Assembly: GCF_002135335.1 (NCBI RefSeq) | Contig: NZ_NEGC01000005.1 | Span: 124,001-188,000 of the forward strand | DNA length: 64,000 nt | Source: Acinetobacter sp. ANC 4470 | Lineage (GTDB): Bacteria; Pseudomonadota; Gammaproteobacteria; Pseudomonadales; Moraxellaceae | Direction: 5' to 3' | Shown: in pieces, positions 1 to 64,000 of the stretch | How positions within the stretch are numbered: the stretch's first letter is position 1 | Layout of the letters: every line of letters begins with the position of its first letter | Translations under genes and position numbers: made by a program | Notes under the pieces: generated by a model | The model's input: the letters and a program-made list of their open reading frames with translations, nothing else | Told to the model about the DNA's origin: nothing | Database searches by the model: none

Positions 1-430
1 AACGTTGCCCTTTTCAGATGATCCCTTAGTTCTTATTTGCCCATTAGATCATGAACTAAAGGACAAAACTCAGTTGCAACTGGCAAAGGTGATCCATTAT
101 CCCTTTGTTGGTTTAATGCAATATCATTCCTTACAACAATCCATTGAAACCCAAGCCAAATTATTAGGTTGCGCAATTCAGTATCGTTTACGCTTACCCA
201 ATTTTTCCGCAATCGCACAAGTGGTTGCCAATGGTGTTGGTATTGCCATCGTACCCAAACGTGCAGCAAAACGTTTAAATTCTGCTTACCCATTGCACCA
301 AATTGAATTAACGGGAGAATGGGCGAACCGTAAACTGTTATTGGCAGCGAAGAATTTTGATGAACTCCCTATTTCCTATCAACATTTCAGTCAATTTTTA
401 CTTTCAAAAACATCTAAATCATGCATTTAA
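1..430 (+). CDS. LysR-type transcriptional regulator, C-terminal part (cut by window edge)
   Basis: The reading frame is open to the left edge, so only about the last 140 residues of the protein are present. They look like the second half of a LysR effector-binding domain: hydrophobic strands around LVLICPLDHEL, then a conserved-looking stretch VANGVGIAIVPKRAA, which in this family is the usual G-x-G-I-A-x-x-P segment near the end of the fold. The N-terminal helix-turn-helix lies outside the window, so the DNA target cannot be judged. The next gene is convergent (TSUP permease) and the one after is a glutamine-synthetase-like ligase; either could be a target, but nothing here proves it. The family call is fairly safe, the effector unknown. 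Confidence 0.75.
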   Translation, partial: TLPFSDDPLVLICPLDHELKDKTQLQLAKVIHYPFVGLMQYHSLQQSIETQAKLLGCAIQYRLRLPNFSAIAQVVANGVGIAIVPKRAAKRLNSAYPLHQIELTGEWANRKLLLAAKNFDELPISYQHFSQFLLSKTSKSCI

Positions 431-462
431 TTTCAGCAAATTATTGTGGTTAAAACCCAGTT

Positions 463-1197
463 TTAAATAATTCCAAACTGATGCAATACCATATAGCCAC
501 CAAAAATCACCAAACCACAAAAAAATACTTTGCGAAATTTTTGTTCAGGAATGCGATAACGAATTTTTGTCCCTAGCCACATTCCAACGAGTGCAGGCAA
601 TAATGCAATCAATGACATTTTATAATCGATTGGAATATCTTCAATGGGGTTTTGCTGTAGAAACACAGCTAAGCAAATGGTTGAAACAGTAAAAGCCAAA
701 CCTAAAGATTGCACCAGATCATCACGCTTTAAATGTAAGGATTGCAAAAAAGGTACAACAGGAATCACCACCACACCGGTTGCTACTGTCAGCGCTCCAC
801 CTAGATAGCCGATAACAGGAGATAGCCATTTTTCATAGGGCGCCAAATTTGGCATGTTTTTAGCAAATAGACCGTACAAACCATATAGTGCAAGCATTCC
901 ACCTAACAAAGCTTCACTTTGAAATTCACCATGACCTAAAGTTGGAAAAATACTCCAAATTGAACCTAATATAATACCCAGTAATAAAGGCCAAAAACGG
1001 CGAACTAATCGTAGAACATGCCCCTCGGCAAAGAGCTGCCAAATGTTGGTGACCATTGAAGGAATAATCAGTAAAGTTGCAGCTTGAAAAGGACTCATAA
1101 AAAGCGTGAGTAGCCCCATAGAAACTGCGGGCAAACCTAAACCAATGGTTCCTTTAATCATGCCTGCAAGCGCAAATACCCCTATCACAAACCACAC
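463..1197 (-). CDS. TSUP-family (TauE/SafE-type) membrane permease
   Basis: An approximately 244-residue, strongly hydrophobic protein with about eight predicted membrane segments. The first segment runs into a glycine-rich loop (GTIGLGLPAVSMGLL), and the second half repeats the pattern with GGALTVATGVVVIPVVPFLQSL; this two-fold repeat is typical of the TSUP family, which moves small anions such as sulfite, sulfoacetate or other organosulfur or carboxylate compounds out of or into cells. The substrate here is unknown. I chose the GTG at 1197 because a GAGAGGT ribosome binding site lies about nine bases upstream; a TTG 18 bases further upstream would put that site inside the gene. It is divergent from the glutamine-synthetase-like gene, with an unexplained hairpin between them. 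Confidence 0.8.
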   Translation of the reverse strand: MWFVIGVFALAGMIKGTIGLGLPAVSMGLLTLFMSPFQAATLLIIPSMVTNIWQLFAEGHVLRLVRRFWPLLLGIILGSIWSIFPTLGHGEFQSEALLGGMLALYGLYGLFAKNMPNLAPYEKWLSPVIGYLGGALTVATGVVVIPVVPFLQSLHLKRDDLVQSLGLAFTVSTICLAVFLQQNPIEDIPIDYKMSLIALLPALVGMWLGTKIRYRIPEQKFRKVFFCGLVIFGGYMVLHQFGII

Positions 1198-1267
1198 TAT
1201 GAAAATACCTCTCAAACGTTGCAGTCATGCTAGAGGAAGATGTGAAATTAAAAAATCATTGTTTTTG

Positions 1268-1302
1268 GAAGGCAGCCTCAATATTTTCTTGAGGCTGCCT
1301 TC
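1268..1302. repeat. 14-bp perfect hairpin between divergent genes
   Basis: GAAGGCAGCCTCAA and its exact reverse complement are separated by the 7-base loop TATTTTC. It lies between the starts of two divergent genes, where a terminator is not expected, and neither side is followed by a long T run. It may end a short unannotated transcript or be a remnant of a moved terminator. Function unknown. Confidence 0.5.
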
Positions 1303-1405
1303 GTTATTTCTGTATTTTGATGGTCAAAAAAATTTACGCTCTTTTTACGTTACTGTTGAGATCAATATTTCTATAATTTTTTATCTCTACAGCAGTGTTA
1401 AAAAT

Positions 1406-2794
1406 ATGAATATGCCCATTGATAATCAAGCTTCAAGTTCAATAAATACGCTTTATTTGGAATCTAAAGATGCTGATCAATTCTTATTAGAAGTTGATCA
1501 ATACTTAAATAAATATCCCGCGACCGAGCATATTGATATTTGCTTGCATGATTTAAATGGTCATCTCCGCGGTAAAAGAATTGATATCAAGAGCCTTAAA
1601 AATCTCTCTAAAGGTTGTTATTTTCCGTTATCTGTTTACGCCATGAGTTTAGAAGGCAAAGTGATTGAAGAAAGTGGTCTTGGGAAATATATTGGGGAAC
1701 CTGACCATCTTTGCTTACCCATTTTAGGTTCTTTACGCCCTTGCGCAAACCAGTCAGAAAAACATGCACAAATATATTTAACCATGAAATCTGAAAATGG
1801 CTCAGACTGCGAATTTGAACCAAGAAATATCTTAAAAAGAATACTCTTAACCTTAAATCAAATGAATTATTTTCCCGTTATGGCAGGAGAAGTCGAATTT
1901 TATTTATATGCAAAACCCAGCAATCCCGAGCAAAAAATGGGGCAAACGCAATGTTTTGATGTCGATGCTCCCAACAATTATCAAACCGTATTAGAAAACA
2001 TCGAAATAGAAGCTAAAAAACAAAATATCGATATCACTGCAATTGTCGCAGAGAGTTCATCTGGTCAATTCGAAATTAATATTCAACACAGTGCAGATAT
2101 CTTAAAACTCTGTGATGATATTATGGCGATTAAACGAATTGTCAAACATATTGCCAACCTAAATGATTTAAATGCCAGCTTTATGGCAAAACCCAATATG
2201 TTGAGTGCTGGCAGCGGCTTGCACTTTCACATGAGTCTTTTAAATCAATTTCAACAAAATATCTGTGCAACGGATGATCTTAAAAAACCCAATCAACGCA
2301 TGGGGCAAATTATTGCAGGTCTAATTCAATTAATGCCTGCATCTATGGCCATTTTAGCGCCCAATATTAATTCTTTCCGCCGCTTTCAATTTGCGCATCA
2401 TGTGCCTTTAGAAGCCAATTGGGGCGTGAATAATCGCAATGTTGCCATTCGATTGCCCTGTGCAGACCAAGAAAATTGTCGTTTAGAATATCGGGTTGCG
2501 GGTGCCGATGCGAATCCCTATTTATGTATTGGTGTGATCTTAATTGGTGTATTACATGGCTTAACCCATGATGCACTTAAATTACCCAAAGCAACCCATG
2601 AAATGAAACCACATGATGCAAGAATATTATTGCCCAATCACCAACTCGAGGCGTTAAAACTCTTTGAAAAAAATGCCGTTCTTAAACAATATTTAGGTGC
2701 CGATTTTATGCAATTATGGACGGCTTGCAAAAGATATGAATACCAATTAGTCACCAATAAAATTACCGACTTAGAATTACAATGGGGACTATAA
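1406..2794 (+). CDS. Glutamine synthetase family protein (gamma-glutamyl ligase type)
   Basis: The protein is about 462 residues from the ATG at 1406; a second ATG at 1412 is equally possible, and the frame is open upstream but without family similarity. The N-terminal beta-grasp part contains CLHDLNGHLRGKRI. The catalytic domain shows GEVEFYLY (metal-binding glutamate), the SGQFEINI stretch, GSGLHFHMSL (ATP/metal histidine) and NRNVAIRLP with RLEYRVAGADANPYL, all characteristic of the GlnA fold. Its divergence from true GlnA and lack of the adenylylation-loop context suggest a GlnA-like enzyme such as gamma-glutamylpolyamine or gamma-glutamylanilide synthetase (PuuA-like) rather than the main ammonia-assimilating enzyme. 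Substrate not determinable from sequence alone. No other puu genes are nearby. Confidence 0.82.
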   Translation: MNMPIDNQASSSINTLYLESKDADQFLLEVDQYLNKYPATEHIDICLHDLNGHLRGKRIDIKSLKNLSKGCYFPLSVYAMSLEGKVIEESGLGKYIGEPDHLCLPILGSLRPCANQSEKHAQIYLTMKSENGSDCEFEPRNILKRILLTLNQMNYFPVMAGEVEFYLYAKPSNPEQKMGQTQCFDVDAPNNYQTVLENIEIEAKKQNIDITAIVAESSSGQFEINIQHSADILKLCDDIMAIKRIVKHIANLNDLNASFMAKPNMLSAGSGLHFHMSLLNQFQQNICATDDLKKPNQRMGQIIAGLIQLMPASMAILAPNINSFRRFQFAHHVPLEANWGVNNRNVAIRLPCADQENCRLEYRVAGADANPYLCIGVILIGVLHGLTHDALKLPKATHEMKPHDARILLPNHQLEALKLFEKNAVLKQYLGADFMQLWTACKRYEYQLVTNKITDLELQWGL

Positions 2795-2816
2795 AAACGC
2801 GATTTAAATGATCCAT

Positions 2817-3104
2817 TTAAGGGCGAATTTCTTTCAATTCTCTTTGAATAAAACGTTGGATCATTTCTCGATATAAGTGTTCAACCAAATCTGGATCTGT
2901 TCCCAATGCAATGGCTTGGGTACGGACCTTGTTAATCACTTGCTCGACGCGTTCTGGTGATTGCACATCCTGCACACTGTTCTTAAAACGGGCTGCTTGA
3001 TCCACATAAAATTGACGCGTTGCAATGATTTCAATCAGTGCTGTATCAATGGCATCAATCTTTTCACGTGCTTGCTCTAAAGACTCACATTTTTCTTTTT
3101 TCAT
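2817..3104 (-). CDS. Chorismate mutase, AroQ (type II) family
   Basis: A small all-helical protein of about 95 residues. The pattern A-R-E-K-I-D-A-I-D-T-A-L-I-E-I-I-A-T-R followed by a second helix with SPERVEQVINKVR and a third with LVEHLYREMIQRFIQREL matches monofunctional AroQ enzymes that turn chorismate into prephenate in the cytoplasm; related isochorismate-pyruvate lyases share this fold, so the exact reaction is not certain. The ATG at 3104 is preferred; a GTG at 3125 would lengthen it by seven residues. The start overlaps the end of the upstream gene by 20 bases, so the two are probably translated from one mRNA. Confidence 0.75.
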   Translation of the reverse strand: MKKEKCESLEQAREKIDAIDTALIEIIATRQFYVDQAARFKNSVQDVQSPERVEQVINKVRTQAIALGTDPDLVEHLYREMIQRFIQRELKEIRP

Positions 3105-4395
3105 CGTTGCTATCATCATTTTCACTTTTATATTTATCTTCTAAGACATTACTAAAAATACTTTCAATCATCCAGACCCGATACAAACTATTGAAGACAT
3201 AGCTTTGACCATCAATACGAAGTTCAAGTACTGGAAAATCAGGTTGTGATTTCATCTCACAGAGTATGTCATTTTCTTTCAGTTTGGCAGTAATATCTTC
3301 ATGGGTTAATTCATTGATGTCTAAATCACGCTTGAGCTGCTCAAAATGGGCTTTAAACGACATGTCCTGCCCTTTGGTCCATACCGCTTGTAAAATGCGA
3401 TACATCGCCTCAACCCGTTGCTCCTCAGGAACACTATAAAACAGCCGTGCCATGTCACATATTGACTGCTGTGTAGGACGGCAAAATGGGGTAAAGGTCA
3501 CTTCTGTACGCTTTGAAAGACGTGTCGCCAAACTCCAATCAAACAAGTCACGTCCATGATAAGAAAGCGGATAGACATTCAGTTGAATATTATAATAATT
3601 TGCCAGTTCTTCTTTAATATAAGCCAACAATAACCATGAAATTGGATCTTCAAGTGCAATATATAAATCCAATTCAGGATCTAAGGCTTGAATTTCATTG
3701 AGTTCCTCAGCATCACTAATCAGATGCTCACGCCAATCAATATGATTAATCAGGAAGATGGGATTGCCCGTTAATTGTTTTTGCTGTTTTAAACGGCGCA
3801 CCAATCGCAATAGATCATCGACCGCATGATATTTACGATCACTCAATTCAAAATAACTGGTAAGTACTGCATCATCGTTAAAAATACGTTCTGGAAAATC
3901 TTGCGCTGAATGATGTCGACTGGCCATCGCATATAAAGTACGTAATTTCCCATACTGTTTTTGCCACAGCATGTGAAATACATCTTCGAGTAAATACAGG
4001 AAATCTTGTCCACGTAATGGCGTGTTGCGAAGGATGGTTTCTGCTTGTTTTATCGCTTCAGCTGGCGGTTGTTCGGGGGTCTCATGAAAACTAAAACGGT
4101 GCTGTTTAGATAAAATTTGTGCATCGTTTAAGCAGTAGTTTTGCCACTCTACCTGTGACATATGGTTGGGAGGCTCTGCCGTTCGGCTAGAAATAATCAC
4201 TTTTAAAGGTTTGAGTTCATCACTCAAAATTTCCTCAAGCTCAGGTAACTGCTGTACAGCCAAATAGCTATACACATCATCTAAACGTAAGTGAATACTT
4301 AAACCGTGTTCCGTAGATAATACCACTTGGCGCGTCGGCTTTTGGTAAAACCAGCGCGATCGAAGTGGATCAAACCAACGGCGTAACAGTGACAT
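3085..4395 (-). CDS. Thioredoxin-fold protein of the DsbA / HCCA-isomerase type, tandem domains
   Basis: 436 residues, cytoplasmic, no signal peptide. An N-terminal segment (LDDVYSYLAVQQLPEL) resembles the start of 2-hydroxychromene-2-carboxylate isomerase-like DsbA folds, and a later segment (ARLFYSVPEEQRVEAMYRILQAVWTKG-type helix, about residues 310-345) resembles their helical insert with the AVWTxGxDxS pattern. No CxxC pair is visible, so a disulfide oxidase role is unlikely. The function is unknown; a glutathione- or thiol-dependent isomerase-like role is only inference. It is followed, with overlap, by the chorismate mutase gene. Confidence 0.5.
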   Translation of the reverse strand: MSLLRRWFDPLRSRWFYQKPTRQVVLSTEHGLSIHLRLDDVYSYLAVQQLPELEEILSDELKPLKVIISSRTAEPPNHMSQVEWQNYCLNDAQILSKQHRFSFHETPEQPPAEAIKQAETILRNTPLRGQDFLYLLEDVFHMLWQKQYGKLRTLYAMASRHHSAQDFPERIFNDDAVLTSYFELSDRKYHAVDDLLRLVRRLKQQKQLTGNPIFLINHIDWREHLISDAEELNEIQALDPELDLYIALEDPISWLLLAYIKEELANYYNIQLNVYPLSYHGRDLFDWSLATRLSKRTEVTFTPFCRPTQQSICDMARLFYSVPEEQRVEAMYRILQAVWTKGQDMSFKAHFEQLKRDLDINELTHEDITAKLKENDILCEMKSQPDFPVLELRIDGQSYVFNSLYRVWMIESIFSNVLEDKYKSENDDSNDEKRKM

Positions 4396-4407
4396 GAGAT
4401 AAACCTC

Positions 4408-4440
4408 GAAAAAAACCCTTGTAGTGCTACAAGGGTTTAT
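4408..4440 (-). terminator. Rho-independent terminator of the shorter ilvD
   Basis: Twelve-base-pair stem AAACCCTTGTAG/CTACAAGGGTTT, followed on the minus strand by a run of T. It lies just after the stop of the 561-residue dihydroxy-acid dehydratase gene, which separates that gene from the downstream thioredoxin-fold gene. Confidence 0.8.
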
Positions 4441-4464
4441 AACAATTTGTTAGGGAATGATCAA

Positions 4465-6150
4465 TTATACATCTAAATTGAGATCTGTGACTGCCCCTTT
4501 TTCCGCCCCTGTGGTCAATTTAGCAAACTTGGCTAAAGCACCATAGGTGTAATTAGGTTTTGGTTTCACCCAAACTGCTTTACGCGCTACCATTTCTGCA
4601 TCAGAAATATGTAAAGTCATTTCACGGGTTTCAGCATTAATCGAAATTCTGTCACCATTTTTAACCAATCCAATTGGCCCGCCTTCATAGGCTTCAGGCG
4701 TGATATGACCAACCACAAAACCGTGACTGCCGCCAGAGAAACGACCATCGGTTAAAAGCGCAACCGATTTACCTAAACCTTTACCAATAATAGCCGAAGT
4801 CGGTTTAAGCATTTCCGGCATCCCCGGCCCGCCTTTAGGACCTTCACCACGAATCACCACCACTTCGCCTTCTTGTACTTCACCATCCAAAATTCCACGC
4901 ATGGCACCAATTTCACCTTCAAATACCCGTGCTGGACCTTCGAAATATAAACCTTCTTTACCGGTAATTTTGGCCACGGCACCTGTAGGTGATAAATTTC
5001 CTTTTAAAATCACAAGATGCGAGTCTTTTTTAATCGGGGCATCAAAGGGTAAAATAATCTGCTGACCTGCTGGATAATCTTCTACATCGGCCAAATTTTC
5101 CGCCAAGGTTTTGCCCGTCACTGTTAAACATGATCCATCTAACATCCCTGCATCTAACATACGCTTCATTAATGGTTGAATACCACCAATGGCAATCAGT
5201 TCCGACATCAGATATTTACCCGATGGACGCACATCTGCCACCACTGGAATATCTTTTCCAATCCGTACAAAATCATCCAGTGACAGCTCAACGCCTGCGG
5301 TATGTGCCATCGCAAGCATATGCAGCACACCATTGGTCGACCCCCCCAGTGCAATCAACACTTTAATCGAGTTCTCAAATGCCGCTTTGGTCATAATATC
5401 GCGTGGTTTAATGTCTAAACGCAGTAAGTTCATCACCGCTTCGCCCGCGCGAATACAGTCAATTTTTTTCTCGTCTGAAACAGCTTCTTGCGCAGATGAA
5501 CCCGGTAAGCTCATACCAAGTGCTTCAATAGCCGATGCCATCGAATTCGCGGTATACATTCCGCCACAAGAACCCGGCCCCGGCAATGCCACTTCTTCAA
5601 TTTGTTTGACTTGAATGGCACTAATTTCACCTTTGGCATGCTGTCCGACCGCTTCAAACACAGAGATCATGTCGGTATGACCTGCACCTGGTTTAATGGT
5701 TCCGCCATAAATAAACAAACCCGGACGGTTTAAACGTGCCAAGCCCATAATGCAGCCCGGCATGTTTTTGTCACAACCACCAATAGCAATCACTCCATCA
5801 TAGGCCTGACAACCCACCACGGCTTCAATCGAGTCGGCAATAATTTCACGAGAAACCAACGAGTATTTCATCCCTTCAGTCCCGTTCGAGATCCCGTCAG
5901 AAATGGTAATGGTATTAAAGATAATGCCCTTACCGCCTGCTGCATTCACGCCCTTTTCAGTTTCACGTGCTAAACCATCAATGTGCATATTACAGGGCGT
6001 CACATTGGCCCAAGTCGAGGCAATACCAATAAATGCACGCTCAAAATCTGCATCTTTAAAACCTGTAGCACGCATCATGGAACGTGCTGGGGCATTTTCT
6101 ATGCCTTCATAAACAGGGGCTGAATGTTCGCGGATATTGTCTTTACTCAT
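4465..6150 (-). CDS. ilvD: Dihydroxy-acid dehydratase, short-form paralog
   Basis: 561 residues. Dehydrates 2,3-dihydroxy-3-methylbutanoate/pentanoate to the keto acids of valine and isoleucine synthesis, using an Fe-S cluster. The three cluster cysteines are visible in [16 protein letters not shown] and [14 protein letters not shown]; the C-terminal [13 protein letters not shown] and [18 protein letters not shown] are ILVD/EDD family signatures. The length and pattern match the 550-570 residue form found in many bacteria and archaea, unlike the neighbouring 609-residue enterobacterial-type copy. The start ATG has a GGAG site eight bases upstream. A sugar-acid dehydratase role (same family) cannot be excluded, but the motif set fits IlvD well. 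It has its own terminator. Confidence 0.9.
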
Positions 6151-6310
6151 GAAGCGCTCCGTGGCTTAGACTCATTCTGATTTAAATGAAGTCATGGCGA
6201 ATTATTATTCTTTTGATTGTATAGAAAGCAGCTGGTATGTAAACGTCTAACGCTGCTTAAGCAAATTTATCTTTTAAAGCTGTTCCACTGAGATTTAATC
6301 ACATGACCAA

Positions 6311-6412
6311 GCGACATGAATGTCGCTATGGCACTGTGTGACATCCTTGTCACACAGTGCCATAAAAGATTTTTGTTACTTTTGATCTCTCAAAAGTAAG
6401 TAATTATCTACG
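6311..6412 (+). repeat. Three-hairpin intergenic repeat, copy A
   Basis: Three hairpins in a row: GCGACAT/ATGTCGC (6311-6326), a perfect 17-bp stem with loop TCCT (6327-6364), and TTACTTTTGA/TCAAAAGTAA (6376-6399), followed by a CTACG tail. It has the same order and similar apical sequences as copies at 40096-40203 and 42363-42466, but most stem bases differ while pairing is kept. In this copy the middle loop is TCCT, the reverse complement of the AGGA loop in the other two, as if the middle palindrome were inverted. Confidence 0.75.
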
Positions 6413-6469
6413 AATTACCATTTTAAAATCTCAAAGCAAAATGTGATCGTGACATTTTCTGGTAACATT

Positions 6470-6497
6470 AAAAAAGCACCCCATTTGGAGTGCTTTC
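6470..6497 (-). terminator. Terminator of the longer ilvD
   Basis: AAAGCAC and GTGCTTT arms around a short C/G-rich centre, with a T run on the minus-strand side, directly after the stop of the 609-residue dehydratase. Confidence 0.7.
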
Positions 6498-6521
6498 TTA
6501 CTTAATCTGTAAAACTATAAA

Positions 6522-8351
6522 TTAAATTTCACGTACCGCACCTTTCGAAGCACTGGTGGTATGTTTAGCATAGGCTCTTAAGGCTTTAGACACTTTACGT
6601 GGACGCTCTTCAGCAGGCTGCCAACCTTTGGCATCTTGTATTTCACGACGCGCTGCCATCGTGGCTTCATCCACAGCAAGGTGAATGGTACGGTTTGGAA
6701 TATCAATTTCAATACGGTCGCCATCTTCCACCAAACCAATTGCACCACCTTCAGCCGCTTCGGGTGAAACGTGACCAATGGAAAGACCTGATGAACCGCC
6801 AGAGAAACGACCATCGGTGAGTAAAGCACAATCCTTACCCAAACCTTTCGATTTTAAGTAACTGGTTGGATACAACATTTCTTGCATACCCGGGCCACCA
6901 CGTGGACCTTCGTAACGAATCACCACCACATCACCGGCTTGAATACCTCCGCCCAAAATGCTTTCTACCGCAGCATCTTGGCTTTCAAAAACACGTGCTG
7001 TACCGTTAAATTTCAAGATGGAATCATCAACACCTGCAGTTTTGACAATACAACCATCCAGTGCGATGTTGCCGTAAAGCACCGCCAAACCACCGTCTTG
7101 TGAGAAGGCATTGGCTGCGTTACGAATCACACCTGTTTCACGGTTACCATCTAAAGTTTGATAATAACGGTTTTGTGAGAATGCAGTTTGCGTTGGCACA
7201 CCACCCGGTGCTGAACGGAAAAACTCATATACATCTGCATCTTCAGTACGGATGATGTCCCATTTGTCCAAGGCATCTTTTAAAGTTTTTTCATGTACCG
7301 TTGGCACTGACGTATCCAACAATCCAGCACGGTCTAACTCACCCAAAATCGACATAATGCCGCCAGCACGATGTACATCTTCCATATGTACGTCTTGTTT
7401 TGCTGGTGCTACTTTACACAGCACAGGAACTTTACGCGAAAGGCGATCAATATCGGTCATGGTAAAATCGACTTCAGCTTCATGTGCTGCCGCCAATAAA
7501 TGCAGTACCGTATTGGTTGATCCGCCCATAGACACATCAAGAGTCATGGCATTTTCAAAAGCCGCTTTGGTGGCAATTGAGCGCGGTAAAATACTGTAGT
7601 CATCTTGTTCATAATGACGTTTTGCCAGTTCTACAATCAACTGACCTGCGCGTTCGAATAATTTTTGACGGTTGGCATGGGTTGCTAAAGTTGAACCATT
7701 GCCCGGTAAAGACAAACCTAAAGCTTCGGTCAAACAGTTCATTGAGTTTGCTGTAAACATCCCTGAACATGAACCACAGGTTGGACATGCAGAGCGTTCA
7801 TATTCAGCCACTTCTTCATCGCTAAAGCTGTCATCTGCTGCCACAATCATGGCATCAACCAAATCGATGGCTTTTTCATTGCCACGGATTTTCACTTTAC
7901 CCGCTTCCATCGGCCCACCAGAGACAAAGACCACTGGAATATTAAGACGCATTGCTGTCATCAGCATGCCCGGGGTAATTTTGTCACAATTAGAAATACA
8001 CACCATTGCATCTGCACAATGGGCATTGACCATGTATTCAACCGAGTCAGCAATCAAATCACGTGAAGGCAATGAATACAGCATGCCATCATGCCCCATC
8101 GCAATACCATCATCCACCGCAATCGTGTTGAATTCTTTGGCTACACCACCTGAAGCTTCAATTTGTCTTGCAACCAATTGACCTAAATCTTTCAGATGTA
8201 CATGACCCGGAACAAATTGGGTAAAGGAATTGACCACCGCAATAATCGGTTTGCCAAAATCTTCATCTTTCATGCCTGTCGCGCGCCATAAGCCACGTGC
8301 GCCAGCCATATTTCTTCCGTGTGTCGATGTTTTTGAACGATAGTCAGGCAT
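6522..8351 (-). CDS. ilvD: Dihydroxy-acid dehydratase, long (enterobacterial-type) form
   Basis: 609 residues from the ATG at 8351 ([20 protein letters not shown]), the usual start of the E. coli-like IlvD; the reading frame continues 35 codons upstream without similarity. Cluster cysteines lie in [10 protein letters not shown] and [16 protein letters not shown]; the C-terminus has [15 protein letters not shown] and [18 protein letters not shown]. Catalyses the third step of branched-chain amino acid synthesis in the cytosol. It is a clear paralog of the gene at 4465-6150, transcribed in the same direction but with separate terminators, so the two are probably independent units. This copy is the best candidate for the main biosynthetic enzyme. 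Confidence 0.93.
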
Positions 8352-8784
8352 TGTGTATTTCCAACAAAGTTTGTGCTCGAAATGAATTCTATGATTCACT
8401 CTGGCTGAATGATACTGATATATAATGCTAAAGCAGTCGAAATATAGACCCATCATACTATAGCCAGTTGTTTAACCTAGCCCCATAGCGATGATCTTTT
8501 ATGCGATAAATCTAGTGATATTTCGACAATTTATATCAAAAAAATTGTTACTAGAAACTAATATAACGCTATCGCAGCGATTTAAATACAAAACTTTCAT
8601 GAATAATATTTAAATTTTATATAAATTAAATTTATCAATAACAATTAAATCAATAAAGATAATTGCACAATTCGTACTGATTCATTTCAGGTTTTTAATG
8701 TTCAAGGACGCGTTTTACAGCTATTTTTGATTCTGATCAAGATATGCATTTTCAGTTTGCTATAATAAGAAAACATCTTACGAA
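8352..8784. other. AT-rich divergent intergenic region (ilvD / fmt)
   Basis: No gene seen. It must hold the ilvD promoter region and the fmt promoter. Long runs of A and T lie between 8540 and 8660. Confidence 0.5.
8758..8766 (+). promoter_or_regulatory. Extended -10 promoter element for fmt-rsmB
   Basis: TGCTATAAT, a perfect extended -10 (TGnTATAAT), about 18 bases before the first possible fmt start. No good -35 hexamer lies at 17 bases, which is tolerated by extended -10 promoters. Confidence 0.5.
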
Positions 8785-9759
8785 TTGAGCCAAATAAAGT
8801 TGAAAATCATCTTTGCGGGTACTCCTGAATTTGCAGCGGTCGCTTTAGACGCACTCCTCAAAACAGAGCATGAAATTGTCGCTATTTATACCCAACCTGA
8901 CCGCAAAGCAGGTCGTGGGCAAAAATTAACGGCATCGGCAGTTAAACAATTGGCAATCGAGCATAATTTGCCAATTTATCAACCTTTACATTTCAAAGCA
9001 TCAACAGAAGAAGGCTTAGCAGCACAACAAGAACTGGCTACTTTAAATGCTGATGTAATGGTGGTTGCGGCTTATGGCCTTATTCTGCCACAAGCTGTTT
9101 TAGACACACCTAAATACGGTTGCCTCAATATTCATGGTTCGCTTTTACCGCGCTGGCGTGGTGCTGCGCCCATTCAACGCGCAATTGCAACAGGTGATGC
9201 AGAAACAGGTGTGACCATTATGCAAATGGCAGCCGGTTTAGACACGGGCGATATGATGTATAAAACCATCTGCCCCATTGAGGCAACGGACACTTCTGCG
9301 AGTTTGCATGACAAGTTAGCCATTCAAGGCACAGCGGCAATTGTGGCGGTTTTAGAATCTACAGAAAAATTACAACACTATTTAGCAACCCGTGAAGTGC
9401 AGGATGAAGCACTCACCGTCTATGCACATAAATTATCCAAAGCTGAAGCGCAAATTGATTGGTCTTTAGACGCAGTACAAATTGATCGTAATATCCGTGC
9501 TTTTAATCCTTGGCCTGTGGCATTTATTGTACTAGATGAGCAAAACAATCTACGGGTATGGAATTCGGCCTTATCGCATGAAACGACAGAAAATACTCAA
9601 GTCGGTGAAATTATTGCCATTGATAAACACGGTGTACATGTTGCTTGTGCAAATCATACCGTCATCACGCTAACTGCTTTACAATGGCCAGGTGGTAAAC
9701 CGCTTAATGCCGTACAAATTTTACAAACCCAAAAACTAAATATTGGACAAATTTTATAA
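8785..9759 (+). CDS. fmt: Methionyl-tRNA formyltransferase
   Basis: About 324 residues. Transfers a formyl group from 10-formyl-tetrahydrofolate to initiator Met-tRNA. The N-terminal Rossmann-like domain begins KIIFAGTPEFAAVALDALL; the catalytic/folate loop HGSLLPRWRGAAPIQRAI and the following TGVTIMQMAAGLDTGDM are diagnostic. The C-terminal OB-like domain follows from about residue 205. No ATG start is available: TTG at 8785 gives MSQIKLKIIF, similar to the E. coli N-terminus, and TTG at 8800 gives MKIIF; with a promoter -10 at 8761-8766 the second gives a more normal leader. The stop overlaps the start of rsmB by one base (TAATG), so the genes are translationally coupled. Confidence 0.95.
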   Translation: MSQIKLKIIFAGTPEFAAVALDALLKTEHEIVAIYTQPDRKAGRGQKLTASAVKQLAIEHNLPIYQPLHFKASTEEGLAAQQELATLNADVMVVAAYGLILPQAVLDTPKYGCLNIHGSLLPRWRGAAPIQRAIATGDAETGVTIMQMAAGLDTGDMMYKTICPIEATDTSASLHDKLAIQGTAAIVAVLESTEKLQHYLATREVQDEALTVYAHKLSKAEAQIDWSLDAVQIDRNIRAFNPWPVAFIVLDEQNNLRVWNSALSHETTENTQVGEIIAIDKHGVHVACANHTVITLTALQWPGGKPLNAVQILQTQKLNIGQIL

Positions 9760-11066
9760 TGAGACAATCTCCCCATGCCTCTGGTAAGACTTTAAACTTA
9801 CGTGCTCAGGTTGTTAAAACGTTATTGGCTGTCCAAAATGGTCAATCACTGGCATCGGTTCTTCAGCAACACATGTCTATTGTGTCTGACAAAGACCGTG
9901 CCTTGTACCATGAATTAGTTCTTGGCTGTTTACGCCAATGGCACGCGCTCAAACAAGTGACTTTACCGCTGTTGTCTAAACCACTGGAAAACCAAGTCAT
10001 TGAAACCTGCTTATACGTTGGTTTATATCAATTGCTTTGTACCCGCGTTGCAGCCCATGCCGCTATTTCTGAAACAGTAGAAGCAGCAAAACAATTGGGT
10101 ATGGAAAGCTTAAGTGGTGTGGTAAATGCCATTTTACGCCGTGCAACACGTGAAACAGAACAATTTTACGATGTACTTGAACAAGCCCATGGCTTACCAA
10201 GTTGGTTGTTTAAACGCTTAAAGAAAGATTGGGGCGATGACTTCGAAGCTTTAAGCTACGAGCTTAAACAAGTTGCACCCTTAACCTTGCGCGTCAACAC
10301 CTTACAAGTCAGCCGTGACGAATATCTTGAAATTTTAGAAGATGAAGGCATTGAAGCACACGCTTGTGAACTGTCAAATGTCGGTATTGTGCTAGATGAA
10401 AGTATTCATGTCCCAAGCCTCCCTGGTTTTGAAGCGGGTGGTTTTTCAGTACAAGATGAACATGCTCAATTATGCGCAACATTGTTGCCAGACTTGAATG
10501 GCAAATTCGTGATTGATGCCTGTGCAGCACCCGGTGGTAAAACAGCGCATATTTTAGAGAAATATCAGCCGAAAAAACTGATCGCACTCGACCAAGATGA
10601 AAAACGTTTAAAACGCGTTGCTGAAAACTTAGAACGTCTAGTTCTCGATGGCAAACATGTTGAGATTATCACTGCCGATGCTGTGAAATGGACATCGCCT
10701 GAACTTGCCGATTGTATCGTACTGGATGCACCATGTTCAGCGATTGGTGTAATCCGTCGCCATCCAGATATTCGTTTACTGCGCCAGTCTGGTGATATTG
10801 CCAAAACAGTGCAGTTACAAAAGCAAATTCTTGAAAATATGTGGCAACAACTCAAAGTTGGCGGTACCTTGCTGTACGTCACCTGCTCTATTTTAAAAGT
10901 GGAAAATGAACAGCAAATGGTCGACTTCTTTGCCCAACATACCGATGCGAAAGAAATTAAAATTGATGCTGATTGGGGTATTGAGCAGATTCATGGTCGT
11001 CAATTGTTACCACAAACAGGGCGTGGCGATGGCTTCTTCTATTGCCGTATCCAGAAAACTGCATAA
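9759..11066 (+). CDS. rsmB: 16S rRNA (cytosine-967-C5)-methyltransferase
   Basis: 435 residues. The N-terminal 130-odd residues form a NusB-like RNA-binding domain (the stretch DRALYHELVLGCLRQW); the C-terminal part is a SAM methyltransferase with the SAM loop DACAAPGGKTAHILE, the motif IV cysteine in LDAPCSAIGVIRRHPD and the catalytic cysteine in LLYVTCSI. This domain order and length are those of RsmB (Sun/Fmu), which methylates C967 of 16S rRNA. The fmt-rsmB order is widely conserved in gammaproteobacteria. Its start overlaps the fmt stop by one base. Confidence 0.95.
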   Translation: MRQSPHASGKTLNLRAQVVKTLLAVQNGQSLASVLQQHMSIVSDKDRALYHELVLGCLRQWHALKQVTLPLLSKPLENQVIETCLYVGLYQLLCTRVAAHAAISETVEAAKQLGMESLSGVVNAILRRATRETEQFYDVLEQAHGLPSWLFKRLKKDWGDDFEALSYELKQVAPLTLRVNTLQVSRDEYLEILEDEGIEAHACELSNVGIVLDESIHVPSLPGFEAGGFSVQDEHAQLCATLLPDLNGKFVIDACAAPGGKTAHILEKYQPKKLIALDQDEKRLKRVAENLERLVLDGKHVEIITADAVKWTSPELADCIVLDAPCSAIGVIRRHPDIRLLRQSGDIAKTVQLQKQILENMWQQLKVGGTLLYVTCSILKVENEQQMVDFFAQHTDAKEIKIDADWGIEQIHGRQLLPQTGRGDGFFYCRIQKTA

Positions 11067-11085
11067 CTATTGAAGATATGAACAT

Positions 11086-11114
11086 AAAAAGGTGGCTTAA
11101 AGCCACCTTTTTAT
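11086..11114 (+). terminator. Terminator of fmt-rsmB
   Basis: Perfect stem AAAAGGTGGCT/AGCCACCTTTT with a three-base loop and a T-rich tail, 20 bases after the rsmB stop. Confidence 0.9.
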
Positions 11115-11319
11115 TTATGCAAATTCTAAACAACGTACACCACTCAAAACATATTCAAAGGTCTTATTTTAAAATAAGCACAGCTTTAATTAATTCCAAC
11201 CATTGAACTAATTTTAGCATCACAGTCTAAATAAATTTCCTACCCTGCCCTATACATGACAAATAAGATCAAGACTTAATGCGGCAAAATGGTGTGCATT
11301 TCTATGCTCCATTTTAGAA

Positions 11320-11360
11320 ACAAGAAAGTCATTACCATAAAGATAATGACTTTCATTTTT
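11320..11360. terminator. Terminator-like hairpin after the metS-NSS pair
   Basis: GAAAGTCATTA/TAATGACTTTC with a nine-base loop. It lies downstream of the minus-strand transporter pair; A and T runs on both sides allow use from either direction. The stretch from the rsmB terminator (11115) to this hairpin shows no gene. Confidence 0.6.
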
Positions 11361-11391
11361 ACACTTGATCAGTATGGACTGAATTTTTTAC

Positions 11392-11535
11392 TTAGAGCGT
11401 ATGTTGATCTTTGACATCTTCAAGAACATCATCAAGTTCTTCAGGATTTTTCATCAAATGAAGAATGGACAAAGCTAAACCGCCCCACAAAAACACCATC
11501 GAGATAATCATCATTACGATTGCTGAAGTATTCAT
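11392..11535 (-). CDS. MetS-like small subunit of an NSS-family amino-acid importer
   Basis: 47 residues, starting MNTSAIVMMIISMVFLWGGL and ending in an acidic tail (PEELDDVLEDVKDQHTL). A single membrane helix followed by a charged cytoplasmic tail, encoded 10 bases after an NSS transporter gene, is the layout of the methionine/alanine importer small subunit (MetS) known to be needed with MetP in Corynebacterium. A CTCCT/AGGAG ribosome binding site precedes its ATG. The role as accessory subunit is inferred from size, topology and position. Confidence 0.75.
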   Translation of the reverse strand: MNTSAIVMMIISMVFLWGGLALSILHLMKNPEELDDVLEDVKDQHTL

Positions 11536-11545
11536 CTTTGCTCTC

Positions 11546-13024
11546 CTAGCGGTCTTTGACACGAGTCAAAATAAAGGCAATGACTGCACAGAAAATTACG
11601 CAGCCCCATCCAAATAACCACTGCAGACTTAAACTATAATCTCCATAGCCTTTTAACAGCAAGTTATAAATGGTCAGACCTAAAGTGACTAACAAAATCA
11701 AAGAGGTGATCACCGTTAGAGTGAAATCCCAGCCTTTGCCTAATTGCACGGTTGAAATGGCATTGACATGATTTCTGATCTCTGCCAGTGCTGAACGCTT
11801 AAACCACGCCACACAAATAATCGAAAGCAATGCTCCACCAATGATGCCAATGTTATTGATGAAATGGTCAATGATATCGACCAATTTAATCGAATTCACA
11901 CTTGAAAAGAGCCCGATTGAAACCAACGCACTACCACCACCGATAATCGAAACGGCTTTTTTACGGCTCCATTTTAGCTTATCCATCATGGCTGAAATTG
12001 GAACTTCCAAAATACTCACCATTGATGAAATACCAGCGACAAAGAGCGAGGTAAAGAATAAGATCCCGAATAAATCAGCGCCTGCACCTAAGCTAGAAAT
12101 AATTTTAGGAAAGGCAATAAATGCTAGACCAATACCGCCGCTCACCACATCTTGCACATTGCTATTTGCAGCATGTGCCATAAAACCAAGCGCAGCAAAA
12201 ATCCCAATACCCGCTAAAATTTCAGTTGAAGCATTGGCAAAACCAACAATTAAACCTGAACCAGTTAAATTGGTCTTTGGTTTTAAATAAGACGCGTAGG
12301 TCACCATGATCCCGAAACCCACTGAAAGCGAGAAGAAGGTATGACCATAGGCTGCCAACCAAACTTTATAGTCCATCATCGCAGACCAGTTCGGAGTAAA
12401 GAAGGCATTTAAACCTTGCGCTGCACCTGGTAATCGAAGTGCTTGGATCACTAAAAGTATGAATAAAACAAATAATAAAGGCATGAAAATTTTATTGGAA
12501 AGCTCAACGCCTTTTTTCACACCACCATATAAAATGATTAAAGTTAACGCCCAAATACCAGCCAATGGCCAGAAAATATGGCTCACAAAACGCGGGTCAA
12601 AACCTGTCGCTTCTGAAGTCTGTAAATACGTTTTAAAGAAAAATGCTTCTGGGTCACTGCCCCACATTTGACCAATAGAGAAGTAAATATAACTCCCTGC
12701 CCAAGTCAAAACGCTGGCATAGTACAAACCAATGATGATACAAACACAAACTTGCCACCATCCCAGTGTTTCGCCGCCTTTAAAAATGGCACGATACGCT
12801 TTCGGAGGAGAACGATTACTTTTATGTCCGACTGCATAATCTAGAAATAAAAGCGGTAAACCTGCAGTAATTAACGCGATCAAATAAGGAATTAAGAACG
12901 CCCCACCGCCATTTTCATAAGCGACATATGGAAAGCGCCAAATATTACCTAAACCAACTGCGGATCCGATCGCTGCAATAATAAAGCCCGATCGTGACGT
13001 CCAGTTTTCACGAGTATCTGTCAT
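11546..13024 (-). CDS. Neurotransmitter:sodium symporter (NSS) family transporter
   Basis: About 492 residues from the ATG at 13024 (MTDTRENWTSRSGF); a GTG 21 bases upstream is possible, but AGGTG before the ATG and family starts favour 13024. Helix 1 carries the unwound Na+/substrate site GSAVGLGNIWRFPYVAYENGGGAF, the hallmark of the LeuT/MetP fold. About twelve membrane helices are apparent. Bacterial members take up amino acids with Na+; the neighbouring MetS-like peptide suggests a MetP-type methionine/alanine importer, but the substrate is inferred. Confidence 0.9.
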   Translation of the reverse strand: MTDTRENWTSRSGFIIAAIGSAVGLGNIWRFPYVAYENGGGAFLIPYLIALITAGLPLLFLDYAVGHKSNRSPPKAYRAIFKGGETLGWWQVCVCIIIGLYYASVLTWAGSYIYFSIGQMWGSDPEAFFFKTYLQTSEATGFDPRFVSHIFWPLAGIWALTLIILYGGVKKGVELSNKIFMPLLFVLFILLVIQALRLPGAAQGLNAFFTPNWSAMMDYKVWLAAYGHTFFSLSVGFGIMVTYASYLKPKTNLTGSGLIVGFANASTEILAGIGIFAALGFMAHAANSNVQDVVSGGIGLAFIAFPKIISSLGAGADLFGILFFTSLFVAGISSMVSILEVPISAMMDKLKWSRKKAVSIIGGGSALVSIGLFSSVNSIKLVDIIDHFINNIGIIGGALLSIICVAWFKRSALAEIRNHVNAISTVQLGKGWDFTLTVITSLILLVTLGLTIYNLLLKGYGDYSLSLQWLFGWGCVIFCAVIAFILTRVKDR

Positions 13025-13570
13025 AGAACACCTAAACTTCGGCACCTTTAAATGCTGCTTGTTGTCTGGTTATATCGCAAGCAAAAAAAGTACCATTCAA
13101 AAATTAATTTTTTTATGTCTGAAGTTAGTTCTACGCCTTTTGAGCATTCTGTTCTAAATTGCAAACAGGCAGTCATTACAAAATCTTGCTTAAAGTCTTT
13201 TGCTTCTTTTTGCCTTTCAATGCTTGAACAATACCCATTTTTTGGGCTTTTTTCTGTATTTTTTACGGAAATTATTTGATTTTATAATCTATATATTACT
13301 AGTTGATCAAAAAAATAGCTTTTTTTCAAGTCACGACTGGTATATTGCACTTTTTATTATCCAAACTTAAATTTTTACAGCAACATTCGACATAACATCA
13401 TCGCCATAAACAAACGGCATGTTAGTAATCTCATACCACCTCTTTTACAAATAACAGCGATGCAATTTACTTTCATTCACTATATGATTCGTCAGTTCAG
13501 CATTCACTGATGCTCTTTAAATCACCAAATTATTTTACAAGAAATAATAGACACCATATTTAGGATTTCC
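13025..13570. other. Intergenic region without a supported gene
   Basis: AT-rich divergent region between the NSS transporter and the barrel protein. It must contain both promoters. A 75-codon frame (13052-13279) has no ribosome binding site or family features and is not called. Confidence 0.4.
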
Positions 13571-14263
13571 ATGCAAACACTCAATTTTTTTTGTTTTGTA
13601 CTCGGACTAAGTGCATTTAACGCAGCACAAGCCGATATTATTGCAGCCAAAGGCGGTATTGATTACTGGCACTATAATGCTGATTTAAATCATCCAGCAT
13701 CTGTAGGACCACAAACAGAGCTTGAAGATGATCACGGCATGTCATTTTTCATTGCAGTGGAACATCCAGTGCCATTTTTACCCAACCTAAAAATTAAACA
13801 TAGCAATTTACAGGCTGAAAGTGATCAGAGTTTTGCAGGAGTAAAAAACCATCAGGTCGATCTCGATTATTCAGACTTTATTCTGTATTACGAAATACTG
13901 GATAATATTGTATCTGCAGATGTTGGCTTCGGTGCCAAGCGTGTGGAAGGTGATATTCGCCAAAACTATACTCAAACACAAGAAGTCAGTGGTACTGTGC
14001 CGATGATCTATGCGCAAGCTGGTGTTAAACTACCATTTACTGGACTCAGTGTCAGTGCTGAAGCCAGTTTTGCTGCATTAGATGATGATAAAATTACCGA
14101 TGCACAAGCTGAACTCAAATATAACTTCGTCGATACAATACTGGTCGATGTCGGGGCTAAAGTAGGTTATCGCATTTTAGATATTCAGCTCGAAGAGGGT
14201 TCCAACCAAGAAGCTAAATTAAAATTTAAAGGTCCTTACTTGGGTATAGATGTACATTTTTAG
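13571..14263 (+). CDS. Outer-membrane beta-barrel protein (TIGR04219-like)
   Basis: 230 residues with a cleavable signal peptide (hydrophobic residues 4-18, cleavage likely after AQA at about 21). The mature part alternates polar and hydrophobic residues in strands rich in G and aromatic residues (GGIDYWHYNADL, VSADVGFGAKRVEGD, TILVDVGAKVGYRIL) and ends YLGIDVHF, a terminal phenylalanine typical of BamA-recognised barrels. This resembles the TIGR04219 family; function unknown. An AGGA site lies just upstream of the ATG. It is monocistronic. Confidence 0.7.
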   Translation: MQTLNFFCFVLGLSAFNAAQADIIAAKGGIDYWHYNADLNHPASVGPQTELEDDHGMSFFIAVEHPVPFLPNLKIKHSNLQAESDQSFAGVKNHQVDLDYSDFILYYEILDNIVSADVGFGAKRVEGDIRQNYTQTQEVSGTVPMIYAQAGVKLPFTGLSVSAEASFAALDDDKITDAQAELKYNFVDTILVDVGAKVGYRILDIQLEEGSNQEAKLKFKGPYLGIDVHF

Positions 14264-14432
14264 CCTTATTGTAAGTCTGGGCTTACATGAAATACAGAAA
14301 ATAACCGCTATTCAAGTACAGTAATTTTCCCTATATTTAAGTTATACAGAAACAGGGTGTTTCTAAAAAACAAAAAGTACAAAACAGCAGGATGCTGAGG
14401 TAGAACAAAAGTAATACCTTTAAACGAATACG
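14264..14432 (+). other. Intergenic stretch, possible small RNA upstream of a strong terminator
   Basis: No gene seen. The barrel gene ends 170 bases before the next strong terminator, which is unusually far. The interval contains a small hairpin (GAAACAGGGTGTTTC at about 14350) and could be a long 3' UTR or a separate small RNA. Confidence 0.25.
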
Positions 14433-14464
14433 AAAAAGCCTCGGCATAATGTCGAGGCTTTTTT
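14433..14464 (+). terminator. Rho-independent terminator
   Basis: Stem AAAAAGCCTCG/CGAGGCTTTTT with a nine-base loop and a T6 tail. Confidence 0.85.
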
Positions 14465-14593
14465 CATACACATGATGAATATTATCCAAAAATAAAAAAG
14501 AGTTTCACCTATCAACAAGTAGTGAATAACTATCCCTCCTTTAGACAAATTCTGTCTATTCTTTTTGCATAGAAGAAACATTATGAGTGGACA

Positions 14594-14746
14594 ATGCTAT
14601 ACCCAGAATCTCTAAAGATGAAATCTTTAAATGGATTGCTCAACCACACCGCTTTGCAAGCGCCTGCCAGAGCAAAGTATCAATTTATTCTTGAATACAG
14701 CCATCAATTTAAGATCTTAGATGAAGTGCAACAAAGATTAATTTAG
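14594..14746 (+). CDS. 50-codon ORF remnant next to the IS relic, unrecognised
   Basis: Encodes MLYPESLKMKSLNGLLNHTA followed by a basic helical stretch (ARAKYQFILEYSHQFKILDEV). I do not recognise it. The even, helix-like composition suggests a real protein tail, possibly the 3' end of a gene cut off by an insertion or deletion event near the IS30 copy. No clear ribosome binding site. Confidence 0.25.
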   Translation: MLYPESLKMKSLNGLLNHTALQAPARAKYQFILEYSHQFKILDEVQQRLI

Positions 14747-14805
14747 GTGGGAAGTGAGATGAGATAGCATTTTGCTTTCAGACCGACCAAAGTCAAAGTT
14801 GCACA

Positions 14806-15752
14806 ATGAACTACGCTCATCTCACTCAAGAAGAAAGATATCAAATTTATACTTTATTACGTGAAGGTTTTTCCACACGTCATCTTGTGCTCAGATTGAA
14901 ACGCGCGCCCTCTACAATTTGAGAGAAATCAAACGCAATCGAAACAGAAATGGTTACTTCGCCAAGCATGTGCATAAGCTGGCTAAAAGACGTCAAATCT
15001 CGAATCATAAAATCATTGATTCTGCTTTATGGAAACAGGTTAAAAGTTATCTTGCTCTGCAATGGAGTCCTGAACAGATTGCCTCACATATCGCTGTCAG
15101 CATGCATTCAATCTACCGCTATATCCAACAAGATAAAATGAGAGGTGGTCATCTATATCAGCATTTACGTTTTAGGAATCAACGCAAGAGAAAGTATGGA
15201 CATCCAGAAACCCGCGGGAAATTGAGTAATCGAAGAAGTATTCATGAAAGACCTCAGATTATTGATCAGCGGTCACGTTTTGGCGATCTAGAAATAGATA
15301 CAATTGTTGACAAGAATCATCAGCAATCTTTAGTTTCGATTGTGGACAGAAAAACTGGTTATCTATGGCTAAAAAAGTGCCGTACCCGTAAGAGTCAGGA
15401 TATTCGTGAAGCAACTGTTGATTTGCTCCACTCGTTCAAAGAAGAATTACAAACGATTACCGCAGATAATGGTAAAGAGTTTAGCCTGCATGAACAAATC
15501 GCTGATGAGCTGGGAATTGACTTCTACTTTGCTGATCCCTACAGCGCATGGCAGAGAGGGACGCATGAAAATACCAATGGGTTGATACGACAATATATTA
15601 GAAAAGGGAATCATTTAAATGATTATTCAGACGACTATATTGCTGAGATCACTCACCGATTGAATCATCACCCAAGAAAAAGACTCGGATTTAAAAGTCC
15701 GAGTTAGATAGTATTGCAAGAGAAGAGTGTTGTACTTCAAATACTAATCTAA
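14806..15752 (+). pseudogene. Inactivated IS30-family transposase
   Basis: The first 38 codons from 14806 (MNYAHLTQEERYQIYTLL) are the IS30 helix-turn-helix start, but the frame stops at TGA 14920-14922 where ISREIKRN is expected; one missing base (ATT TCG AGA expected, ATT TGA GAG seen) shifts the rest into another frame that is then open to 15707. That frame carries the DDE core: DLEIDTIVD, ITADNGKEF and HENTNGLIRQYIRKG. An amber TAG at 15705-15707 replaces an expected glutamate codon; beyond it the frame continues IVLQEKSVVLQ to TAA at 15750. So there are two independent lesions in an otherwise near full-length gene. Terminal inverted repeats are only weakly recognisable (around 14790 and 15745), and no clear target duplication was seen. 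Confidence 0.85.
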
Positions 15753-15773
15753 GCTTAGTAATCATTTATCAGG

Positions 15774-15811
15774 GATAAAAAAACACCCCCAACGCTTGTT
15801 GGGGGTGTTTT
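15774..15811 (-). terminator. rRNA operon terminator
   Basis: Perfect 13-bp stem AAACACCCCCAAC/GTTGGGGGTGTTT with a four-base loop and T7 on the minus strand, right after the 5S gene. Confidence 0.92.
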
Positions 15812-15822
15812 AGGAATAATGA

Positions 15823-15936
15823 GCTGGCGATGACTTACTCTCACATGGGTAACCCCACACTACCATCAGCGCGAAGAGGTTTCACTTCTGAGTTCGGGAA
15901 GGGATCAGGTGGTTCACTCTTGCTATTGTCGCCAGC
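15823..15936 (-). rRNA. rrf: 5S ribosomal RNA
   Basis: About 114 bases. The ends GCTGGCG and CGCCAGC pair to form helix I, and the middle contains the conserved loops seen in reverse as GGTAACCCCACACTACCATC and GTTTCACTTCTGAGTTCGG. Last gene of the operon before the terminator. Ends approximate. Confidence 0.93.
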
Positions 15937-16119
15937 ACAACTGTTTATGGATACTTGCTTGGGTCTTATTTATTCACTTTTCAGTGTATGCCTTCGCTTT
16001 TTCCAAATGAGTTATTAACAGATTATGCTAAATTTGAGTTGACATTGTAACTAGCTTTTACACTAAATCAAGTATTTTGTATCGAATTAGATGAGCAATA
16101 CAACTGTTTGGGTGTTGTA

Positions 16120-19015
<2,896 letters not shown>

Positions 19016-19375
19016 TATACAACCCCAAACAGTCGTTTCAACACTACAAGTTAATGTTGATGACCTTGCCTAAAGTTTTGTAGATTTAACTACAGTACAG
19101 CTTCAATCTAGTTCGTTTTCCAAAACGCTTGATTCAGTTAATCGCTAGTGCTCAGTTCTTTATTTCATTCAACAGTAACAAGTTACTGCTAAAATCAATT
19201 CAGTTCTGAGTTTAAACAATTTATTTCAACTCAAATTTATAATCTGTTAATGATTAACTACGTCTTCGTCAGATCGCAGGTAACTGTGATAAATCACAGA
19301 ATTTAATAAACACAATACCAATCAAATCTTTGATTCGCATATTTACTAAATTCTGTAATCAACTTGCTTAATATA
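19016..19375 (-). other. tRNA-Ala to 23S spacer of the rRNA operon
   Basis: About 360 bases of AT-rich transcribed spacer between tRNA-Ala and 23S. It should hold 23S processing stems and antitermination signals; no gene seen. Confidence 0.7.
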
Positions 19376-19451
19376 TGGTGGAGACTAACGGAGTCGAACC
19401 GTTGACCTCCTGCGTGCAAAGCAGGCGCTCTACCAACTAAGCTAAGTCCCC
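19376..19451 (-). tRNA. tRNA-Ala (anticodon TGC)
   Basis: 76 bases including encoded CCA. Acceptor GGGGACT/AGTCTCC, anticodon stem CCTGC/GCAGG around the loop with TGC, T-arm GGTTCGACTCC. Standard position in the 16S-23S spacer. Confidence 0.97.
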
Positions 19452-19525
19452 AGCTTATCATTAGATTCGATATATCTTCTTCTCTGTCTCTCTAAATAGA
19501 TCACTCTATCTAGTGTTCGTTAGAT

Positions 19526-19602
<77 letters not shown>

Positions 19603-19663
19603 TCAGATACATCTTCATGAAGAACAACTTGTTGTGGATTCTTACCGATCGTCAATCTTTCGT

Positions 19664-21201
<1,538 letters not shown>

Positions 21202-21566
21202 AATATTGCTTAGTGCCTTAAAGGGCACCAATCTTGGCTCATCAATTTTCTGACAAATATTTCTCAAATAAACTTCGAGTAATTTCTACCATCAATCAAT
21301 GAAAATAATTTCGATCAATCAATCAGTAAAAATCCACACAAGTTGTTCTTCATAATCTCTTAATGATCTTCTTACTGATTCGTCATCAGCAAGCTAGGTC
21401 GGCAATACTACTCTCTTTCCAGAGAAAGTCAACTGGTTTTGTTAAATATTTTTCCGACAAATCCAAGTTTAAATCTAATCCTAAAATCTCATTCGAAATC
21501 TTAACAACCCAATCAACTTATTGATTTACCAGAGGTTTTATTTAACATCACCGCCGATGGATACGC
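21202..21566 (-). other. 16S leader region of the rRNA operon
   Basis: Transcribed leader of about 365 bases between the promoter and mature 16S. It contains 16S processing sequence and probably antitermination elements; no gene seen. Confidence 0.65.
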
Positions 21567-21594
21567 ATTATAGGCGAAAAAAATCCCCACGCAA
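21567..21594 (-). promoter_or_regulatory. rRNA operon promoter
   Basis: Read on the minus strand: TTGCGT, a 16-base spacer, then a perfect TATAAT followed by GCG. The upstream AAAAAGG/T-rich tract could act as an UP element. A short spacer, consensus -10 and G/C just after it are typical of stringently controlled rRNA promoters. Confidence 0.8.
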
Positions 21595-21745
21595 CCCCTT
21601 TTTCAAAACTTTCTTATCGTCTGCTTGTTTATTCTACAAAAAGGCTTTTTTTGATTACTTGATGTCCGTTTTTATCACTATTCTTATACTCTTTTTTTAG
21701 TTAAACTCATCCTTCCTACATTCCCCACCCTAAAACACCCTCAAA

Positions 21746-22249
21746 ATGCCATCACTAAAACAAAAAATTATCCTACTTTTACTGGCGCTATCATACACAA
21801 CCTCAAACTATGCTGCTCCTCATCAAAATAACAGTATTGTTGCAACAACTTTTTCAATTTTAAGTTATTCAAGATTAAGTAATCTATCTAATATCTGCAT
21901 CATTAGTAATGAAGCACTTGCCACTCAATTTAAAATCCACAACCAACAAAACAACCTGCATCATCAAATTTACTCAATCAACACCACTGAGTTGGCAAGC
22001 ACCTCTTGCCAAGCAATCATATTTTCCTCACTTACAGCCCAAGAAGAGCAACATCTTCTCAATACAGCTGTTCGCTACCCAGCACTATCTATTAGTGCAA
22101 ATAATCTGAATTGCGAAATAGGAAGTGCTTTTTGCCTTTATAAAAAAAATAAGCATCTAAGCTTTAAAATTAATTTAGAAAGTTTAAGTCAATCCAAAGT
22201 TCACATCGATCCGCGCGTTTTACTTTTAGCAAAGCCAAGTGAGCAGTAA
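21746..22249 (+). CDS. YfiR-like periplasmic repressor of the adjacent diguanylate cyclase
   Basis: 167 residues with a signal peptide (hydrophobic residues 7-17, cleavage likely after YAA at about 24). The mature protein resembles the YfiR/DUF4154 fold: LSNICIISNEALATQF early, CQAIIFSSL in the middle, and paired cysteines (NLNCEIGSAFCLY). In Pseudomonas, YfiR binds the periplasmic part of the cyclase YfiN and keeps it off, and redox or envelope stress relieves this. The gene is 2 bases upstream of a YfiN-like gene and is followed by a YfiB-like lipoprotein, so the assignment rests on both fold and order. No strong ribosome binding site before the ATG. Confidence 0.75.
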   Translation: MPSLKQKIILLLLALSYTTSNYAAPHQNNSIVATTFSILSYSRLSNLSNICIISNEALATQFKIHNQQNNLHHQIYSINTTELASTSCQAIIFSSLTAQEEQHLLNTAVRYPALSISANNLNCEIGSAFCLYKKNKHLSFKINLESLSQSKVHIDPRVLLLAKPSEQ

Positions 22250-22251
22250 TA

Positions 22252-23505
22252 ATGAAAAATATTAATAACATTACTTCACTACAGCAGCTATTTAAACGAT
22301 CACAACTTGCCATTTTTATACTCACTTTTGCTATTTGCACCATGATCTTTGCGGTAATTTCCACTTACACAATGGAAACTTACGCCAATCGCAACTTACA
22401 TGTTTTATCAGAAGCTCTTGGCGAACGAATTCAGCCAGCTGTAGTCTTTAAAGATCAAACCACAATCACACAGATCCTTGCAGAATATTCAAAAAAACAT
22501 CCTATTCGTTCAATTCAGGTTTTAGACAATCAAAACCACCCACTTGCACAGGTCAAATACAACGAAAGCTCAACCCCCTCAAGTCAGGTAATTTTAGATC
22601 ATCTATTTTTCAACCAACCAGCAATTATTAATATTCAACACAATCAAGAGAATTATGGCAAATTAATTGTTTATGGTAATTCATCTGCTTTAGTTAGCTT
22701 TTTCTATAAACTACTACTCGGTTTAATACTTGGCTTTCTCATGATGCTTGCTGTTCTTTTTTGGTCTGTGAGCAACCTATATCAACATCTAATGAGGTCA
22801 TTACAACCAATTGTCGAAACAGCACAAATGATTAGTGAAGAAAAAAACTATCAATTACGCTTATCTGATTCAGATATACAAGAATTTCAAGAGCTTAATA
22901 TCGCCTTCAACGAGCTGTTAGAAAAAATCCACACATCGAGCCAACAACTACAAACCGAAAATATCAAACTCAGCCATCAAGCACATCACGACGAACTCAC
23001 CGAACTCCCCAATCGACATTATTTCTACCAAACTTTATTTAGTTTATTCGACTCTAAACACAGAGAACATATTGCTTTATTTTTTATTGATAACAATAAC
23101 TTTAAAGATATTAATGACCAATACGGCCATTTAGCGGGTGATGCTGTACTGCAAGAAATGGCAAAACGATTAAAATCAAACTTACGTCAACATGATTTTA
23201 TTACTCGTCTGGGCGGAGATGAATTCGCGATTATTGTCCACAATATTCAACAGCCACAGCAATTAGCCAGTATTTGCGAACACCTATTAAGTTGCAGCAA
23301 AGCACCTCTTATTTTCGAAAAAGCTGAAATTTATTTCAGTTTCAGTATTGGTATTGCTTTTGCAAAACACGCCACATCCCCAGAAGAATTGATTACTCAA
23401 GCCGACAGTGCAATGTATCGCGCAAAAACGTTGCCGCACCACTGGTTTATCTCCCCCAATCTAAATAACACAGAGGCTCAAGCAGATGCATGTCAAAATA
23501 ATTAA
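22252..23505 (+). CDS. YfiN/TpbB-like membrane diguanylate cyclase
   Basis: 417 residues. Membrane helix 1 at about 19-40, periplasmic PAS-like (CHASE8-type) domain about 41-148, membrane helix 2 at about 150-176, HAMP-like linker about 178-232, GGDEF domain from about 245. The active site is intact: GGDEF at 321-325, metal-binding Asp280 in FFIDNNNFKDIND, and an RxxD inhibitory site (RQHD, 312-315) five residues upstream, so product inhibition is expected. Makes c-di-GMP from GTP at the inner membrane, which generally favours adhesion and biofilm. Two bases after the yfiR-like stop; its 3' end overlaps the yfiB-like gene by 20 bases. Confidence 0.88.
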   Translation: MKNINNITSLQQLFKRSQLAIFILTFAICTMIFAVISTYTMETYANRNLHVLSEALGERIQPAVVFKDQTTITQILAEYSKKHPIRSIQVLDNQNHPLAQVKYNESSTPSSQVILDHLFFNQPAIINIQHNQENYGKLIVYGNSSALVSFFYKLLLGLILGFLMMLAVLFWSVSNLYQHLMRSLQPIVETAQMISEEKNYQLRLSDSDIQEFQELNIAFNELLEKIHTSSQQLQTENIKLSHQAHHDELTELPNRHYFYQTLFSLFDSKHREHIALFFIDNNNFKDINDQYGHLAGDAVLQEMAKRLKSNLRQHDFITRLGGDEFAIIVHNIQQPQQLASICEHLLSCSKAPLIFEKAEIYFSFSIGIAFAKHATSPEELITQADSAMYRAKTLPHHWFISPNLNNTEAQADACQNN

Positions 23506-23965
23506 GACAACTTTAACCATTTTATTCTGTGCTTTTTTAACAGCATGTATGAATCTCGGTCATCTCAATTACAAACAAGTGCACATGTTAAAAAAAGAAG
23601 GATTCTCATTAACCAATGAAGGCTGGACACTCGCGCTACCCGAAAAACTATTGTTTGGTTTTGACAGCACAGAAATTCAAGAGTCACACAAAACATCTCT
23701 CCACCGCCTATCCTCGCAACTGCAAAAGTATGATTTAGATAAATTAAAAATCATTGGGCATACCGATGATATTGGAAATGAAAATTACAACCAAACACTC
23801 TCAGAAAAACGTGCGCAGAATGTTGCCAATGTTTTTATTCAAGCTGGTTATAAACAACAAAATATTCAAACTTTTGGACGTGGCTCAAGCCAACCATTAG
23901 TACAGAATACCTCCAATGAAAATCGGGCAATCAACCGTCGTGTTAACGTCGTTATTATTCCTTAA
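23486..23965 (+). CDS. YfiB-like OmpA-family lipoprotein
   Basis: 159 residues. Lipobox LTAC with Cys21, then a short linker and an OmpA-like peptidoglycan-binding domain (LLFGFDSTEIQ, IIGHTDDIGNENYNQTLSEK, AQNVANVFIQ, FGRGSSQPL, NRAINRRVNVVI), where the aspartate and arginine of TDDIGN and NRRV normally hold diaminopimelate. In the Pseudomonas system the outer-membrane YfiB captures YfiR and so activates YfiN. The 20-base overlap with the cyclase gene supports a single operon. Confidence 0.82.
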   Translation: MHVKIIKTTLTILFCAFLTACMNLGHLNYKQVHMLKKEGFSLTNEGWTLALPEKLLFGFDSTEIQESHKTSLHRLSSQLQKYDLDKLKIIGHTDDIGNENYNQTLSEKRAQNVANVFIQAGYKQQNIQTFGRGSSQPLVQNTSNENRAINRRVNVVIIP

Positions 23966-23979
23966 TCGACTTTTAATAC

Positions 23980-24012
23980 AAAAACTCTCTCCACCAAGAA
24001 GAGGGTTTTTTA
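23980..24012 (+). terminator. Terminator of the yfi-like operon
   Basis: AAAACTCTC/GAGGGTTTT stem (one G-T pair) followed by T-rich sequence, 15 bases after the last stop of the operon. Confidence 0.75.
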
Positions 24013-24092
24013 TTTTCTTATATTTAATTTCACAAATTTCAGGCATAAAAAAACCGCACTTAAGCGGATTATTTATATCATCTTCTAGAAGA

Positions 24093-24169
24093 TGGTCGGA
24101 GCAGTAGGATTCGAACCTACGACCCCCTGGTCCCAAACCAGGTGCGCTACCAAGCTGCGCCATGCTCCG
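24093..24169 (-). tRNA. tRNA-Pro (anticodon TGG), copy 1
   Basis: 77 bases with CCA encoded. Acceptor CGGAGCA/TGCTCCG, anticodon stem CCTGG/CCAGG with TGG in the loop. Identical to the copy at 24414-24490. Last in the transcript order Pro-Arg-His-Pro. Confidence 0.96.
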
Positions 24170-24172
24170 AAT

Positions 24173-24249
24173 TGGGGTGAATGATGGGGCTCGAACCCAC
24201 GACAACCGGAATCACAATCCGGGGCTCTACCAACTGAGCTACATCCACC
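24173..24249 (-). tRNA. tRNA-His (anticodon GTG)
   Basis: Anticodon stem CCGGA/TCCGG around GTG, with the extra 5' G paired to the discriminator C that HisRS recognises. CCA encoded. Three bases from the downstream tRNA-Pro. Confidence 0.96.
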
Positions 24250-24290
24250 GTTACAACATTTTAGATTCTAAAATATCAAGCTACCATAAA

Positions 24291-24367
24291 TGGTGCGCCT
24301 GACAGGATTCGAACCTGTGACCATCCGCTTAGAAGGCGGATGCTCTATCCTACTGAGCTACAGGCGC
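24291..24367 (-). tRNA. tRNA-Arg (anticodon TCT)
   Basis: Acceptor GCGCCTG/CAGGCGC, anticodon loop CTTCTAA with TCT, CCA encoded. Reads the rare AGA/AGG codons. Confidence 0.95.
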
Positions 24368-24413
24368 ATGACCTATGATATTAAAATATCATTAAACCTT
24401 CGCCTTGAAGAAT

Positions 24414-24490
24414 TGGTCGGAGCAGTAGGATTCGAACCTACGACCCCCTGGTCCCAAACCAGGTGCGCTACCAAGCTGCGCCATGCTCCG
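24414..24490 (-). tRNA. tRNA-Pro (anticodon TGG), copy 2
   Basis: Base-for-base identical to the tRNA-Pro at 24093-24169, including CCA. First gene of the tRNA cluster in transcription order. Confidence 0.96.
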
Positions 24491-24640
24491 ATTCATCTTA
24501 GCTTTATACTACACTTCGTGCGGTACGGTGTGCATTCTAGGCGTGACGCTTAGTAACGTCAACACCTATATTCAAAAAAACTTAAAAAACCACATCAAGT
24601 GTATATTTATCAAGCATCTTAGATATTTTATATACAAATA

Positions 24641-25708
24641 TTAGCGTTTTAAATTGGCACTGAAGTTTAACATGCGATCTAGAGGTAATTTAGCCCGTTC
24701 CGCGAGTGCTGGATCAACGTGTATTTCTTGATCGGCTTTTTGTAAAACAGCTAAAATTCCATCCAATTCATTCATTGCCATCCAAGGACAATGTGCGCAA
24801 GAGCGACACGTTGCTCCCTCACCAGCTGTTGGTGCTTCAATTAGAATTTTATTGGGAACCGCTTGTTGCATTTTATAGAAGATGCCACGATCCGTTGCTA
24901 CAATTAAATACTTATTCGGTAAAGTCTGTGCAGCTTTAATCAGCTGAGAGGTACTTCCCACAGCATCAGCAATATCCACCACCGATTCTGGTGACTCAGG
25001 ATGCACCAATACCGCTGCATCTGGATACAATGCTTTCATATTGGCAATGCCACGTGCACGAAACTCTTCATGCACAATACAAGCACCATCCCAAAGCAAC
25101 ATCTCTGCACCCGTTTTCTTTTGGATATAACGCCCCAGATGCTGGTCTGGTGCCCAAATAATCTTTTCACCCAAACTATCTAGATGTTCAATAATTTCCA
25201 CCGCACAGCTTGAAGTGACCACCCAATCAGCACGCGCTTTAACCGCAGCAGAAGTATTGGCATAAACCACAACAGTGTAATCAGGATGCGCATCACAAAA
25301 TGCGGTGAACTCATCTACAGGACAGCCCAAATCTAAAGAACAAGTGGCTTCTAAAGTTGGCATGAGCACCGTTTTTTCTGGAGAGAGAATTTTTGAGGTC
25401 TCGCCCATAAATTTCACACCAGCCACCACCAAGGTTGAAGCCTCATGATCACGACCAAAACGTGCCATTTCTAATGAATCTGAAACACAGCCACCAGACA
25501 GTTCAGCCAGCTCTTGAACTTCAGGATCGCAATAGTAGTGTGCGACAAGGACAGCATCGCGTTTTTTGAGTTCTGCAAGAATTTGCGCAAATTTTTGCTG
25601 TTTGACCTCATCACTCAAATGAATATTTTTAGGCTCGCCTAAACGATCTAAATGCGCCTGCACAATAGATTTAGCCTCATTGGCAATTAAATTGGTCGCA
25701 TCATTCAT
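24641..25708 (-). CDS. nadA: Quinolinate synthase
   Basis: 355 residues. Condenses iminoaspartate with dihydroxyacetone phosphate to quinolinate in NAD synthesis, using a 4Fe-4S cluster. Cluster cysteines are visible at [26 protein letters not shown] and [37 protein letters not shown] near the start is the first of the three-fold pseudo-repeat that binds substrate. Length matches the E. coli-type enzyme. No nadB or nadC is in view; the gene stands alone. Confidence 0.95.
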
Positions 25709-25818
25709 AAAAACGTCTTCTCTATCCTTAGTGCCTGTTTACTAACAAGCAATACACTCAATCCACTGATCAAAATGGCATCATGCTTTTTTGATCAATC
25801 ATTAAAAACTTTTTATTA

Positions 25819-25844
25819 CAAAAAAGCCTCACAACGGAGGCCTT
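25819..25844 (-). terminator. Terminator of argJ
   Basis: GCCTC/GAGGC stem with a six-base loop and T6 on the minus strand, 15 bases past the argJ stop. Confidence 0.8.
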
Positions 25845-25858
25845 TCATTCAACAAAAC

Positions 25859-27079
25859 TTAAGAACGGTAATCTGCATTGATCTTGACATAGTCATAAGA
25901 AAGATCGCAAGTATAGACCGTATCTTTTGCTTGCCCTCGCCCTAAATCGACACGAATGGTCATTTCAGCTTGAGACATTACACGTGCGCCAGCTTCTTCC
26001 GTATAGTCCGCTGCTGCACCACCATCTTTACAGATTTGTACATCATCTAACCAAACTTGGATTTTTTCAACGTCTAAATTTTTAACACCCGCATAACCAA
26101 TCGCAGCAAGGATACGCCCCCAGTTTGGATCGGATGCAAAAATGGCAGTTTTCACTAAAGGTGAATGCGCAATACTATAAGCAATATCGCAACATTCTTG
26201 CGTATCTGCTCCGCCTTCAACAGTAATCGTAATAAATTTAGTTGCCCCTTCACCATCACGAATAATGAGTTGTGCGAGGCGTGTCATCACGCGGGTGAGA
26301 ACTTCGAGAACCTTTGCATAACGTGCATCATCCACTGATGTAATTTCTGTGCCACCGGCTTGACCTGTAGCAACCAAAATACATGAGTCATTGGTTGAGG
26401 TATCACCATCGACCGTAATACGGTTAAATGAAACATCCACAGTGGTTGTTAAAAGCTGTTGTACCAATTCACGACTGATAGGGGCATCGGTCGCAACATA
26501 GCTCAACATGGTCGCCATATTTGGGCGAATCATGCCTGCGCCTTTAGAAATACCCGTCATGGTATAAGTGATACCATCTAGCTCAAATTGTTCAGATGCA
26601 CCTTTAGGTAAAGTATCTGTAGTCATAATGCCGGACGCAGCATCTAACCAAGCATCATCTTTAAGGGTATTGAGCGCAGGCTGTAAACCTGTCAATAAGC
26701 GCTCTAAAGGAAGTTGCTCCCCTATCACGCCTGTTGAAAAAGGCAAAATTTCTGTTTTAGATACACCTGCCAGTTCAGCCAATTTCGCACAGGTTGCTTC
26801 AGCATTCGCCATGCCAATTTTGCCTGTACCCGCATTGGCATTACCGGTATTAATCACTAAATAACGTGGATTACCCAGCTGAAGATGCGCTTTACATACA
26901 TGGACTGGCGCGGCACAAAATGCATTTTGGGTAAATACACCCGCAACATTTGAACCATCTGCAAATTCAAAAATGACAAGGTCACGTCGGTTCTGATAGC
27001 GTACATAAGCTTCAGCAGAACCAATTTTTACACCTTTAACCACATGCATTTGTGGCATTGTTACGTCGCCCACCGCCAT
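25859..27079 (-). CDS. argJ: Bifunctional ornithine acetyltransferase / N-acetylglutamate synthase
   Basis: 406 residues from the ATG at 27079 ([17 protein letters not shown]), which has GGGAAG seven bases upstream; a TTG five codons earlier is less likely. Recycles the acetyl group from acetylornithine to glutamate in arginine synthesis. The self-cleavage site that creates the alpha and beta chains is seen at [15 protein letters not shown], with the nucleophilic threonine in [15 protein letters not shown] and the C-terminal [12 protein letters not shown] are further family signatures. Whether it is mono- or bifunctional cannot be told from motifs. Confidence 0.95.
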
Positions 27080-27193
27080 TTTCAAACTTCCCAATAAGTG
27101 CGTGATAAAATGACAGCTTAGTAGAAATTGATTAAAAAATCGAGCAGAACACTTTGTTTGATTTATTTTTTATTCAATGGTGCTTTCAAAGCA

Positions 27194-27217
27194 TAAAAAC
27201 CAGTCCGAAGACTGGTC
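27194..27217 (-). terminator. Terminator of the small exported protein gene
   Basis: ACCAGTC/GACTGGT with a four-base TTCG loop on the minus strand (a very stable tetraloop) and a T-rich tail. Confidence 0.8.
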
Positions 27218-27234
27218 TAAAAAATAAACTACGC

Positions 27235-27591
27235 TTAGTTTGACGCTAATTGTGCAGATTCTGACAATAATGCTTGTTTCGCTTTCTCTTGACTTGCAGT
27301 GGATAATGCAGGATTGGAAGCCACAATACGATTTACATTTGCTGCATTAGCAGCAGTTACTGCTGCAGTCTTTAAGATAACTGGACGTTGATTCGGATTC
27401 GCAAAAGTATAACGAATTCCTGTACGAGGGCTCATCACCGTAATGTTGTCATCTTTAACTACGGCTTGAGCAGTTGTTGCTCCACGAGCAGCTTGTACTT
27501 TATCTACAGTGGTTGTTTGAGCCGTATTTGCAAAAGTTAAAGCAGGTAGAGCTAAAGCTGCAATCATCAATGTTTGTAATGCTTTTTTCAT
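27235..27591 (-). CDS. Small exported protein of unknown function
   Basis: 118 residues from the ATG at 27591 (MKKALQTLMIAALALPALTF), with GGAAAG upstream; the reading frame extends further but without a leader. Signal peptide with likely cleavage after TFA at about 21. The mature part is short, rich in A, T, V and N, with a segment TVMSPRTGIRYTFANPNQRP and a helical tail. I do not recognise a family. Probably periplasmic. It has its own terminator and lies between argJ and secA. Confidence 0.65.
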   Translation of the reverse strand: MKKALQTLMIAALALPALTFANTAQTTTVDKVQAARGATTAQAVVKDDNITVMSPRTGIRYTFANPNQRPVILKTAAVTAANAANVNRIVASNPALSTASQEKAKQALLSESAQLASN

Positions 27592-27698
27592 TGTCTTTCC
27601 GCTTTTCAGAGTTAGATATGCAACTAAATACCATTTAATTTCACTCTCTGCAAACATATTCACATATTGAAAAACTAAATTGCGCATTCAAATTGAAT

Positions 27699-27755
27699 AA
27701 AAAAGCCACTTTATCTATTGTCTCTTAATACAGCAGAACAATCGTTAAAGTGGCT
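27699..27755 (-). terminator. Terminator of secA
   Basis: AGCCACTTTA/TAAAGTGGCT arms around a long (about 32-base) loop, followed on the minus strand by T6. Confidence 0.6.
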
Positions 27756-27772
27756 GATTAATCGAGGTAAAA

Positions 27773-30499
27773 TTAAATTTTACCGTGACATTGCTTGTAT
27801 TTTAAACCCGAACCACATGGACAAACCGCATTACGATTTGACGGTGGAATGATATTTTGTTCATCAACAGCGTTGAATTGAAAATTACTGTCTTCTGACA
27901 ATGTGATATCACCTGTCAAACCATCTACTTCTGCATGAGAAAGATTCAATTTCATTGCTTCAGCTTGTGCTTGTTTCTGTGCTTCCATTTCAGCGAGTTC
28001 TTCGGCTGTAGGCACATGCACACGTGAAAGATCTGTAATCACATCAGATTTAATCACAGCCAACATGTTCACAAACAAGTTAAATGCTTCTTTTTTATAC
28101 TCTTGTTCAGGATTCTTTTGTGCATAACCACGCAAATGAATACCTTGACGCAAGTAATCCATAGCTGCCAAATGTTCTTTCCAGTGACGATCCAACGCAC
28201 TCAGCATAAAGTGACGTTCGAGCATGGCTGCAGATTCAGCACCCATTTGTTCACGACGATTACGATAGCGTGTCACGATTTCATCTGAAATACGTGCAAC
28301 CAAAGCTTCTTCATCTAAACGACGGTCTTCTTCTAACCATTGATTAACAGGTAAATCAATGCCGAGGTCATCACGTAGTGCACGTTCTAGACCCGCAATA
28401 TCCCATTGATCATGAATTGATTCAGGTGGAATATAATTTTCAATCACACCTTTGATCACTTCTTGATGCATTTCTTCAATGTAATCTTGCAAGGTGCTTT
28501 CAGCGAGTACGTCATCACGTTGCGAATAAATAATTTTACGTTGTTCGTTATTGACGTCATCGTATTTTAATAAGTTCTTACGAATATCAAAGTTACGTGC
28601 TTCTACTTTACGTTGCGCATTTTCAATTGAACGTGACACCATTTTATGTTCAATGGCTTCATCTTCTTGCAAGCCCATGGCACGCATCATGCTTACAACG
28701 CGATCACCCGCGAAGATACGCATCAAGTCATCTTCTAATGACAAATAGAAACGTGACACACCTGGATCACCTTGACGACCTGCACGACCACGTAACTGGT
28801 TATCAATACGACGTGATTCGTGACGCTCCGAACCAATAATATGTAAACCCCCTGAACTTAACACCATATCATGGTGTTGTTCCCATTCAGCTTTTAAGCG
28901 TGCTTCATCTTCAGCCGTATAATTTTCAATTTTGGCAAGTTTCGCTTTCCAGTTACCACCGAGCAAAATATCGGTACCACGACCCGCCATATTGGTTGCA
29001 ATGGTCACCGCATTTGGTGAACCTGCTTGCGCAATAATGTCGGCTTCACGCTCATGCTGTTTTGCATTTAACACTTCGTGCGTAATACCAGCTTCTTTTA
29101 ATTTATCAGACAAAATTTCCGAGGCTTCAATGGTCGCTGTACCAATCAAAATTGGTGCAACACCTGCTTCATGAATATTTTGAATTTCTTGAATGATGGC
29201 ATCGTATTTACCATTACGATTTAAATAAATTAAATCATTCATGTCATTACGAACCATTGGTCGGTGTGTAGGAATAAGGACTACATCCAAACCATAAATT
29301 TCTTTCATTTCCGCAGCTTCAGTATCAGCTGTACCGGTCATACCCGAAAGCTTTTTATAAAGACGGAAATAGTTCTGGAATGTCGTGGTTGCCAATGTTT
29401 GGTTTTCAGGTTGAATTTCCAAACCTTCTTTTGCCTCAACCGCTTGGTGCAAACCTTCTGACCAACGACGACCCGGCATGGTACGACCGGTGTTCTCATC
29501 AACAATAATTACTTCGCCATCGTTAATGATGTATTGAACATTACGTTGATACAAATAATGCGCACGAATCGCGGCAGTCACATGATGAACCAAATTTAAG
29601 TTTGCTGCCGAATAGAGGCTTTCTCCTTCCGCCAACAAGCCCATACCAATCAGTTCATCTTCCACTGTTTCAAAACCAATTTCAGTCATTTCAACTGAAC
29701 GTTGCTTTTCATCAATCCAGAAGTGTCCACCATCGGCAACTTTTTCTTCTTTCTGTGCACGAAGTTTAGGTGGAATACTATTAATTGCCGCATACAATTG
29801 TGAAGAGTCATCACTTTGACCCGAGATGATCAATGGTGTACGTGCTTCATCAATTAAGATCGAATCGACCTCATCGATAATGGCATAGCTTAGACCACGC
29901 TGTTTTTTCTCAGCCAGTGAAAACACCATGTTGTCACGAAGGTAATCAAAACCGAATTCGTTATTGGTACCGTAGGTAATATCCGCACGATAGGCTTCAG
30001 CTTTTTCGGTCGGATTCTGCATCGAGTAAATAATACCAATGCTTAAACCTAAGAATTCAAATAACGGGCGGTTTAACTCGGCATCACGTTGTGCCAAATA
30101 GTCATTCACCGTGATGACATGTACACCCTGACCACTAATCGCATTCAGATAACAGGCCAAAGTTCCCATGAGGGTTTTACCTTCACCGGTACGCATTTCT
30201 GCAACTTTACCTTCATGCAGCGTAACACCACCAATCAACTGTACATCGTAGTGACGCATCCCCATGATTCGCTTTGCCGCTTCACGACAAACAGCAAATG
30301 CTTCTGGCAATAATTTATCCAGACTTTCGCCTTTGTTATACCGTTGTTTGAATTCTTCAGTTTTAGCAGATAAGTCTGCATCGCTTAGTGCAGATATCGT
30401 CGGCTCGAGCGCATTAATCTTATCTACGATTTTACGCATGCGTTTGAGTTCGCGCTCATTTTTGGTACCGAAGATGCCTCCGATCAGACTTGCCAACAT
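27773..30499 (-). CDS. secA: Protein translocase ATPase SecA
   Basis: 908 residues. The motor that pushes preproteins through SecYEG. Walker A in [13 protein letters not shown] (about residue 105), DEAD-type Walker [16 protein letters not shown], preprotein cross-linking domain around 230-370, second helicase half with [19 protein letters not shown] and the [12 protein letters not shown] arginine fingers. The C-terminus carries the zinc/SecB-binding [15 protein letters not shown]. Length is normal. No secM-like upstream gene is present. Confidence 0.97.
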
Positions 30500-30838
30500 G
30501 AATAGACTCTCTAAATCTTGCTTGTCAAATGAATAAATTTTTTCTCAGTCGTTATTATGGTGCTAGAAATTTGAAGTACAAGGGCTTTAGACAAAACCAA
30601 TAAAAAAATTCTGCACACTTGTTCTAGCACGTGACAGCCAAGGGAAATCAATGTAACAAATTTTAAACAACCAATATAGTCATAGAATTCGTCATTTATA
30701 CAGTTTTTACAAATCAAGTCAGGCAGCTATATTCCATATACGCATAAAGAAATACAAAAATGCTATTTTCCTTGGCAAAAAAAATGCGCCATATTCGATC
30801 TCAGCAAAGTCCATAACAAATAATTTGAGGCGATAAAA
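30500..30838. other. Divergent intergenic region secA / peroxiredoxin
   Basis: About 340 bases with both promoters; no gene seen. A purine-rich GAGGCG ribosome binding site lies just before the peroxiredoxin ATG. Confidence 0.45.
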
Positions 30839-31474
30839 ATGACATTACGTTTAGGCGATACTGCACCGAATTTTGAGCAAGACTCAAGTGAAGGTTTGAT
30901 TAATTTTTATGATTATTTGGGTGATCGTTGGGGAATTTTATTTTCCCATCCCGCTGATTACACCCCTGTATGTACCACTGAACTTGGGTTTACCGCAAAA
31001 CTAAAAGATGAATTTAGCAAACGCGGGGTGAAAGCCATTGCCCTGTCTGTCGATGATGTTGAATCGCATCAAGGCTGGATTAACGACATTAATGAAACCC
31101 AAAATACCACGGTGAATTTTCCCATTCTTGCTGATAAAGACCGTAAAGTTTCTACGCTTTATGACTTCATTCATCCAAATGCCAGTGAAACACTTACCGT
31201 GCGTTCTTTAGTGATTATTGACCCAAATAAAAAAGTTCGTTTAATCATTACCTATCCTGCATCGACAGGACGTAATTTCCATGAAGTTTTGCGCGTTGTA
31301 GACTCGCTACAACTGACAGATCAGCATAAAGTTGCTACGCCTGCCAATTGGCAACAGGGTGATGATGTAGTCATTATCCCTTCTCTTAAGGATGAAGACG
31401 AAATTAAACAGCGCTTCCCTAAAGGCTATACAGCGGTTAAGCCATACTTGCGTTTAACCCCACAACCTGAGTGA
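30839..31474 (+). CDS. 1-Cys peroxiredoxin (Prx6 type)
   Basis: 211 residues. Reduces hydrogen peroxide and organic hydroperoxides. The peroxidatic cysteine is Cys45 in HPADYTPVCTTELG; no other cysteine is present in the protein, so no internal resolving cysteine exists and an external thiol must reduce it. The C-terminal extension (PANWQQGDDVVIIPS, KGYTAVKPYLRLTP) is the Prx6 dimerisation domain. Similar bacterial genes are called lsfA-like. Its divergence from secA is a common layout but no functional link is evident. Confidence 0.92.
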   Translation: MTLRLGDTAPNFEQDSSEGLINFYDYLGDRWGILFSHPADYTPVCTTELGFTAKLKDEFSKRGVKAIALSVDDVESHQGWINDINETQNTTVNFPILADKDRKVSTLYDFIHPNASETLTVRSLVIIDPNKKVRLIITYPASTGRNFHEVLRVVDSLQLTDQHKVATPANWQQGDDVVIIPSLKDEDEIKQRFPKGYTAVKPYLRLTPQPE

Positions 31475-31666
31475 GGATAAGTGGAGCACTGCTCCACACG
31501 AACACAAGACGAGAAGCTATGCTTCGAGTAAAAACTAAAGTACAAAATAAACGGAGTACGGAGTATAGAAATAAAGCCAGCATCACTCGCTAGAAATATA
31601 GGATTAATATGACGAGCCAAATCCTGATTGCTCTACACAACCTGTCTTATGACTAATACTGATCAG

Positions 31667-31703
31667 TTAAGGGGTTTTACAATTAACTCCTTAGCTTTTT
31701 AGT
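31667..31703 (+). terminator. Possible terminator downstream of peroxiredoxin
   Basis: TTAAGGGG and CTCCTTAG arms followed by CTTTTT. It lies almost 200 bases after the stop, so it is a weak call. Confidence 0.35.
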
Positions 31704-31710
31704 TATTCAC

Positions 31711-31811
31711 GACGGAGTCTTATCGTTTTAAATCAAATTTCTGGAGCTCATTTATTCTTTTGTTTAGCCCAAAGAACCAAAAACATTTGTCACCCGCAAA
31801 ACTCGTCAAAT
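31711..31811 (-). repeat. Decayed intergenic repeat, family 2, copy 1
   Basis: On the minus strand it runs from ATTTGACGAGTTTTG through TTTTGGTTCTTT and AACGATAAGACTCCGTC. The same order of blocks occurs at 42223-42320 and 47620-47700. Upstream similarity (TTTCTGCGAT) extends it to about 31850. The gap 31475-32101 otherwise shows no gene. Confidence 0.6.
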
Positions 31812-31865
31812 ACCTTTTATTGACCCATTAATCGCAGAAACCCTACGTTTTCAAAGTAATCTTGC

Positions 31866-31906
31866 CTTGAGCAATAAATAAAGCTGTGCTTTATTTATTG
31901 CTCAAG
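31866..31906. repeat. 41-nt perfect palindromic element
   Basis: Two exact 19-base arms, CTTGAGCAATAAATAAAGC and its reverse complement, around the loop TGT. It is next to a family-2 repeat copy. A 41-base degenerate relative lies within a broken cupin gene at 50241-50281. There is no T run characteristic of a terminator and no gene end close by. Confidence 0.75.
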
Positions 31907-32101
31907 TTGCGGATGACGTTTCCGTGAATTACATAACATCATGAATTTAAAATAAATAAGCCAATCAATTTCTGAACTAACTGGCATTATGTCTTATGAC
32001 GGGCTTTTCATTTCACTAAAGAGTTGAATTACAAAATCAAGTTGGTATTTATTTTGCAGTCCGTTTATAAATACGCTGACTTAATTTTAAGAATAAATAT
32101 T

Positions 32102-32917
32102 GTGATTTATAAGATTCATCATTTACATTGCGGCACCATGTGCCCTGTTTGTGGCCCTCTATTTGGGCAAAAAGGTTTACATGCCAAATTGATTTGTCAT
32201 TGTCTACTGCTTGAAACAGATCAAGGATTGGTATTGGTGGATACTGGTTTAGGTATACAAGATTATCTACACCCCCAAGTCCGTTTAGGTAATTTTGCTT
32301 CACGACTCGGGCGTATAGAACATAATTTAGAACTAACCGCCATTACCCAAATTCAACGCTTAGGTTTTAGCCCTCAAGATGTTAAGCATATTTTAGTTTC
32401 GCATCTCGATTTTGATCATGCTGGTGGAATTTCAGACTTTCCGCATGCCACGGTACATGTGCTATCGACTGAATATAATGCGACACAAAGTTTTTTCTCA
32501 CTCAAAAATAAAGCGCGTTATAAAACCCAACAATTTAAACAACATCGCTACTGGAATTTCATCGAACCAAAGCAAGGCGAAGCATGGTTTAACCTGCACC
32601 AAGTCCAAGGATTTCGCTTATTTCAAGATGAAATTTTAATGATTCCATTATTGGGTCATAGCAAAGGTCATTGTGGAATTGCCATTAAGCAGCAAGATGG
32701 TTGGCTGTTCTTCTGTGGCGATGCCTATTATTCACATCTACAACTTGACCCCAAGAACAAACTTAGGACTTTAAATAAATTGGAACGCCTTTTTGCTGAA
32801 AATAATCCAATGCGTTTAGATAACTTATATAAAATTCAACAACTCGCACAAAGCCAAAAAAATATCGAAATCATTTGTGCGCATGATCCTATTGAATTGG
32901 AACGATATCGACCATGA
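32102..32917 (+). CDS. Metallo-beta-lactamase-fold hydrolase
   Basis: About 271 residues if translation starts at the GTG at 32102 (IYKIHHLHCGTMCPVCGP follows); the frame is open further upstream to a TTG at 32024, but those residues look unlike the family. Zinc ligands: SHLDFDHAGG (HxxxDH), a histidine in LLGHSKGHCG, the aspartate in FFCGDAYY and a late histidine in ICAHDP. An N-terminal CGTMCPVCG motif is characteristic of an Acinetobacter-type group of these proteins. Substrate unknown; lactone or thioester hydrolysis is possible. The last four bases overlap the next gene (ATGA), indicating coupling. Confidence 0.8.
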   Translation: MIYKIHHLHCGTMCPVCGPLFGQKGLHAKLICHCLLLETDQGLVLVDTGLGIQDYLHPQVRLGNFASRLGRIEHNLELTAITQIQRLGFSPQDVKHILVSHLDFDHAGGISDFPHATVHVLSTEYNATQSFFSLKNKARYKTQQFKQHRYWNFIEPKQGEAWFNLHQVQGFRLFQDEILMIPLLGHSKGHCGIAIKQQDGWLFFCGDAYYSHLQLDPKNKLRTLNKLERLFAENNPMRLDNLYKIQQLAQSQKNIEIICAHDPIELERYRP

Positions 32918-33495
32918 TTAAAAGAACCCTATTCGTCATTTTTATCAGTAGCTCAAGTTTGCTCGGATGTGTCACTACACCAACCATTTCAGCAGAACAT
33001 CGCCCATCAAATTGGGGCAAAGTCATTCATCAAGCAAATAATTTTTATCAAATCAGTGAGCAGTTATTTCGTAGTGAACAACCGAATGCAGAACTGATTC
33101 CACAATTAAAAACACAGCATATTGATGCTGTAATTAATTTAAGATCGAGAAATGCTGATCTAGCCGTACTGCCATCAACAGATTTTAAATTGATTCATAT
33201 TCCAATTGATACGTGGGCAATGAACCGTGAAGATTTATTACAAGTGATGCAGCACATTCAACAAGCACAAACCCGTAATCAAAAAGTATTGATTCATTGC
33301 TATCATGGCTCTGACCGCACGGGTGCAAGTATTGCCATGTATCGCATTATTTTTGAAAACTGGCAAACTGAAGATGCACTGAATGAAATGAAACATGGGG
33401 GTTATGGCTTTCATCCTGTTTGGATAAATATCGAAAAAATATTTAGCCCTGAAAATATAAAATGGATTCGACAGCAACTGTCAAACCCATCTTAA
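32914..33495 (+). CDS. PTP/dual-specificity-phosphatase-like lipoprotein
   Basis: 193 residues. Lipobox SSLLGC with Cys19 after a hydrophobic leader, so it is likely anchored in the envelope. The catalytic loop HCYHGSDRTG (Cys129, Arg135) is the CX5R signature of cysteine phosphatases; the general-acid aspartate probably lies in HIPIDTWAMN (about residue 99). The rest resembles the bacterial tyrosine phosphatase group (INLRSRN, GGYGFHPVW). Substrate unknown: phosphotyrosine, phosphoinositide or a phosphosugar is possible. Translationally coupled to the upstream MBL gene. Confidence 0.85.
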   Translation: MIKRTLFVIFISSSSLLGCVTTPTISAEHRPSNWGKVIHQANNFYQISEQLFRSEQPNAELIPQLKTQHIDAVINLRSRNADLAVLPSTDFKLIHIPIDTWAMNREDLLQVMQHIQQAQTRNQKVLIHCYHGSDRTGASIAMYRIIFENWQTEDALNEMKHGGYGFHPVWINIEKIFSPENIKWIRQQLSNPS

Positions 33496-33514
33496 TTTTT
33501 TGCTTCAACTCGAT

Positions 33515-34540
33515 TTAGCGTTTATCAAGTGGCATCCAGTCAATCACCCATGCTGATTTCATACCTAGGCTTGTATCACTGGTAATTTTCTTACGTGCTG
33601 AATCTGCAACATCTCGATTTTTAGCAGGCCCGACCATAATTCGAATACCTTTCGAGGTTGGGCTCTTGGTGACCTTATAGCCTTTGGCACGTAACTTAGA
33701 TGCAACTGCATCTGCATTGGCTTCATTTGCTGCCAATGCCACTTGCACCATCCATTGTTTATCACCATTTTCCAATAAATCACGCGCTTTTTCAGCCTCG
33801 GCTTTTTTCTTTAAATCTGCCTCATGCTTGGTTTGTGCTTGTTTCTTTTCAGCCTCTTTCTGTTCTGCTTCTTTTCTTGCAGCTTCTTTTCTTGCAGCTT
33901 CCTGCTTCTCAGCTGCTTTACGTTTTTCCTCAGCCAGTTGCTGCGCCTTATCCTCCGCTGCTTTTTTCTCAGCAGCTTTCTTTTCAGCTAACTTTTTTTC
34001 TGCTTCAACATTACGTTTATCTGCAGCTATTTTTTTATCAGCATCAGTTTGTTGTTGCACTTTTTGCTGTTGTAACTTTTTTTCAGCGCTCAGTTTCTCT
34101 TCAGCCAAACGCTTTTGTTTTACTTTTTCATCTTCAATCAGTTCAGGGGGAATATTGTCCGAACTTTGCTGTGCACCTGTACGATGTGCATTCAAAGCCG
34201 CATATTCTTCTGCTGCCTTACGTGCTGCTTCTGCTTCTGCTTGTTGCTGCATTACTAAAAACTCTGCTGCACGCGCTTCTTGTTCCGCAACTGATTTTTC
34301 ACGAGCCCGACGTTGTTCTTCTAGTAAACGTTTTTCAGTTTCAACATCAACTGTTAAAGGTTGAAGCTGAATCATTTCTCCTGCTGTAGCAGGTTTTTGC
34401 TGCTCGACTTGGGAAGCACGCTCTGGGGTTTTAAATTCATTTTGATATATTTCGTCTTTACCCTTCAGAAGCAATGCTGCCAATAGAACACCACCACCTA
34501 ATAAAACAACGCCACCCATCCAACGTTGTGTGCTATTCAT
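33515..34540 (-). CDS. SPOR-domain envelope protein
   Basis: 341 residues from the ATG at 34540, chosen because it overlaps the folC stop by ATGA and has GGAAGA six bases upstream. A single membrane helix (about 9-26) is followed by a long A/K/E/Q-rich coiled coil (about 60-250) and a C-terminal SPOR domain (from WMVQVALAANEANADAV to SAWVIDW). SPOR domains bind denuded glycan strands at the septum; DedD/FtsN-like proteins share this plan. It probably acts at division or in peptidoglycan. The repetitive coiled coil produces long false frames on the other strand. Confidence 0.85.
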   Translation of the reverse strand: MNSTQRWMGGVVLLGGGVLLAALLLKGKDEIYQNEFKTPERASQVEQQKPATAGEMIQLQPLTVDVETEKRLLEEQRRAREKSVAEQEARAAEFLVMQQQAEAEAARKAAEEYAALNAHRTGAQQSSDNIPPELIEDEKVKQKRLAEEKLSAEKKLQQQKVQQQTDADKKIAADKRNVEAEKKLAEKKAAEKKAAEDKAQQLAEEKRKAAEKQEAARKEAARKEAEQKEAEKKQAQTKHEADLKKKAEAEKARDLLENGDKQWMVQVALAANEANADAVASKLRAKGYKVTKSPTSKGIRIMVGPAKNRDVADSARKKITSDTSLGMKSAWVIDWMPLDKR

Positions 34541-35820
34541 TGACATTCTTCCAAATACTCCCATACCGCTTCTAAGGTATGAAATGAACCACATACCAAG
34601 ATCAGCTGATTATTTTTTGTTTCATTCAGCGCTGATTTAAAAGCCAATTGAACACTTTCAAAGTGTTGTACTGTTTCGCCCCGTAACGCGTCATCAAGCT
34701 GTGCTCTTTCCGCTGCTCGTGGAACGGTTAATGCTGCAATTTTCCATGTTAAAACAGTATCTTTCAACAATTCTACGACGGAATTGATGTCTTTATCTGC
34801 CAACATTGAAAAAACACTGATCACTTCTGTGTACTGTTTATTGTATTCTAAGAATTTTCGCAACTGCTTTAACAAAAATTTAACACCATGCGGATTATGC
34901 CCAGCATCAAAAATAACCGTTTGACCTTGAATTTGACAGATTTCAAAACGACCTTGCAGTTTTGCCTGTTGTATGCCTTGTGCAATAGCTGCTTGGCTAA
35001 CTGTTAAACCACTCACTAAAATAGCGGCAACTGCGGTGGAAATATTTTCCAGTGCCAAAGAACCAAGTGGAAGTTTTAAAGTCGTGCCTGATGATGCAAA
35101 CATCCAAGCTTGACCATCTTCGGTATATTGATAAAAATAATCACGCTCTGCCACATAAAGTTGAGCCTGACATTCGTCGACTTTATTTTGAATCGCCTGT
35201 GGCAGTGGTTGTAAACCACCAAAAATTACGGGGATATTCGGGCGAATAATGCCTGCTTTTTCAAAGGCAATTTTTTCAATCGTGTCGCCTAACCAATCAA
35301 TATGATCTAAACCAATATTGGTAATCACAGCCACATCTGGGTCTACAACATTGACCACATCTAGGCGACCGCCTAAACCAACTTCTAAAACCCAAACATC
35401 ACATTGTTTATTTTTAAAAATCACAAAAGCAGCCAGCGTGGTTGCTTCAAAAAACGATAAGCTTAAATCACACTCGCGACGTGCTTGATCCACTTGTACA
35501 AACGCATTGACCAAAGTCTGGTCATCCACTTCAATCCCCGACAACTTCACTCGTTCATTAAAACGGTAAATATGTGGTGATTGATATAAACCGACTTGAT
35601 AGCCTTGCGCATTTAAAATGGCAGCTAAAGTCGTGGTGGTTGAACCTTTACCATTGGTTCCTGCTACGGTCAGTACTTTTGCCTGTGGTTGTGTCACCCC
35701 GAGCTTTTCAGCCACTGGAATGACGCGTTCCAGACCTAAATCAATGCCCGTAACGTGAACATGGCTCCAATAATTGAGCCATGTAGTTAAAGAGTCTGTT
35801 GCAAGTGGTGCTGTGTTCAA
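34537..35820 (-). CDS. folC: Dihydrofolate synthase / folylpolyglutamate synthase
   Basis: 427 residues. Adds glutamate to dihydropteroate and to folates, using ATP. P-loop VAGTNGKGSTTTTLAAIL at about 50-68, the omega-loop/GLGGRLDVVNVVDPDVAV segment, TNIGLDHIDWLGDT and IFDAGHNPHGVKFLLKQL are all family signatures. The first ATG overlaps the accD stop by four bases and its own stop overlaps the SPOR gene by four, so trpA-accD-folC-SPOR is one tightly coupled unit, an arrangement known from related gammaproteobacteria (accD-folC-dedD). Confidence 0.95.
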   Translation of the reverse strand: MNTAPLATDSLTTWLNYWSHVHVTGIDLGLERVIPVAEKLGVTQPQAKVLTVAGTNGKGSTTTTLAAILNAQGYQVGLYQSPHIYRFNERVKLSGIEVDDQTLVNAFVQVDQARRECDLSLSFFEATTLAAFVIFKNKQCDVWVLEVGLGGRLDVVNVVDPDVAVITNIGLDHIDWLGDTIEKIAFEKAGIIRPNIPVIFGGLQPLPQAIQNKVDECQAQLYVAERDYFYQYTEDGQAWMFASSGTTLKLPLGSLALENISTAVAAILVSGLTVSQAAIAQGIQQAKLQGRFEICQIQGQTVIFDAGHNPHGVKFLLKQLRKFLEYNKQYTEVISVFSMLADKDINSVVELLKDTVLTWKIAALTVPRAAERAQLDDALRGETVQHFESVQLAFKSALNETKNNQLILVCGSFHTLEAVWEYLEECQ

Positions 35821-36713
35821 GGCAAATTCATCAGTTTCGCGACAATACGATAGACTGTATCACGTAATGCGTGACGATGAACAATTTGATCGATTACACC
35901 ATGATCAAGCAAATATTCAGCACGTTGGAATGGTTCTTCCAATGTTTCACGGACGGTTTGCTCAATCACACGTTTACCCGCAAAACCAATCATGGCTTTA
36001 GGTTCAGCAATATGCACATCACCTAACATGGCAAGTGAAGCAGTTACACCACCATACACTGGATGGGTCAATACCACTAAATACGGTAAACCTGCATCTT
36101 TCATGCGTTGAATCACTGCTGAAGTCCGTGCCATTTGCATGAGTGACAACATCCCTTCTTGCATACGTGCGCCACCAGATGCAGCGAAGCAGATTAACGG
36201 TTGTTTGTCTTTAATGGCACGTTCAGCCGCTTGCACAAAACGGTCACCTACAACCGTACCCATTGAACCACCCATAAAGTCGAATTCAAATGCACATGCA
36301 ACCAAAGGAATACCTTTCAACAAACCTTGCATTACCACCAATGCTTCAGTTTCACCCGTTTTCTTTTGTGCTTCGGTCATACGGTCTGGATATGGCTTAG
36401 TGTCCACAAACTTGAGTGGATCTTTGGCAACAAATTCTTGACCCAATTCATTTTGAACGTGGTCGAAGAACCACGTTAAACGATCTCGCGCTTTCATACG
36501 CAAATGTTCGTCACATTGCGGACAAACATAAGCATTAAATGATATGGCTGTACGTGTAACCAGTGCGTGACATTCAGGACATTCAATCGTTGGTTCTGTA
36601 AACGTTGCTTTGAGTACAGTTTGCTCATCAGGTGTGTGAATACCCGGAACATGACGTTCCGTCCACGGCGTCGCTGGGCTCAGAATTTTGCCTGATTTCA
36701 CTTCTTGATTCAT
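35817..36713 (-). CDS. accD: Acetyl-CoA carboxylase carboxyltransferase subunit beta
   Basis: 298 residues. With AccA it moves CO2 from biotin to acetyl-CoA for fatty acid synthesis. N-terminal zinc ribbon: CPECHALVTRTAISFNAYVC with a second CPQC (C-x2-C-x19-C-x2-C). The crotonase-like core contains GGSMGTVVGDRFVQAAE, SGGARMQEGMLSLMQM and VVLTHPVYGGVTASLAMLGD. The start overlaps the trpA stop by four bases. Confidence 0.96.
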   Translation of the reverse strand: MNQEVKSGKILSPATPWTERHVPGIHTPDEQTVLKATFTEPTIECPECHALVTRTAISFNAYVCPQCDEHLRMKARDRLTWFFDHVQNELGQEFVAKDPLKFVDTKPYPDRMTEAQKKTGETEALVVMQGLLKGIPLVACAFEFDFMGGSMGTVVGDRFVQAAERAIKDKQPLICFAASGGARMQEGMLSLMQMARTSAVIQRMKDAGLPYLVVLTHPVYGGVTASLAMLGDVHIAEPKAMIGFAGKRVIEQTVRETLEEPFQRAEYLLDHGVIDQIVHRHALRDTVYRIVAKLMNLP

Positions 36714-37513
36714 ACTAACTCATCGAGCGCTGCTCGAAGCTCCTTGACTTTATTAACCGTTTCGACAACGGCTTGTTCTGGCGCTAAGTTCGCAAATTGT
36801 TTGACAAAAGCACTACCAACAATCACAGCATCAGCCGCTACACCCATCGCTTTCGCAGAGGCAGCATCACTAATACCAAAACCCACACCAACAGGAATAT
36901 CAGTCACAGCTTTAATTTTTTGGATACGAGTTGCAGCTTCAGAAACATCTAGCGTTGCTGCACCCGTTACCCCTTTCAAGGACACGTAGTAAATAAAGCC
37001 ACTGGCTTGATTCGCCACATATTGAATACGTTCATCTGTAGATGTTGGCGCAAGTAAGAAAATTTGATCCATGTTGAATTTTTTCAACACTTCATCTAAA
37101 TCTTTTGCTTCTTCAGGCGGTAAATCCACCAGAAGTAAACCATCTACACCGCATTCATCGGCATAAGACACAAATTTTTCATAACCGATCACTTCAACGG
37201 GATTTAAATAACCCATTAAAACGACAGGTGTTTCTGTGTCTTTTTGACGGAACTCTTTCACCATATTCAAAGCATCTAAGGTATTGGTCCCGCCTGCCAA
37301 TGCACGTTCTGCTGCAAGGGCAATCACTGGGCCATCTGCCATAGGGTCTGAAAATGGAAGACCAAGTTCAATCACATCTACACCTGCCTCAACCATCTGA
37401 TGTAACAATGGAACTGTTACTTCTGGGTGAGGGTCACCAGCCATCACATACGAAACCAGCGCCTTACGCTGTTGAGATTTAAGCTGTCCAAAACGAGTGG
37501 CTAAACGTGACAT
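36710..37513 (-). CDS. trpA: Tryptophan synthase alpha subunit
   Basis: 267 residues. Cleaves indole-3-glycerol phosphate to indole. A TIM barrel with the catalytic glutamate in DVIELGLPFSDPMADGP, aspartate in GVDGLLLVDLPPEEA, the phosphate loop GVGFGISDAASAKA and GSAFVKQ. First gene of the trpA-accD-folC-SPOR unit; its partner trpB lies 5 kb away in the trpB-trpF unit, so the two halves of the synthase are not in one operon here. Confidence 0.96.
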   Translation of the reverse strand: MSRLATRFGQLKSQQRKALVSYVMAGDPHPEVTVPLLHQMVEAGVDVIELGLPFSDPMADGPVIALAAERALAGGTNTLDALNMVKEFRQKDTETPVVLMGYLNPVEVIGYEKFVSYADECGVDGLLLVDLPPEEAKDLDEVLKKFNMDQIFLLAPTSTDERIQYVANQASGFIYYVSLKGVTGAATLDVSEAATRIQKIKAVTDIPVGVGFGISDAASAKAMGVAADAVIVGSAFVKQFANLAPEQAVVETVNKVKELRAALDELV

Positions 37514-37941
37514 AAGGGTATGCTTTCCTTGAATTATTTAAAAACTGAGGAGTTGGCTTTGTAGAAATACAAGACAACGCATTGTAACGTTATTTTTTAC
37601 TCATTGAATAGAGTCTGAAAATTTCACGCTACATTAGACTAACAATCTCATTTTTTCAGAACAATCCGAGAACACCATTTACTGATATTTACGATTTTTT
37701 CTCAATGATCAAAGATGCCTAATTTTGCTATTAAAAAAATAGCCAACATGAAGATAAACTTATTTTTATTGGTAAAAATTTGATAAAAATAAATAAGTTA
37801 TATTTTAAATTTAATGTTTCATGAAATAGCAAAACCTGCTCTTCACTACACACGATTTTCCTTTTTCTTATTTTCTATGACCTGCGAAGTGACAAAAGAA
37901 TACGGTATAGCCCCTAAATGTGCTGCTTTATATAGTTCAAG
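37514..37941. other. AT-rich intergenic region, no gene seen
   Basis: It should hold the trpA promoter. An A/T-only imperfect hairpin (AACTTATTTTTAT with ATAAATAAGTT, about 37757-37800) is present. No trp leader peptide was found. Confidence 0.4.
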
Positions 37942-38970
37942 TTACTCTTTCAACTGTTGCTTTCGTTGTAATAAAGTTTGACCACTATAAGCTTTATAAG
38001 CACGTGCCAAAGCAGACTGGTCCGAATAACCCAAATATATTGCAATTTCAGTCAAACTGAAATTTTGCAGTAATAATTGCTCACAGCGCTTCATTCGCTC
38101 TATTTCAATAATTTTTTTAAAAGATAAATTTTTGTCATTAAGTTGACGTTGTAATGTTCGTGAAGATATATGTAACTCTTCGGCAATTTGGTCAATTTTC
38201 GGCACACTATTTTGCAAGCGCAAATATTCAGCCACCCTCATATGTAAATGCTGATCTAAAGTTTCATAACTTAACCTAGAAGCAATCGCTTCTTCAGCTT
38301 GTTTGGTGAGTAAATGAATCAGTGAGGGATCGGATTGGTGCGGCTGCAAGTTTAAACTTTCCAAATTCAATACCAGTTGATAATCAGCTTGTTTAAATAA
38401 CACCTCACAGCCATAAAATTTCTGATAAGGATACACACTCATTTGCGCTGCATGGGCAAAATGGATAGCTCTTAAAATAGGCTGACCCAAACCAAAAATT
38501 TGTCGTGCTAATTGTACAATACAGGCAAAAGTCATTTCATGAATCAAGGCATATTTTTCATGAATATTGGGCCATGCCAAATGAATCGCGCCTCCTTGTT
38601 GATACACGTGTACCCGCGTTGCCGCAGAACCATCAATGACCAACCGGCTAAAACGCATCATATAGTGAATGACCTCTGCGACGTTATTACTTCTAGATGC
38701 CATATAACCTAAAACACCAAAATGCTCAGGTCGTATATGCCGTGCCATATCAAAAATAAGTTGTGGGCAATCTAGATGCTGCTGCGTACGATGGATCACA
38801 TCTAAAAAAAACGTATAAGATGACTGTGTATCGATAGGCATGCTTAACACGTGACGTAATTGTGCTTGCTCCTGTTGAAGAAAGTCGAGGTTCAATCCAT
38901 CTAAACCACGTTCTGCCAAATACATTTGCCAGAGTTGAAAATAGCCATTCGGTATCTGTATTTCTTGCAT
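37942..38970 (-). CDS. AraC-family regulator (OruR/ArgR-type N-terminus)
   Basis: 342 residues. The N-terminal about 200 residues match the arabinose-binding-like domain of AraC regulators (PF12625 type: FGVLGYMASRSNNVAEVIHYM, VHLAWPN-like strand, FAHAAQMSVYPYQKFYGCEVLF). The C-terminal double helix-turn-helix begins about residue 245 (IAEELHISSRTLQRQL) and ends with EIAIYLGYSDQSALARAYKAYSG. Such regulators usually sense a fatty or amphipathic small molecule and control an adjacent divergent gene; here that is the metal-dependent hydrolase gene 145 bases away. Confidence 0.88.
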   Translation of the reverse strand: MQEIQIPNGYFQLWQMYLAERGLDGLNLDFLQQEQAQLRHVLSMPIDTQSSYTFFLDVIHRTQQHLDCPQLIFDMARHIRPEHFGVLGYMASRSNNVAEVIHYMMRFSRLVIDGSAATRVHVYQQGGAIHLAWPNIHEKYALIHEMTFACIVQLARQIFGLGQPILRAIHFAHAAQMSVYPYQKFYGCEVLFKQADYQLVLNLESLNLQPHQSDPSLIHLLTKQAEEAIASRLSYETLDQHLHMRVAEYLRLQNSVPKIDQIAEELHISSRTLQRQLNDKNLSFKKIIEIERMKRCEQLLLQNFSLTEIAIYLGYSDQSALARAYKAYSGQTLLQRKQQLKE

Positions 38971-39115
38971 GGCTTTGCTCTATATTTTCAGATTATTTGG
39001 ACATGGGAACTTTTTATTCTGTCGTCAAATGTATAAAAAATGGCAATTACTGTCAAAACAAAATTCAAAAAGCCCGACATACTGCAATTATCCAAGGCGA
39101 TTTAAGTAAAACAAA

Positions 39116-39994
39116 ATGAATGCCATTGTCCAATATCAAGCAACTCCCGTAGTTCGTAGCCATCTTGATTTCAAACTGAATGAAGTCCCTCGTTTTTGGT
39201 TTGGGGGAGATCCCTTTATTACCCGTATGTTTGATGCATTAAGCCTAACTTTTCCAGATGGCGAACGCTACTTTATTCAATCGGTTCGTCTGTTCCGCGA
39301 TCAAATTACCAATCCAGATTTAAAGCAACGCGTCGCGGACTTTATTCGCCAAGAAGCGCAACATGGTATCGCCCATGATCAAATGAATCAGGTCATGAAA
39401 GAGCAAGGTATGCCTGTTGACCAGTTTATTCAGCGTTTAACTAAAATTTTTAAATTCGAACTAGAAACGCGTTCACCTCAATACAATATTGCCATGACCG
39501 CTGCGGCAGAACACTTGACTGCTCTTATGGCAGAAACCTTTTACAATAAAAAAGAGACCCTACGTGAAGCTCATCCTTATGTTCGAGCACTCTTTGCTTG
39601 GCATGCGATTGAGGAAATGGAACATCGTGATGTCGCTTTTGATGTTATGAAACAGGTTGGAAATGTGTCTGAATTGACACGTAAATTTACACTTGTATGG
39701 ACCACAGTACTCATGCTTGGTTTTACCATTTACCGTACCAATGTGATGTTAAGACATGATGGGTTTACACCATTACAACGTCTACAAATGAATATTCGAG
39801 GCTTGCCTTGGTTTTTGGGTAGAAATGGCATCTTTATAAGAATGGGCCAGCAATACCGTGATTGGTTTAGCAAAGACTTCCATCCTAGTCAACATCCTGT
39901 GATTGCTCAATATGATGTCTGGGTAAAAACCTTAGAAGAAACAGGTGATCCGATTACAGCAGGAGAAGCTTTTTGGCAGGCGGCTAAAGACTAG
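39116..39994 (+). CDS. Putative metal-dependent hydrolase (PF10118)
   Basis: 292 residues, mostly helical. Histidine/glutamate clusters typical of the family are seen: QEAQHGIAHDQMN, TAAAEHLTALMAE, and FAWHAIEEMEHRDVAFDVM, which resemble a ferritin-like di-metal site. A hydrophobic segment follows (FTLVWTTVLMLGFTIY). Enzymatic activity is not established for this family. Divergent from an AraC regulator that probably controls it. Confidence 0.8.
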   Translation: MNAIVQYQATPVVRSHLDFKLNEVPRFWFGGDPFITRMFDALSLTFPDGERYFIQSVRLFRDQITNPDLKQRVADFIRQEAQHGIAHDQMNQVMKEQGMPVDQFIQRLTKIFKFELETRSPQYNIAMTAAAEHLTALMAETFYNKKETLREAHPYVRALFAWHAIEEMEHRDVAFDVMKQVGNVSELTRKFTLVWTTVLMLGFTIYRTNVMLRHDGFTPLQRLQMNIRGLPWFLGRNGIFIRMGQQYRDWFSKDFHPSQHPVIAQYDVWVKTLEETGDPITAGEAFWQAAKD

Positions 39995-40095
39995 AAATAA
40001 TTTATTCATTAAACTTCTTTTAATAAATTGTTTTAATCAATACAAATAGTTCGTAAATTCCAAAAAATGAACTTTAGGAAATATTGGATTCATGA

Positions 40096-40203
40096 GTGTG
40101 GCATGGATGCCACACGTTTCCCATCACGACAAGGATGTCGTGTATGGGGAACAAAAGGTTTTTGGCTACTTTTGACCTTTCAAAAGTAGAGATAATGCCT
40201 ACG
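40096..40203 (+). repeat. Three-hairpin intergenic repeat, copy B
   Basis: Hairpin 1 GTGTGGCAT-GG-ATGCCACAC (40096-40115). Hairpin 2 (40116-40152): nine-pair lower stem, one bulged T (40143), seven-pair upper stem CACGACA/TGTCGTG and loop AGGA. Hairpin 3 CTACTTTTGA/TCAAAAGTAG (40166-40189), then tail CCTACG. Same architecture as copy C, with nearly all stem bases changed. Confidence 0.78.
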
Positions 40204-40299
40204 CAAAGGCATAAAAATTGAATCAATCAAATGAGGCAGTGTTGGTTTTAAAGAATCGAATATTGAAAATTTTTTGATTTATGTAAGTTGTCTATTATT

Positions 40300-40329
40300 G
40301 ACCAAGTCCAAATTAATTTGGACTTGGTC
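40300..40329. terminator. 30-base perfect palindrome, likely bidirectional terminator
   Basis: GACCAAGTCCAAATT is followed immediately by its exact reverse complement. It lies between convergent genes, 24 bases after the DUF2804 stop, with T-rich flanks. Confidence 0.65.
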
Positions 40330-40352
40330 TTATTATTTATGCTACAGCGTTA

Positions 40353-41345
40353 TTACCATTTGGCGTAATGTTGCTCTAACAAACCATACTCATTTAACAA
40401 AACAATTTCTTGCTCATCTTGCTGAATCGTACCGCTAATTTTAGCTTGCCATTGGCTAAATTGACTTCCCACTAATCTTAAATTAAGATTTTCATAGCGT
40501 CGCCATCCAGTCTTTATATCCAAATTCAATTTTTCATCGAGTGAGCGAATGGTCCAGTGCCCCTCTTCTTGATGTTGAAATAAAACATCGCTTAATGGAT
40601 ACAAAACCCCATTCACCCACAAACAGTTTTCATTACCAAAACTTTCATTCACCCCAGAAGCTAAATTCAAACCAATACGGTTATTTTGTGAATCCCAGAA
40701 ATTACACGACAACCAAAACCAAGCCGTTTCTGGGCGCAGAAAACCACAAGTGTCATCCAAAGAAGCAAAAGTTTTTTCATTAAACTGTATCGCTTCCCCC
40801 TGCTTATTCATAAAAAAGCCTTCGCAAGCTAAAGTTGTGAGCTTTTGCGTATAAGTCCAGCCATTAATTCCTGTTGGACTACACATACTCAGTGCATCTG
40901 TCCCTGCACAGAAAATTCGCGCAGTGAGTTTAATTTCACCGTATTTAGTCACCTGAATATAGCGCACCCCATTGGCATGCTGAATATCAATTTGAAAAGG
41001 TGACTTAGAAAAAGAACTTTGATTATAAAGTGGCTGTTCATCAACGACTGTATGACGAGATAAAAAGTTGATTGCATTCCATTCTAAAACTTCATCGGTC
41101 ATATGGTTATAGATATACACAAAGCCATGCCCTGCCCAAGCAATATCAGCAATGGCTAAACCAATGGTGTAGTGTTCATGTTGAATAGAACAAAATTTGA
41201 ATTTTTTATATTTTAGCCGCTTACGCCAACCTGTGAGCACTTCGCCATAAGGCGTTTTATATTGATATTTATTTAAATCGATAATTGTTGGAAGAGCACT
41301 GAAACGTCCATAATTCGGTTGTCCATTTGATTGAATCAAATCCAT
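40353..41345 (-). CDS. DUF2804 domain protein
   Basis: 330 residues without signal peptide. The whole length resembles DUF2804: WRKRLKYKKFKFCSIQH near the start, IADIAWAGHGFVYIY, GWTYTQKLTTLACEG, and WFWLSCNFWDSQNNRIGLNL, with a lipocalin-like, beta-rich pattern. Members are often found beside lipid genes, but the function is not known. Flanked by intergenic repeats. Confidence 0.75.
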   Translation of the reverse strand: MDLIQSNGQPNYGRFSALPTIIDLNKYQYKTPYGEVLTGWRKRLKYKKFKFCSIQHEHYTIGLAIADIAWAGHGFVYIYNHMTDEVLEWNAINFLSRHTVVDEQPLYNQSSFSKSPFQIDIQHANGVRYIQVTKYGEIKLTARIFCAGTDALSMCSPTGINGWTYTQKLTTLACEGFFMNKQGEAIQFNEKTFASLDDTCGFLRPETAWFWLSCNFWDSQNNRIGLNLASGVNESFGNENCLWVNGVLYPLSDVLFQHQEEGHWTIRSLDEKLNLDIKTGWRRYENLNLRLVGSQFSQWQAKISGTIQQDEQEIVLLNEYGLLEQHYAKW

Positions 41346-41521
41346 TTATCAAATTCCATCTAGCTAAGAGATCATAAATTCCATAATCTTATTATGCCTA
41401 TAAAAATAGATGAAAACAGTGTAATTAATCGTTATTCATCCAAAATTTACAAAAACTCCATCTCATTCTTTTAAGTTGGTTTACACATAAATAACATTTA
41501 TTAATCATAAAGATATGCACA

Positions 41522-42037
41522 CTAATCATTGAGCATTAAATATGTGTTTTCCCACTGATTCCCTGAAAACTCACCCTCGATTAATTGTACATAACGACCA
41601 TGTACCTGATCAATGGTAATACAATCATCTACATCTAATATACGGTCTGTATGTTGTTTTTGCCAATGCTGTGCAAAGTGGGCTTTGCCCTGTTGTTTGG
41701 CCACCATTGTATTTTGTGCAACCACTAAAACATAGCGATGCAATTCACCAAACTCACGTGCATCGTAACCACCTAAGTTAATCAAATAGAGTTTTTGATC
41801 GGCTTGCTTCGGCGCAGCATCAGTAAATTGAATTTGATAATTTTTGCCTTCAAATGTCACACCATAAATCTGTGCCCAAGCATCGATATGTAAACCTTTT
41901 TGTTCGCCAAACCATGCATTTTTCAGTTGTGGATACACGCCTTCAAGCGAATCACCAACGGCTAAAACCACATCATGCACTTCTGTATTAGCACGGGCAT
42001 GACGACCGCCGAGCATGACGATAAATAGGCTGGGCAT
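41522..42037 (-). CDS. DUF1543 domain protein
   Basis: 171 residues from the ATG at 42037 (MPSLFIVMLGGRHARANTEV), with AGGGA upstream; an upstream TTG is less likely. The MLGGRHxxAxxEVHD start is diagnostic of DUF1543, and LYLINLGGYDAREFGELHRYV shows the second half of the repeat. Function unknown. Confidence 0.8.
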   Translation of the reverse strand: MPSLFIVMLGGRHARANTEVHDVVLAVGDSLEGVYPQLKNAWFGEQKGLHIDAWAQIYGVTFEGKNYQIQFTDAAPKQADQKLYLINLGGYDAREFGELHRYVLVVAQNTMVAKQQGKAHFAQHWQKQHTDRILDVDDCITIDQVHGRYVQLIEGEFSGNQWENTYLMLND

Positions 42038-42222
42038 TAGATTCCCTCTATTCAATAATTTCTCTTACATCGCAAAATAATTAATCATTTACGAGACAGA
42101 AAACATACTTTTCCAACAAAAACATTAATCTAAATGATACACGCCAAACCCATCAGCAACTGTTCGAGTCAGACTAAAATTAAATAAATCATGTTTTTGC
42201 GAAGTATAAATCACATGATGAT

Positions 42223-42320
42223 ATTCGACGAGTTTTGCTGATGAATCGTATTTTGGTTACTTTTTTAAAAGTAACATTACGAACTCCTACAATCAGATGA
42301 ATAAACGGTAAGACTCCGTC
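42223..42320 (+). repeat. Decayed intergenic repeat, family 2, copy 2
   Basis: Starts ATTCGACGAGTTTTG, contains a TTTTGGTTACTTTT hairpin like hairpin 3 of the other family, and ends GGTAAGACTCCGTC. It sits directly upstream of a family-1 copy (42363-42466). Confidence 0.6.
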
Positions 42321-42362
42321 ATGATAAAAATAATGATAGATTAAAAGTATGGGAGACGCGGA

Positions 42363-42466
42363 GGCGACATGGATGTCGCCGTTTTACTGTGCTGCAAGGA
42401 TGCAGCATCAGTAAAACAAATGGTTTTGCTTACTTTTGCCAAAACAAAAGTAAGCTATTTCCTACG
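42363..42466 (+). repeat. Three-hairpin intergenic repeat, copy C
   Basis: Hairpin 1 GGCGACAT-GG-ATGTCGCC (42363-42380). Hairpin 2 (42381-42417): GTTTTACTG/CAGTAAAAC lower stem, bulged T (42408), TGCTGCA/TGCAGCA upper stem, AGGA loop. Hairpin 3 GCTTACTTTTG/CAAAAGTAAGC (42428-42455), then CCTACG. Confidence 0.78.
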
Positions 42467-42557
42467 CAAACCAATCACAATTCATCACTTAAAATGAGGA
42501 AGTGCATTTATCAATTTTCCCTCTTTTAAATGACCTAAGCCATTTTCATTAAAGTAA

Positions 42558-42600
42558 ATAAAAGAATCGTGCTGAGCTTTCACCCAACACGATTCTTTAA
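42558..42600 (-). terminator. Terminator of trpF-trpB
   Basis: AAAGAATCGTG/CACGATTCTTT arms with a 16-base loop; on the minus strand followed by TTTTATTT. Confidence 0.75.
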
Positions 42601-42648
42601 ATCCTCCTCTCCAAGCCTTCCCCAAATAGGGAGGCTTCAAAGAAGTAA

Positions 42649-43893
42649 TTACATCTCAACCATTTCCACGCCATCAATACGCGCAACTGTCATTAAATCT
42701 TTATCACCACGACCTGAAACCGTCGCAATAATAATTTGATCCTTCGACATGGTTGGCGCAAGTTTAGTCACATATGCCATTGCATGTGAACTTTCAAGCG
42801 CAGGAATAATCCCTTCAATTTGCGTCAAATCACGGAAGCCTTGTAATGCTTCTTGGTCATTAATCGGCACATATTCAACACGGTGCATGTCTTTTAAGAA
42901 ACTGTGTTCAGGACCGACACCCGGATAATCTAGACCAGCAGAAATCGAATGCGTTTCAACAATCTGACCTTGATCATCTGACATTAAATAAGTACGGTTA
43001 CCGTGTAATACACCCACGTGACCTGCGTTCAATGGCGCAGAATGTTTACCTGTTTCAATGCCATAACCTGCCGCTTCAACACCATACATTTTCACATCTG
43101 AATCATTCAAGAATGGATAGAACAAGCCCATTGCATTTGAACCACCACCTACACATGCAACCAATGCATCAGGTAGACGACCCGCTTGTTCTTGAATTTG
43201 ACGACGTGCTTCACGGCCAATAATCGATTGAAAATCACGTACCAATTGTGGATATGGATGTGGCCCTGCAACTGTACCAATCACATAATAAGTTGAGTCT
43301 ACATTGGTGACCCAGTCACGCATCGCTTCGTTCATGGCATCTTTGAGTGTTTTAGAGCCACTTTCTACTGGAACAACTGTTGCACCAAGCAAACGCATAC
43401 GATAGACATTCATCGCTTGACGTTTTACGTCTTCTGCGCCCATAAACACAACACATTCAAGACCTAAACGTGCGGCAATCGTTGCGGTTGCTACACCATG
43501 CTGACCTGCGCCAGTTTCCGCAATAATTCGTTTTTTACCGGAAAGTTTGGCAAGAAGTGCCTGACCAATGGTGTTATTTATTTTGTGTGAACCTGTATGA
43601 TTCAGGTCTTCACGTTTTAAGTAAATTTGTGCACCACCTAATTCTTTTGACCATCGTTCAGCATGATAAAGTGGACTAGGACGACCGACATAGTAGGCTA
43701 AGTCACGGTCGAATTCAGCCAAAAACTGGGCATCATTTTTCATGCGGAAATAGAGTTTTTCTAAATCTTCTAAAGCCGCCATCAGCGTTTCTGACACAAA
43801 ACGCCCACCATGAATACCGAAATGCCCACGCTCATCGGGGAATTGGGTATAGTCAACGACCTGACTGTTCTGACTAACACTTTGCTGATCCAC
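42649..43893 (-). CDS. trpB: Tryptophan synthase beta subunit
   Basis: 414 residues from a GTG at 43893, chosen because AAGGAG lies six bases upstream; the ATG at 43920 would extend nine residues into trpF without a ribosome binding site. PLP-dependent synthesis of tryptophan from indole and serine. The Schiff-base lysine is in [18 protein letters not shown], the phosphate loop is [10 protein letters not shown], and [11 protein letters not shown] and [17 protein letters not shown] are further signatures. Overlaps trpF by 20 bases. Confidence 0.95.
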
Positions 43894-44518
43894 GTTGGAC
43901 TCCTTGCATAAATCGTTCAATGAGTTGTTGGTCTTTGATACCTTTTGCGGACTCTACGCCTCCGCTGACATCGACTGCGTAAGCCCCAGTCGTCTTGATA
44001 GCGTCTTCAATATTTTCAGGCTTTAAGCCGCCTGCCAAAATTAAAGGAATATTCAGTTTTGGGAACTGTGCCCAATCGAATTGGTGCCCTGTTCCGCCTT
44101 TAAGCTCAGGATGCCAAGCATCCAACAATACTGCGCTCGCACCGACGTGTTGATAGCTTTTTATCACTTCTACAATATCTAAATCAGGTTTAACCTGAAT
44201 GGCTTTATACCAGCGACGACCTATTTGTTGCGCAATCACCTGACATTGTTCAGGTGTTTCATCACCATGAAATTGAATCATGTCTAATGGTACTTGTTGC
44301 AAGACCTGTGCAATTTCGTCACCTGTTGCATTGACAAATAAGCCAACCGTTTGCACATAAGCAGGTACGTATTTTACAAGCTCTTTTGCTTGTTCAATTG
44401 TGACACTGCGTGGGCTCGGTGGATAGAAGACAAATCCAATGGCATCTGCACCTGCCTGTACAACAGATTGAATATCTTGAATTCGTGTAATTCCGCAAAT
44501 TTTGGCGCGCGTTCGCAT
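43874..44518 (-). CDS. trpF: Phosphoribosylanthranilate isomerase
   Basis: 214 residues. TIM-barrel isomerase of the tryptophan pathway. Catalytic Cys8 in [14 protein letters not shown], conserved [24 protein letters not shown], the catalytic aspartate in [19 protein letters not shown] and [15 protein letters not shown]. First gene of the trpF-trpB pair; the trp genes of this genome are dispersed, and trpA is in another unit of the window. Confidence 0.95.
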
Positions 44519-44686
44519 ACAGTCTTGGCTCTGGTTTTAGCTCTATTTAAGCCCAATTTATAAGCTGTATATAAATCTTGGGCGAATCATTGTAATGCAA
44601 TTTTAAAAGCTTGAGTAAAGTTCATCCCGAATATTATTTACATACATTGTGTAATTCACATACAAACTTTATACTTCGCGCAAAAT

Positions 44687-44876
44687 GCAACAAGTCTAAG
44701 CATTCGCTTTAGGGAAGTTGGTAAAAATCCAACACTGCCCCCGCAACGGTAAAAATGAAAAGCATATCAATGTAATCTTTTTAAGATTGACACCACTGCA
44801 CTAAAAGTGTGGGAAGGTGGATATGCAAATATCAACGATTTGATATTACATTTAAGTCCGGAAACCTGCTTGTTGC
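44687..44876 (+). promoter_or_regulatory. Cobalamin riboswitch
   Basis: GCAACAAG (44687-44694) pairs with CTTGTTGC (44869-44876) as P1. The core shows GGGAAGTTGGTAAAAATCC, the conserved CTGCCCCCGCAACGGTAA segment and, before the P1 3' arm, the B12 box AAGTCCGGAAACCTGC. It lies directly upstream of a TonB receptor with a BtuB-like sequence; when adenosylcobalamin binds, such leaders block expression. Confidence 0.93.
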
Positions 44877-44890
44877 TCCTTTAACTCAAT

Positions 44891-44909
44891 CATTCACGGG
44901 GGGTGAATG
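44891..44909 (+). promoter_or_regulatory. Expression-platform hairpin before the btuB ribosome binding site
   Basis: CATTCAC/GTGAATG with a GGGGG loop, ending four bases before the GGAG site (44913-44916) of the receptor gene. The G5 loop can pair with CCCCC (44738-44742) in the riboswitch core, the arrangement expected of an L5-L13 kissing loop. Confidence 0.6.
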
Positions 44910-44924
44910 TATGGAGCGTAAAAC

Positions 44925-46778
44925 ATGTCTACTCTTTTTCAACCTACTGCGCTTGTAGGCGCTATTGCTATTGCAATGGGTTTCTCCGTATCTGCACAAG
45001 CAAATACAAATTCCTCTGTTAATACATCTTTAGAAACTTTGGTGGTTACTGCCTCTCGTTCTGAAGAAAAAATTGAAAATATTCCAGCACGAATTAATAT
45101 TATTGAGCCTAAAATTCTGGAGCAATCTCCAATTGCATCTTTACCACAACTGCTACAAACAGATGCCTCTATTAATATGGTGCAAAGCGGTGGTTATGGA
45201 CAAATAGCATCCATCTTCTTACGTGGTACGAACTCTAACCACACCTTACTTTTAAGAGATGGTGTTCGTCTCAATTCAAATACCTCTGGTACTGCATCTT
45301 TGCCTTTTATTGATACCACTGATATTAAACAGATTGAGGTACTAAAGGGCCCTGCTTCTGTTTTATATGGTACAGATGCAATTGGTGGTGTAGTACAACT
45401 TATTTCAAAAACACCTGAAAAAACATCTGCATTTGTTACAGGTGAAATTGGTGAAAATAACACTTATAAATCTGTTATTGGTGCTGATTTAGCCGAAAAT
45501 GGTTTCTATGCCCAAATTCGTGGTCAACGTTTAGAAACTGATGGTACCGCTGTAACTGATGCAAAAAATAATAAAAAAGCGAGCTTTGATCAAAAAGGCT
45601 ATAGTGCAAAAGTAGGTGTTGAAAAAGAAAGCTTCGCAGCATCTGTTGATTACAGTGAAAATGAAGGCTATAGCGATTACGATAACTATGGCAACTTAGT
45701 TTCTCAAGATTTCAACAATGAGATAATCAACTTAAAAGGTCGTTTAAATATTTTAGACAACATTGCAGTACATGCTCGTCTTTCTCAATATAAAGATAAT
45801 ATCGACCAAAACAAATCATCAGATTATGTTCACAGCACCACTCAAGAAGCAGAGCTTTATACAAAATGGAAATTTACACCTACACAAAATATTTTAGTAG
45901 GTTCAACATTCAAAGATATCAAAGGTGATGTTTATTCTAAGAATCTTTGGGGCGGACAAGATGTTAAATACAATGATTCTGTAGATACGATTGGCTATTT
46001 TGCTCAGCATCAATATCAAAACAACGGCTTAGAAACACAAGTTGGTGTTCGCGTTGAAGATAATGAGAAGTTTGGTACGCATACTGTAGGTCAAGGGGCT
46101 ATTCGCTATCAGATTTTACCGCTTACTAGTATATATGCCAATGTAGGTTCAGCATTCCGTGCACCAACCACCAATGATCTATATGCAATATCTTGGGGTG
46201 CAAACCCTGATCTAAAACCAGAAGAAAGCTTCTCTTATGAAGTTGGTGTGGATCAAAAATTAAACTACAATATCAATTTAGGCTTATCTGTTTATCATAA
46301 TCAAGTGGATAACCTGATTAGTTCTAAAGCAGGAAAACTAGAAAATATCAAGAAAGCCACTTTTACAGGCGGTGAAGCATCATTCAAATGGCAGCAAGAT
46401 GAGCTGTTTTTAAGTACCACTTATGCTTATGTTCAAGCCAAAGATGATGAAACCAAGAAAGATTTAACTCGTCGCCCACGTCAAAGCCTAACACTTACAA
46501 CGGGTTGGGATGATGGTGAGTATGGTGTATCAGCTTCTGTTATCGCAAAATCGAATTCAAAAGATTTTGCAGATTACCCATCTACAACACCAACCACCAA
46601 TCCTGGCTATGTCACCACAAATGTAAATATGTACTGGCAACCAACTCCAATGATCAAATTATTCACAAATATTGAGAACATTGGCGATGTAAATTATAAA
46701 ACAGCTTACAACGGCAACGGTGTTTACTATGTCAACGGCGGTCGCCTTGCTTCTGCTGGGGTAACTTTCCGTTATTAA
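44925..46778 (+). CDS. btuB: TonB-dependent vitamin B12 receptor
   Basis: 617 residues. Signal peptide (cleavage after AQA at about residue 26), then a TonB box-like LETLVVTASR, plug domain (ISLPQLLQTDASINMV-like region, VLKGPASVLYGTDAIGGVVQLIS) and a 22-strand barrel ending GRLASAGVTFRY with a C-terminal aromatic residue. The cobalamin riboswitch upstream makes B12 or a corrinoid the likely ligand. A hairpin terminator follows before the adenosyltransferase gene. Confidence 0.92.
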   Translation: MSTLFQPTALVGAIAIAMGFSVSAQANTNSSVNTSLETLVVTASRSEEKIENIPARINIIEPKILEQSPIASLPQLLQTDASINMVQSGGYGQIASIFLRGTNSNHTLLLRDGVRLNSNTSGTASLPFIDTTDIKQIEVLKGPASVLYGTDAIGGVVQLISKTPEKTSAFVTGEIGENNTYKSVIGADLAENGFYAQIRGQRLETDGTAVTDAKNNKKASFDQKGYSAKVGVEKESFAASVDYSENEGYSDYDNYGNLVSQDFNNEIINLKGRLNILDNIAVHARLSQYKDNIDQNKSSDYVHSTTQEAELYTKWKFTPTQNILVGSTFKDIKGDVYSKNLWGGQDVKYNDSVDTIGYFAQHQYQNNGLETQVGVRVEDNEKFGTHTVGQGAIRYQILPLTSIYANVGSAFRAPTTNDLYAISWGANPDLKPEESFSYEVGVDQKLNYNINLGLSVYHNQVDNLISSKAGKLENIKKATFTGGEASFKWQQDELFLSTTYAYVQAKDDETKKDLTRRPRQSLTLTTGWDDGEYGVSASVIAKSNSKDFADYPSTTPTTNPGYVTTNVNMYWQPTPMIKLFTNIENIGDVNYKTAYNGNGVYYVNGGRLASAGVTFRY

Positions 46779-46823
46779 TTTAACCTAAAGCCTCAAAAAT
46801 ACATTTAAAACAGCGCAGTTTAT

Positions 46824-46856
46824 GGATAATGCTCTGACCGACATTATCCTTTTTTA
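46824..46856 (+). terminator. Terminator between btuB and the adenosyltransferase
   Basis: GGATAATG/CATTATCC stem with a ten-base loop followed by T6. Some read-through to the next gene is likely because only about 27 bases separate them. Confidence 0.8.
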
Positions 46857-46882
46857 TGACTTTAAAAATTCTAGGAAACACT

Positions 46883-47461
46883 ATGGGCCACCGTTTAAGT
46901 AAAATTTACACCCGTACAGGCGATTCAGGCACAACAGGACTTGGCGATGGTTCACGTGTCGCAAAAGATGATTTGCGTATTGTTGCTTTAGGTGATGTTG
47001 ATGAACTGAACTCATGTATTGGTATTTTACGTTCACAAATTACTGTCAGTTCAATTGAAGACAAAGCAGCTTGGGACAAATCTTTAAGCCTGATTCAACA
47101 CTGGTTATTTGACCTTGGTGGCGAAGTCTGCATTCCAAACTACAATATGGTCTTACCTGTTGCTGTTGAATTTTTAGAAAATGAAATTGACCGTATGAAT
47201 GAAGACTTACCCATGCTCAAAGACTTCATTTTACCTGCGGGCACTTTGGCGTGTAGCTATGCACATCAAGCCCGTTCAGTATGCCGCCGTGCAGAACGTA
47301 GCCTGATGACCGTACATAGCCGCGACCAAAATATTCAAGCCACTTCACTACAATTACTCAATCGTTTATCCGATTGGTTATTTGTTGCTTCACGTACTTT
47401 GCAACGTGCTGAAGGTGGTAGCGAAGTATTGTGGCAAAAAAATATTAATGAGACCATTTGA
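46883..47461 (+). CDS. Cob(I)alamin adenosyltransferase, PduO type
   Basis: 192 residues from the ATG at 46883, preceded by AGGAAA; the frame upstream is not conserved. Adds the adenosyl group of ATP to reduced corrinoid. N-terminal ATP loop KIYTRTGDSGTTGLGDGSRV, GDVDELNSCIGILRSQ, and late HQARSVCRRAERSL and LNRLSDWLFVASR are PduO/MMAB signatures. Together with the riboswitch and btuB it forms a B12 uptake-and-activation unit. Confidence 0.92.
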   Translation: MGHRLSKIYTRTGDSGTTGLGDGSRVAKDDLRIVALGDVDELNSCIGILRSQITVSSIEDKAAWDKSLSLIQHWLFDLGGEVCIPNYNMVLPVAVEFLENEIDRMNEDLPMLKDFILPAGTLACSYAHQARSVCRRAERSLMTVHSRDQNIQATSLQLLNRLSDWLFVASRTLQRAEGGSEVLWQKNINETI

Positions 47462-47619
47462 AATACTATTCATTAAATAACAGTATATTAAATAACCGCA
47501 GATCATCCCTCAAACATGTTCCGCGTAAATGCCATTCACAATTGTTCAAAGCATGAGGCGCATTGCACCGCAAGATTAAAATCTGAATGTTTCTGCGATA
47601 AATTAACACTCGTAAGAAT

Positions 47620-47700
47620 ATTCGACGAGTTTTGTGAATGGCGAAGTTTTACTTGCACTACTTGTAGCTCATTTAACGCTTTAAACTCTCCGACTCCGTC
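47620..47700 (+). repeat. Decayed intergenic repeat, family 2, copy 3
   Basis: ATTCGACGAGTTTTG at the start and CGACTCCGTC at the end, preceded by TTTCTGCGAT (about 47589) as in copy 1. The middle is more eroded. No gene seen in 47462-47720. Confidence 0.5.
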
Positions 47701-47735
47701 GTAATAATAAAAACGCTGCAATGGAAAAATCAGAT

Positions 47736-48455
47736 ATGAAAATTATTGGTCATCGTGGTGCGCGTGGTGAGGCCCCTGAAAATACGTTAGGAGGCTTTCA
47801 ATACATTCATGATTTAGGCATTCGAGCCGTCGAATTTGACGTTCGCCAACTTAAAGATAGCGAACTGGTAATCATGCACGATGACAATTTTATTCGTACT
47901 ACAGGTATTAATCAAAATTTGTATGACTGTTCCAGCTCTAAATTACAGCCCTATAATCAAGCATCTATTTGGCCAGATTGGAACAAATTTGAAGTCACGC
48001 CCACGCTGCAACAATGCTTAAAAATCATGCACGACTTTGAACACCTTGAAGTTGAGGTCAAAGCCGTCACAACAATGCAACAAGCTGAAAAACTAGTTTC
48101 GGAACTACAAAAGCAATTAAGTGGCTTTGAACACACTGCGGTGATCACCAGCTTTGACCTTAAAATCCATCAAGCCTTACAACAGCAACAATCCATCTTC
48201 AAACGAGGCTTACTGGTTGAAGATGACATTAAAGAATTGGCTATTGAACAGGCTTTAAGCTTAGGTTGTGGTCAAATTGGCTGGATGAATCAACTTGCAA
48301 CAGATGACATTATTCAAGCCACACAAAAAGCCCAACTCAACATTAGTGTGTGGACAGTCAATGATATTGAACGTGCAAAGTATCTTCAAAGTTTAGGTAT
48401 TGATGGCTTAATTACCGACTTTCCAAAAATGATGCTAGAACACTTATCCATATGA
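47736..48455 (+). CDS. Glycerophosphodiester phosphodiesterase
   Basis: About 239 residues from ATG 47736 (MKIIGHRGARGEAPENT); an ATG five codons upstream is also possible, but GGAAAA before the second fits better. Hydrolyses glycerophosphodiesters to glycerol-3-phosphate. Catalytic residues: HRGARGEAPENT, EFDVRQLKDSELVIMHDD and the later EVEVKAVTT (a metal glutamate). No signal peptide, so a cytosolic UgpQ-like role. Confidence 0.9.
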   Translation: MKIIGHRGARGEAPENTLGGFQYIHDLGIRAVEFDVRQLKDSELVIMHDDNFIRTTGINQNLYDCSSSKLQPYNQASIWPDWNKFEVTPTLQQCLKIMHDFEHLEVEVKAVTTMQQAEKLVSELQKQLSGFEHTAVITSFDLKIHQALQQQQSIFKRGLLVEDDIKELAIEQALSLGCGQIGWMNQLATDDIIQATQKAQLNISVWTVNDIERAKYLQSLGIDGLITDFPKMMLEHLSI

Positions 48456-48484
48456 CATCAACCAGATCGAGTGATGTCATTTTG
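48452..48484 (+). terminator. Terminator of the GDPD gene
   Basis: ATGACATCA/TGATGTCAT with an 11-base loop and TTTT; it starts at the last codons of the gene. Confidence 0.6.
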
Positions 48485-48831
48485 GGAAATGAATGCGCTT
48501 TATTTTATGCTGATAAATGCTGATGAAACGATCTCTTTCAATATACTCAACATTAAAAACAAATGAGATAATCCTAAACAGAACAAGCTCTTATTCTATG
48601 CTTTGAGTATCATTTTTTAAGTCCTATCGTCGATCTCTAAATAAGCCGTCTTAATCTTCGATAAAATCAATCAAATCTACTTATTATTCTGTTACTGTTT
48701 AGTACAATACAACTGTAGAATAATGCTAGTGCATATTTATTAGCTCATGCTAATATGAGAAAGTTTTAATCCATATAAATTGTATTGAATTAACAAATTC
48801 ATTTATACCTTACCTTTACAAGGTTCTAGGA
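48485..48831. other. Leader and promoter region of the desaturase gene
   Basis: AT-rich; no gene seen. It probably carries temperature- or fatty-acid-responsive control of the desaturase, but no operator is recognisable by eye. Confidence 0.35.
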
Positions 48832-48843
48832 GTGCTGTTGGAG

Positions 48844-50010
48844 ATGAATGCTCCCCTACCCAAAGCCCCAATTAACTGGATTGCAGTGTTTGCATTGGTC
48901 TTGCTACCAATTGTGGCTGTAATCGCTATCCCTTTATATGCTTATCATCATGATTTTAGTTTAGGCGCATGGATCAGCTTATTTGTACTACTTGGTTTAA
49001 GTAGTTTGGGGATTACTGCGGGTTATCACCGTTTATGGGCACATCGTGCCTATGAAGCGACCTTACCATTAAAAATCATTTTAATGCTTATGGGTACTTT
49101 TGCCGTGCAAAATAGTATTTTGTTCTGGGCGTCAGGTCATCGTACGCATCACCGTCATGTTGATGATATCGAACAAGATCCATATTCAATTAATAATGGC
49201 TTTTGGTATGCGCACATTGGATGGATGCTTCGTAACTATCCAGCAGCAGAATCAAATTATAAAAATGCACCCGATTTGTTAAATGACAAAGTAGTAATGT
49301 TCCAAGACAAATATTACATTCTTCTTGTAGTTGCCGTACATGCCGTGATTCTTACCACGGTTGGTTGGGCGGTTGGCGATATGTGGGGCGTATTATTGTT
49401 GGGTGGTTTGCTTCGCCTGATCTTAAGCCATCACGTTACCTTCTTCATTAACTCACTCTGCCACATGTGGGGCAAACGTCCTTATACCGACGAAAACACT
49501 GCACGTGACAACTTCTGGTTAGCCATTGCAACTTGGGGTGAGGGTTACCACAACTACCACCACATTTTCCAATATGACTACCGTAATGGTGTTAAATGGT
49601 GGCAATACGACCCAACGAAATGGCTAATTTGGTCATGTTCAAAATTAGGTTTAGCCAAAAATTTACGCCGTATTCCAAGCTTTAATATTAAAAAAGCAGA
49701 ATTGGCAATGCGCTTTAAATATGCTGAACAAGATTTGGCTGTGTATGGGCACAATCTCAATGAAGATATGGCGACTGCCAAACTCCGTATTGCACAGGAA
49801 TATGAAGCATTTACCCAAACATTAAATGACTGGGCAAAGCTGAAAGAACAAGAAATTCAAGCCAAGAAAGCATCTGTCGCTGAAAAAATTCAACAAATGG
49901 ATCACAAACTTAAAGTGGATTTCCAATTGGTTGAGCAGCGTCTTGCACACCACCGCAATACGTTAAAAATCCTCATGCGCAGTGTTAAAAAGAATCCTAT
50001 TTCTGGATAA
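48844..50010 (+). CDS. Membrane acyl-lipid/acyl-CoA fatty acid desaturase
   Basis: About 388 residues from ATG 48844 (MNAPLPKAPINW); a GTG four codons upstream is possible. Four membrane helices in two hairpins and three histidine boxes: HRLWAH, HRTHHRH and HNYHH, which hold the di-iron site. Introduces a double bond, probably delta-9, into C16/C18 acyl chains. The C-terminal 120 residues form a charged coiled coil (KLKEQEIQAKKASVAEKI), beyond the usual domain. A hairpin terminator follows. Confidence 0.9.
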   Translation: MNAPLPKAPINWIAVFALVLLPIVAVIAIPLYAYHHDFSLGAWISLFVLLGLSSLGITAGYHRLWAHRAYEATLPLKIILMLMGTFAVQNSILFWASGHRTHHRHVDDIEQDPYSINNGFWYAHIGWMLRNYPAAESNYKNAPDLLNDKVVMFQDKYYILLVVAVHAVILTTVGWAVGDMWGVLLLGGLLRLILSHHVTFFINSLCHMWGKRPYTDENTARDNFWLAIATWGEGYHNYHHIFQYDYRNGVKWWQYDPTKWLIWSCSKLGLAKNLRRIPSFNIKKAELAMRFKYAEQDLAVYGHNLNEDMATAKLRIAQEYEAFTQTLNDWAKLKEQEIQAKKASVAEKIQQMDHKLKVDFQLVEQRLAHHRNTLKILMRSVKKNPISG

Positions 50011-50024
50011 GATACTGTTACGAT

Positions 50025-50048
50025 AAGGCCCCTTCTTGGGGCTTTTCT
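50025..50048 (+). terminator. Terminator of the desaturase gene
   Basis: GCCCC/GGGGC hairpin with a short loop and T-rich tail. Confidence 0.7.
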
Positions 50049-50088
50049 TTTATCTAAGCCATTTAAAATCATATAAAGAAGGAAAAAA

Positions 50089-50449
50089 ATGAATTTAAAT
50101 AACATTCCATTTGGATTCACCAATTGGACAGAAATTAAAACTGAATGACATGCAAGTGAACATGGTCATGCCCTATGGCATACGCAGCAGTTTGACAATA
50201 TTCGGGTACGTATTGTGGAATATTCAGCAGGTTATTTAGCCTTGCACTGTAAATAAAGCAGCGCTTTATTTTTGTTCATGGTTCTTAAAAGAACATATCT
50301 TATTCTGTCTTGAAGGTGAATTACACACTGAACTTGAGGATGGTCGTAGCTTTACATTGACCTCTGGTATGAGTTATCAAGTTGCAGATCATGCCGAAGC
50401 TCACCGCTCCTCCACGGCTACAGGTACAAAACTCTTTATTGTGGATTAA
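50089..50449 (+). pseudogene. Broken DHCW-motif cupin gene
   Basis: Starts with MNLNNIPFGFTNWTEIKTE after an AAGAAGG site, then hits TGA at 50146. The same frame continues (LWHTQQFDNIRVRIVEYSAG) to GYLA, where a palindromic insert begins and shifts the frame; the tail ILFCLEGELHTELEDGR to KLFIVD is in another frame and stops at 50447-50449. An intact family member would have the D-H-W-C metal motif exactly where the insert is. Net insertion is 31 bases. So there is one nonsense mutation and one insertion. Confidence 0.8.
50241..50281. repeat. Degenerate copy of the 41-nt palindrome, inside the cupin gene
   Basis: Same total length (19+3+19) as the perfect element at 31866-31906. The inner nine base pairs AAATAAAGC/GCTTTATTT are intact; the outer parts have diverged (CTTGCACTGT against TTTGTTCATGG). 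Confidence 0.7.
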
Positions 50450-50513
50450 TCCTGTTTTAATCGTACATCTATATCAAGTATAGTGAATCCAACCCCACTC
50501 AGTATTTTCCACT

Positions 50514-51956
50514 ATGCAATTCAATCCCCGCTATCCTTTGCTCAATCCCAAGCTTTTTCATCAGCAAATGCCAGTTCCGCTAAAAGGGGCAAAAGCAGGA
50601 CATTTTAACCAAGCACTTGCCGATCAATTGCAATGGTCGGATGCAGACCAAGCGGCTTGGGTTGAAATCTGTAGTGGGCAGAAAACCTTTGCTGAATTTG
50701 AACCGCTTGCAATGGTCTATGCAGGACATCAATTTGGACAATGGGCAGGACAATTGGGTGATGGACGTGGCTTACTGATTGCCCAAATTTTAGATAAAAA
50801 CAATCAAACCATTGACCTACATTTAAAGGGTGCAGGCTCGACCCCTTACTCACGTATGGGTGATGGTCGTGCGGTATTACGTTCTGTTATTCGTGAATAT
50901 TTAGCAGGTCATGCACTGAATGCTTTAGGTATACCCTCGAGTAATGCGGTGGGTTTTACCTCTTCAACGCAAGGTGTACAACGGGAAAAATTAGAACTTG
51001 GCGCGATGATGCTTCGTACTTCAGATTGCCATATTCGTCTGGGTCATTTTGAATGGATTAATCAATATCGGCCTGAGCTATTAGTAGACTTTGTACAGAA
51101 ATGTATTGAATGGCATTATCCTGAATGCCTTGATGCGGAACAGCCTATTTTAGCATTTGCCACCAAAGTCATTCAGCGTACAGCCGTGATGATTGCAAAA
51201 TGGCAACTGGTCGGCTTCGCCCACGGCGTGATGAATACCGATAATTTAAATATCACAGGTTCCACACTAGACTTCGGTCCTTACGGTTTTATGGAGCGCT
51301 TCCGTCCAAATTGGATTAACAACCATTCAGACTACAATGCGCGTTATACCTATCAGCAACAACCAAGTATCGGGCACTGGAATTTATGGACATGGCTCAA
51401 CAACCTGATTCAGCTTGCCCCTGCGGAAAATAAAGAACAATTTAAAGAAGATTTGGCCCAATGTTTAGCGCATTTTGAAACAACATTTTTAGAACACTAC
51501 ACGCTTGGGCTATGCCAGAAAATGGGGCTACCAAGTGTCCATAAAGACAGTTTTGATTGCAGTATGGCTTTTCTTCGCATTCTGCAAGCAGAACAACTCG
51601 ATTATACAGACAGCTTTATCCGTCTACAAAACAAGAGTTACTCTGCCCTACGTGATGATTGCTTAGATACCCGTCAGTTCGATACTTTTCTGAGCCAATA
51701 TCAAAGCATTCGAGCAGACCAAGCAACCGATGCGCTAGATGCTGAAATGTTTAAAGTGAATCCACAATATACTTTACGCAATCACATGCTACAAAAAGCC
51801 ATTGAACTGGCGGAACGCAATGATTTCTCTGAAGTCGATCGCTTATTTAAGTTATTCAATACACCGTATACTAAACAAGAACATTTAGAACAGGCTTCGG
51901 ACTTAGCACCACTACCGAGTGATGTACCTGAAGTAATGGTCAGTTGTTCATCTTAA
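50514..51956 (+). CDS. selO: Protein adenylyltransferase SelO (YdiU family)
   Basis: 480 residues, normal length. A pseudokinase-fold enzyme that transfers AMP from ATP to Ser/Thr/Tyr, linked to redox stress. Signatures: AGHQFGQWAGQLGDGRG (glycine-rich loop), HLKGAGSTPYSRMGDGRAVLRS, SSNAVGFTSS, GFAHGVMNTDNLNI (catalytic loop) and TLDFGPYGFME (metal aspartate). The C-terminus ends SCSS, with Cys replacing the selenocysteine of animal homologs. Confidence 0.93.
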   Translation: MQFNPRYPLLNPKLFHQQMPVPLKGAKAGHFNQALADQLQWSDADQAAWVEICSGQKTFAEFEPLAMVYAGHQFGQWAGQLGDGRGLLIAQILDKNNQTIDLHLKGAGSTPYSRMGDGRAVLRSVIREYLAGHALNALGIPSSNAVGFTSSTQGVQREKLELGAMMLRTSDCHIRLGHFEWINQYRPELLVDFVQKCIEWHYPECLDAEQPILAFATKVIQRTAVMIAKWQLVGFAHGVMNTDNLNITGSTLDFGPYGFMERFRPNWINNHSDYNARYTYQQQPSIGHWNLWTWLNNLIQLAPAENKEQFKEDLAQCLAHFETTFLEHYTLGLCQKMGLPSVHKDSFDCSMAFLRILQAEQLDYTDSFIRLQNKSYSALRDDCLDTRQFDTFLSQYQSIRADQATDALDAEMFKVNPQYTLRNHMLQKAIELAERNDFSEVDRLFKLFNTPYTKQEHLEQASDLAPLPSDVPEVMVSCSS

Positions 51957-51969
51957 ATAAAATATAAAA

Positions 51970-52004
51970 TTGTGGATAAATTAAACTTTATCCACAAATC
52001 CTTT
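51970..52004 (+). terminator. Terminator of selO
   Basis: TTGTGGATAAA/TTTATCCACAA perfect stem followed by CCTTTT. Confidence 0.75.
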
Positions 52005-52032
52005 TCATTATTGAACTTTATGTTCAGATTAT

Positions 52033-52686
52033 ATGTTTGAACCAACAATGAATAAAAAATACATTTTCGTACTGGGTTTTATTACTCTGCTCATCATGAC
52101 TTGTGGTGGTCTTTATTGGAAATATCAAAAATTTATTCCAACCCTGCCCAATCAAGTTGAATTTTCTCATCAAGTTGAACTTCCTAATCAAGTTCAATTT
52201 CCCAAGACATTGTCGGATATCGAAATCACTGATATCCGTAAGCAAACGCCTATTAGCAGTATTCATGTTTATAAAGCCGCTCGAGTGGTCAAATTATTAC
52301 ATCAAGATCAAGTCATTAGAAACTATCCGATGCGACTTGGTTTCGACCCTATAGGGCACAAAATTCAAGAAGGTGATGGTAAAACACCAGAAGGTCGTTA
52401 TGTAATCGACTGGCGCAATGGGCAAAGTGCTTTTTATAAGTCTTTGCACATTTCCTACCCAAACCAGCAAGATAAAGCAACAGCGGCTCGCTTAGGCGTC
52501 TCTGCTGGTGGCGATGTGATGATTCACGGCTCCGCCACAAGTAAACAGATGGAGAAACTTCCTAAACTGATGGATTATATGCCCCAACAAGATTGGACTT
52601 GGGGTTGTATTGCCGTCCGTAATGTCGATATGGATGAAATTTGGAAACTGGTTGATAACGGCACGATTATCGAAATTTATCCTTAA
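52033..52686 (+). CDS. L,D-transpeptidase family (YkuD) protein
   Basis: 217 residues; translation may begin at 52033 or at the ATG 52048 (MNKKYIFVLGF). An N-terminal membrane anchor (about 8-26) is followed by a linker with a short repeated element (NQVEF, HQVEL, NQVQF) and the YkuD domain. The catalytic stretch shows the first histidine in MIHGSATSKQ and the nucleophilic cysteine in WTWGCIAVRNVDM (the usual S/T-x-G-C-I-x-x-R). Cross-links peptidoglycan or attaches proteins to it in the periplasm; the exact target is unknown. Confidence 0.88.
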   Translation: MFEPTMNKKYIFVLGFITLLIMTCGGLYWKYQKFIPTLPNQVEFSHQVELPNQVQFPKTLSDIEITDIRKQTPISSIHVYKAARVVKLLHQDQVIRNYPMRLGFDPIGHKIQEGDGKTPEGRYVIDWRNGQSAFYKSLHISYPNQQDKATAARLGVSAGGDVMIHGSATSKQMEKLPKLMDYMPQQDWTWGCIAVRNVDMDEIWKLVDNGTIIEIYP

Positions 52687-52716
52687 CTGCGTTTGAGTAT
52701 TCAAGGTATATACAAA

Positions 52717-53122
52717 ATGATCATAAATATTCATCAAGTTGCAGCAAACATCGCTTCTCAACTCTCTGAAACGAGCTGTAGCCAGCCTTTTGGTCCAGAT
52801 TGTGATGTCTACAAGGTTTTTGATAAAGTTTTTTTAATGATCTTTAAACTACAAGGAAAGCGTGTCATTAACCTTAAAGTAGAACCTCAGCGTGGAGAAA
52901 TGCTTCGAGATTTTTATCCCTTTATTCACGCAGGTTATCATATGAATAAACAACACTGGATTAGCGTATATCAAGATGATGCACTGGATTAGCGTATATC
53001 AAGATGATGCACTGGATACTCAACTCATAACAGACTTAGTTATCGGCTCTTATGAAATGGTGGTCAATAAACTCAATAAAATTCAAAAACAACGCTTAAA
53101 TCTACTGAAAAGTATCCAATAA
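52717..53122 (+). pseudogene. MmcQ/YjbR-family gene, frameshifted by a 28-bp duplication
   Basis: Starts MIINIHQVAANIASQLSET and shows the family core VYKVFDKVFLMIF, RVINLKVEP and FIHAGYHMNKQHWISVYQDD. A tandem 28-base repeat then shifts the frame and the reading stops at 52990-52992. Removing one repeat unit restores a 125-residue protein continuing DALDTQLITDLVIGSYEMVV to TAA at 53120. The fold is a CyaY-like/MmcQ protein of unknown role. Whether the product is lost depends on whether this strain's duplication is fixed. Confidence 0.82.
52954..53009 (+). repeat. 28-base perfect tandem duplication
   Basis: Two identical copies (52954-52981 and 52982-53009), each beginning CACTGGATTAGCG, plus eight further matching bases. 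The length is not a multiple of three, so it disrupts the gene; it would be precisely removable by slippage or recombination. Confidence 0.95.
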
Positions 53123-53153
53123 AAAAGCGAATAGTTCACAGCTATTCGCTTTG
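53122..53153. terminator. Bidirectional terminator
   Basis: AAAGCGAATAG/CTATTCGCTTT stem with a seven-base loop between two convergent genes. Confidence 0.85.
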
Positions 53154-53178
53154 CCATTATTGAGTCATACAAGCAAAA

Positions 53179-53865
53179 TCAATCTTCAGGATATTCAAAA
53201 CGATAACCCACGCCATACACTGCTTGAATCCATTCATGACGGTTACCCGTTTCAGCTGCATCCGAAATTTTACGGCGTAGGTTTTTAATATGGCTATCAA
53301 TCACCCGATCTGCCACGTCAAAACTATCAGGGTTAATATGATCTAATAACTGTGCACGTGAATACACTTGCCCGACATGTTCTAAAAACAACTCAAGTAA
53401 ACGGAATTCAGTTGGTGTTAAATTCAAAGTTTTTTGTTGATACCAAATACGTTGTTGCGCTTTATCCATACGGAATAAGCTATTTTGCTCAGGTTCAGCT
53501 TGACGGTCTAAACGACGTAACACCGCTTGTACACGAGCCACTAACTCTTTCGGGCTAAATGGTTTGCAAAGGTAATCATCCGCGCCCATATTTAGACCCA
53601 ATACACGGTCAATTTCTTCAGTGCGTGCAGTGACCATAATAATCGGTAAGTCTGACTGTTCACGCACCTTACGGCAGATGGTCAAACCATCCATACGCGG
53701 CACCATTAAGTCTAAAATCATTAAGCTAGGTTTACGCTGCATAAAGCTATTATAGGCCTCTTGACCATCATGAAACATACTGACTTCAAAGCCTGCTGCT
53801 TCTAAATAATCTCGCACCAATTGTGCAAGTTCAACTTCATCTTCAACCAGCATGACATGTTTCAT
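53179..53865 (-). CDS. baeR: Response regulator BaeR-like (OmpR family)
   Basis: 228 residues. Receiver domain with phospho-accepting Asp52 (MILDLMVPRMDG) and Lys102 (YLCKPFSP), and an OmpR-type winged helix (TLNLTPTEFRLLELF, DRVIDSHIKNLRRKI, VYGVGYRFE). The sequence resembles the BaeR regulator of Acinetobacter, which with BaeS responds to envelope stress and raises efflux pump expression. It lies 12 bases after the kinase gene's stop-side start junction in the same operon (baeS-baeR order on the minus strand). Confidence 0.85.
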   Translation of the reverse strand: MKHVMLVEDEVELAQLVRDYLEAAGFEVSMFHDGQEAYNSFMQRKPSLMILDLMVPRMDGLTICRKVREQSDLPIIMVTARTEEIDRVLGLNMGADDYLCKPFSPKELVARVQAVLRRLDRQAEPEQNSLFRMDKAQQRIWYQQKTLNLTPTEFRLLELFLEHVGQVYSRAQLLDHINPDSFDVADRVIDSHIKNLRRKISDAAETGNRHEWIQAVYGVGYRFEYPED

Positions 53866-53877
53866 GAATCTTATTCC

Positions 53878-55566
53878 TTATGAGTTTAACTGTTTTGGGA
53901 AAGTCAGTTTGCAACGCAAACCACCCAAGGGTGAATGTTCAAAACTCAATTTCCCACCCAATGCCTGCGCAATTTTACCAGATAATGCCAACCCTAAACC
54001 TGTACCACCTGTACTGCGGGTACGTGAGTCATCAACACGATAGAAACGCTCACCTAAACGTGCCAGTTGTTCATCCGTTAAGCCAAATGGACTATCATCG
54101 ACAATCACGCTCCAATGCGTTGCAGACTGTTCAGTATGCACACGTACCTCACCGCCTGCTTCAGTATAACGAATGCTGTTGCCGAGTAAGTTGACCATAA
54201 TTTGTTTAAAGCGATCTATATCTAATTGTAAATTCGCACCTTCACCTTGCACTGAAATTGATAGATTGGCTTGGGCAAATTTAGGCTTAAAGTTTTCAAT
54301 TTCCTGCAATAGTACATTCCACGGGTTCACTTCGGACATATAACATGTCAGTTGCTGCGCTTCGGCTTGGGCTAAGTCAGCCAAATCTTGGGTCAGTTTT
54401 TTCAAACTGGTGACTTGACGCAACATCGCTTCAAAATGCTCTGGGGTTGGTTTACGAATACCATCCTGCATCGCTTCAATTTGAGCTTGTAATACTGCCA
54501 ATGGTGTTTTTAACTCATGTGAAGTATCGGCTACCCACTGACGACGTGAACGTTCATGCTGATCTAAAATGACCGCCAATTGATTAATTTCAGTGGATAA
54601 ATCACCCAATTCATCATTCCGATTAATTTTTACCTGATGCTGATAATGTCCTTTGGTCAATTCACGTGTCGCATTTAACAAGCGTTGAATTGGCTTTTTA
54701 AAATAGGTTGCCAACAATAAAGCCGCAATCAAACTGGTAAAAATAGTTAAACCATAAACCAGCAGTAAATAGCGCTTTTGATTACTAAAAAAGTTAATAC
54801 TCAAAGCATCATCTTGGTCTAGCACAGGCTTTAAACCCAAATAACCAATGACTTTATTATTAACCATGATTGGACGATAAGACACGGGAATATCCGAAGG
54901 TTCACCGACCACAAACTGTCGGTCCGCATCATATAAGGACAATCGAGAACTTAAGCCCAAACGGTCAGGCATGGAAATAAACTGCTTTTTCTTACTTTGA
55001 TTATGTGTTGAATTTGTTTGCGTCCCGTCAGTTTTTTGATTCGGACGAAAGCTATTTTGATTAGAACTTAATGGAAATTTAAGCCCTTCAAAAGGTTGAT
55101 ATTCTGAAGGCAAATTCAACTCGATCATCTTCAGTTCTTCTTCATTTAATATCGACTTATGCTGTCCAGCCTTATCTAAATCAGGCGAGACATTCATTAA
55201 AGAATTGTCCTGAAAATAACGTTGTTGCAAGGCAATATCGTACTGACGGCGTAACCACCAACGTGACAACTTGTCATAATCATCGGGGGCTGCCTTACCT
55301 TCAATTTGCAAAATTTGTGCTTGAATGGCATTGCCCCAGTCATGATAGACCGTATAAACCCCTGCCAAATTACCGATAATATGATCGAGCTTCTGCATTT
55401 CAACATCTGCCACATAGCGAGCAAAGTTTTTTTGCATGGTCCAATGCAAGACACCAAGGCTCACCGTCGTAATCACTAAAGTTGTGAGTAACACGGTTAA
55501 AAATAGGCGTAGGGCAATTGGAACACGACGAATTTTCAAATGCAAAATCTCAAAATTTCTTTTCAA
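53878..55566 (-). CDS. baeS: Sensor histidine kinase BaeS-like
   Basis: 562 residues. Membrane helices at about 19-41 and 267-288 flank a long periplasmic sensor domain with a low-complexity N/Q/K-rich insert (about residues 168-195). HAMP about 289-340; phosphorylated His350 in ADTSHELKTPLAVLQ; N box GNSIRYTEAGGEV; G box GGTGLGLALSGKIAQALGG. The usual D-x-G-x-G box reads VDDSPFGLTD, a deviation worth noting. Detects envelope damage and phosphorylates the BaeR-like partner. Divergent from the lipoprotein gene at 55678. Confidence 0.85.
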   Translation of the reverse strand: MKRNFEILHLKIRRVPIALRLFLTVLLTTLVITTVSLGVLHWTMQKNFARYVADVEMQKLDHIIGNLAGVYTVYHDWGNAIQAQILQIEGKAAPDDYDKLSRWWLRRQYDIALQQRYFQDNSLMNVSPDLDKAGQHKSILNEEELKMIELNLPSEYQPFEGLKFPLSSNQNSFRPNQKTDGTQTNSTHNQSKKKQFISMPDRLGLSSRLSLYDADRQFVVGEPSDIPVSYRPIMVNNKVIGYLGLKPVLDQDDALSINFFSNQKRYLLLVYGLTIFTSLIAALLLATYFKKPIQRLLNATRELTKGHYQHQVKINRNDELGDLSTEINQLAVILDQHERSRRQWVADTSHELKTPLAVLQAQIEAMQDGIRKPTPEHFEAMLRQVTSLKKLTQDLADLAQAEAQQLTCYMSEVNPWNVLLQEIENFKPKFAQANLSISVQGEGANLQLDIDRFKQIMVNLLGNSIRYTEAGGEVRVHTEQSATHWSVIVDDSPFGLTDEQLARLGERFYRVDDSRTRSTGGTGLGLALSGKIAQALGGKLSFEHSPLGGLRCKLTFPKQLNS

Positions 55567-55677
55567 TTTATTATTGTAACCAACACCATGCTAAAAAACT
55601 CTCCATTGTTTCTACATCATTATTATTTATTCTTTAACTGATCAAAATTACATTATTTTTCATTGGAGATAAAAACA

Positions 55678-56325
55678 ATGAATTCCATGACAAAACTTGC
55701 TTTAGTGAGCGCCAGTGTTCTGAGCATAGGGGCTTTAACAGCTTGCCAATCGAACAATACAATTAAAGATAACGACCATGCTCGTATGATGAAAGACCAT
55801 CATCCTCAGCATGAACGCAAAATGACAGCAGAACAACGTGAACAATTCCAACAAGCACGTCATGAACGTAAACAAGTAGTTGAACAAATTAAAAATGCAT
55901 GTGATAGCAAAGCAGCGGGTACAGCAGTACAAATTAAAGCGGGTGAAAAGACCCTTGATGGTACTTGCACCATGACATTTAAACCAGATCGCAAAGCAAT
56001 GAAACAAATGCATGATCGTCAACATCAACAAGGTACGCGTGAACATCGTCCAATGCGCGGTGAAATGCGTAATACTATGCATATGCAGCGTAACGAACCA
56101 TTAACAGATGCTCGACGTGCTGAGTTAACCAAGCAATTTAATCAACGCTTAGCTGAACGCCAAGCAACGCAACAAGCCATTGCTAAAGCCTGTCAGGGTC
56201 AAACACACGGCAAAGTGATTCAACTAAAAGTTGCTGCGCAAACCATTGATGGTCAATGTAAAGTTCGCTTCCAACCTAAAGCCTCTATTGCGTCGTCCCC
56301 AGCTCCAGTGAAATCAGCCACATAA
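55678..56325 (+). CDS. Putative lipoprotein with two tandem Cys-containing repeats
   Basis: 215 residues from ATG 55678, with GGAGA upstream. Lipobox LTAC at about residue 22. Two repeats of about 50 residues follow: the first has EQIKNACDSKAAGTAVQIKAG...LDGTCTMTF, the second AIAKACQGQTHGKVIQLKVAA...IDGQCKVRF. Each has two cysteines that could form one disulfide. Between them is a His/Met/Arg-rich linker (KQMHDRQHQQGTREHRPMRG). I do not recognise a named family; position opposite BaeSR suggests an envelope-stress target, similar in spirit to Spy, but this is inference. Confidence 0.65.
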   Translation: MNSMTKLALVSASVLSIGALTACQSNNTIKDNDHARMMKDHHPQHERKMTAEQREQFQQARHERKQVVEQIKNACDSKAAGTAVQIKAGEKTLDGTCTMTFKPDRKAMKQMHDRQHQQGTREHRPMRGEMRNTMHMQRNEPLTDARRAELTKQFNQRLAERQATQQAIAKACQGQTHGKVIQLKVAAQTIDGQCKVRFQPKASIASSPAPVKSAT

Positions 56326-56341
56326 ATATCTCCCCACGTTT

Positions 56342-56367
56342 AAAAGGTGCATTTATGCACCTTTTTT
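56342..56367 (+). terminator. Terminator of the lipoprotein gene
   Basis: AAAAGGTGCAT/ATGCACCTTTT with a two-base loop plus T6. The rest of 56368-56620 is promoter and leader for the acyl-CoA dehydrogenase; no gene seen. Confidence 0.85.
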
Positions 56368-56620
56368 ATTGGACATAAAAATTTACGTATTTGACTATTT
56401 ATGACATCAAATAAAGCATAAAAGCATTTACACTCAACATACTTAGCAATTTCAAGCTAAAAATCTTTGACTTTACAGTCACCAAGAAAAAGCATGGAAA
56501 AGCTTGTACCAAGCAAGAAGATGTTGCACGATTACCCCATAGAAATACGTGTCTAAAGAAGGCACGTTCCAATGTTTATTAGGATTATAAGCTGGTTAAA
56601 CCAGTATTGAGGAAACCGAT

Positions 56621-58423
56621 ATGCCACAATACAAAGCGCCTTTACGTGATATGCAATTCGTTTTACATGAATTATTAAATGCCGAAGAACACTATGCAAA
56701 ACTTCCAGCATATCAAGACACCGTAAACCGTGAGTTGGTTGATCAATATTTAGAAGCTGCTGCTGACTTCTGTGAAAACGAACTTTCTCCTCTTAACCAA
56801 GTCGGCGACCGTGAAGGTTGTACTTGGAATGATGGCGTTGTTACAACTCCAACAGGCTTTAAAGAAGCGTATCAAAAATACATCGAACTCGGCTTCCCAT
56901 CTCTTTCTGTACCAGAAGAACATGGCGGTCAAGGTCTACCTGGTTCATTAGGCGTAACAATTTCAGAAATGGTCGGTACTTCGAACTGGTCATGGGGTAT
57001 GTACCCAGGTCTTTCTCACGGCGCAGTACGTACCGTTGAGCATCATGGTTCTGACGAACAAAAAGCGCTTTATTTACCTAAACTTGTGACAGGTGAATGG
57101 ACAGGAACCATGTGTTTAACAGAATCTCATGCAGGTTCTGACTTAGGTCTTATCCGTTCTAAAGCTGAACCAAATGCAGACGGTAGCTTTGCAATCTCTG
57201 GCGAGAAAATCTTTATCTCTGCTGGTGAACACGACATGGCTGAGAACATTATTCATATTGTTCTTGCTCGTCTACCGGGTGCACCTAAAGGCACTAAAGG
57301 TATTTCGTTATTCATCGTACCTAAATTCAACGTCAATGCTGACGGTTCAATGGCTGACCGCAATGCCGTTCGTTGTGGTTCAATCGAACACAAAATGGGT
57401 ATTCATGGTAACTCGACGTGTGTCATCAACTTTGATAACGCAAAAGGTTTCTTGATTGGTCCTGAAAACCGCGGTCTAAACTGCATGTTCACATTCATGA
57501 ACACTGCACGTATTGGTACTGCTGTACAAGGTCTTGCAGCGTCTGAAGGTTCTTTCCAAGGTGCGCTTGCATATGCGAAAGATCGTTTAGCAATGCGTTC
57601 ACTTTCAGGTGTTAAAGCGCCAGAAAAAGAAGCAGATCCGATCATTGTTCACCCTGCTGTACGTAATATGCTTTTAACGCAAAAATCATTTGCTGAAGGC
57701 GGTCGTGCATTGGTTTACCTATTATCTCAATATGCAGATACAGTTGAACAAGGCGCAACAGAAGAAGAACGTAAATTTGCTGACAACATATTGTCACTGC
57801 TTACTCCGATTGCAAAAGCATTCTTAACTGAAACTGGTTCAGAATCTGCGAAACACGGTGTGCAAGTGTTCGGTGGTCATGGCTTTATTTCTGAACATGG
57901 CATGGAACAAATCGTACGTGATACACGTATTGCTTGCTTGTACGAAGGTACAACTGAAATTCAAGCACTTGATTTATTAGGTCGTAAAGTTTTGGGTACT
58001 CAAGGTGCAATGTTGAAAGACTTCACTAAGATCATCCATAAATTCTGCGACGCAAACAAAGACAACGCTGCAATGAGCGAATTTGTTGAACCACTTGCTG
58101 CTCTAAATAAAGAGTGGGGTGATTTAACTATGCAAATTGGTATGCGTGCGATGCAAAACCCAGATGAAGTGGGTGCTGCTGCGGTAGACTTCCTGTACTT
58201 CTCTGGATACGTAACCCTCGCTTACCTATGGGCACGTATGGCACTTGTTGCACAAGAAACCCTTGCTGCTGGTACAACTGACGTTGACTTCTATAACGCG
58301 AAAGTGACTACTGCTCGTTTCTACTTCAAGAAAATCCTGCCGCGCGTTCGCTCACACGTTGACGTGATTGCTGGTGGCTTAGAGCCATTGATGTCTTTAG
58401 ATGCTGAACATTTCGCTTTCTAA
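56621..58423 (+). CDS. Acyl-CoA dehydrogenase, long form, paralog 1
   Basis: 600 residues, longer than the usual 380 because of N- and C-terminal extensions. FAD-dependent alpha,beta-dehydrogenation of acyl-CoA. Seen: MCLTESHAGSDLGLIRSKAEP and ISGEKIFISAGEHDMAENI (FAD/substrate loops), KMGIHGNSTCVINF, QVFGGHGFISEHGMEQIVRD, and the catalytic base region ACLYEGTTEIQALDLLGRK (glutamate at about residue 446). A GAGGAAA site precedes the ATG. Roughly half identical to the next gene; the pair probably arose by tandem duplication. Confidence 0.92.
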   Translation: MPQYKAPLRDMQFVLHELLNAEEHYAKLPAYQDTVNRELVDQYLEAAADFCENELSPLNQVGDREGCTWNDGVVTTPTGFKEAYQKYIELGFPSLSVPEEHGGQGLPGSLGVTISEMVGTSNWSWGMYPGLSHGAVRTVEHHGSDEQKALYLPKLVTGEWTGTMCLTESHAGSDLGLIRSKAEPNADGSFAISGEKIFISAGEHDMAENIIHIVLARLPGAPKGTKGISLFIVPKFNVNADGSMADRNAVRCGSIEHKMGIHGNSTCVINFDNAKGFLIGPENRGLNCMFTFMNTARIGTAVQGLAASEGSFQGALAYAKDRLAMRSLSGVKAPEKEADPIIVHPAVRNMLLTQKSFAEGGRALVYLLSQYADTVEQGATEEERKFADNILSLLTPIAKAFLTETGSESAKHGVQVFGGHGFISEHGMEQIVRDTRIACLYEGTTEIQALDLLGRKVLGTQGAMLKDFTKIIHKFCDANKDNAAMSEFVEPLAALNKEWGDLTMQIGMRAMQNPDEVGAAAVDFLYFSGYVTLAYLWARMALVAQETLAAGTTDVDFYNAKVTTARFYFKKILPRVRSHVDVIAGGLEPLMSLDAEHFAF

Positions 58424-58463
58424 TCCGACATTATAAAAAACTGTACTCATGAGTACAAAAAAG

Positions 58464-58500
58464 AAAAAGGACGGTCATAGCTTTGACGGTCCTTTTTCTT
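58464..58500 (+). terminator. Terminator between the two dehydrogenase genes
   Basis: AAAAAGGACGGTCA/TGACGGTCCTTTTT with one mismatch. A smaller palindrome TGTACTCATGAGTACA lies just upstream. The two genes are thus separate units. Confidence 0.85.
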
Positions 58501-58598
58501 TATAAATACACATAAATGTTAACCCTTAGTCGCCTAATCGAAATATCTTGCTTAGACTGACTAATACCAAAATTTAAACAAAAACAGGTGTCCGAATC

Positions 58599-60380
58599 AT
58601 GCCAATCTACAATGCGCCACTTGCAGATATGAAATTCATCCTTAACGATGTATTCAATGCAGAGCAATTCTGGCAAGCCAATGAAAATCTTGCACATATC
58701 GATGCTGCGACGGCAGAAGCTATTCTTGAAGAAATGGCTAAATTTGCGCAAAATGTGACTTTGCCGATCAACCGTACCGGTGATGAAGAAGGCGCAACAT
58801 TTAGCAATGGCAATGTGACTACTCCTGCTGGCTTTAAAGAAGCATTCAAACAATATGCTGAAGGTGGTTGGATTGGTTTAGGCGCTGACGAAGAATGGGG
58901 CGGTCAGGCGATGCCAAAAATGCTGACTGTGCTTTCTGATGAAATGTTATTCGCGACCAACCCATCATTTATGCTTTACCCTCTCCTTTCTGTTGGTGCG
59001 GGTATGGCGTTAAACAGCTATGCATCTCAAGAACAAAAAGAAACCTATTTACCTAAAATCTACTCTGGCGAATGGTCAGGCACGATGTGCTTAACCGAAC
59101 CACATGCAGGGACAGATTTGGGTATTATTAAAACCAAAGCTGAACCAAATGCAGATGGTACCTATAACATCACTGGGACTAAAATCTTTATTACCGGTGG
59201 CGACCACGACCTAGCTGAAAACATCATTCACCTGGTTCTGGCTAAAACCCCCGATGCACCTGCGGGTTCACGTGGCATTTCATTATTCATCGTGCCTAAA
59301 TTCATGGTTAATGAAGATGGTTCTATTGGTGAACGTAATACAGCAGGTCCAGGTTCAATCGAACACAAAATGGGCATCAAAGCCTCTGCAACATGTGTCA
59401 TGAACTTTGATGCTGCCAAAGGTTATTTGGTGGGCAAAGAAAACGAAGGTTTAGCAGCGATGTTCGTGATGATGAACTACGAACGTTTATCTATGGGTAT
59501 TCAAGGTCTAGGTGCTTCTGAATATGCTTACCAAAATGCAGCACAATACGCGACTGACCGTTTACAAGGTCGTAGTGCATCTGGCGTTCAATCGCCTGCG
59601 AAACCTGCAGACAGTATTTTAGTTCATGGTGATGTTCGTCGTATGTTGCTCAATGCACGTGCCAATAATGAAGCATCTCGTGCATTTGCAGTTTACGTAG
59701 GTCAACAACTCGATATCACTAAATTCTCAACAGATCCTGAAGCAATTAAAGCGGCAAATAACCGTGTGGCATTGCTTACCCCAATTGCAAAAGCATTTTT
59801 AACCGATACAGCGTTTAATGCGGTGATTGATTCGCAAATGGTCTTTGGCGGTCATGGTTATATCCGTGAATGGGGTATGGAGCAATGCGTACGTGATTTA
59901 CGTATTGCACAAATTTACGAAGGCACCAATGGTGTTCAATCTCAAGATTTAATTGGTCGTAAAACCATTAAATGCAATGGTTTATTCATTGCAGAATATA
60001 TCTCTGAGATTCGTGACTTTGCCAACGGTTTAGACGCTGAGTTAAACTTCATTAAAGATGCAACATTAGATGCTGCAACTGAAATTGAAGCAGTGACTCA
60101 ATATGTGATTGAAGCTGCAAGTGAAAATATAGAATTCCCGAACTCTGTGGCTGTTGATTACCTGCATGCAGTTGGTCTTTTAAGCTTCTCGTATATGTTT
60201 GCAAAAATTGCCAATGCAGCGAAAGCAAAAGATGGCGAGTTCTATCAAAATAAATTGGCTTTGGCTGCTTATTTTGCACAACGTATTTTGCCTGAAATCG
60301 ACTTGCGTATTACCAAAGTAAAAGCAGGTTCAGAAGTGATTATGAACTTTAGCGAAGACTACTTTACTACTCAGGCTTAA
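58599..60380 (+). CDS. Acyl-CoA dehydrogenase, long form, paralog 2
   Basis: 593 residues with the same plan as the previous gene: MCLTEPHAGTDLGIIKTKAEP, ITGTKIFITGGDHDLAENI, KMGIKASATCVMNF, MVFGGHGYIREWGMEQCVRD and the catalytic IYEGTNGVQSQDLIGRK. Differences in the acyl-binding segment suggest a different chain length. In related organisms these are annotated FadE-type or DmdC-like; no etfAB is in the window. An AGGTG site lies upstream of the ATG. Confidence 0.92.
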   Translation: MPIYNAPLADMKFILNDVFNAEQFWQANENLAHIDAATAEAILEEMAKFAQNVTLPINRTGDEEGATFSNGNVTTPAGFKEAFKQYAEGGWIGLGADEEWGGQAMPKMLTVLSDEMLFATNPSFMLYPLLSVGAGMALNSYASQEQKETYLPKIYSGEWSGTMCLTEPHAGTDLGIIKTKAEPNADGTYNITGTKIFITGGDHDLAENIIHLVLAKTPDAPAGSRGISLFIVPKFMVNEDGSIGERNTAGPGSIEHKMGIKASATCVMNFDAAKGYLVGKENEGLAAMFVMMNYERLSMGIQGLGASEYAYQNAAQYATDRLQGRSASGVQSPAKPADSILVHGDVRRMLLNARANNEASRAFAVYVGQQLDITKFSTDPEAIKAANNRVALLTPIAKAFLTDTAFNAVIDSQMVFGGHGYIREWGMEQCVRDLRIAQIYEGTNGVQSQDLIGRKTIKCNGLFIAEYISEIRDFANGLDAELNFIKDATLDAATEIEAVTQYVIEAASENIEFPNSVAVDYLHAVGLLSFSYMFAKIANAAKAKDGEFYQNKLALAAYFAQRILPEIDLRITKVKAGSEVIMNFSEDYFTTQA

Positions 60381-60398
60381 TTTTCCGAACTAAGCTTT

Positions 60399-60428
60399 AA
60401 AAACGCCTGCATTGTCAGGCGTTTTTTT
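60399..60428 (+). terminator. Terminator of the second dehydrogenase gene
   Basis: AAAAACGCCTG/CAGGCGTTTTT with a six-base loop and T8. Confidence 0.9.
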
Positions 60429-60441
60429 TGGATGATCTTTT

Positions 60442-61068
60442 TTATTTTGGATAAAATTTTCGAATCGCCTCAGACATTTCAGGATGATCATTTTCTAAAG
60501 CATGTGCGACATTTTCAGCATCTACTTTTGAACGATTCTGACTGACTTTAAATTTTCCTATAATCGAAGAAATTTCGATTTCGATTGCTACAATTTTCTC
60601 AAGTTGTTCTTCAATAAAATCATTCGGCGCATCCCCCATTTTCCAAGGAATATCCTGTGATGATTCATGAGTACGCGTTAAACGTGCCAATATGCCACGT
60701 AAATATTTCTGATCCTCTATTTTTTGGATGCTTCCTATGACATGTACCACACGATAATTCCAAGTCGGAACAACGCGATGATGTTCATGTTTACCCTCAT
60801 ACCAATTCGGAGAAATATAAGCCTGCTCTGCCTGAAAAATCACATACACGGATAAGGGTTGATTTAAAATTTCAAATAATGGGTTTTCTTTTGCAATATG
60901 CCCTTTAAGTACACCCAACTCGCCTTGAGTTGAATCTAACTCTAGTGGAATATGATTCGCCTCGATTTTTCCATCATGAGTTACAATGACACTCGCCAAT
61001 GAATGTTTTTCAATTAAATCGAAAAGTTCAAGAAGATTTTCCTGTTGAAAATGCGTGGGCAAATACAT
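60442..61068 (-). CDS. PaiB-like FMN-binding protein
   Basis: 208 residues. MYLPTHFQQENLLELFDLIEK at the start, IEANHIPLELDS, AYISPNWYEGKHEHHRVVPTWNY and LARLTRTHE match the PaiB/FMN-binding 'negative transcriptional regulator' family, a split-barrel flavin fold. In Bacillus PaiB affects protease synthesis, but the molecular role is unclear; an oxidoreductase-like function is possible. Monocistronic. Confidence 0.85.
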   Translation of the reverse strand: MYLPTHFQQENLLELFDLIEKHSLASVIVTHDGKIEANHIPLELDSTQGELGVLKGHIAKENPLFEILNQPLSVYVIFQAEQAYISPNWYEGKHEHHRVVPTWNYRVVHVIGSIQKIEDQKYLRGILARLTRTHESSQDIPWKMGDAPNDFIEEQLEKIVAIEIEISSIIGKFKVSQNRSKVDAENVAHALENDHPEMSEAIRKFYPK

Positions 61069-61217
61069 TTTTTATGCTCAAAAAGTAAATAAACTGTGAA
61101 AAAACCACTCTAATTTAAACATAAAATGGAATCAATAACTTTTGATTTATCTTTCATGTGCATGAAATTTGCATAGTATTTAATGAATCTCAGTTTGTAT
61201 AACCTAAGGAGGAAAAA

Positions 61218-61715
61218 ATGTCTGAACGAAATCCCAAAGTTGAAAAAATTGAAACCCTCCTCGATAAATTAGGCAATTTAGCCGTTGAAACCTTTCACTA
61301 TGTTGCGCTGTTTATTATTGGCTGTATGGTGGCTTGGTCTGCTGTACATACCGTGATTGATATTTTAACTGTTAAACAATACGCAACCATTGATGATATT
61401 TTATTGTTATTTATCTATTTAGAATTAGGTGCAATGGTGGGGATTTATTTTAAAACAAACCATATGCCAGTGCGCTTTCTTATTTATGTTGCAATTACAG
61501 CACTAACTCGCCTACTCATTTCCGATATTCAGCATGACCACAAAGCTGATTTAGATCTAATCATTATCACTGGTTCTATTCTTATTTTGGCTTTTTCAAT
61601 TTGGATTGTACGTTTTGCATCTTGGAATTACCCCTCTGTAATTCGCGACAAACACAGTGAAAAGCCGCTACCTGAGGGTAAAACACCTCGTCCGCAAGAT
61701 GATGAATTGGCTTAA
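61218..61715 (+). CDS. PsiE-family membrane protein
   Basis: 165 residues with four membrane helices, starting after an excellent AAGGAGGA site. The central FIYLELGAMVGIYFKTNHMPVRFLIYVAITALTR and the helical C-terminus match phosphate-starvation-inducible PsiE. The role is unknown. It ends in a charged tail (EKPLPEGKTPRPQDDELA). Confidence 0.85.
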   Translation: MSERNPKVEKIETLLDKLGNLAVETFHYVALFIIGCMVAWSAVHTVIDILTVKQYATIDDILLLFIYLELGAMVGIYFKTNHMPVRFLIYVAITALTRLLISDIQHDHKADLDLIIITGSILILAFSIWIVRFASWNYPSVIRDKHSEKPLPEGKTPRPQDDELA

Positions 61716-61729
61716 AGCATATACTTTTT

Positions 61730-61757
61730 CAATCCCCCTTTGGGTAAAGGGGGATTG
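61730..61757 (+). terminator. Hairpin after psiE-like gene
   Basis: CAATCCCCCTTT/AAAGGGGGATTG with a four-base loop, but without a strong T run; still a likely terminator. Confidence 0.55.
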
Positions 61758-61815
61758 AATATTAAGGAGGCATTTTTTTATTCAAAAATAGCCGCTAAAC
61801 ACAAATCTTTTTTAA

Positions 61816-62259
61816 TTATCGATTCGGCACCAATATATAGCGCCCATGTTCATAAATCCAATACATCCCCGTAGGTGGTGCAGGCAAACCTAAACGACGC
61901 CAATCTGTAATTAAAATCGAGTTTGAACTCTCTATCTGTGCCATATTCGGATCACCATTTACCCAGCTATAACTTTGCGAGTTCTGCGTAATGGTCGTTG
62001 GGGCAACATATTGAATACTCACCCCATTGTGTATTGGTGGGTAGCCACCATGTGGCGGACGTGATGGATAAGATGGTGTTGGACGACTCGGATAATGAGG
62101 TCGATGTTGTGGGTAACTATTTTGCGGATAATGAGGTCGATGTTGATACTTACTGGTATCGACACCTTGATAATTTGACCAACGGTTTTCCGCTTGAGTT
62201 GTTGCTGAAGCCCCAAGAAGCACCATGCCACCCAAAGCACAAAGAATTGCTACTTTCAT
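61816..62259 (-). CDS. RcnB-family periplasmic protein with a Pro/Tyr/His-rich region
   Basis: 147 residues from ATG 62259 (GGAG upstream). Signal peptide with cleavage after TQA at about 23. A repetitive segment (HRPHYPQNSYPQHRPHYPSR, about residues 40-75) precedes the RcnB-like core DWRRLGLPAPPTGMYWIYEHGRYILV. RcnB in E. coli helps nickel/cobalt export; here no rcnA or rcnR is near and the His/Pro tract could bind metal. The function is inferred. Confidence 0.75.
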   Translation of the reverse strand: MKVAILCALGGMVLLGASATTQAENRWSNYQGVDTSKYQHRPHYPQNSYPQHRPHYPSRPTPSYPSRPPHGGYPPIHNGVSIQYVAPTTITQNSQSYSWVNGDPNMAQIESSNSILITDWRRLGLPAPPTGMYWIYEHGRYILVPNR

Positions 62260-62380
62260 AAAAGACTCCAAATATCATTAATTAAACTAATTCTAATCTC
62301 TAGTTTAAGATAAATAATGGATAAAAAACCATCTAATGCAACGTTTTGTAAACTAAATATTTGAATCATTTCACACGTTC

Positions 62381-62890
62381 ATGCAGCTAAGCTACGATGA
62401 TGTTTATGCTAAGATATTCTTTTTTGTTACTGGATCAAGCAGAGTGTCTGATTTAAGTTTTGACCGCCTCCATCAATTCTTTTGTAAAGTGCCGAGTATA
62501 CAAGAAGCATTGATTGATGCTTATGGTTCAGATGGTCAACATGCATGGTGGTTTAAATTTCAAATTAATCTAGAACACCCTCTGGCATGGCAAACCGTGC
62601 AAGAATTGGGGCATGTGCTGAATTACATTTCAAAGAATGAACGTTTACCAACGCAGTTCCTACCTGTTTCACCACCCCCTTATATGAATGGTGAAGCAAA
62701 AGACTTTTTAGCTTGGGTGATTCAGTGTAATCATCCAGACTTTTCACCCGATGTAGTTTGCGATTGGTTAGAAGCACGCTTACCACAACCCGTTGAAGAT
62801 GAAAGTCAGTGGAAAATTAAAACTGACTTATCTGAACTCGATAAAATAAAAGATGCCGATTTGGATAAGTTAGTTCCACCGAATCGGTAA
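62381..62890 (+). CDS. Hypothetical cytoplasmic protein, unrecognised
   Basis: 169 residues, acidic, no signal peptide or membrane segment. Tryptophan-rich middle (GQHAWWFKFQINLEHPLAW) and an acidic end (DLSELDKIKDADLDKLVPP). I do not recognise a family. It is followed by a clean terminator and appears monocistronic. Confidence 0.7.
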   Translation: MQLSYDDVYAKIFFFVTGSSRVSDLSFDRLHQFFCKVPSIQEALIDAYGSDGQHAWWFKFQINLEHPLAWQTVQELGHVLNYISKNERLPTQFLPVSPPPYMNGEAKDFLAWVIQCNHPDFSPDVVCDWLEARLPQPVEDESQWKIKTDLSELDKIKDADLDKLVPPNR

Positions 62891-62891
62891 T

Positions 62892-62919
62892 AAAAAAAGC
62901 GCTTAATGCGCTTTTTTTA
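62892..62919 (+). terminator. Terminator of the hypothetical gene
   Basis: AAAAAAAGCGC/GCGCTTTTTT with a five-base loop. Confidence 0.85.
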
Positions 62920-63018
62920 TTGGCAACGCGCCTTCATCCCAGCCATTTCATCCCAGCCATCTTCCAAAGGCGGAAAGAGTTCCCTCTCCTTTCAGGAGAA
63001 GGCTGGGATGAGGGTGAT

Positions 63019-64000
63019 TTAAAACGTCGATACCCCACTCCATTCCATAAAGCGGTAAATCGCGTATTTAAGTTTCGACTCATCCGCATACGTGCTGTAA
63101 TCAACACTCATATTTTTCCCCTCTAAGTTCGACCAAGCGGTATTAAAGTATTGATTGGCATCGATAAAGACCTGCGCTTGGGATGCCCCAACGACACGTA
63201 AATCAGTTTCCAAATTATAATTTTTGATGTTCCGTGCAGTGAAATTCGCTGAACCTAAAATCAGCTCGGAATGTTGTGCATTATGTTTCACAATCATTTT
63301 GCTATGGCACTGTTCACCTTGTGTCTTACACCAACGCACTGGCACACCCGCATCATTTAATTCAGATGCCACTTGTCTGTTAGGAATACCATTTTTTTGA
63401 CGGCCAAAAGCATCTTTATTCGGGTCAAGTAACACGCGAAGTTTCACACCACGCTGATGTGCGCTAATCAGGGCTTTTACAATATCTCGTTCAGATAAAT
63501 AGAACATGGCTAAATCAATTTGCTGTTGCGGCTTAGCCATTTCAATCAATCTGAGTGTTGCATCATAAATGGCTTTTTCAGTCAGCACCTGAACTTGAGG
63601 CAAAGACTGCTCTGCCTCAAACTCGCCCACAATCACCATCGGAATGTCACCTTTTGACATTCTACCCACAGCCTGTTCAGTCTTTAATACATCAATTGCG
63701 GTATTGCCCGAAACCACTAATGCCACATTGGAATGCCGTGAACTACCATCGTGCGGGTTAGCAGAAGTCACTAAAGTTTTCCAACCTTGAGCGGTATCCA
63801 CCACCAACGTTTTACGATGATTGGCTTTAAAGTTAAATAGGTTGAAATAACTACGCAAGGTAATTTTTTCTTGACCAAATGGATTAGGCAACCAGCCCTT
63901 TTCAAGATTATTGCCTGCATCTTGACAGCAGATATACCAAAAGCCTGACCAAAGTGGGTTGGGTGCGCGTAACGGTCTTAAATCCGTTTCAATTACATCA
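63019..64000 (-). CDS. Phospholipase-D-like (cardiolipin-synthase-type) protein, N-terminus cut off
   Basis: The frame is open to the right edge, so the N-terminal part lies outside the window. Two HKD motifs are present: ANHRKTLVV followed by TSANPHDGSSRHSN, and CHSKMIVKHN followed by LGSANFTARN. Two such motifs form the single active site of phosphatidyl transferases and phospholipase D enzymes. No membrane helix is visible in the part seen. Substrate unknown; an outer- or inner-membrane phospholipid is likely. Confidence 0.82.
   Translation of the reverse strand, partial: DVIETDLRPLRAPNPLWSGFWYICCQDAGNNLEKGWLPNPFGQEKITLRSYFNLFNFKANHRKTLVVDTAQGWKTLVTSANPHDGSSRHSNVALVVSGNTAIDVLKTEQAVGRMSKGDIPMVIVGEFEAEQSLPQVQVLTEKAIYDATLRLIEMAKPQQQIDLAMFYLSERDIVKALISAHQRGVKLRVLLDPNKDAFGRQKNGIPNRQVASELNDAGVPVRWCKTQGEQCHSKMIVKHNAQHSELILGSANFTARNIKNYNLETDLRVVGASQAQVFIDANQYFNTAWSNLEGKNMSVDYSTYADESKLKYAIYRFMEWSGVSTF

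Follow-up and report, generated by a model that had tools for sequence, protein, structure and literature searches.

Csr/Rsm RNAs such as RsmW, RsmX/Y/Z and CsrB/C are encoded by single genes or exist in a few copies. We know of no established sponge RNA of the CsrB/RsmX type in Acinetobacter, and by title and opening abstract none was found in the listed part of the matching literature. In A. baumannii, csrA has been described as an essential gene on rich media (PMC12802169). The motif CANGGANG is a published Rsm-binding motif (5'CANGGANG3' is so named in PMC6849547, where the SELEX consensus RUACARGGAUGU is also quoted). RsmW binds RsmA with a reported Kd of 11.5 nM and seems to originate from a 3' UTR (PMC4950607). 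Its Rfam family, RF02809, shares clan CL00106 with TwoAYGGAY (RF01731), which has been listed as a probable RNA that is unlikely to be cis-regulatory (Weinberg et al. 2010), and which Gardner and Eldai proposed to be a CsrA-binding RNA (PMC4333381). Four Group 3 sRNAs of 128-147 nt are described in A. baumannii AB5075 as having a short hairpin with a conserved loop (Region 1) and an extended hairpin (Region 2) (PMC5320573).

Here we describe a dispersed repeat family of Acinetobacter that combines hairpins of this kind with a covarying pseudoknot. Titles and opening abstracts in the open-licence literature, covered in part where matches were many, held no description of it. Our best reading, which we judge to be evenly poised, is that it is a dispersed RNA element that would bind a CsrA dimer when transcribed.

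A dispersed repeat family in Acinetobacter

The window, by which we mean the whole stretch analysed, is 64,000 nt of Acinetobacter sp. ANC 4470 (contig NZ_NEGC01000005.1, positions 124,001-188,000; GCF_002135335.1). Three copies of the family, A, B and C, lie in it, with the following features (positions are those of the window):

6310-6413: copy A, whole element, the third family member in the window
6310..6327, + strand: copy A, H1 hairpin, loop CATGAATG, GGA degraded
6327..6364, + strand: copy A, H2 hairpin, perfect stem without bulge, loop ATCCTT (GGA on the other strand)
6376..6399, + strand: copy A, H3 hairpin, loop pairs with upstream AAAGAT
40009..40296, + strand: MITE carrying copy B, left end TTAAACTTCTTTTAATAAATTG, right end TTTATGTAAGTTGTCTATT, without transposase
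40096..40115, + strand: copy B, H1 hairpin, CsrA-type loop region CATGGATG
40116..40152, + strand: copy B, H2 long hairpin, nine-pair lower stem, bulged T and seven-pair upper stem, CsrA-type loop CAAGGATG
40153..40165, + strand: copy B, strand a, AAAAGGT (pairs with the H3 loop in the covarying pseudoknot helix), and TTTTGG linker
40166..40189, + strand: copy B, H3 hairpin CTACTTTTG/CAAAAGTAG, loop ACCTTT pairs with strand a
40197..40241, + strand: copy B, 3' module, GCCTACGC, about 28 nt, then GAGGCAGTG; possible short helix H4 (complementarity by reading)
40300..40329, + strand: terminator-like hairpin before TTATTATTT
42161..42324, + strand: related second repeat ('type II') just 5' of copy C, TGTTCGAGTCAG ... 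GGTTACTTTTTTAAAAGTAAC ... GACTCCGTCATGA
42363..42380, + strand: copy C, H1 hairpin, loop region CATGGATG
42381..42417, + strand: copy C, H2 hairpin, bulged T, loop region CAAGGATG
42428..42455, + strand: copy C, H3 hairpin GCTTACTTTTG/CAAAAGTAAGC
42459..42505, + strand: copy C, 3' module, TTCCTACGC ... GAGGAAGTGC, TTCC/GGAA replacing GCC/GGC (by reading)

A first-pass annotation of this DNA had proposed a common plan for copies B and C, and every part of that plan was borne out: a GG-capped hairpin, a nine-pair lower stem, a bulged T on the 3' side, a seven-pair upper stem, an AGGA loop, the TACTTTTG/CAAAAGTA hairpin and then CCTACG. It overstated their divergence in saying that B and C differ at most stem positions; by reading they differ at 8 of the 16 H2 stem positions, and their H3 cores are identical. 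All three copies are intergenic, as it had claimed, with no overlap of any listed open reading frame of at least 60 aa. The palindrome TACTTTTG-N-CAAAAGTA occurs three times in the window against 0.00 expected (none in 100 shuffles). By reading, without a covariation statistic, complementarity like that of H4 lies at a similar distance in many copies.

A looser, H3-only pattern found 12 places in the whole ANC 4470 genome against a background of 3 for the reversed control, and by inspection the H1-H2-H3 plan is present in 9 of the 12. From eight of these nine places we built a covariance model, R1; the row for copy A was omitted from R1 and included in the alignment described below. R1 gives 30 matches at E<0.01 in the ANC 4470 genome, and matches in 104 of 119 Acinetobacter genomes, with 1-32 per matching genome (E<=0.001, at most the best 32 candidates being scored per genome). 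We count the other 15 genomes, in which R1 found no match, against the CsrA reading. Outside the genus, matches are weak and confined to 9 of 273 other Gammaproteobacteria (stricter filters, best 14 candidates scored per genome).

A sample of 151 copies was taken from 100 genus regions and the 30 ANC 4470 loci, the regions being drawn from the R1 matches listed, so that the sample is biased to high scores; 8 of the 151 overlap an open reading frame of at least 80 aa. Because a separate pattern scan of contigs named the GGA loops in its pattern, its matches are uninformative on loop conservation. Among the matches listed in that scan, 22 of 117 passed a stem filter, and some of these are visibly chance.

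Covariation and the folded strand

Alignment A6 has 110 rows, representing 109 distinct copies, and excludes matches above E 1e-12. Of the 130 loci, 38 are left out. Eighteen of these, for the most part near-duplicates, come from the 100 genus loci; the other 20 come from the 30 ANC 4470 loci and include changed-core copies and some near-identical B copies. Within A6, which was fitted to R1, so that the counts for H1-H3 lean towards the structure, and in which related copies are not independent, 98.0% of stem cells pair, and double changes are found in 31 of the 37 pairs, those of the pseudoknot helix described next included, a number reached by none of 500 shuffles. Covariation statistics, which the first-pass annotation had put forward as the check on selection for a folded form, gave a score of 0.550 for A6 against 0.164 when shuffled, and the score falls to 0.05-0.12 when the structure is slid along the alignment.

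A further helix, between the H3 loop and the upstream A-rich strand, forms a pseudoknot. This helix was absent from R1, yet double changes are seen in five of its six pairs, with AAAGGT/ACCTTT, AAAGAT/ATCTTT and AAAGAC/GTCTTT among the variants. Pairing is often lost at its two outer A-T pairs (13 and 29 cells), and we therefore read the pseudoknot as one of probably about four pairs.

Cells with G-U outnumber those with A-C in H2 by 48 to 2, or by 35 to 2 over the 86 distinct H2 sequences. Read on the complementary strand the ratio would be inverted, so it is the element strand that folds. Together with the double changes, these counts strongly support the proposal of selection on a folded single strand, and we regard it as close to certain that selection acts on one strand with a strand-specific fold. 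The asymmetry also speaks against a cruciform in double-stranded DNA. RNA and single-stranded DNA are not fully told apart by it, and we consider RNA likely to be the acting form. The bulged T of H2 is kept in 106 of the 109 copies.

Hairpin loops and the Csr/Rsm motif

The loop of H1 reads ANGGAT in 101 of the 109 copies. That of H2 reads A-N-GGA-N, with A in 103, G in 107, G in 106 and A in 108 of the 109, while both N positions vary; all 15 H2 stem pairs vary while the GGA of the loop is near invariant. The motif CANGGANG is found in H1 of 100 and in H2 of 86 of the 109 distinct copies, and in both hairpins of 80, which gives these 80 the two or more such hairpin loops per RNA expected of a Csr/Rsm sponge. 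The distance from GGA to GGA is 27-29 nt in 106 of the 118 distinct copies (of 139) with both GGA found. In seven orthologous groups with at least three aligned members, 48 of the 53 aligned copies keep both GGA loops. The ANC 4470 genome has a csrA gene. Binding of CsrA appears to us the best explanation of this loop profile, with the case for it and the case against it about equal in weight.

Copy A counts against the CsrA reading. Its loops read ATGAAT in H1 and ATCCTT, the reverse complement of AAGGAT, in H2, so that both GGA loops are lost from its element strand. A further point against that reading lies upstream of the element, where the GacA site TGTAAG-N6-CTTACA was found in 0 of 139 copies at up to one mismatch, in 4 of 139 against 1 shuffled at up to two, and in 25 against 17 at up to three; RsmW is likewise reported to lack activation by GacA (PMC4950607). 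Sigma70-like sites lie upstream of 26 of 139 copies, compared with 12 of 139 on the control strand, an excess too weak to build on.

The fold, the loop conservation, the pseudoknot covariation, the copy numbers, the MITE ends and the absence of B from sites in relatives are observed; transcription, CsrA binding and titration we infer. The element strand folds into the adjacent hairpins H1 and H2, whose loops display A-N-GGA about 28 nt apart, and beyond them lies H3, whose loop pairs with the upstream strand. In a transcript containing the element, one CsrA dimer would hold both loops, one in each of its halves. The copies might act together as a pool of CsrA decoys, or locally as handles for CsrA on the 3' ends of RNAs. 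That the summed copies titrate CsrA, dozens of twin-hairpin elements setting the free pool of an essential protein, we consider doubtful. We are equally hesitant about the idea that in Acinetobacter a distributed sponge, partly still being spread by a MITE, has taken the place of a single Csr sponge gene.

If CsrA does bind the element, this would supply the missing sponge partner in a genus in which csrA is reported to be essential (in A. baumannii, on rich media), would link multicopy intergenic repeats to TwoAYGGAY, a named family whose function is open, and would be a case of MITEs spreading regulatory sites. Were the sponge in fact distributed, CsrA activity would be tuned by the number of copies and by how strongly host genes are expressed, and a mobile element would have become part of a global regulatory circuit.

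Relation to TwoAYGGAY and RsmW

The first-pass annotation knew of no named family with this structure. This stands to the extent that the cut-offs of the two nearest named families, TwoAYGGAY and RsmW, are not reached, and needs amending in that H1-H2 weakly match the core of the former and relatives of the element in other Gammaproteobacteria weakly match the latter. Scanned permissively, one of seven loci (L006) matched TwoAYGGAY, at 25.7 bits and E 4.1 against a cut-off of 43, over positions 49-107 of 168, where H1-H2 fall on the core. We treat this match as a possible lead and not as membership. At E<=1, neither RF01731 nor RF02809 matched in the ANC 4470 genome, and RF02809 found no match in three Acinetobacter genomes.

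The element does have two adjacent hairpins with AYGGAY-like loops. Like TwoAYGGAY it sets a short hairpin before a long one, with AYGGAY/ANGGAN loops, and TwoAYGGAY too can be multicopy, one gammaproteobacterium in the R1 set (G359) having 18 matches over the cut-off. In contrast to TwoAYGGAY, the Acinetobacter element has the H3 pseudoknot and the CCTACG module in addition. Some relatives of the element from other Gammaproteobacteria gave RsmW matches of at best 33.4 bits against a cut-off of 52, and these are only suggestive because the same search was also positive, below the cut-off, in the control genome of Haloferax volcanii. Relatives from these other Gammaproteobacteria often have, by minimum free energy, a larger fold in which an outer stem surrounds the two GGA hairpins. 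With RsmW, RsmX/Y/Z and CsrB/C the element shares GGA in hairpin loops; it differs from them in having only two GGA hairpins per copy and in its number of matches per genome.

Position relative to genes

Both neighbours were called, by a simple open reading frame rule, for 148 copies. Of these, 55 lie in convergent gaps, 89 in co-directional gaps (40 sense, 49 antisense) and 4 in divergent gaps; with orthologous groups collapsed these numbers become 31, 46 (20 sense, 26 antisense) and 3. For comparison, the same loci hold 87 background gaps of 150 nt or more, of which 7 are convergent, 46 co-directional and 34 divergent. Promoter gaps are thus avoided by the element, and it has no strand preference relative to genes, the latter being a further point against the CsrA reading. 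Both loops are canonical in 33 of 38 sense and 40 of 49 antisense copies. This similar loop integrity and the missing strand bias are the main difficulty for a simple role in 3' UTRs.

In 18 groups of up to 16 members, one of them an antisense group of 8, the copies share homologous sequence on either side; many copies are therefore old. Compensatory changes occur inside orthologous groups. Inverted neighbour pairs with recurring gaps are frequent. On contigs of at least 3 Mb, first halves hold 17 minus and 9 plus copies and second halves 7 minus and 11 plus; as a replichore orientation bias, on the assumption that records start near the origin, we rejected this after collapsing orthologues (p 0.26).

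Mobility and alternative explanations

REP/BIME elements are multicopy, intergenic and palindromic, and often stand in inverted pairs. All of this holds for the element described here. It differs from REP/BIME elements served by TnpA-REP (RAYT) in its two different GGA-capped hairpins and its covarying pseudoknot. It differs too in its genome: a search for the Y1/REP transposase (PF01797) that was positive in 5 of 14 control genomes gave no match in ANC 4470. For want of this transposase we set aside a REP/RAYT system, and the suggestion that the repeat is the REP-like target of its own transposase lacks support, copy B sitting instead in an IS5-type MITE.

In the ANC 4470 genome the five B-like copies share a longer element of about 290 bp. 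Ends similar to those of the B element (2 and 4 mismatches of 21) bound an insertion sequence in an A. nosocomialis plasmid record, two frames of which match HTH_Tnp_4 and DDE_Tnp_4 and which, from general knowledge of these domains, we take to belong to the IS5 family. With terminal inverted repeats, no transposase of its own and a related autonomous insertion sequence, the B element has the marks of a MITE. MITEAba12, with ISAba12 as its proposed parent, is 113 bp long and has 16-bp imperfect terminal repeats and 9-bp duplications (PMC6382973); the longer B element resembles IS5-family MITEs in being small and non-autonomous with IS-like terminal inverted repeats. Across this repeat family, in contrast to MITEs, both terminal repeats (at most 6 mismatches) are present in only 24 of 151 copies, one in 12 and none in 115. 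Some copies have been spread by an IS5-type MITE, and most copies examined are without such ends.

In the comparison of occupied and empty sites that the earlier annotation had thought worthwhile, the genes flanking B are present without the element in the seven relatives looked at (G018, G013, G012, G002, G007, G009 and G011); no target duplication was made out in the AT-rich sequence. In G013 and G018 a terminator-like hairpin closely follows the stop codon of the upstream gene, so that B probably entered between stop codon and terminator.

These observations bear on two further accounts. The first is selfish DNA of a REP/BIME-like kind, the hairpins being recognised as single-stranded DNA by a mobilising enzyme, with the loops, the bulged T and CCTACG as recognition features. 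It would fit the many intergenic copies, some of them on plasmids, the inverted pairs with recurring spacing, the lack of strand bias relative to genes, the scarcity of copies in divergent gaps (4 of 148, where the background has 34 of 87) and the conserved bulged T. The missing PF01797 transposase, the IS5-type ends of the B group and the lack of a significant replichore bias do not fit it, and compensatory changes at loci whose flanks are homologous in as many as 16 genomes look like long-term selection in place. We think this account unlikely, if deserving of some weight.

The second is that the hairpins stop or protect the RNA ends of neighbouring genes, as terminator, exonuclease barrier or RNase site, with the GGA loops serving another factor or none. 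Convergent gaps are indeed enriched (55 of 148 copies against 7 of 87 background gaps), divergent ones are nearly empty, and B lies between a stop codon and the terminator-like hairpin of the upstream gene. By reading, however, no T-run directly follows H3 in B or C, and in a simple scan of copies with a same-strand upstream gene terminator-like sites follow the element in 3 of 81 and precede it in 6 of 81. About half of the co-directional copies are antisense, and the conservation of A-N-GGA is left unexplained, so that we give this account little credence.

An independently transcribed sRNA family with base-pairing targets, such as the Group 3 sRNAs, whose described hairpins and sizes resemble H1-H2-H3 (PMC5320573; a likeness by description only), seems to us improbable, and we take the likeness as a lead only. 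Four stretches of strain X4-300 (L365-L368) at the AB5075 Group 3 coordinates gave element matches in two, a figure that would count only if the two genomes are collinear; no tmRNA anchor was found in the loci examined. The C4-like Group 1 sRNAs of A. baumannii were set aside, their loops being described as CACAUU or CUACAUU, unlike the GGA loops.

A plasmid origin of the element was likewise rejected, as only 20 of 72,556 plasmid records match the B element, each over at most 46% of the query. Three of these 20 records are 3.7-4.1 Mb in size and chromosome-like.

Variants of the element and neighbouring repeats

In copy A of the dispersed repeat, the second hairpin (H2, 6327-6364) has a perfect stem and its loop, ATCCTT, is inverted, as if the tip had been flipped, for instance by template switching. 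Several MITE copies (L178-L187) have a changed core, with an insertion close to the H2 tip (CCTTGCGCTGCGTTTTAAAGCAGTG...) and a different hairpin, GGACTCAAAATATATTTTGAGGTCC, 5' of the H3 loop.

A second repeat family, which we term type II, adjoins copy C:

42161-42324, type II repeat, immediately upstream of copy C

Its layout is TGTTCGAG-CAG, an H3-like hairpin and then GACTCCGTC, and loci L002, L005 and L188 likewise carry it. In several inverted pairs (L220, L221 and L222), H1-H2 is joined to the H3 and tail of type II.

The twin-hairpin family TwoAYGGAY (RF01731) can itself be a dispersed repeat, since one gammaproteobacterial genome (G359; L353 and other loci) holds 18 matches above the Rfam cut-off. 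A full-length match (82.2 bits) lies in Lachnospiraceae bacterium A2 (L088:4944-5102).

Other features of the region

The relative G013 (L315) carries a tandem duplication of the region homologous to ∼39.8-40.4 kb of the window, and the MITE is absent from both units. Further along the window lie:

44675-44887, cobalamin riboswitch, upstream of the ORF below
44925-46778, ORF whose sequence reads like a TonB-dependent receptor
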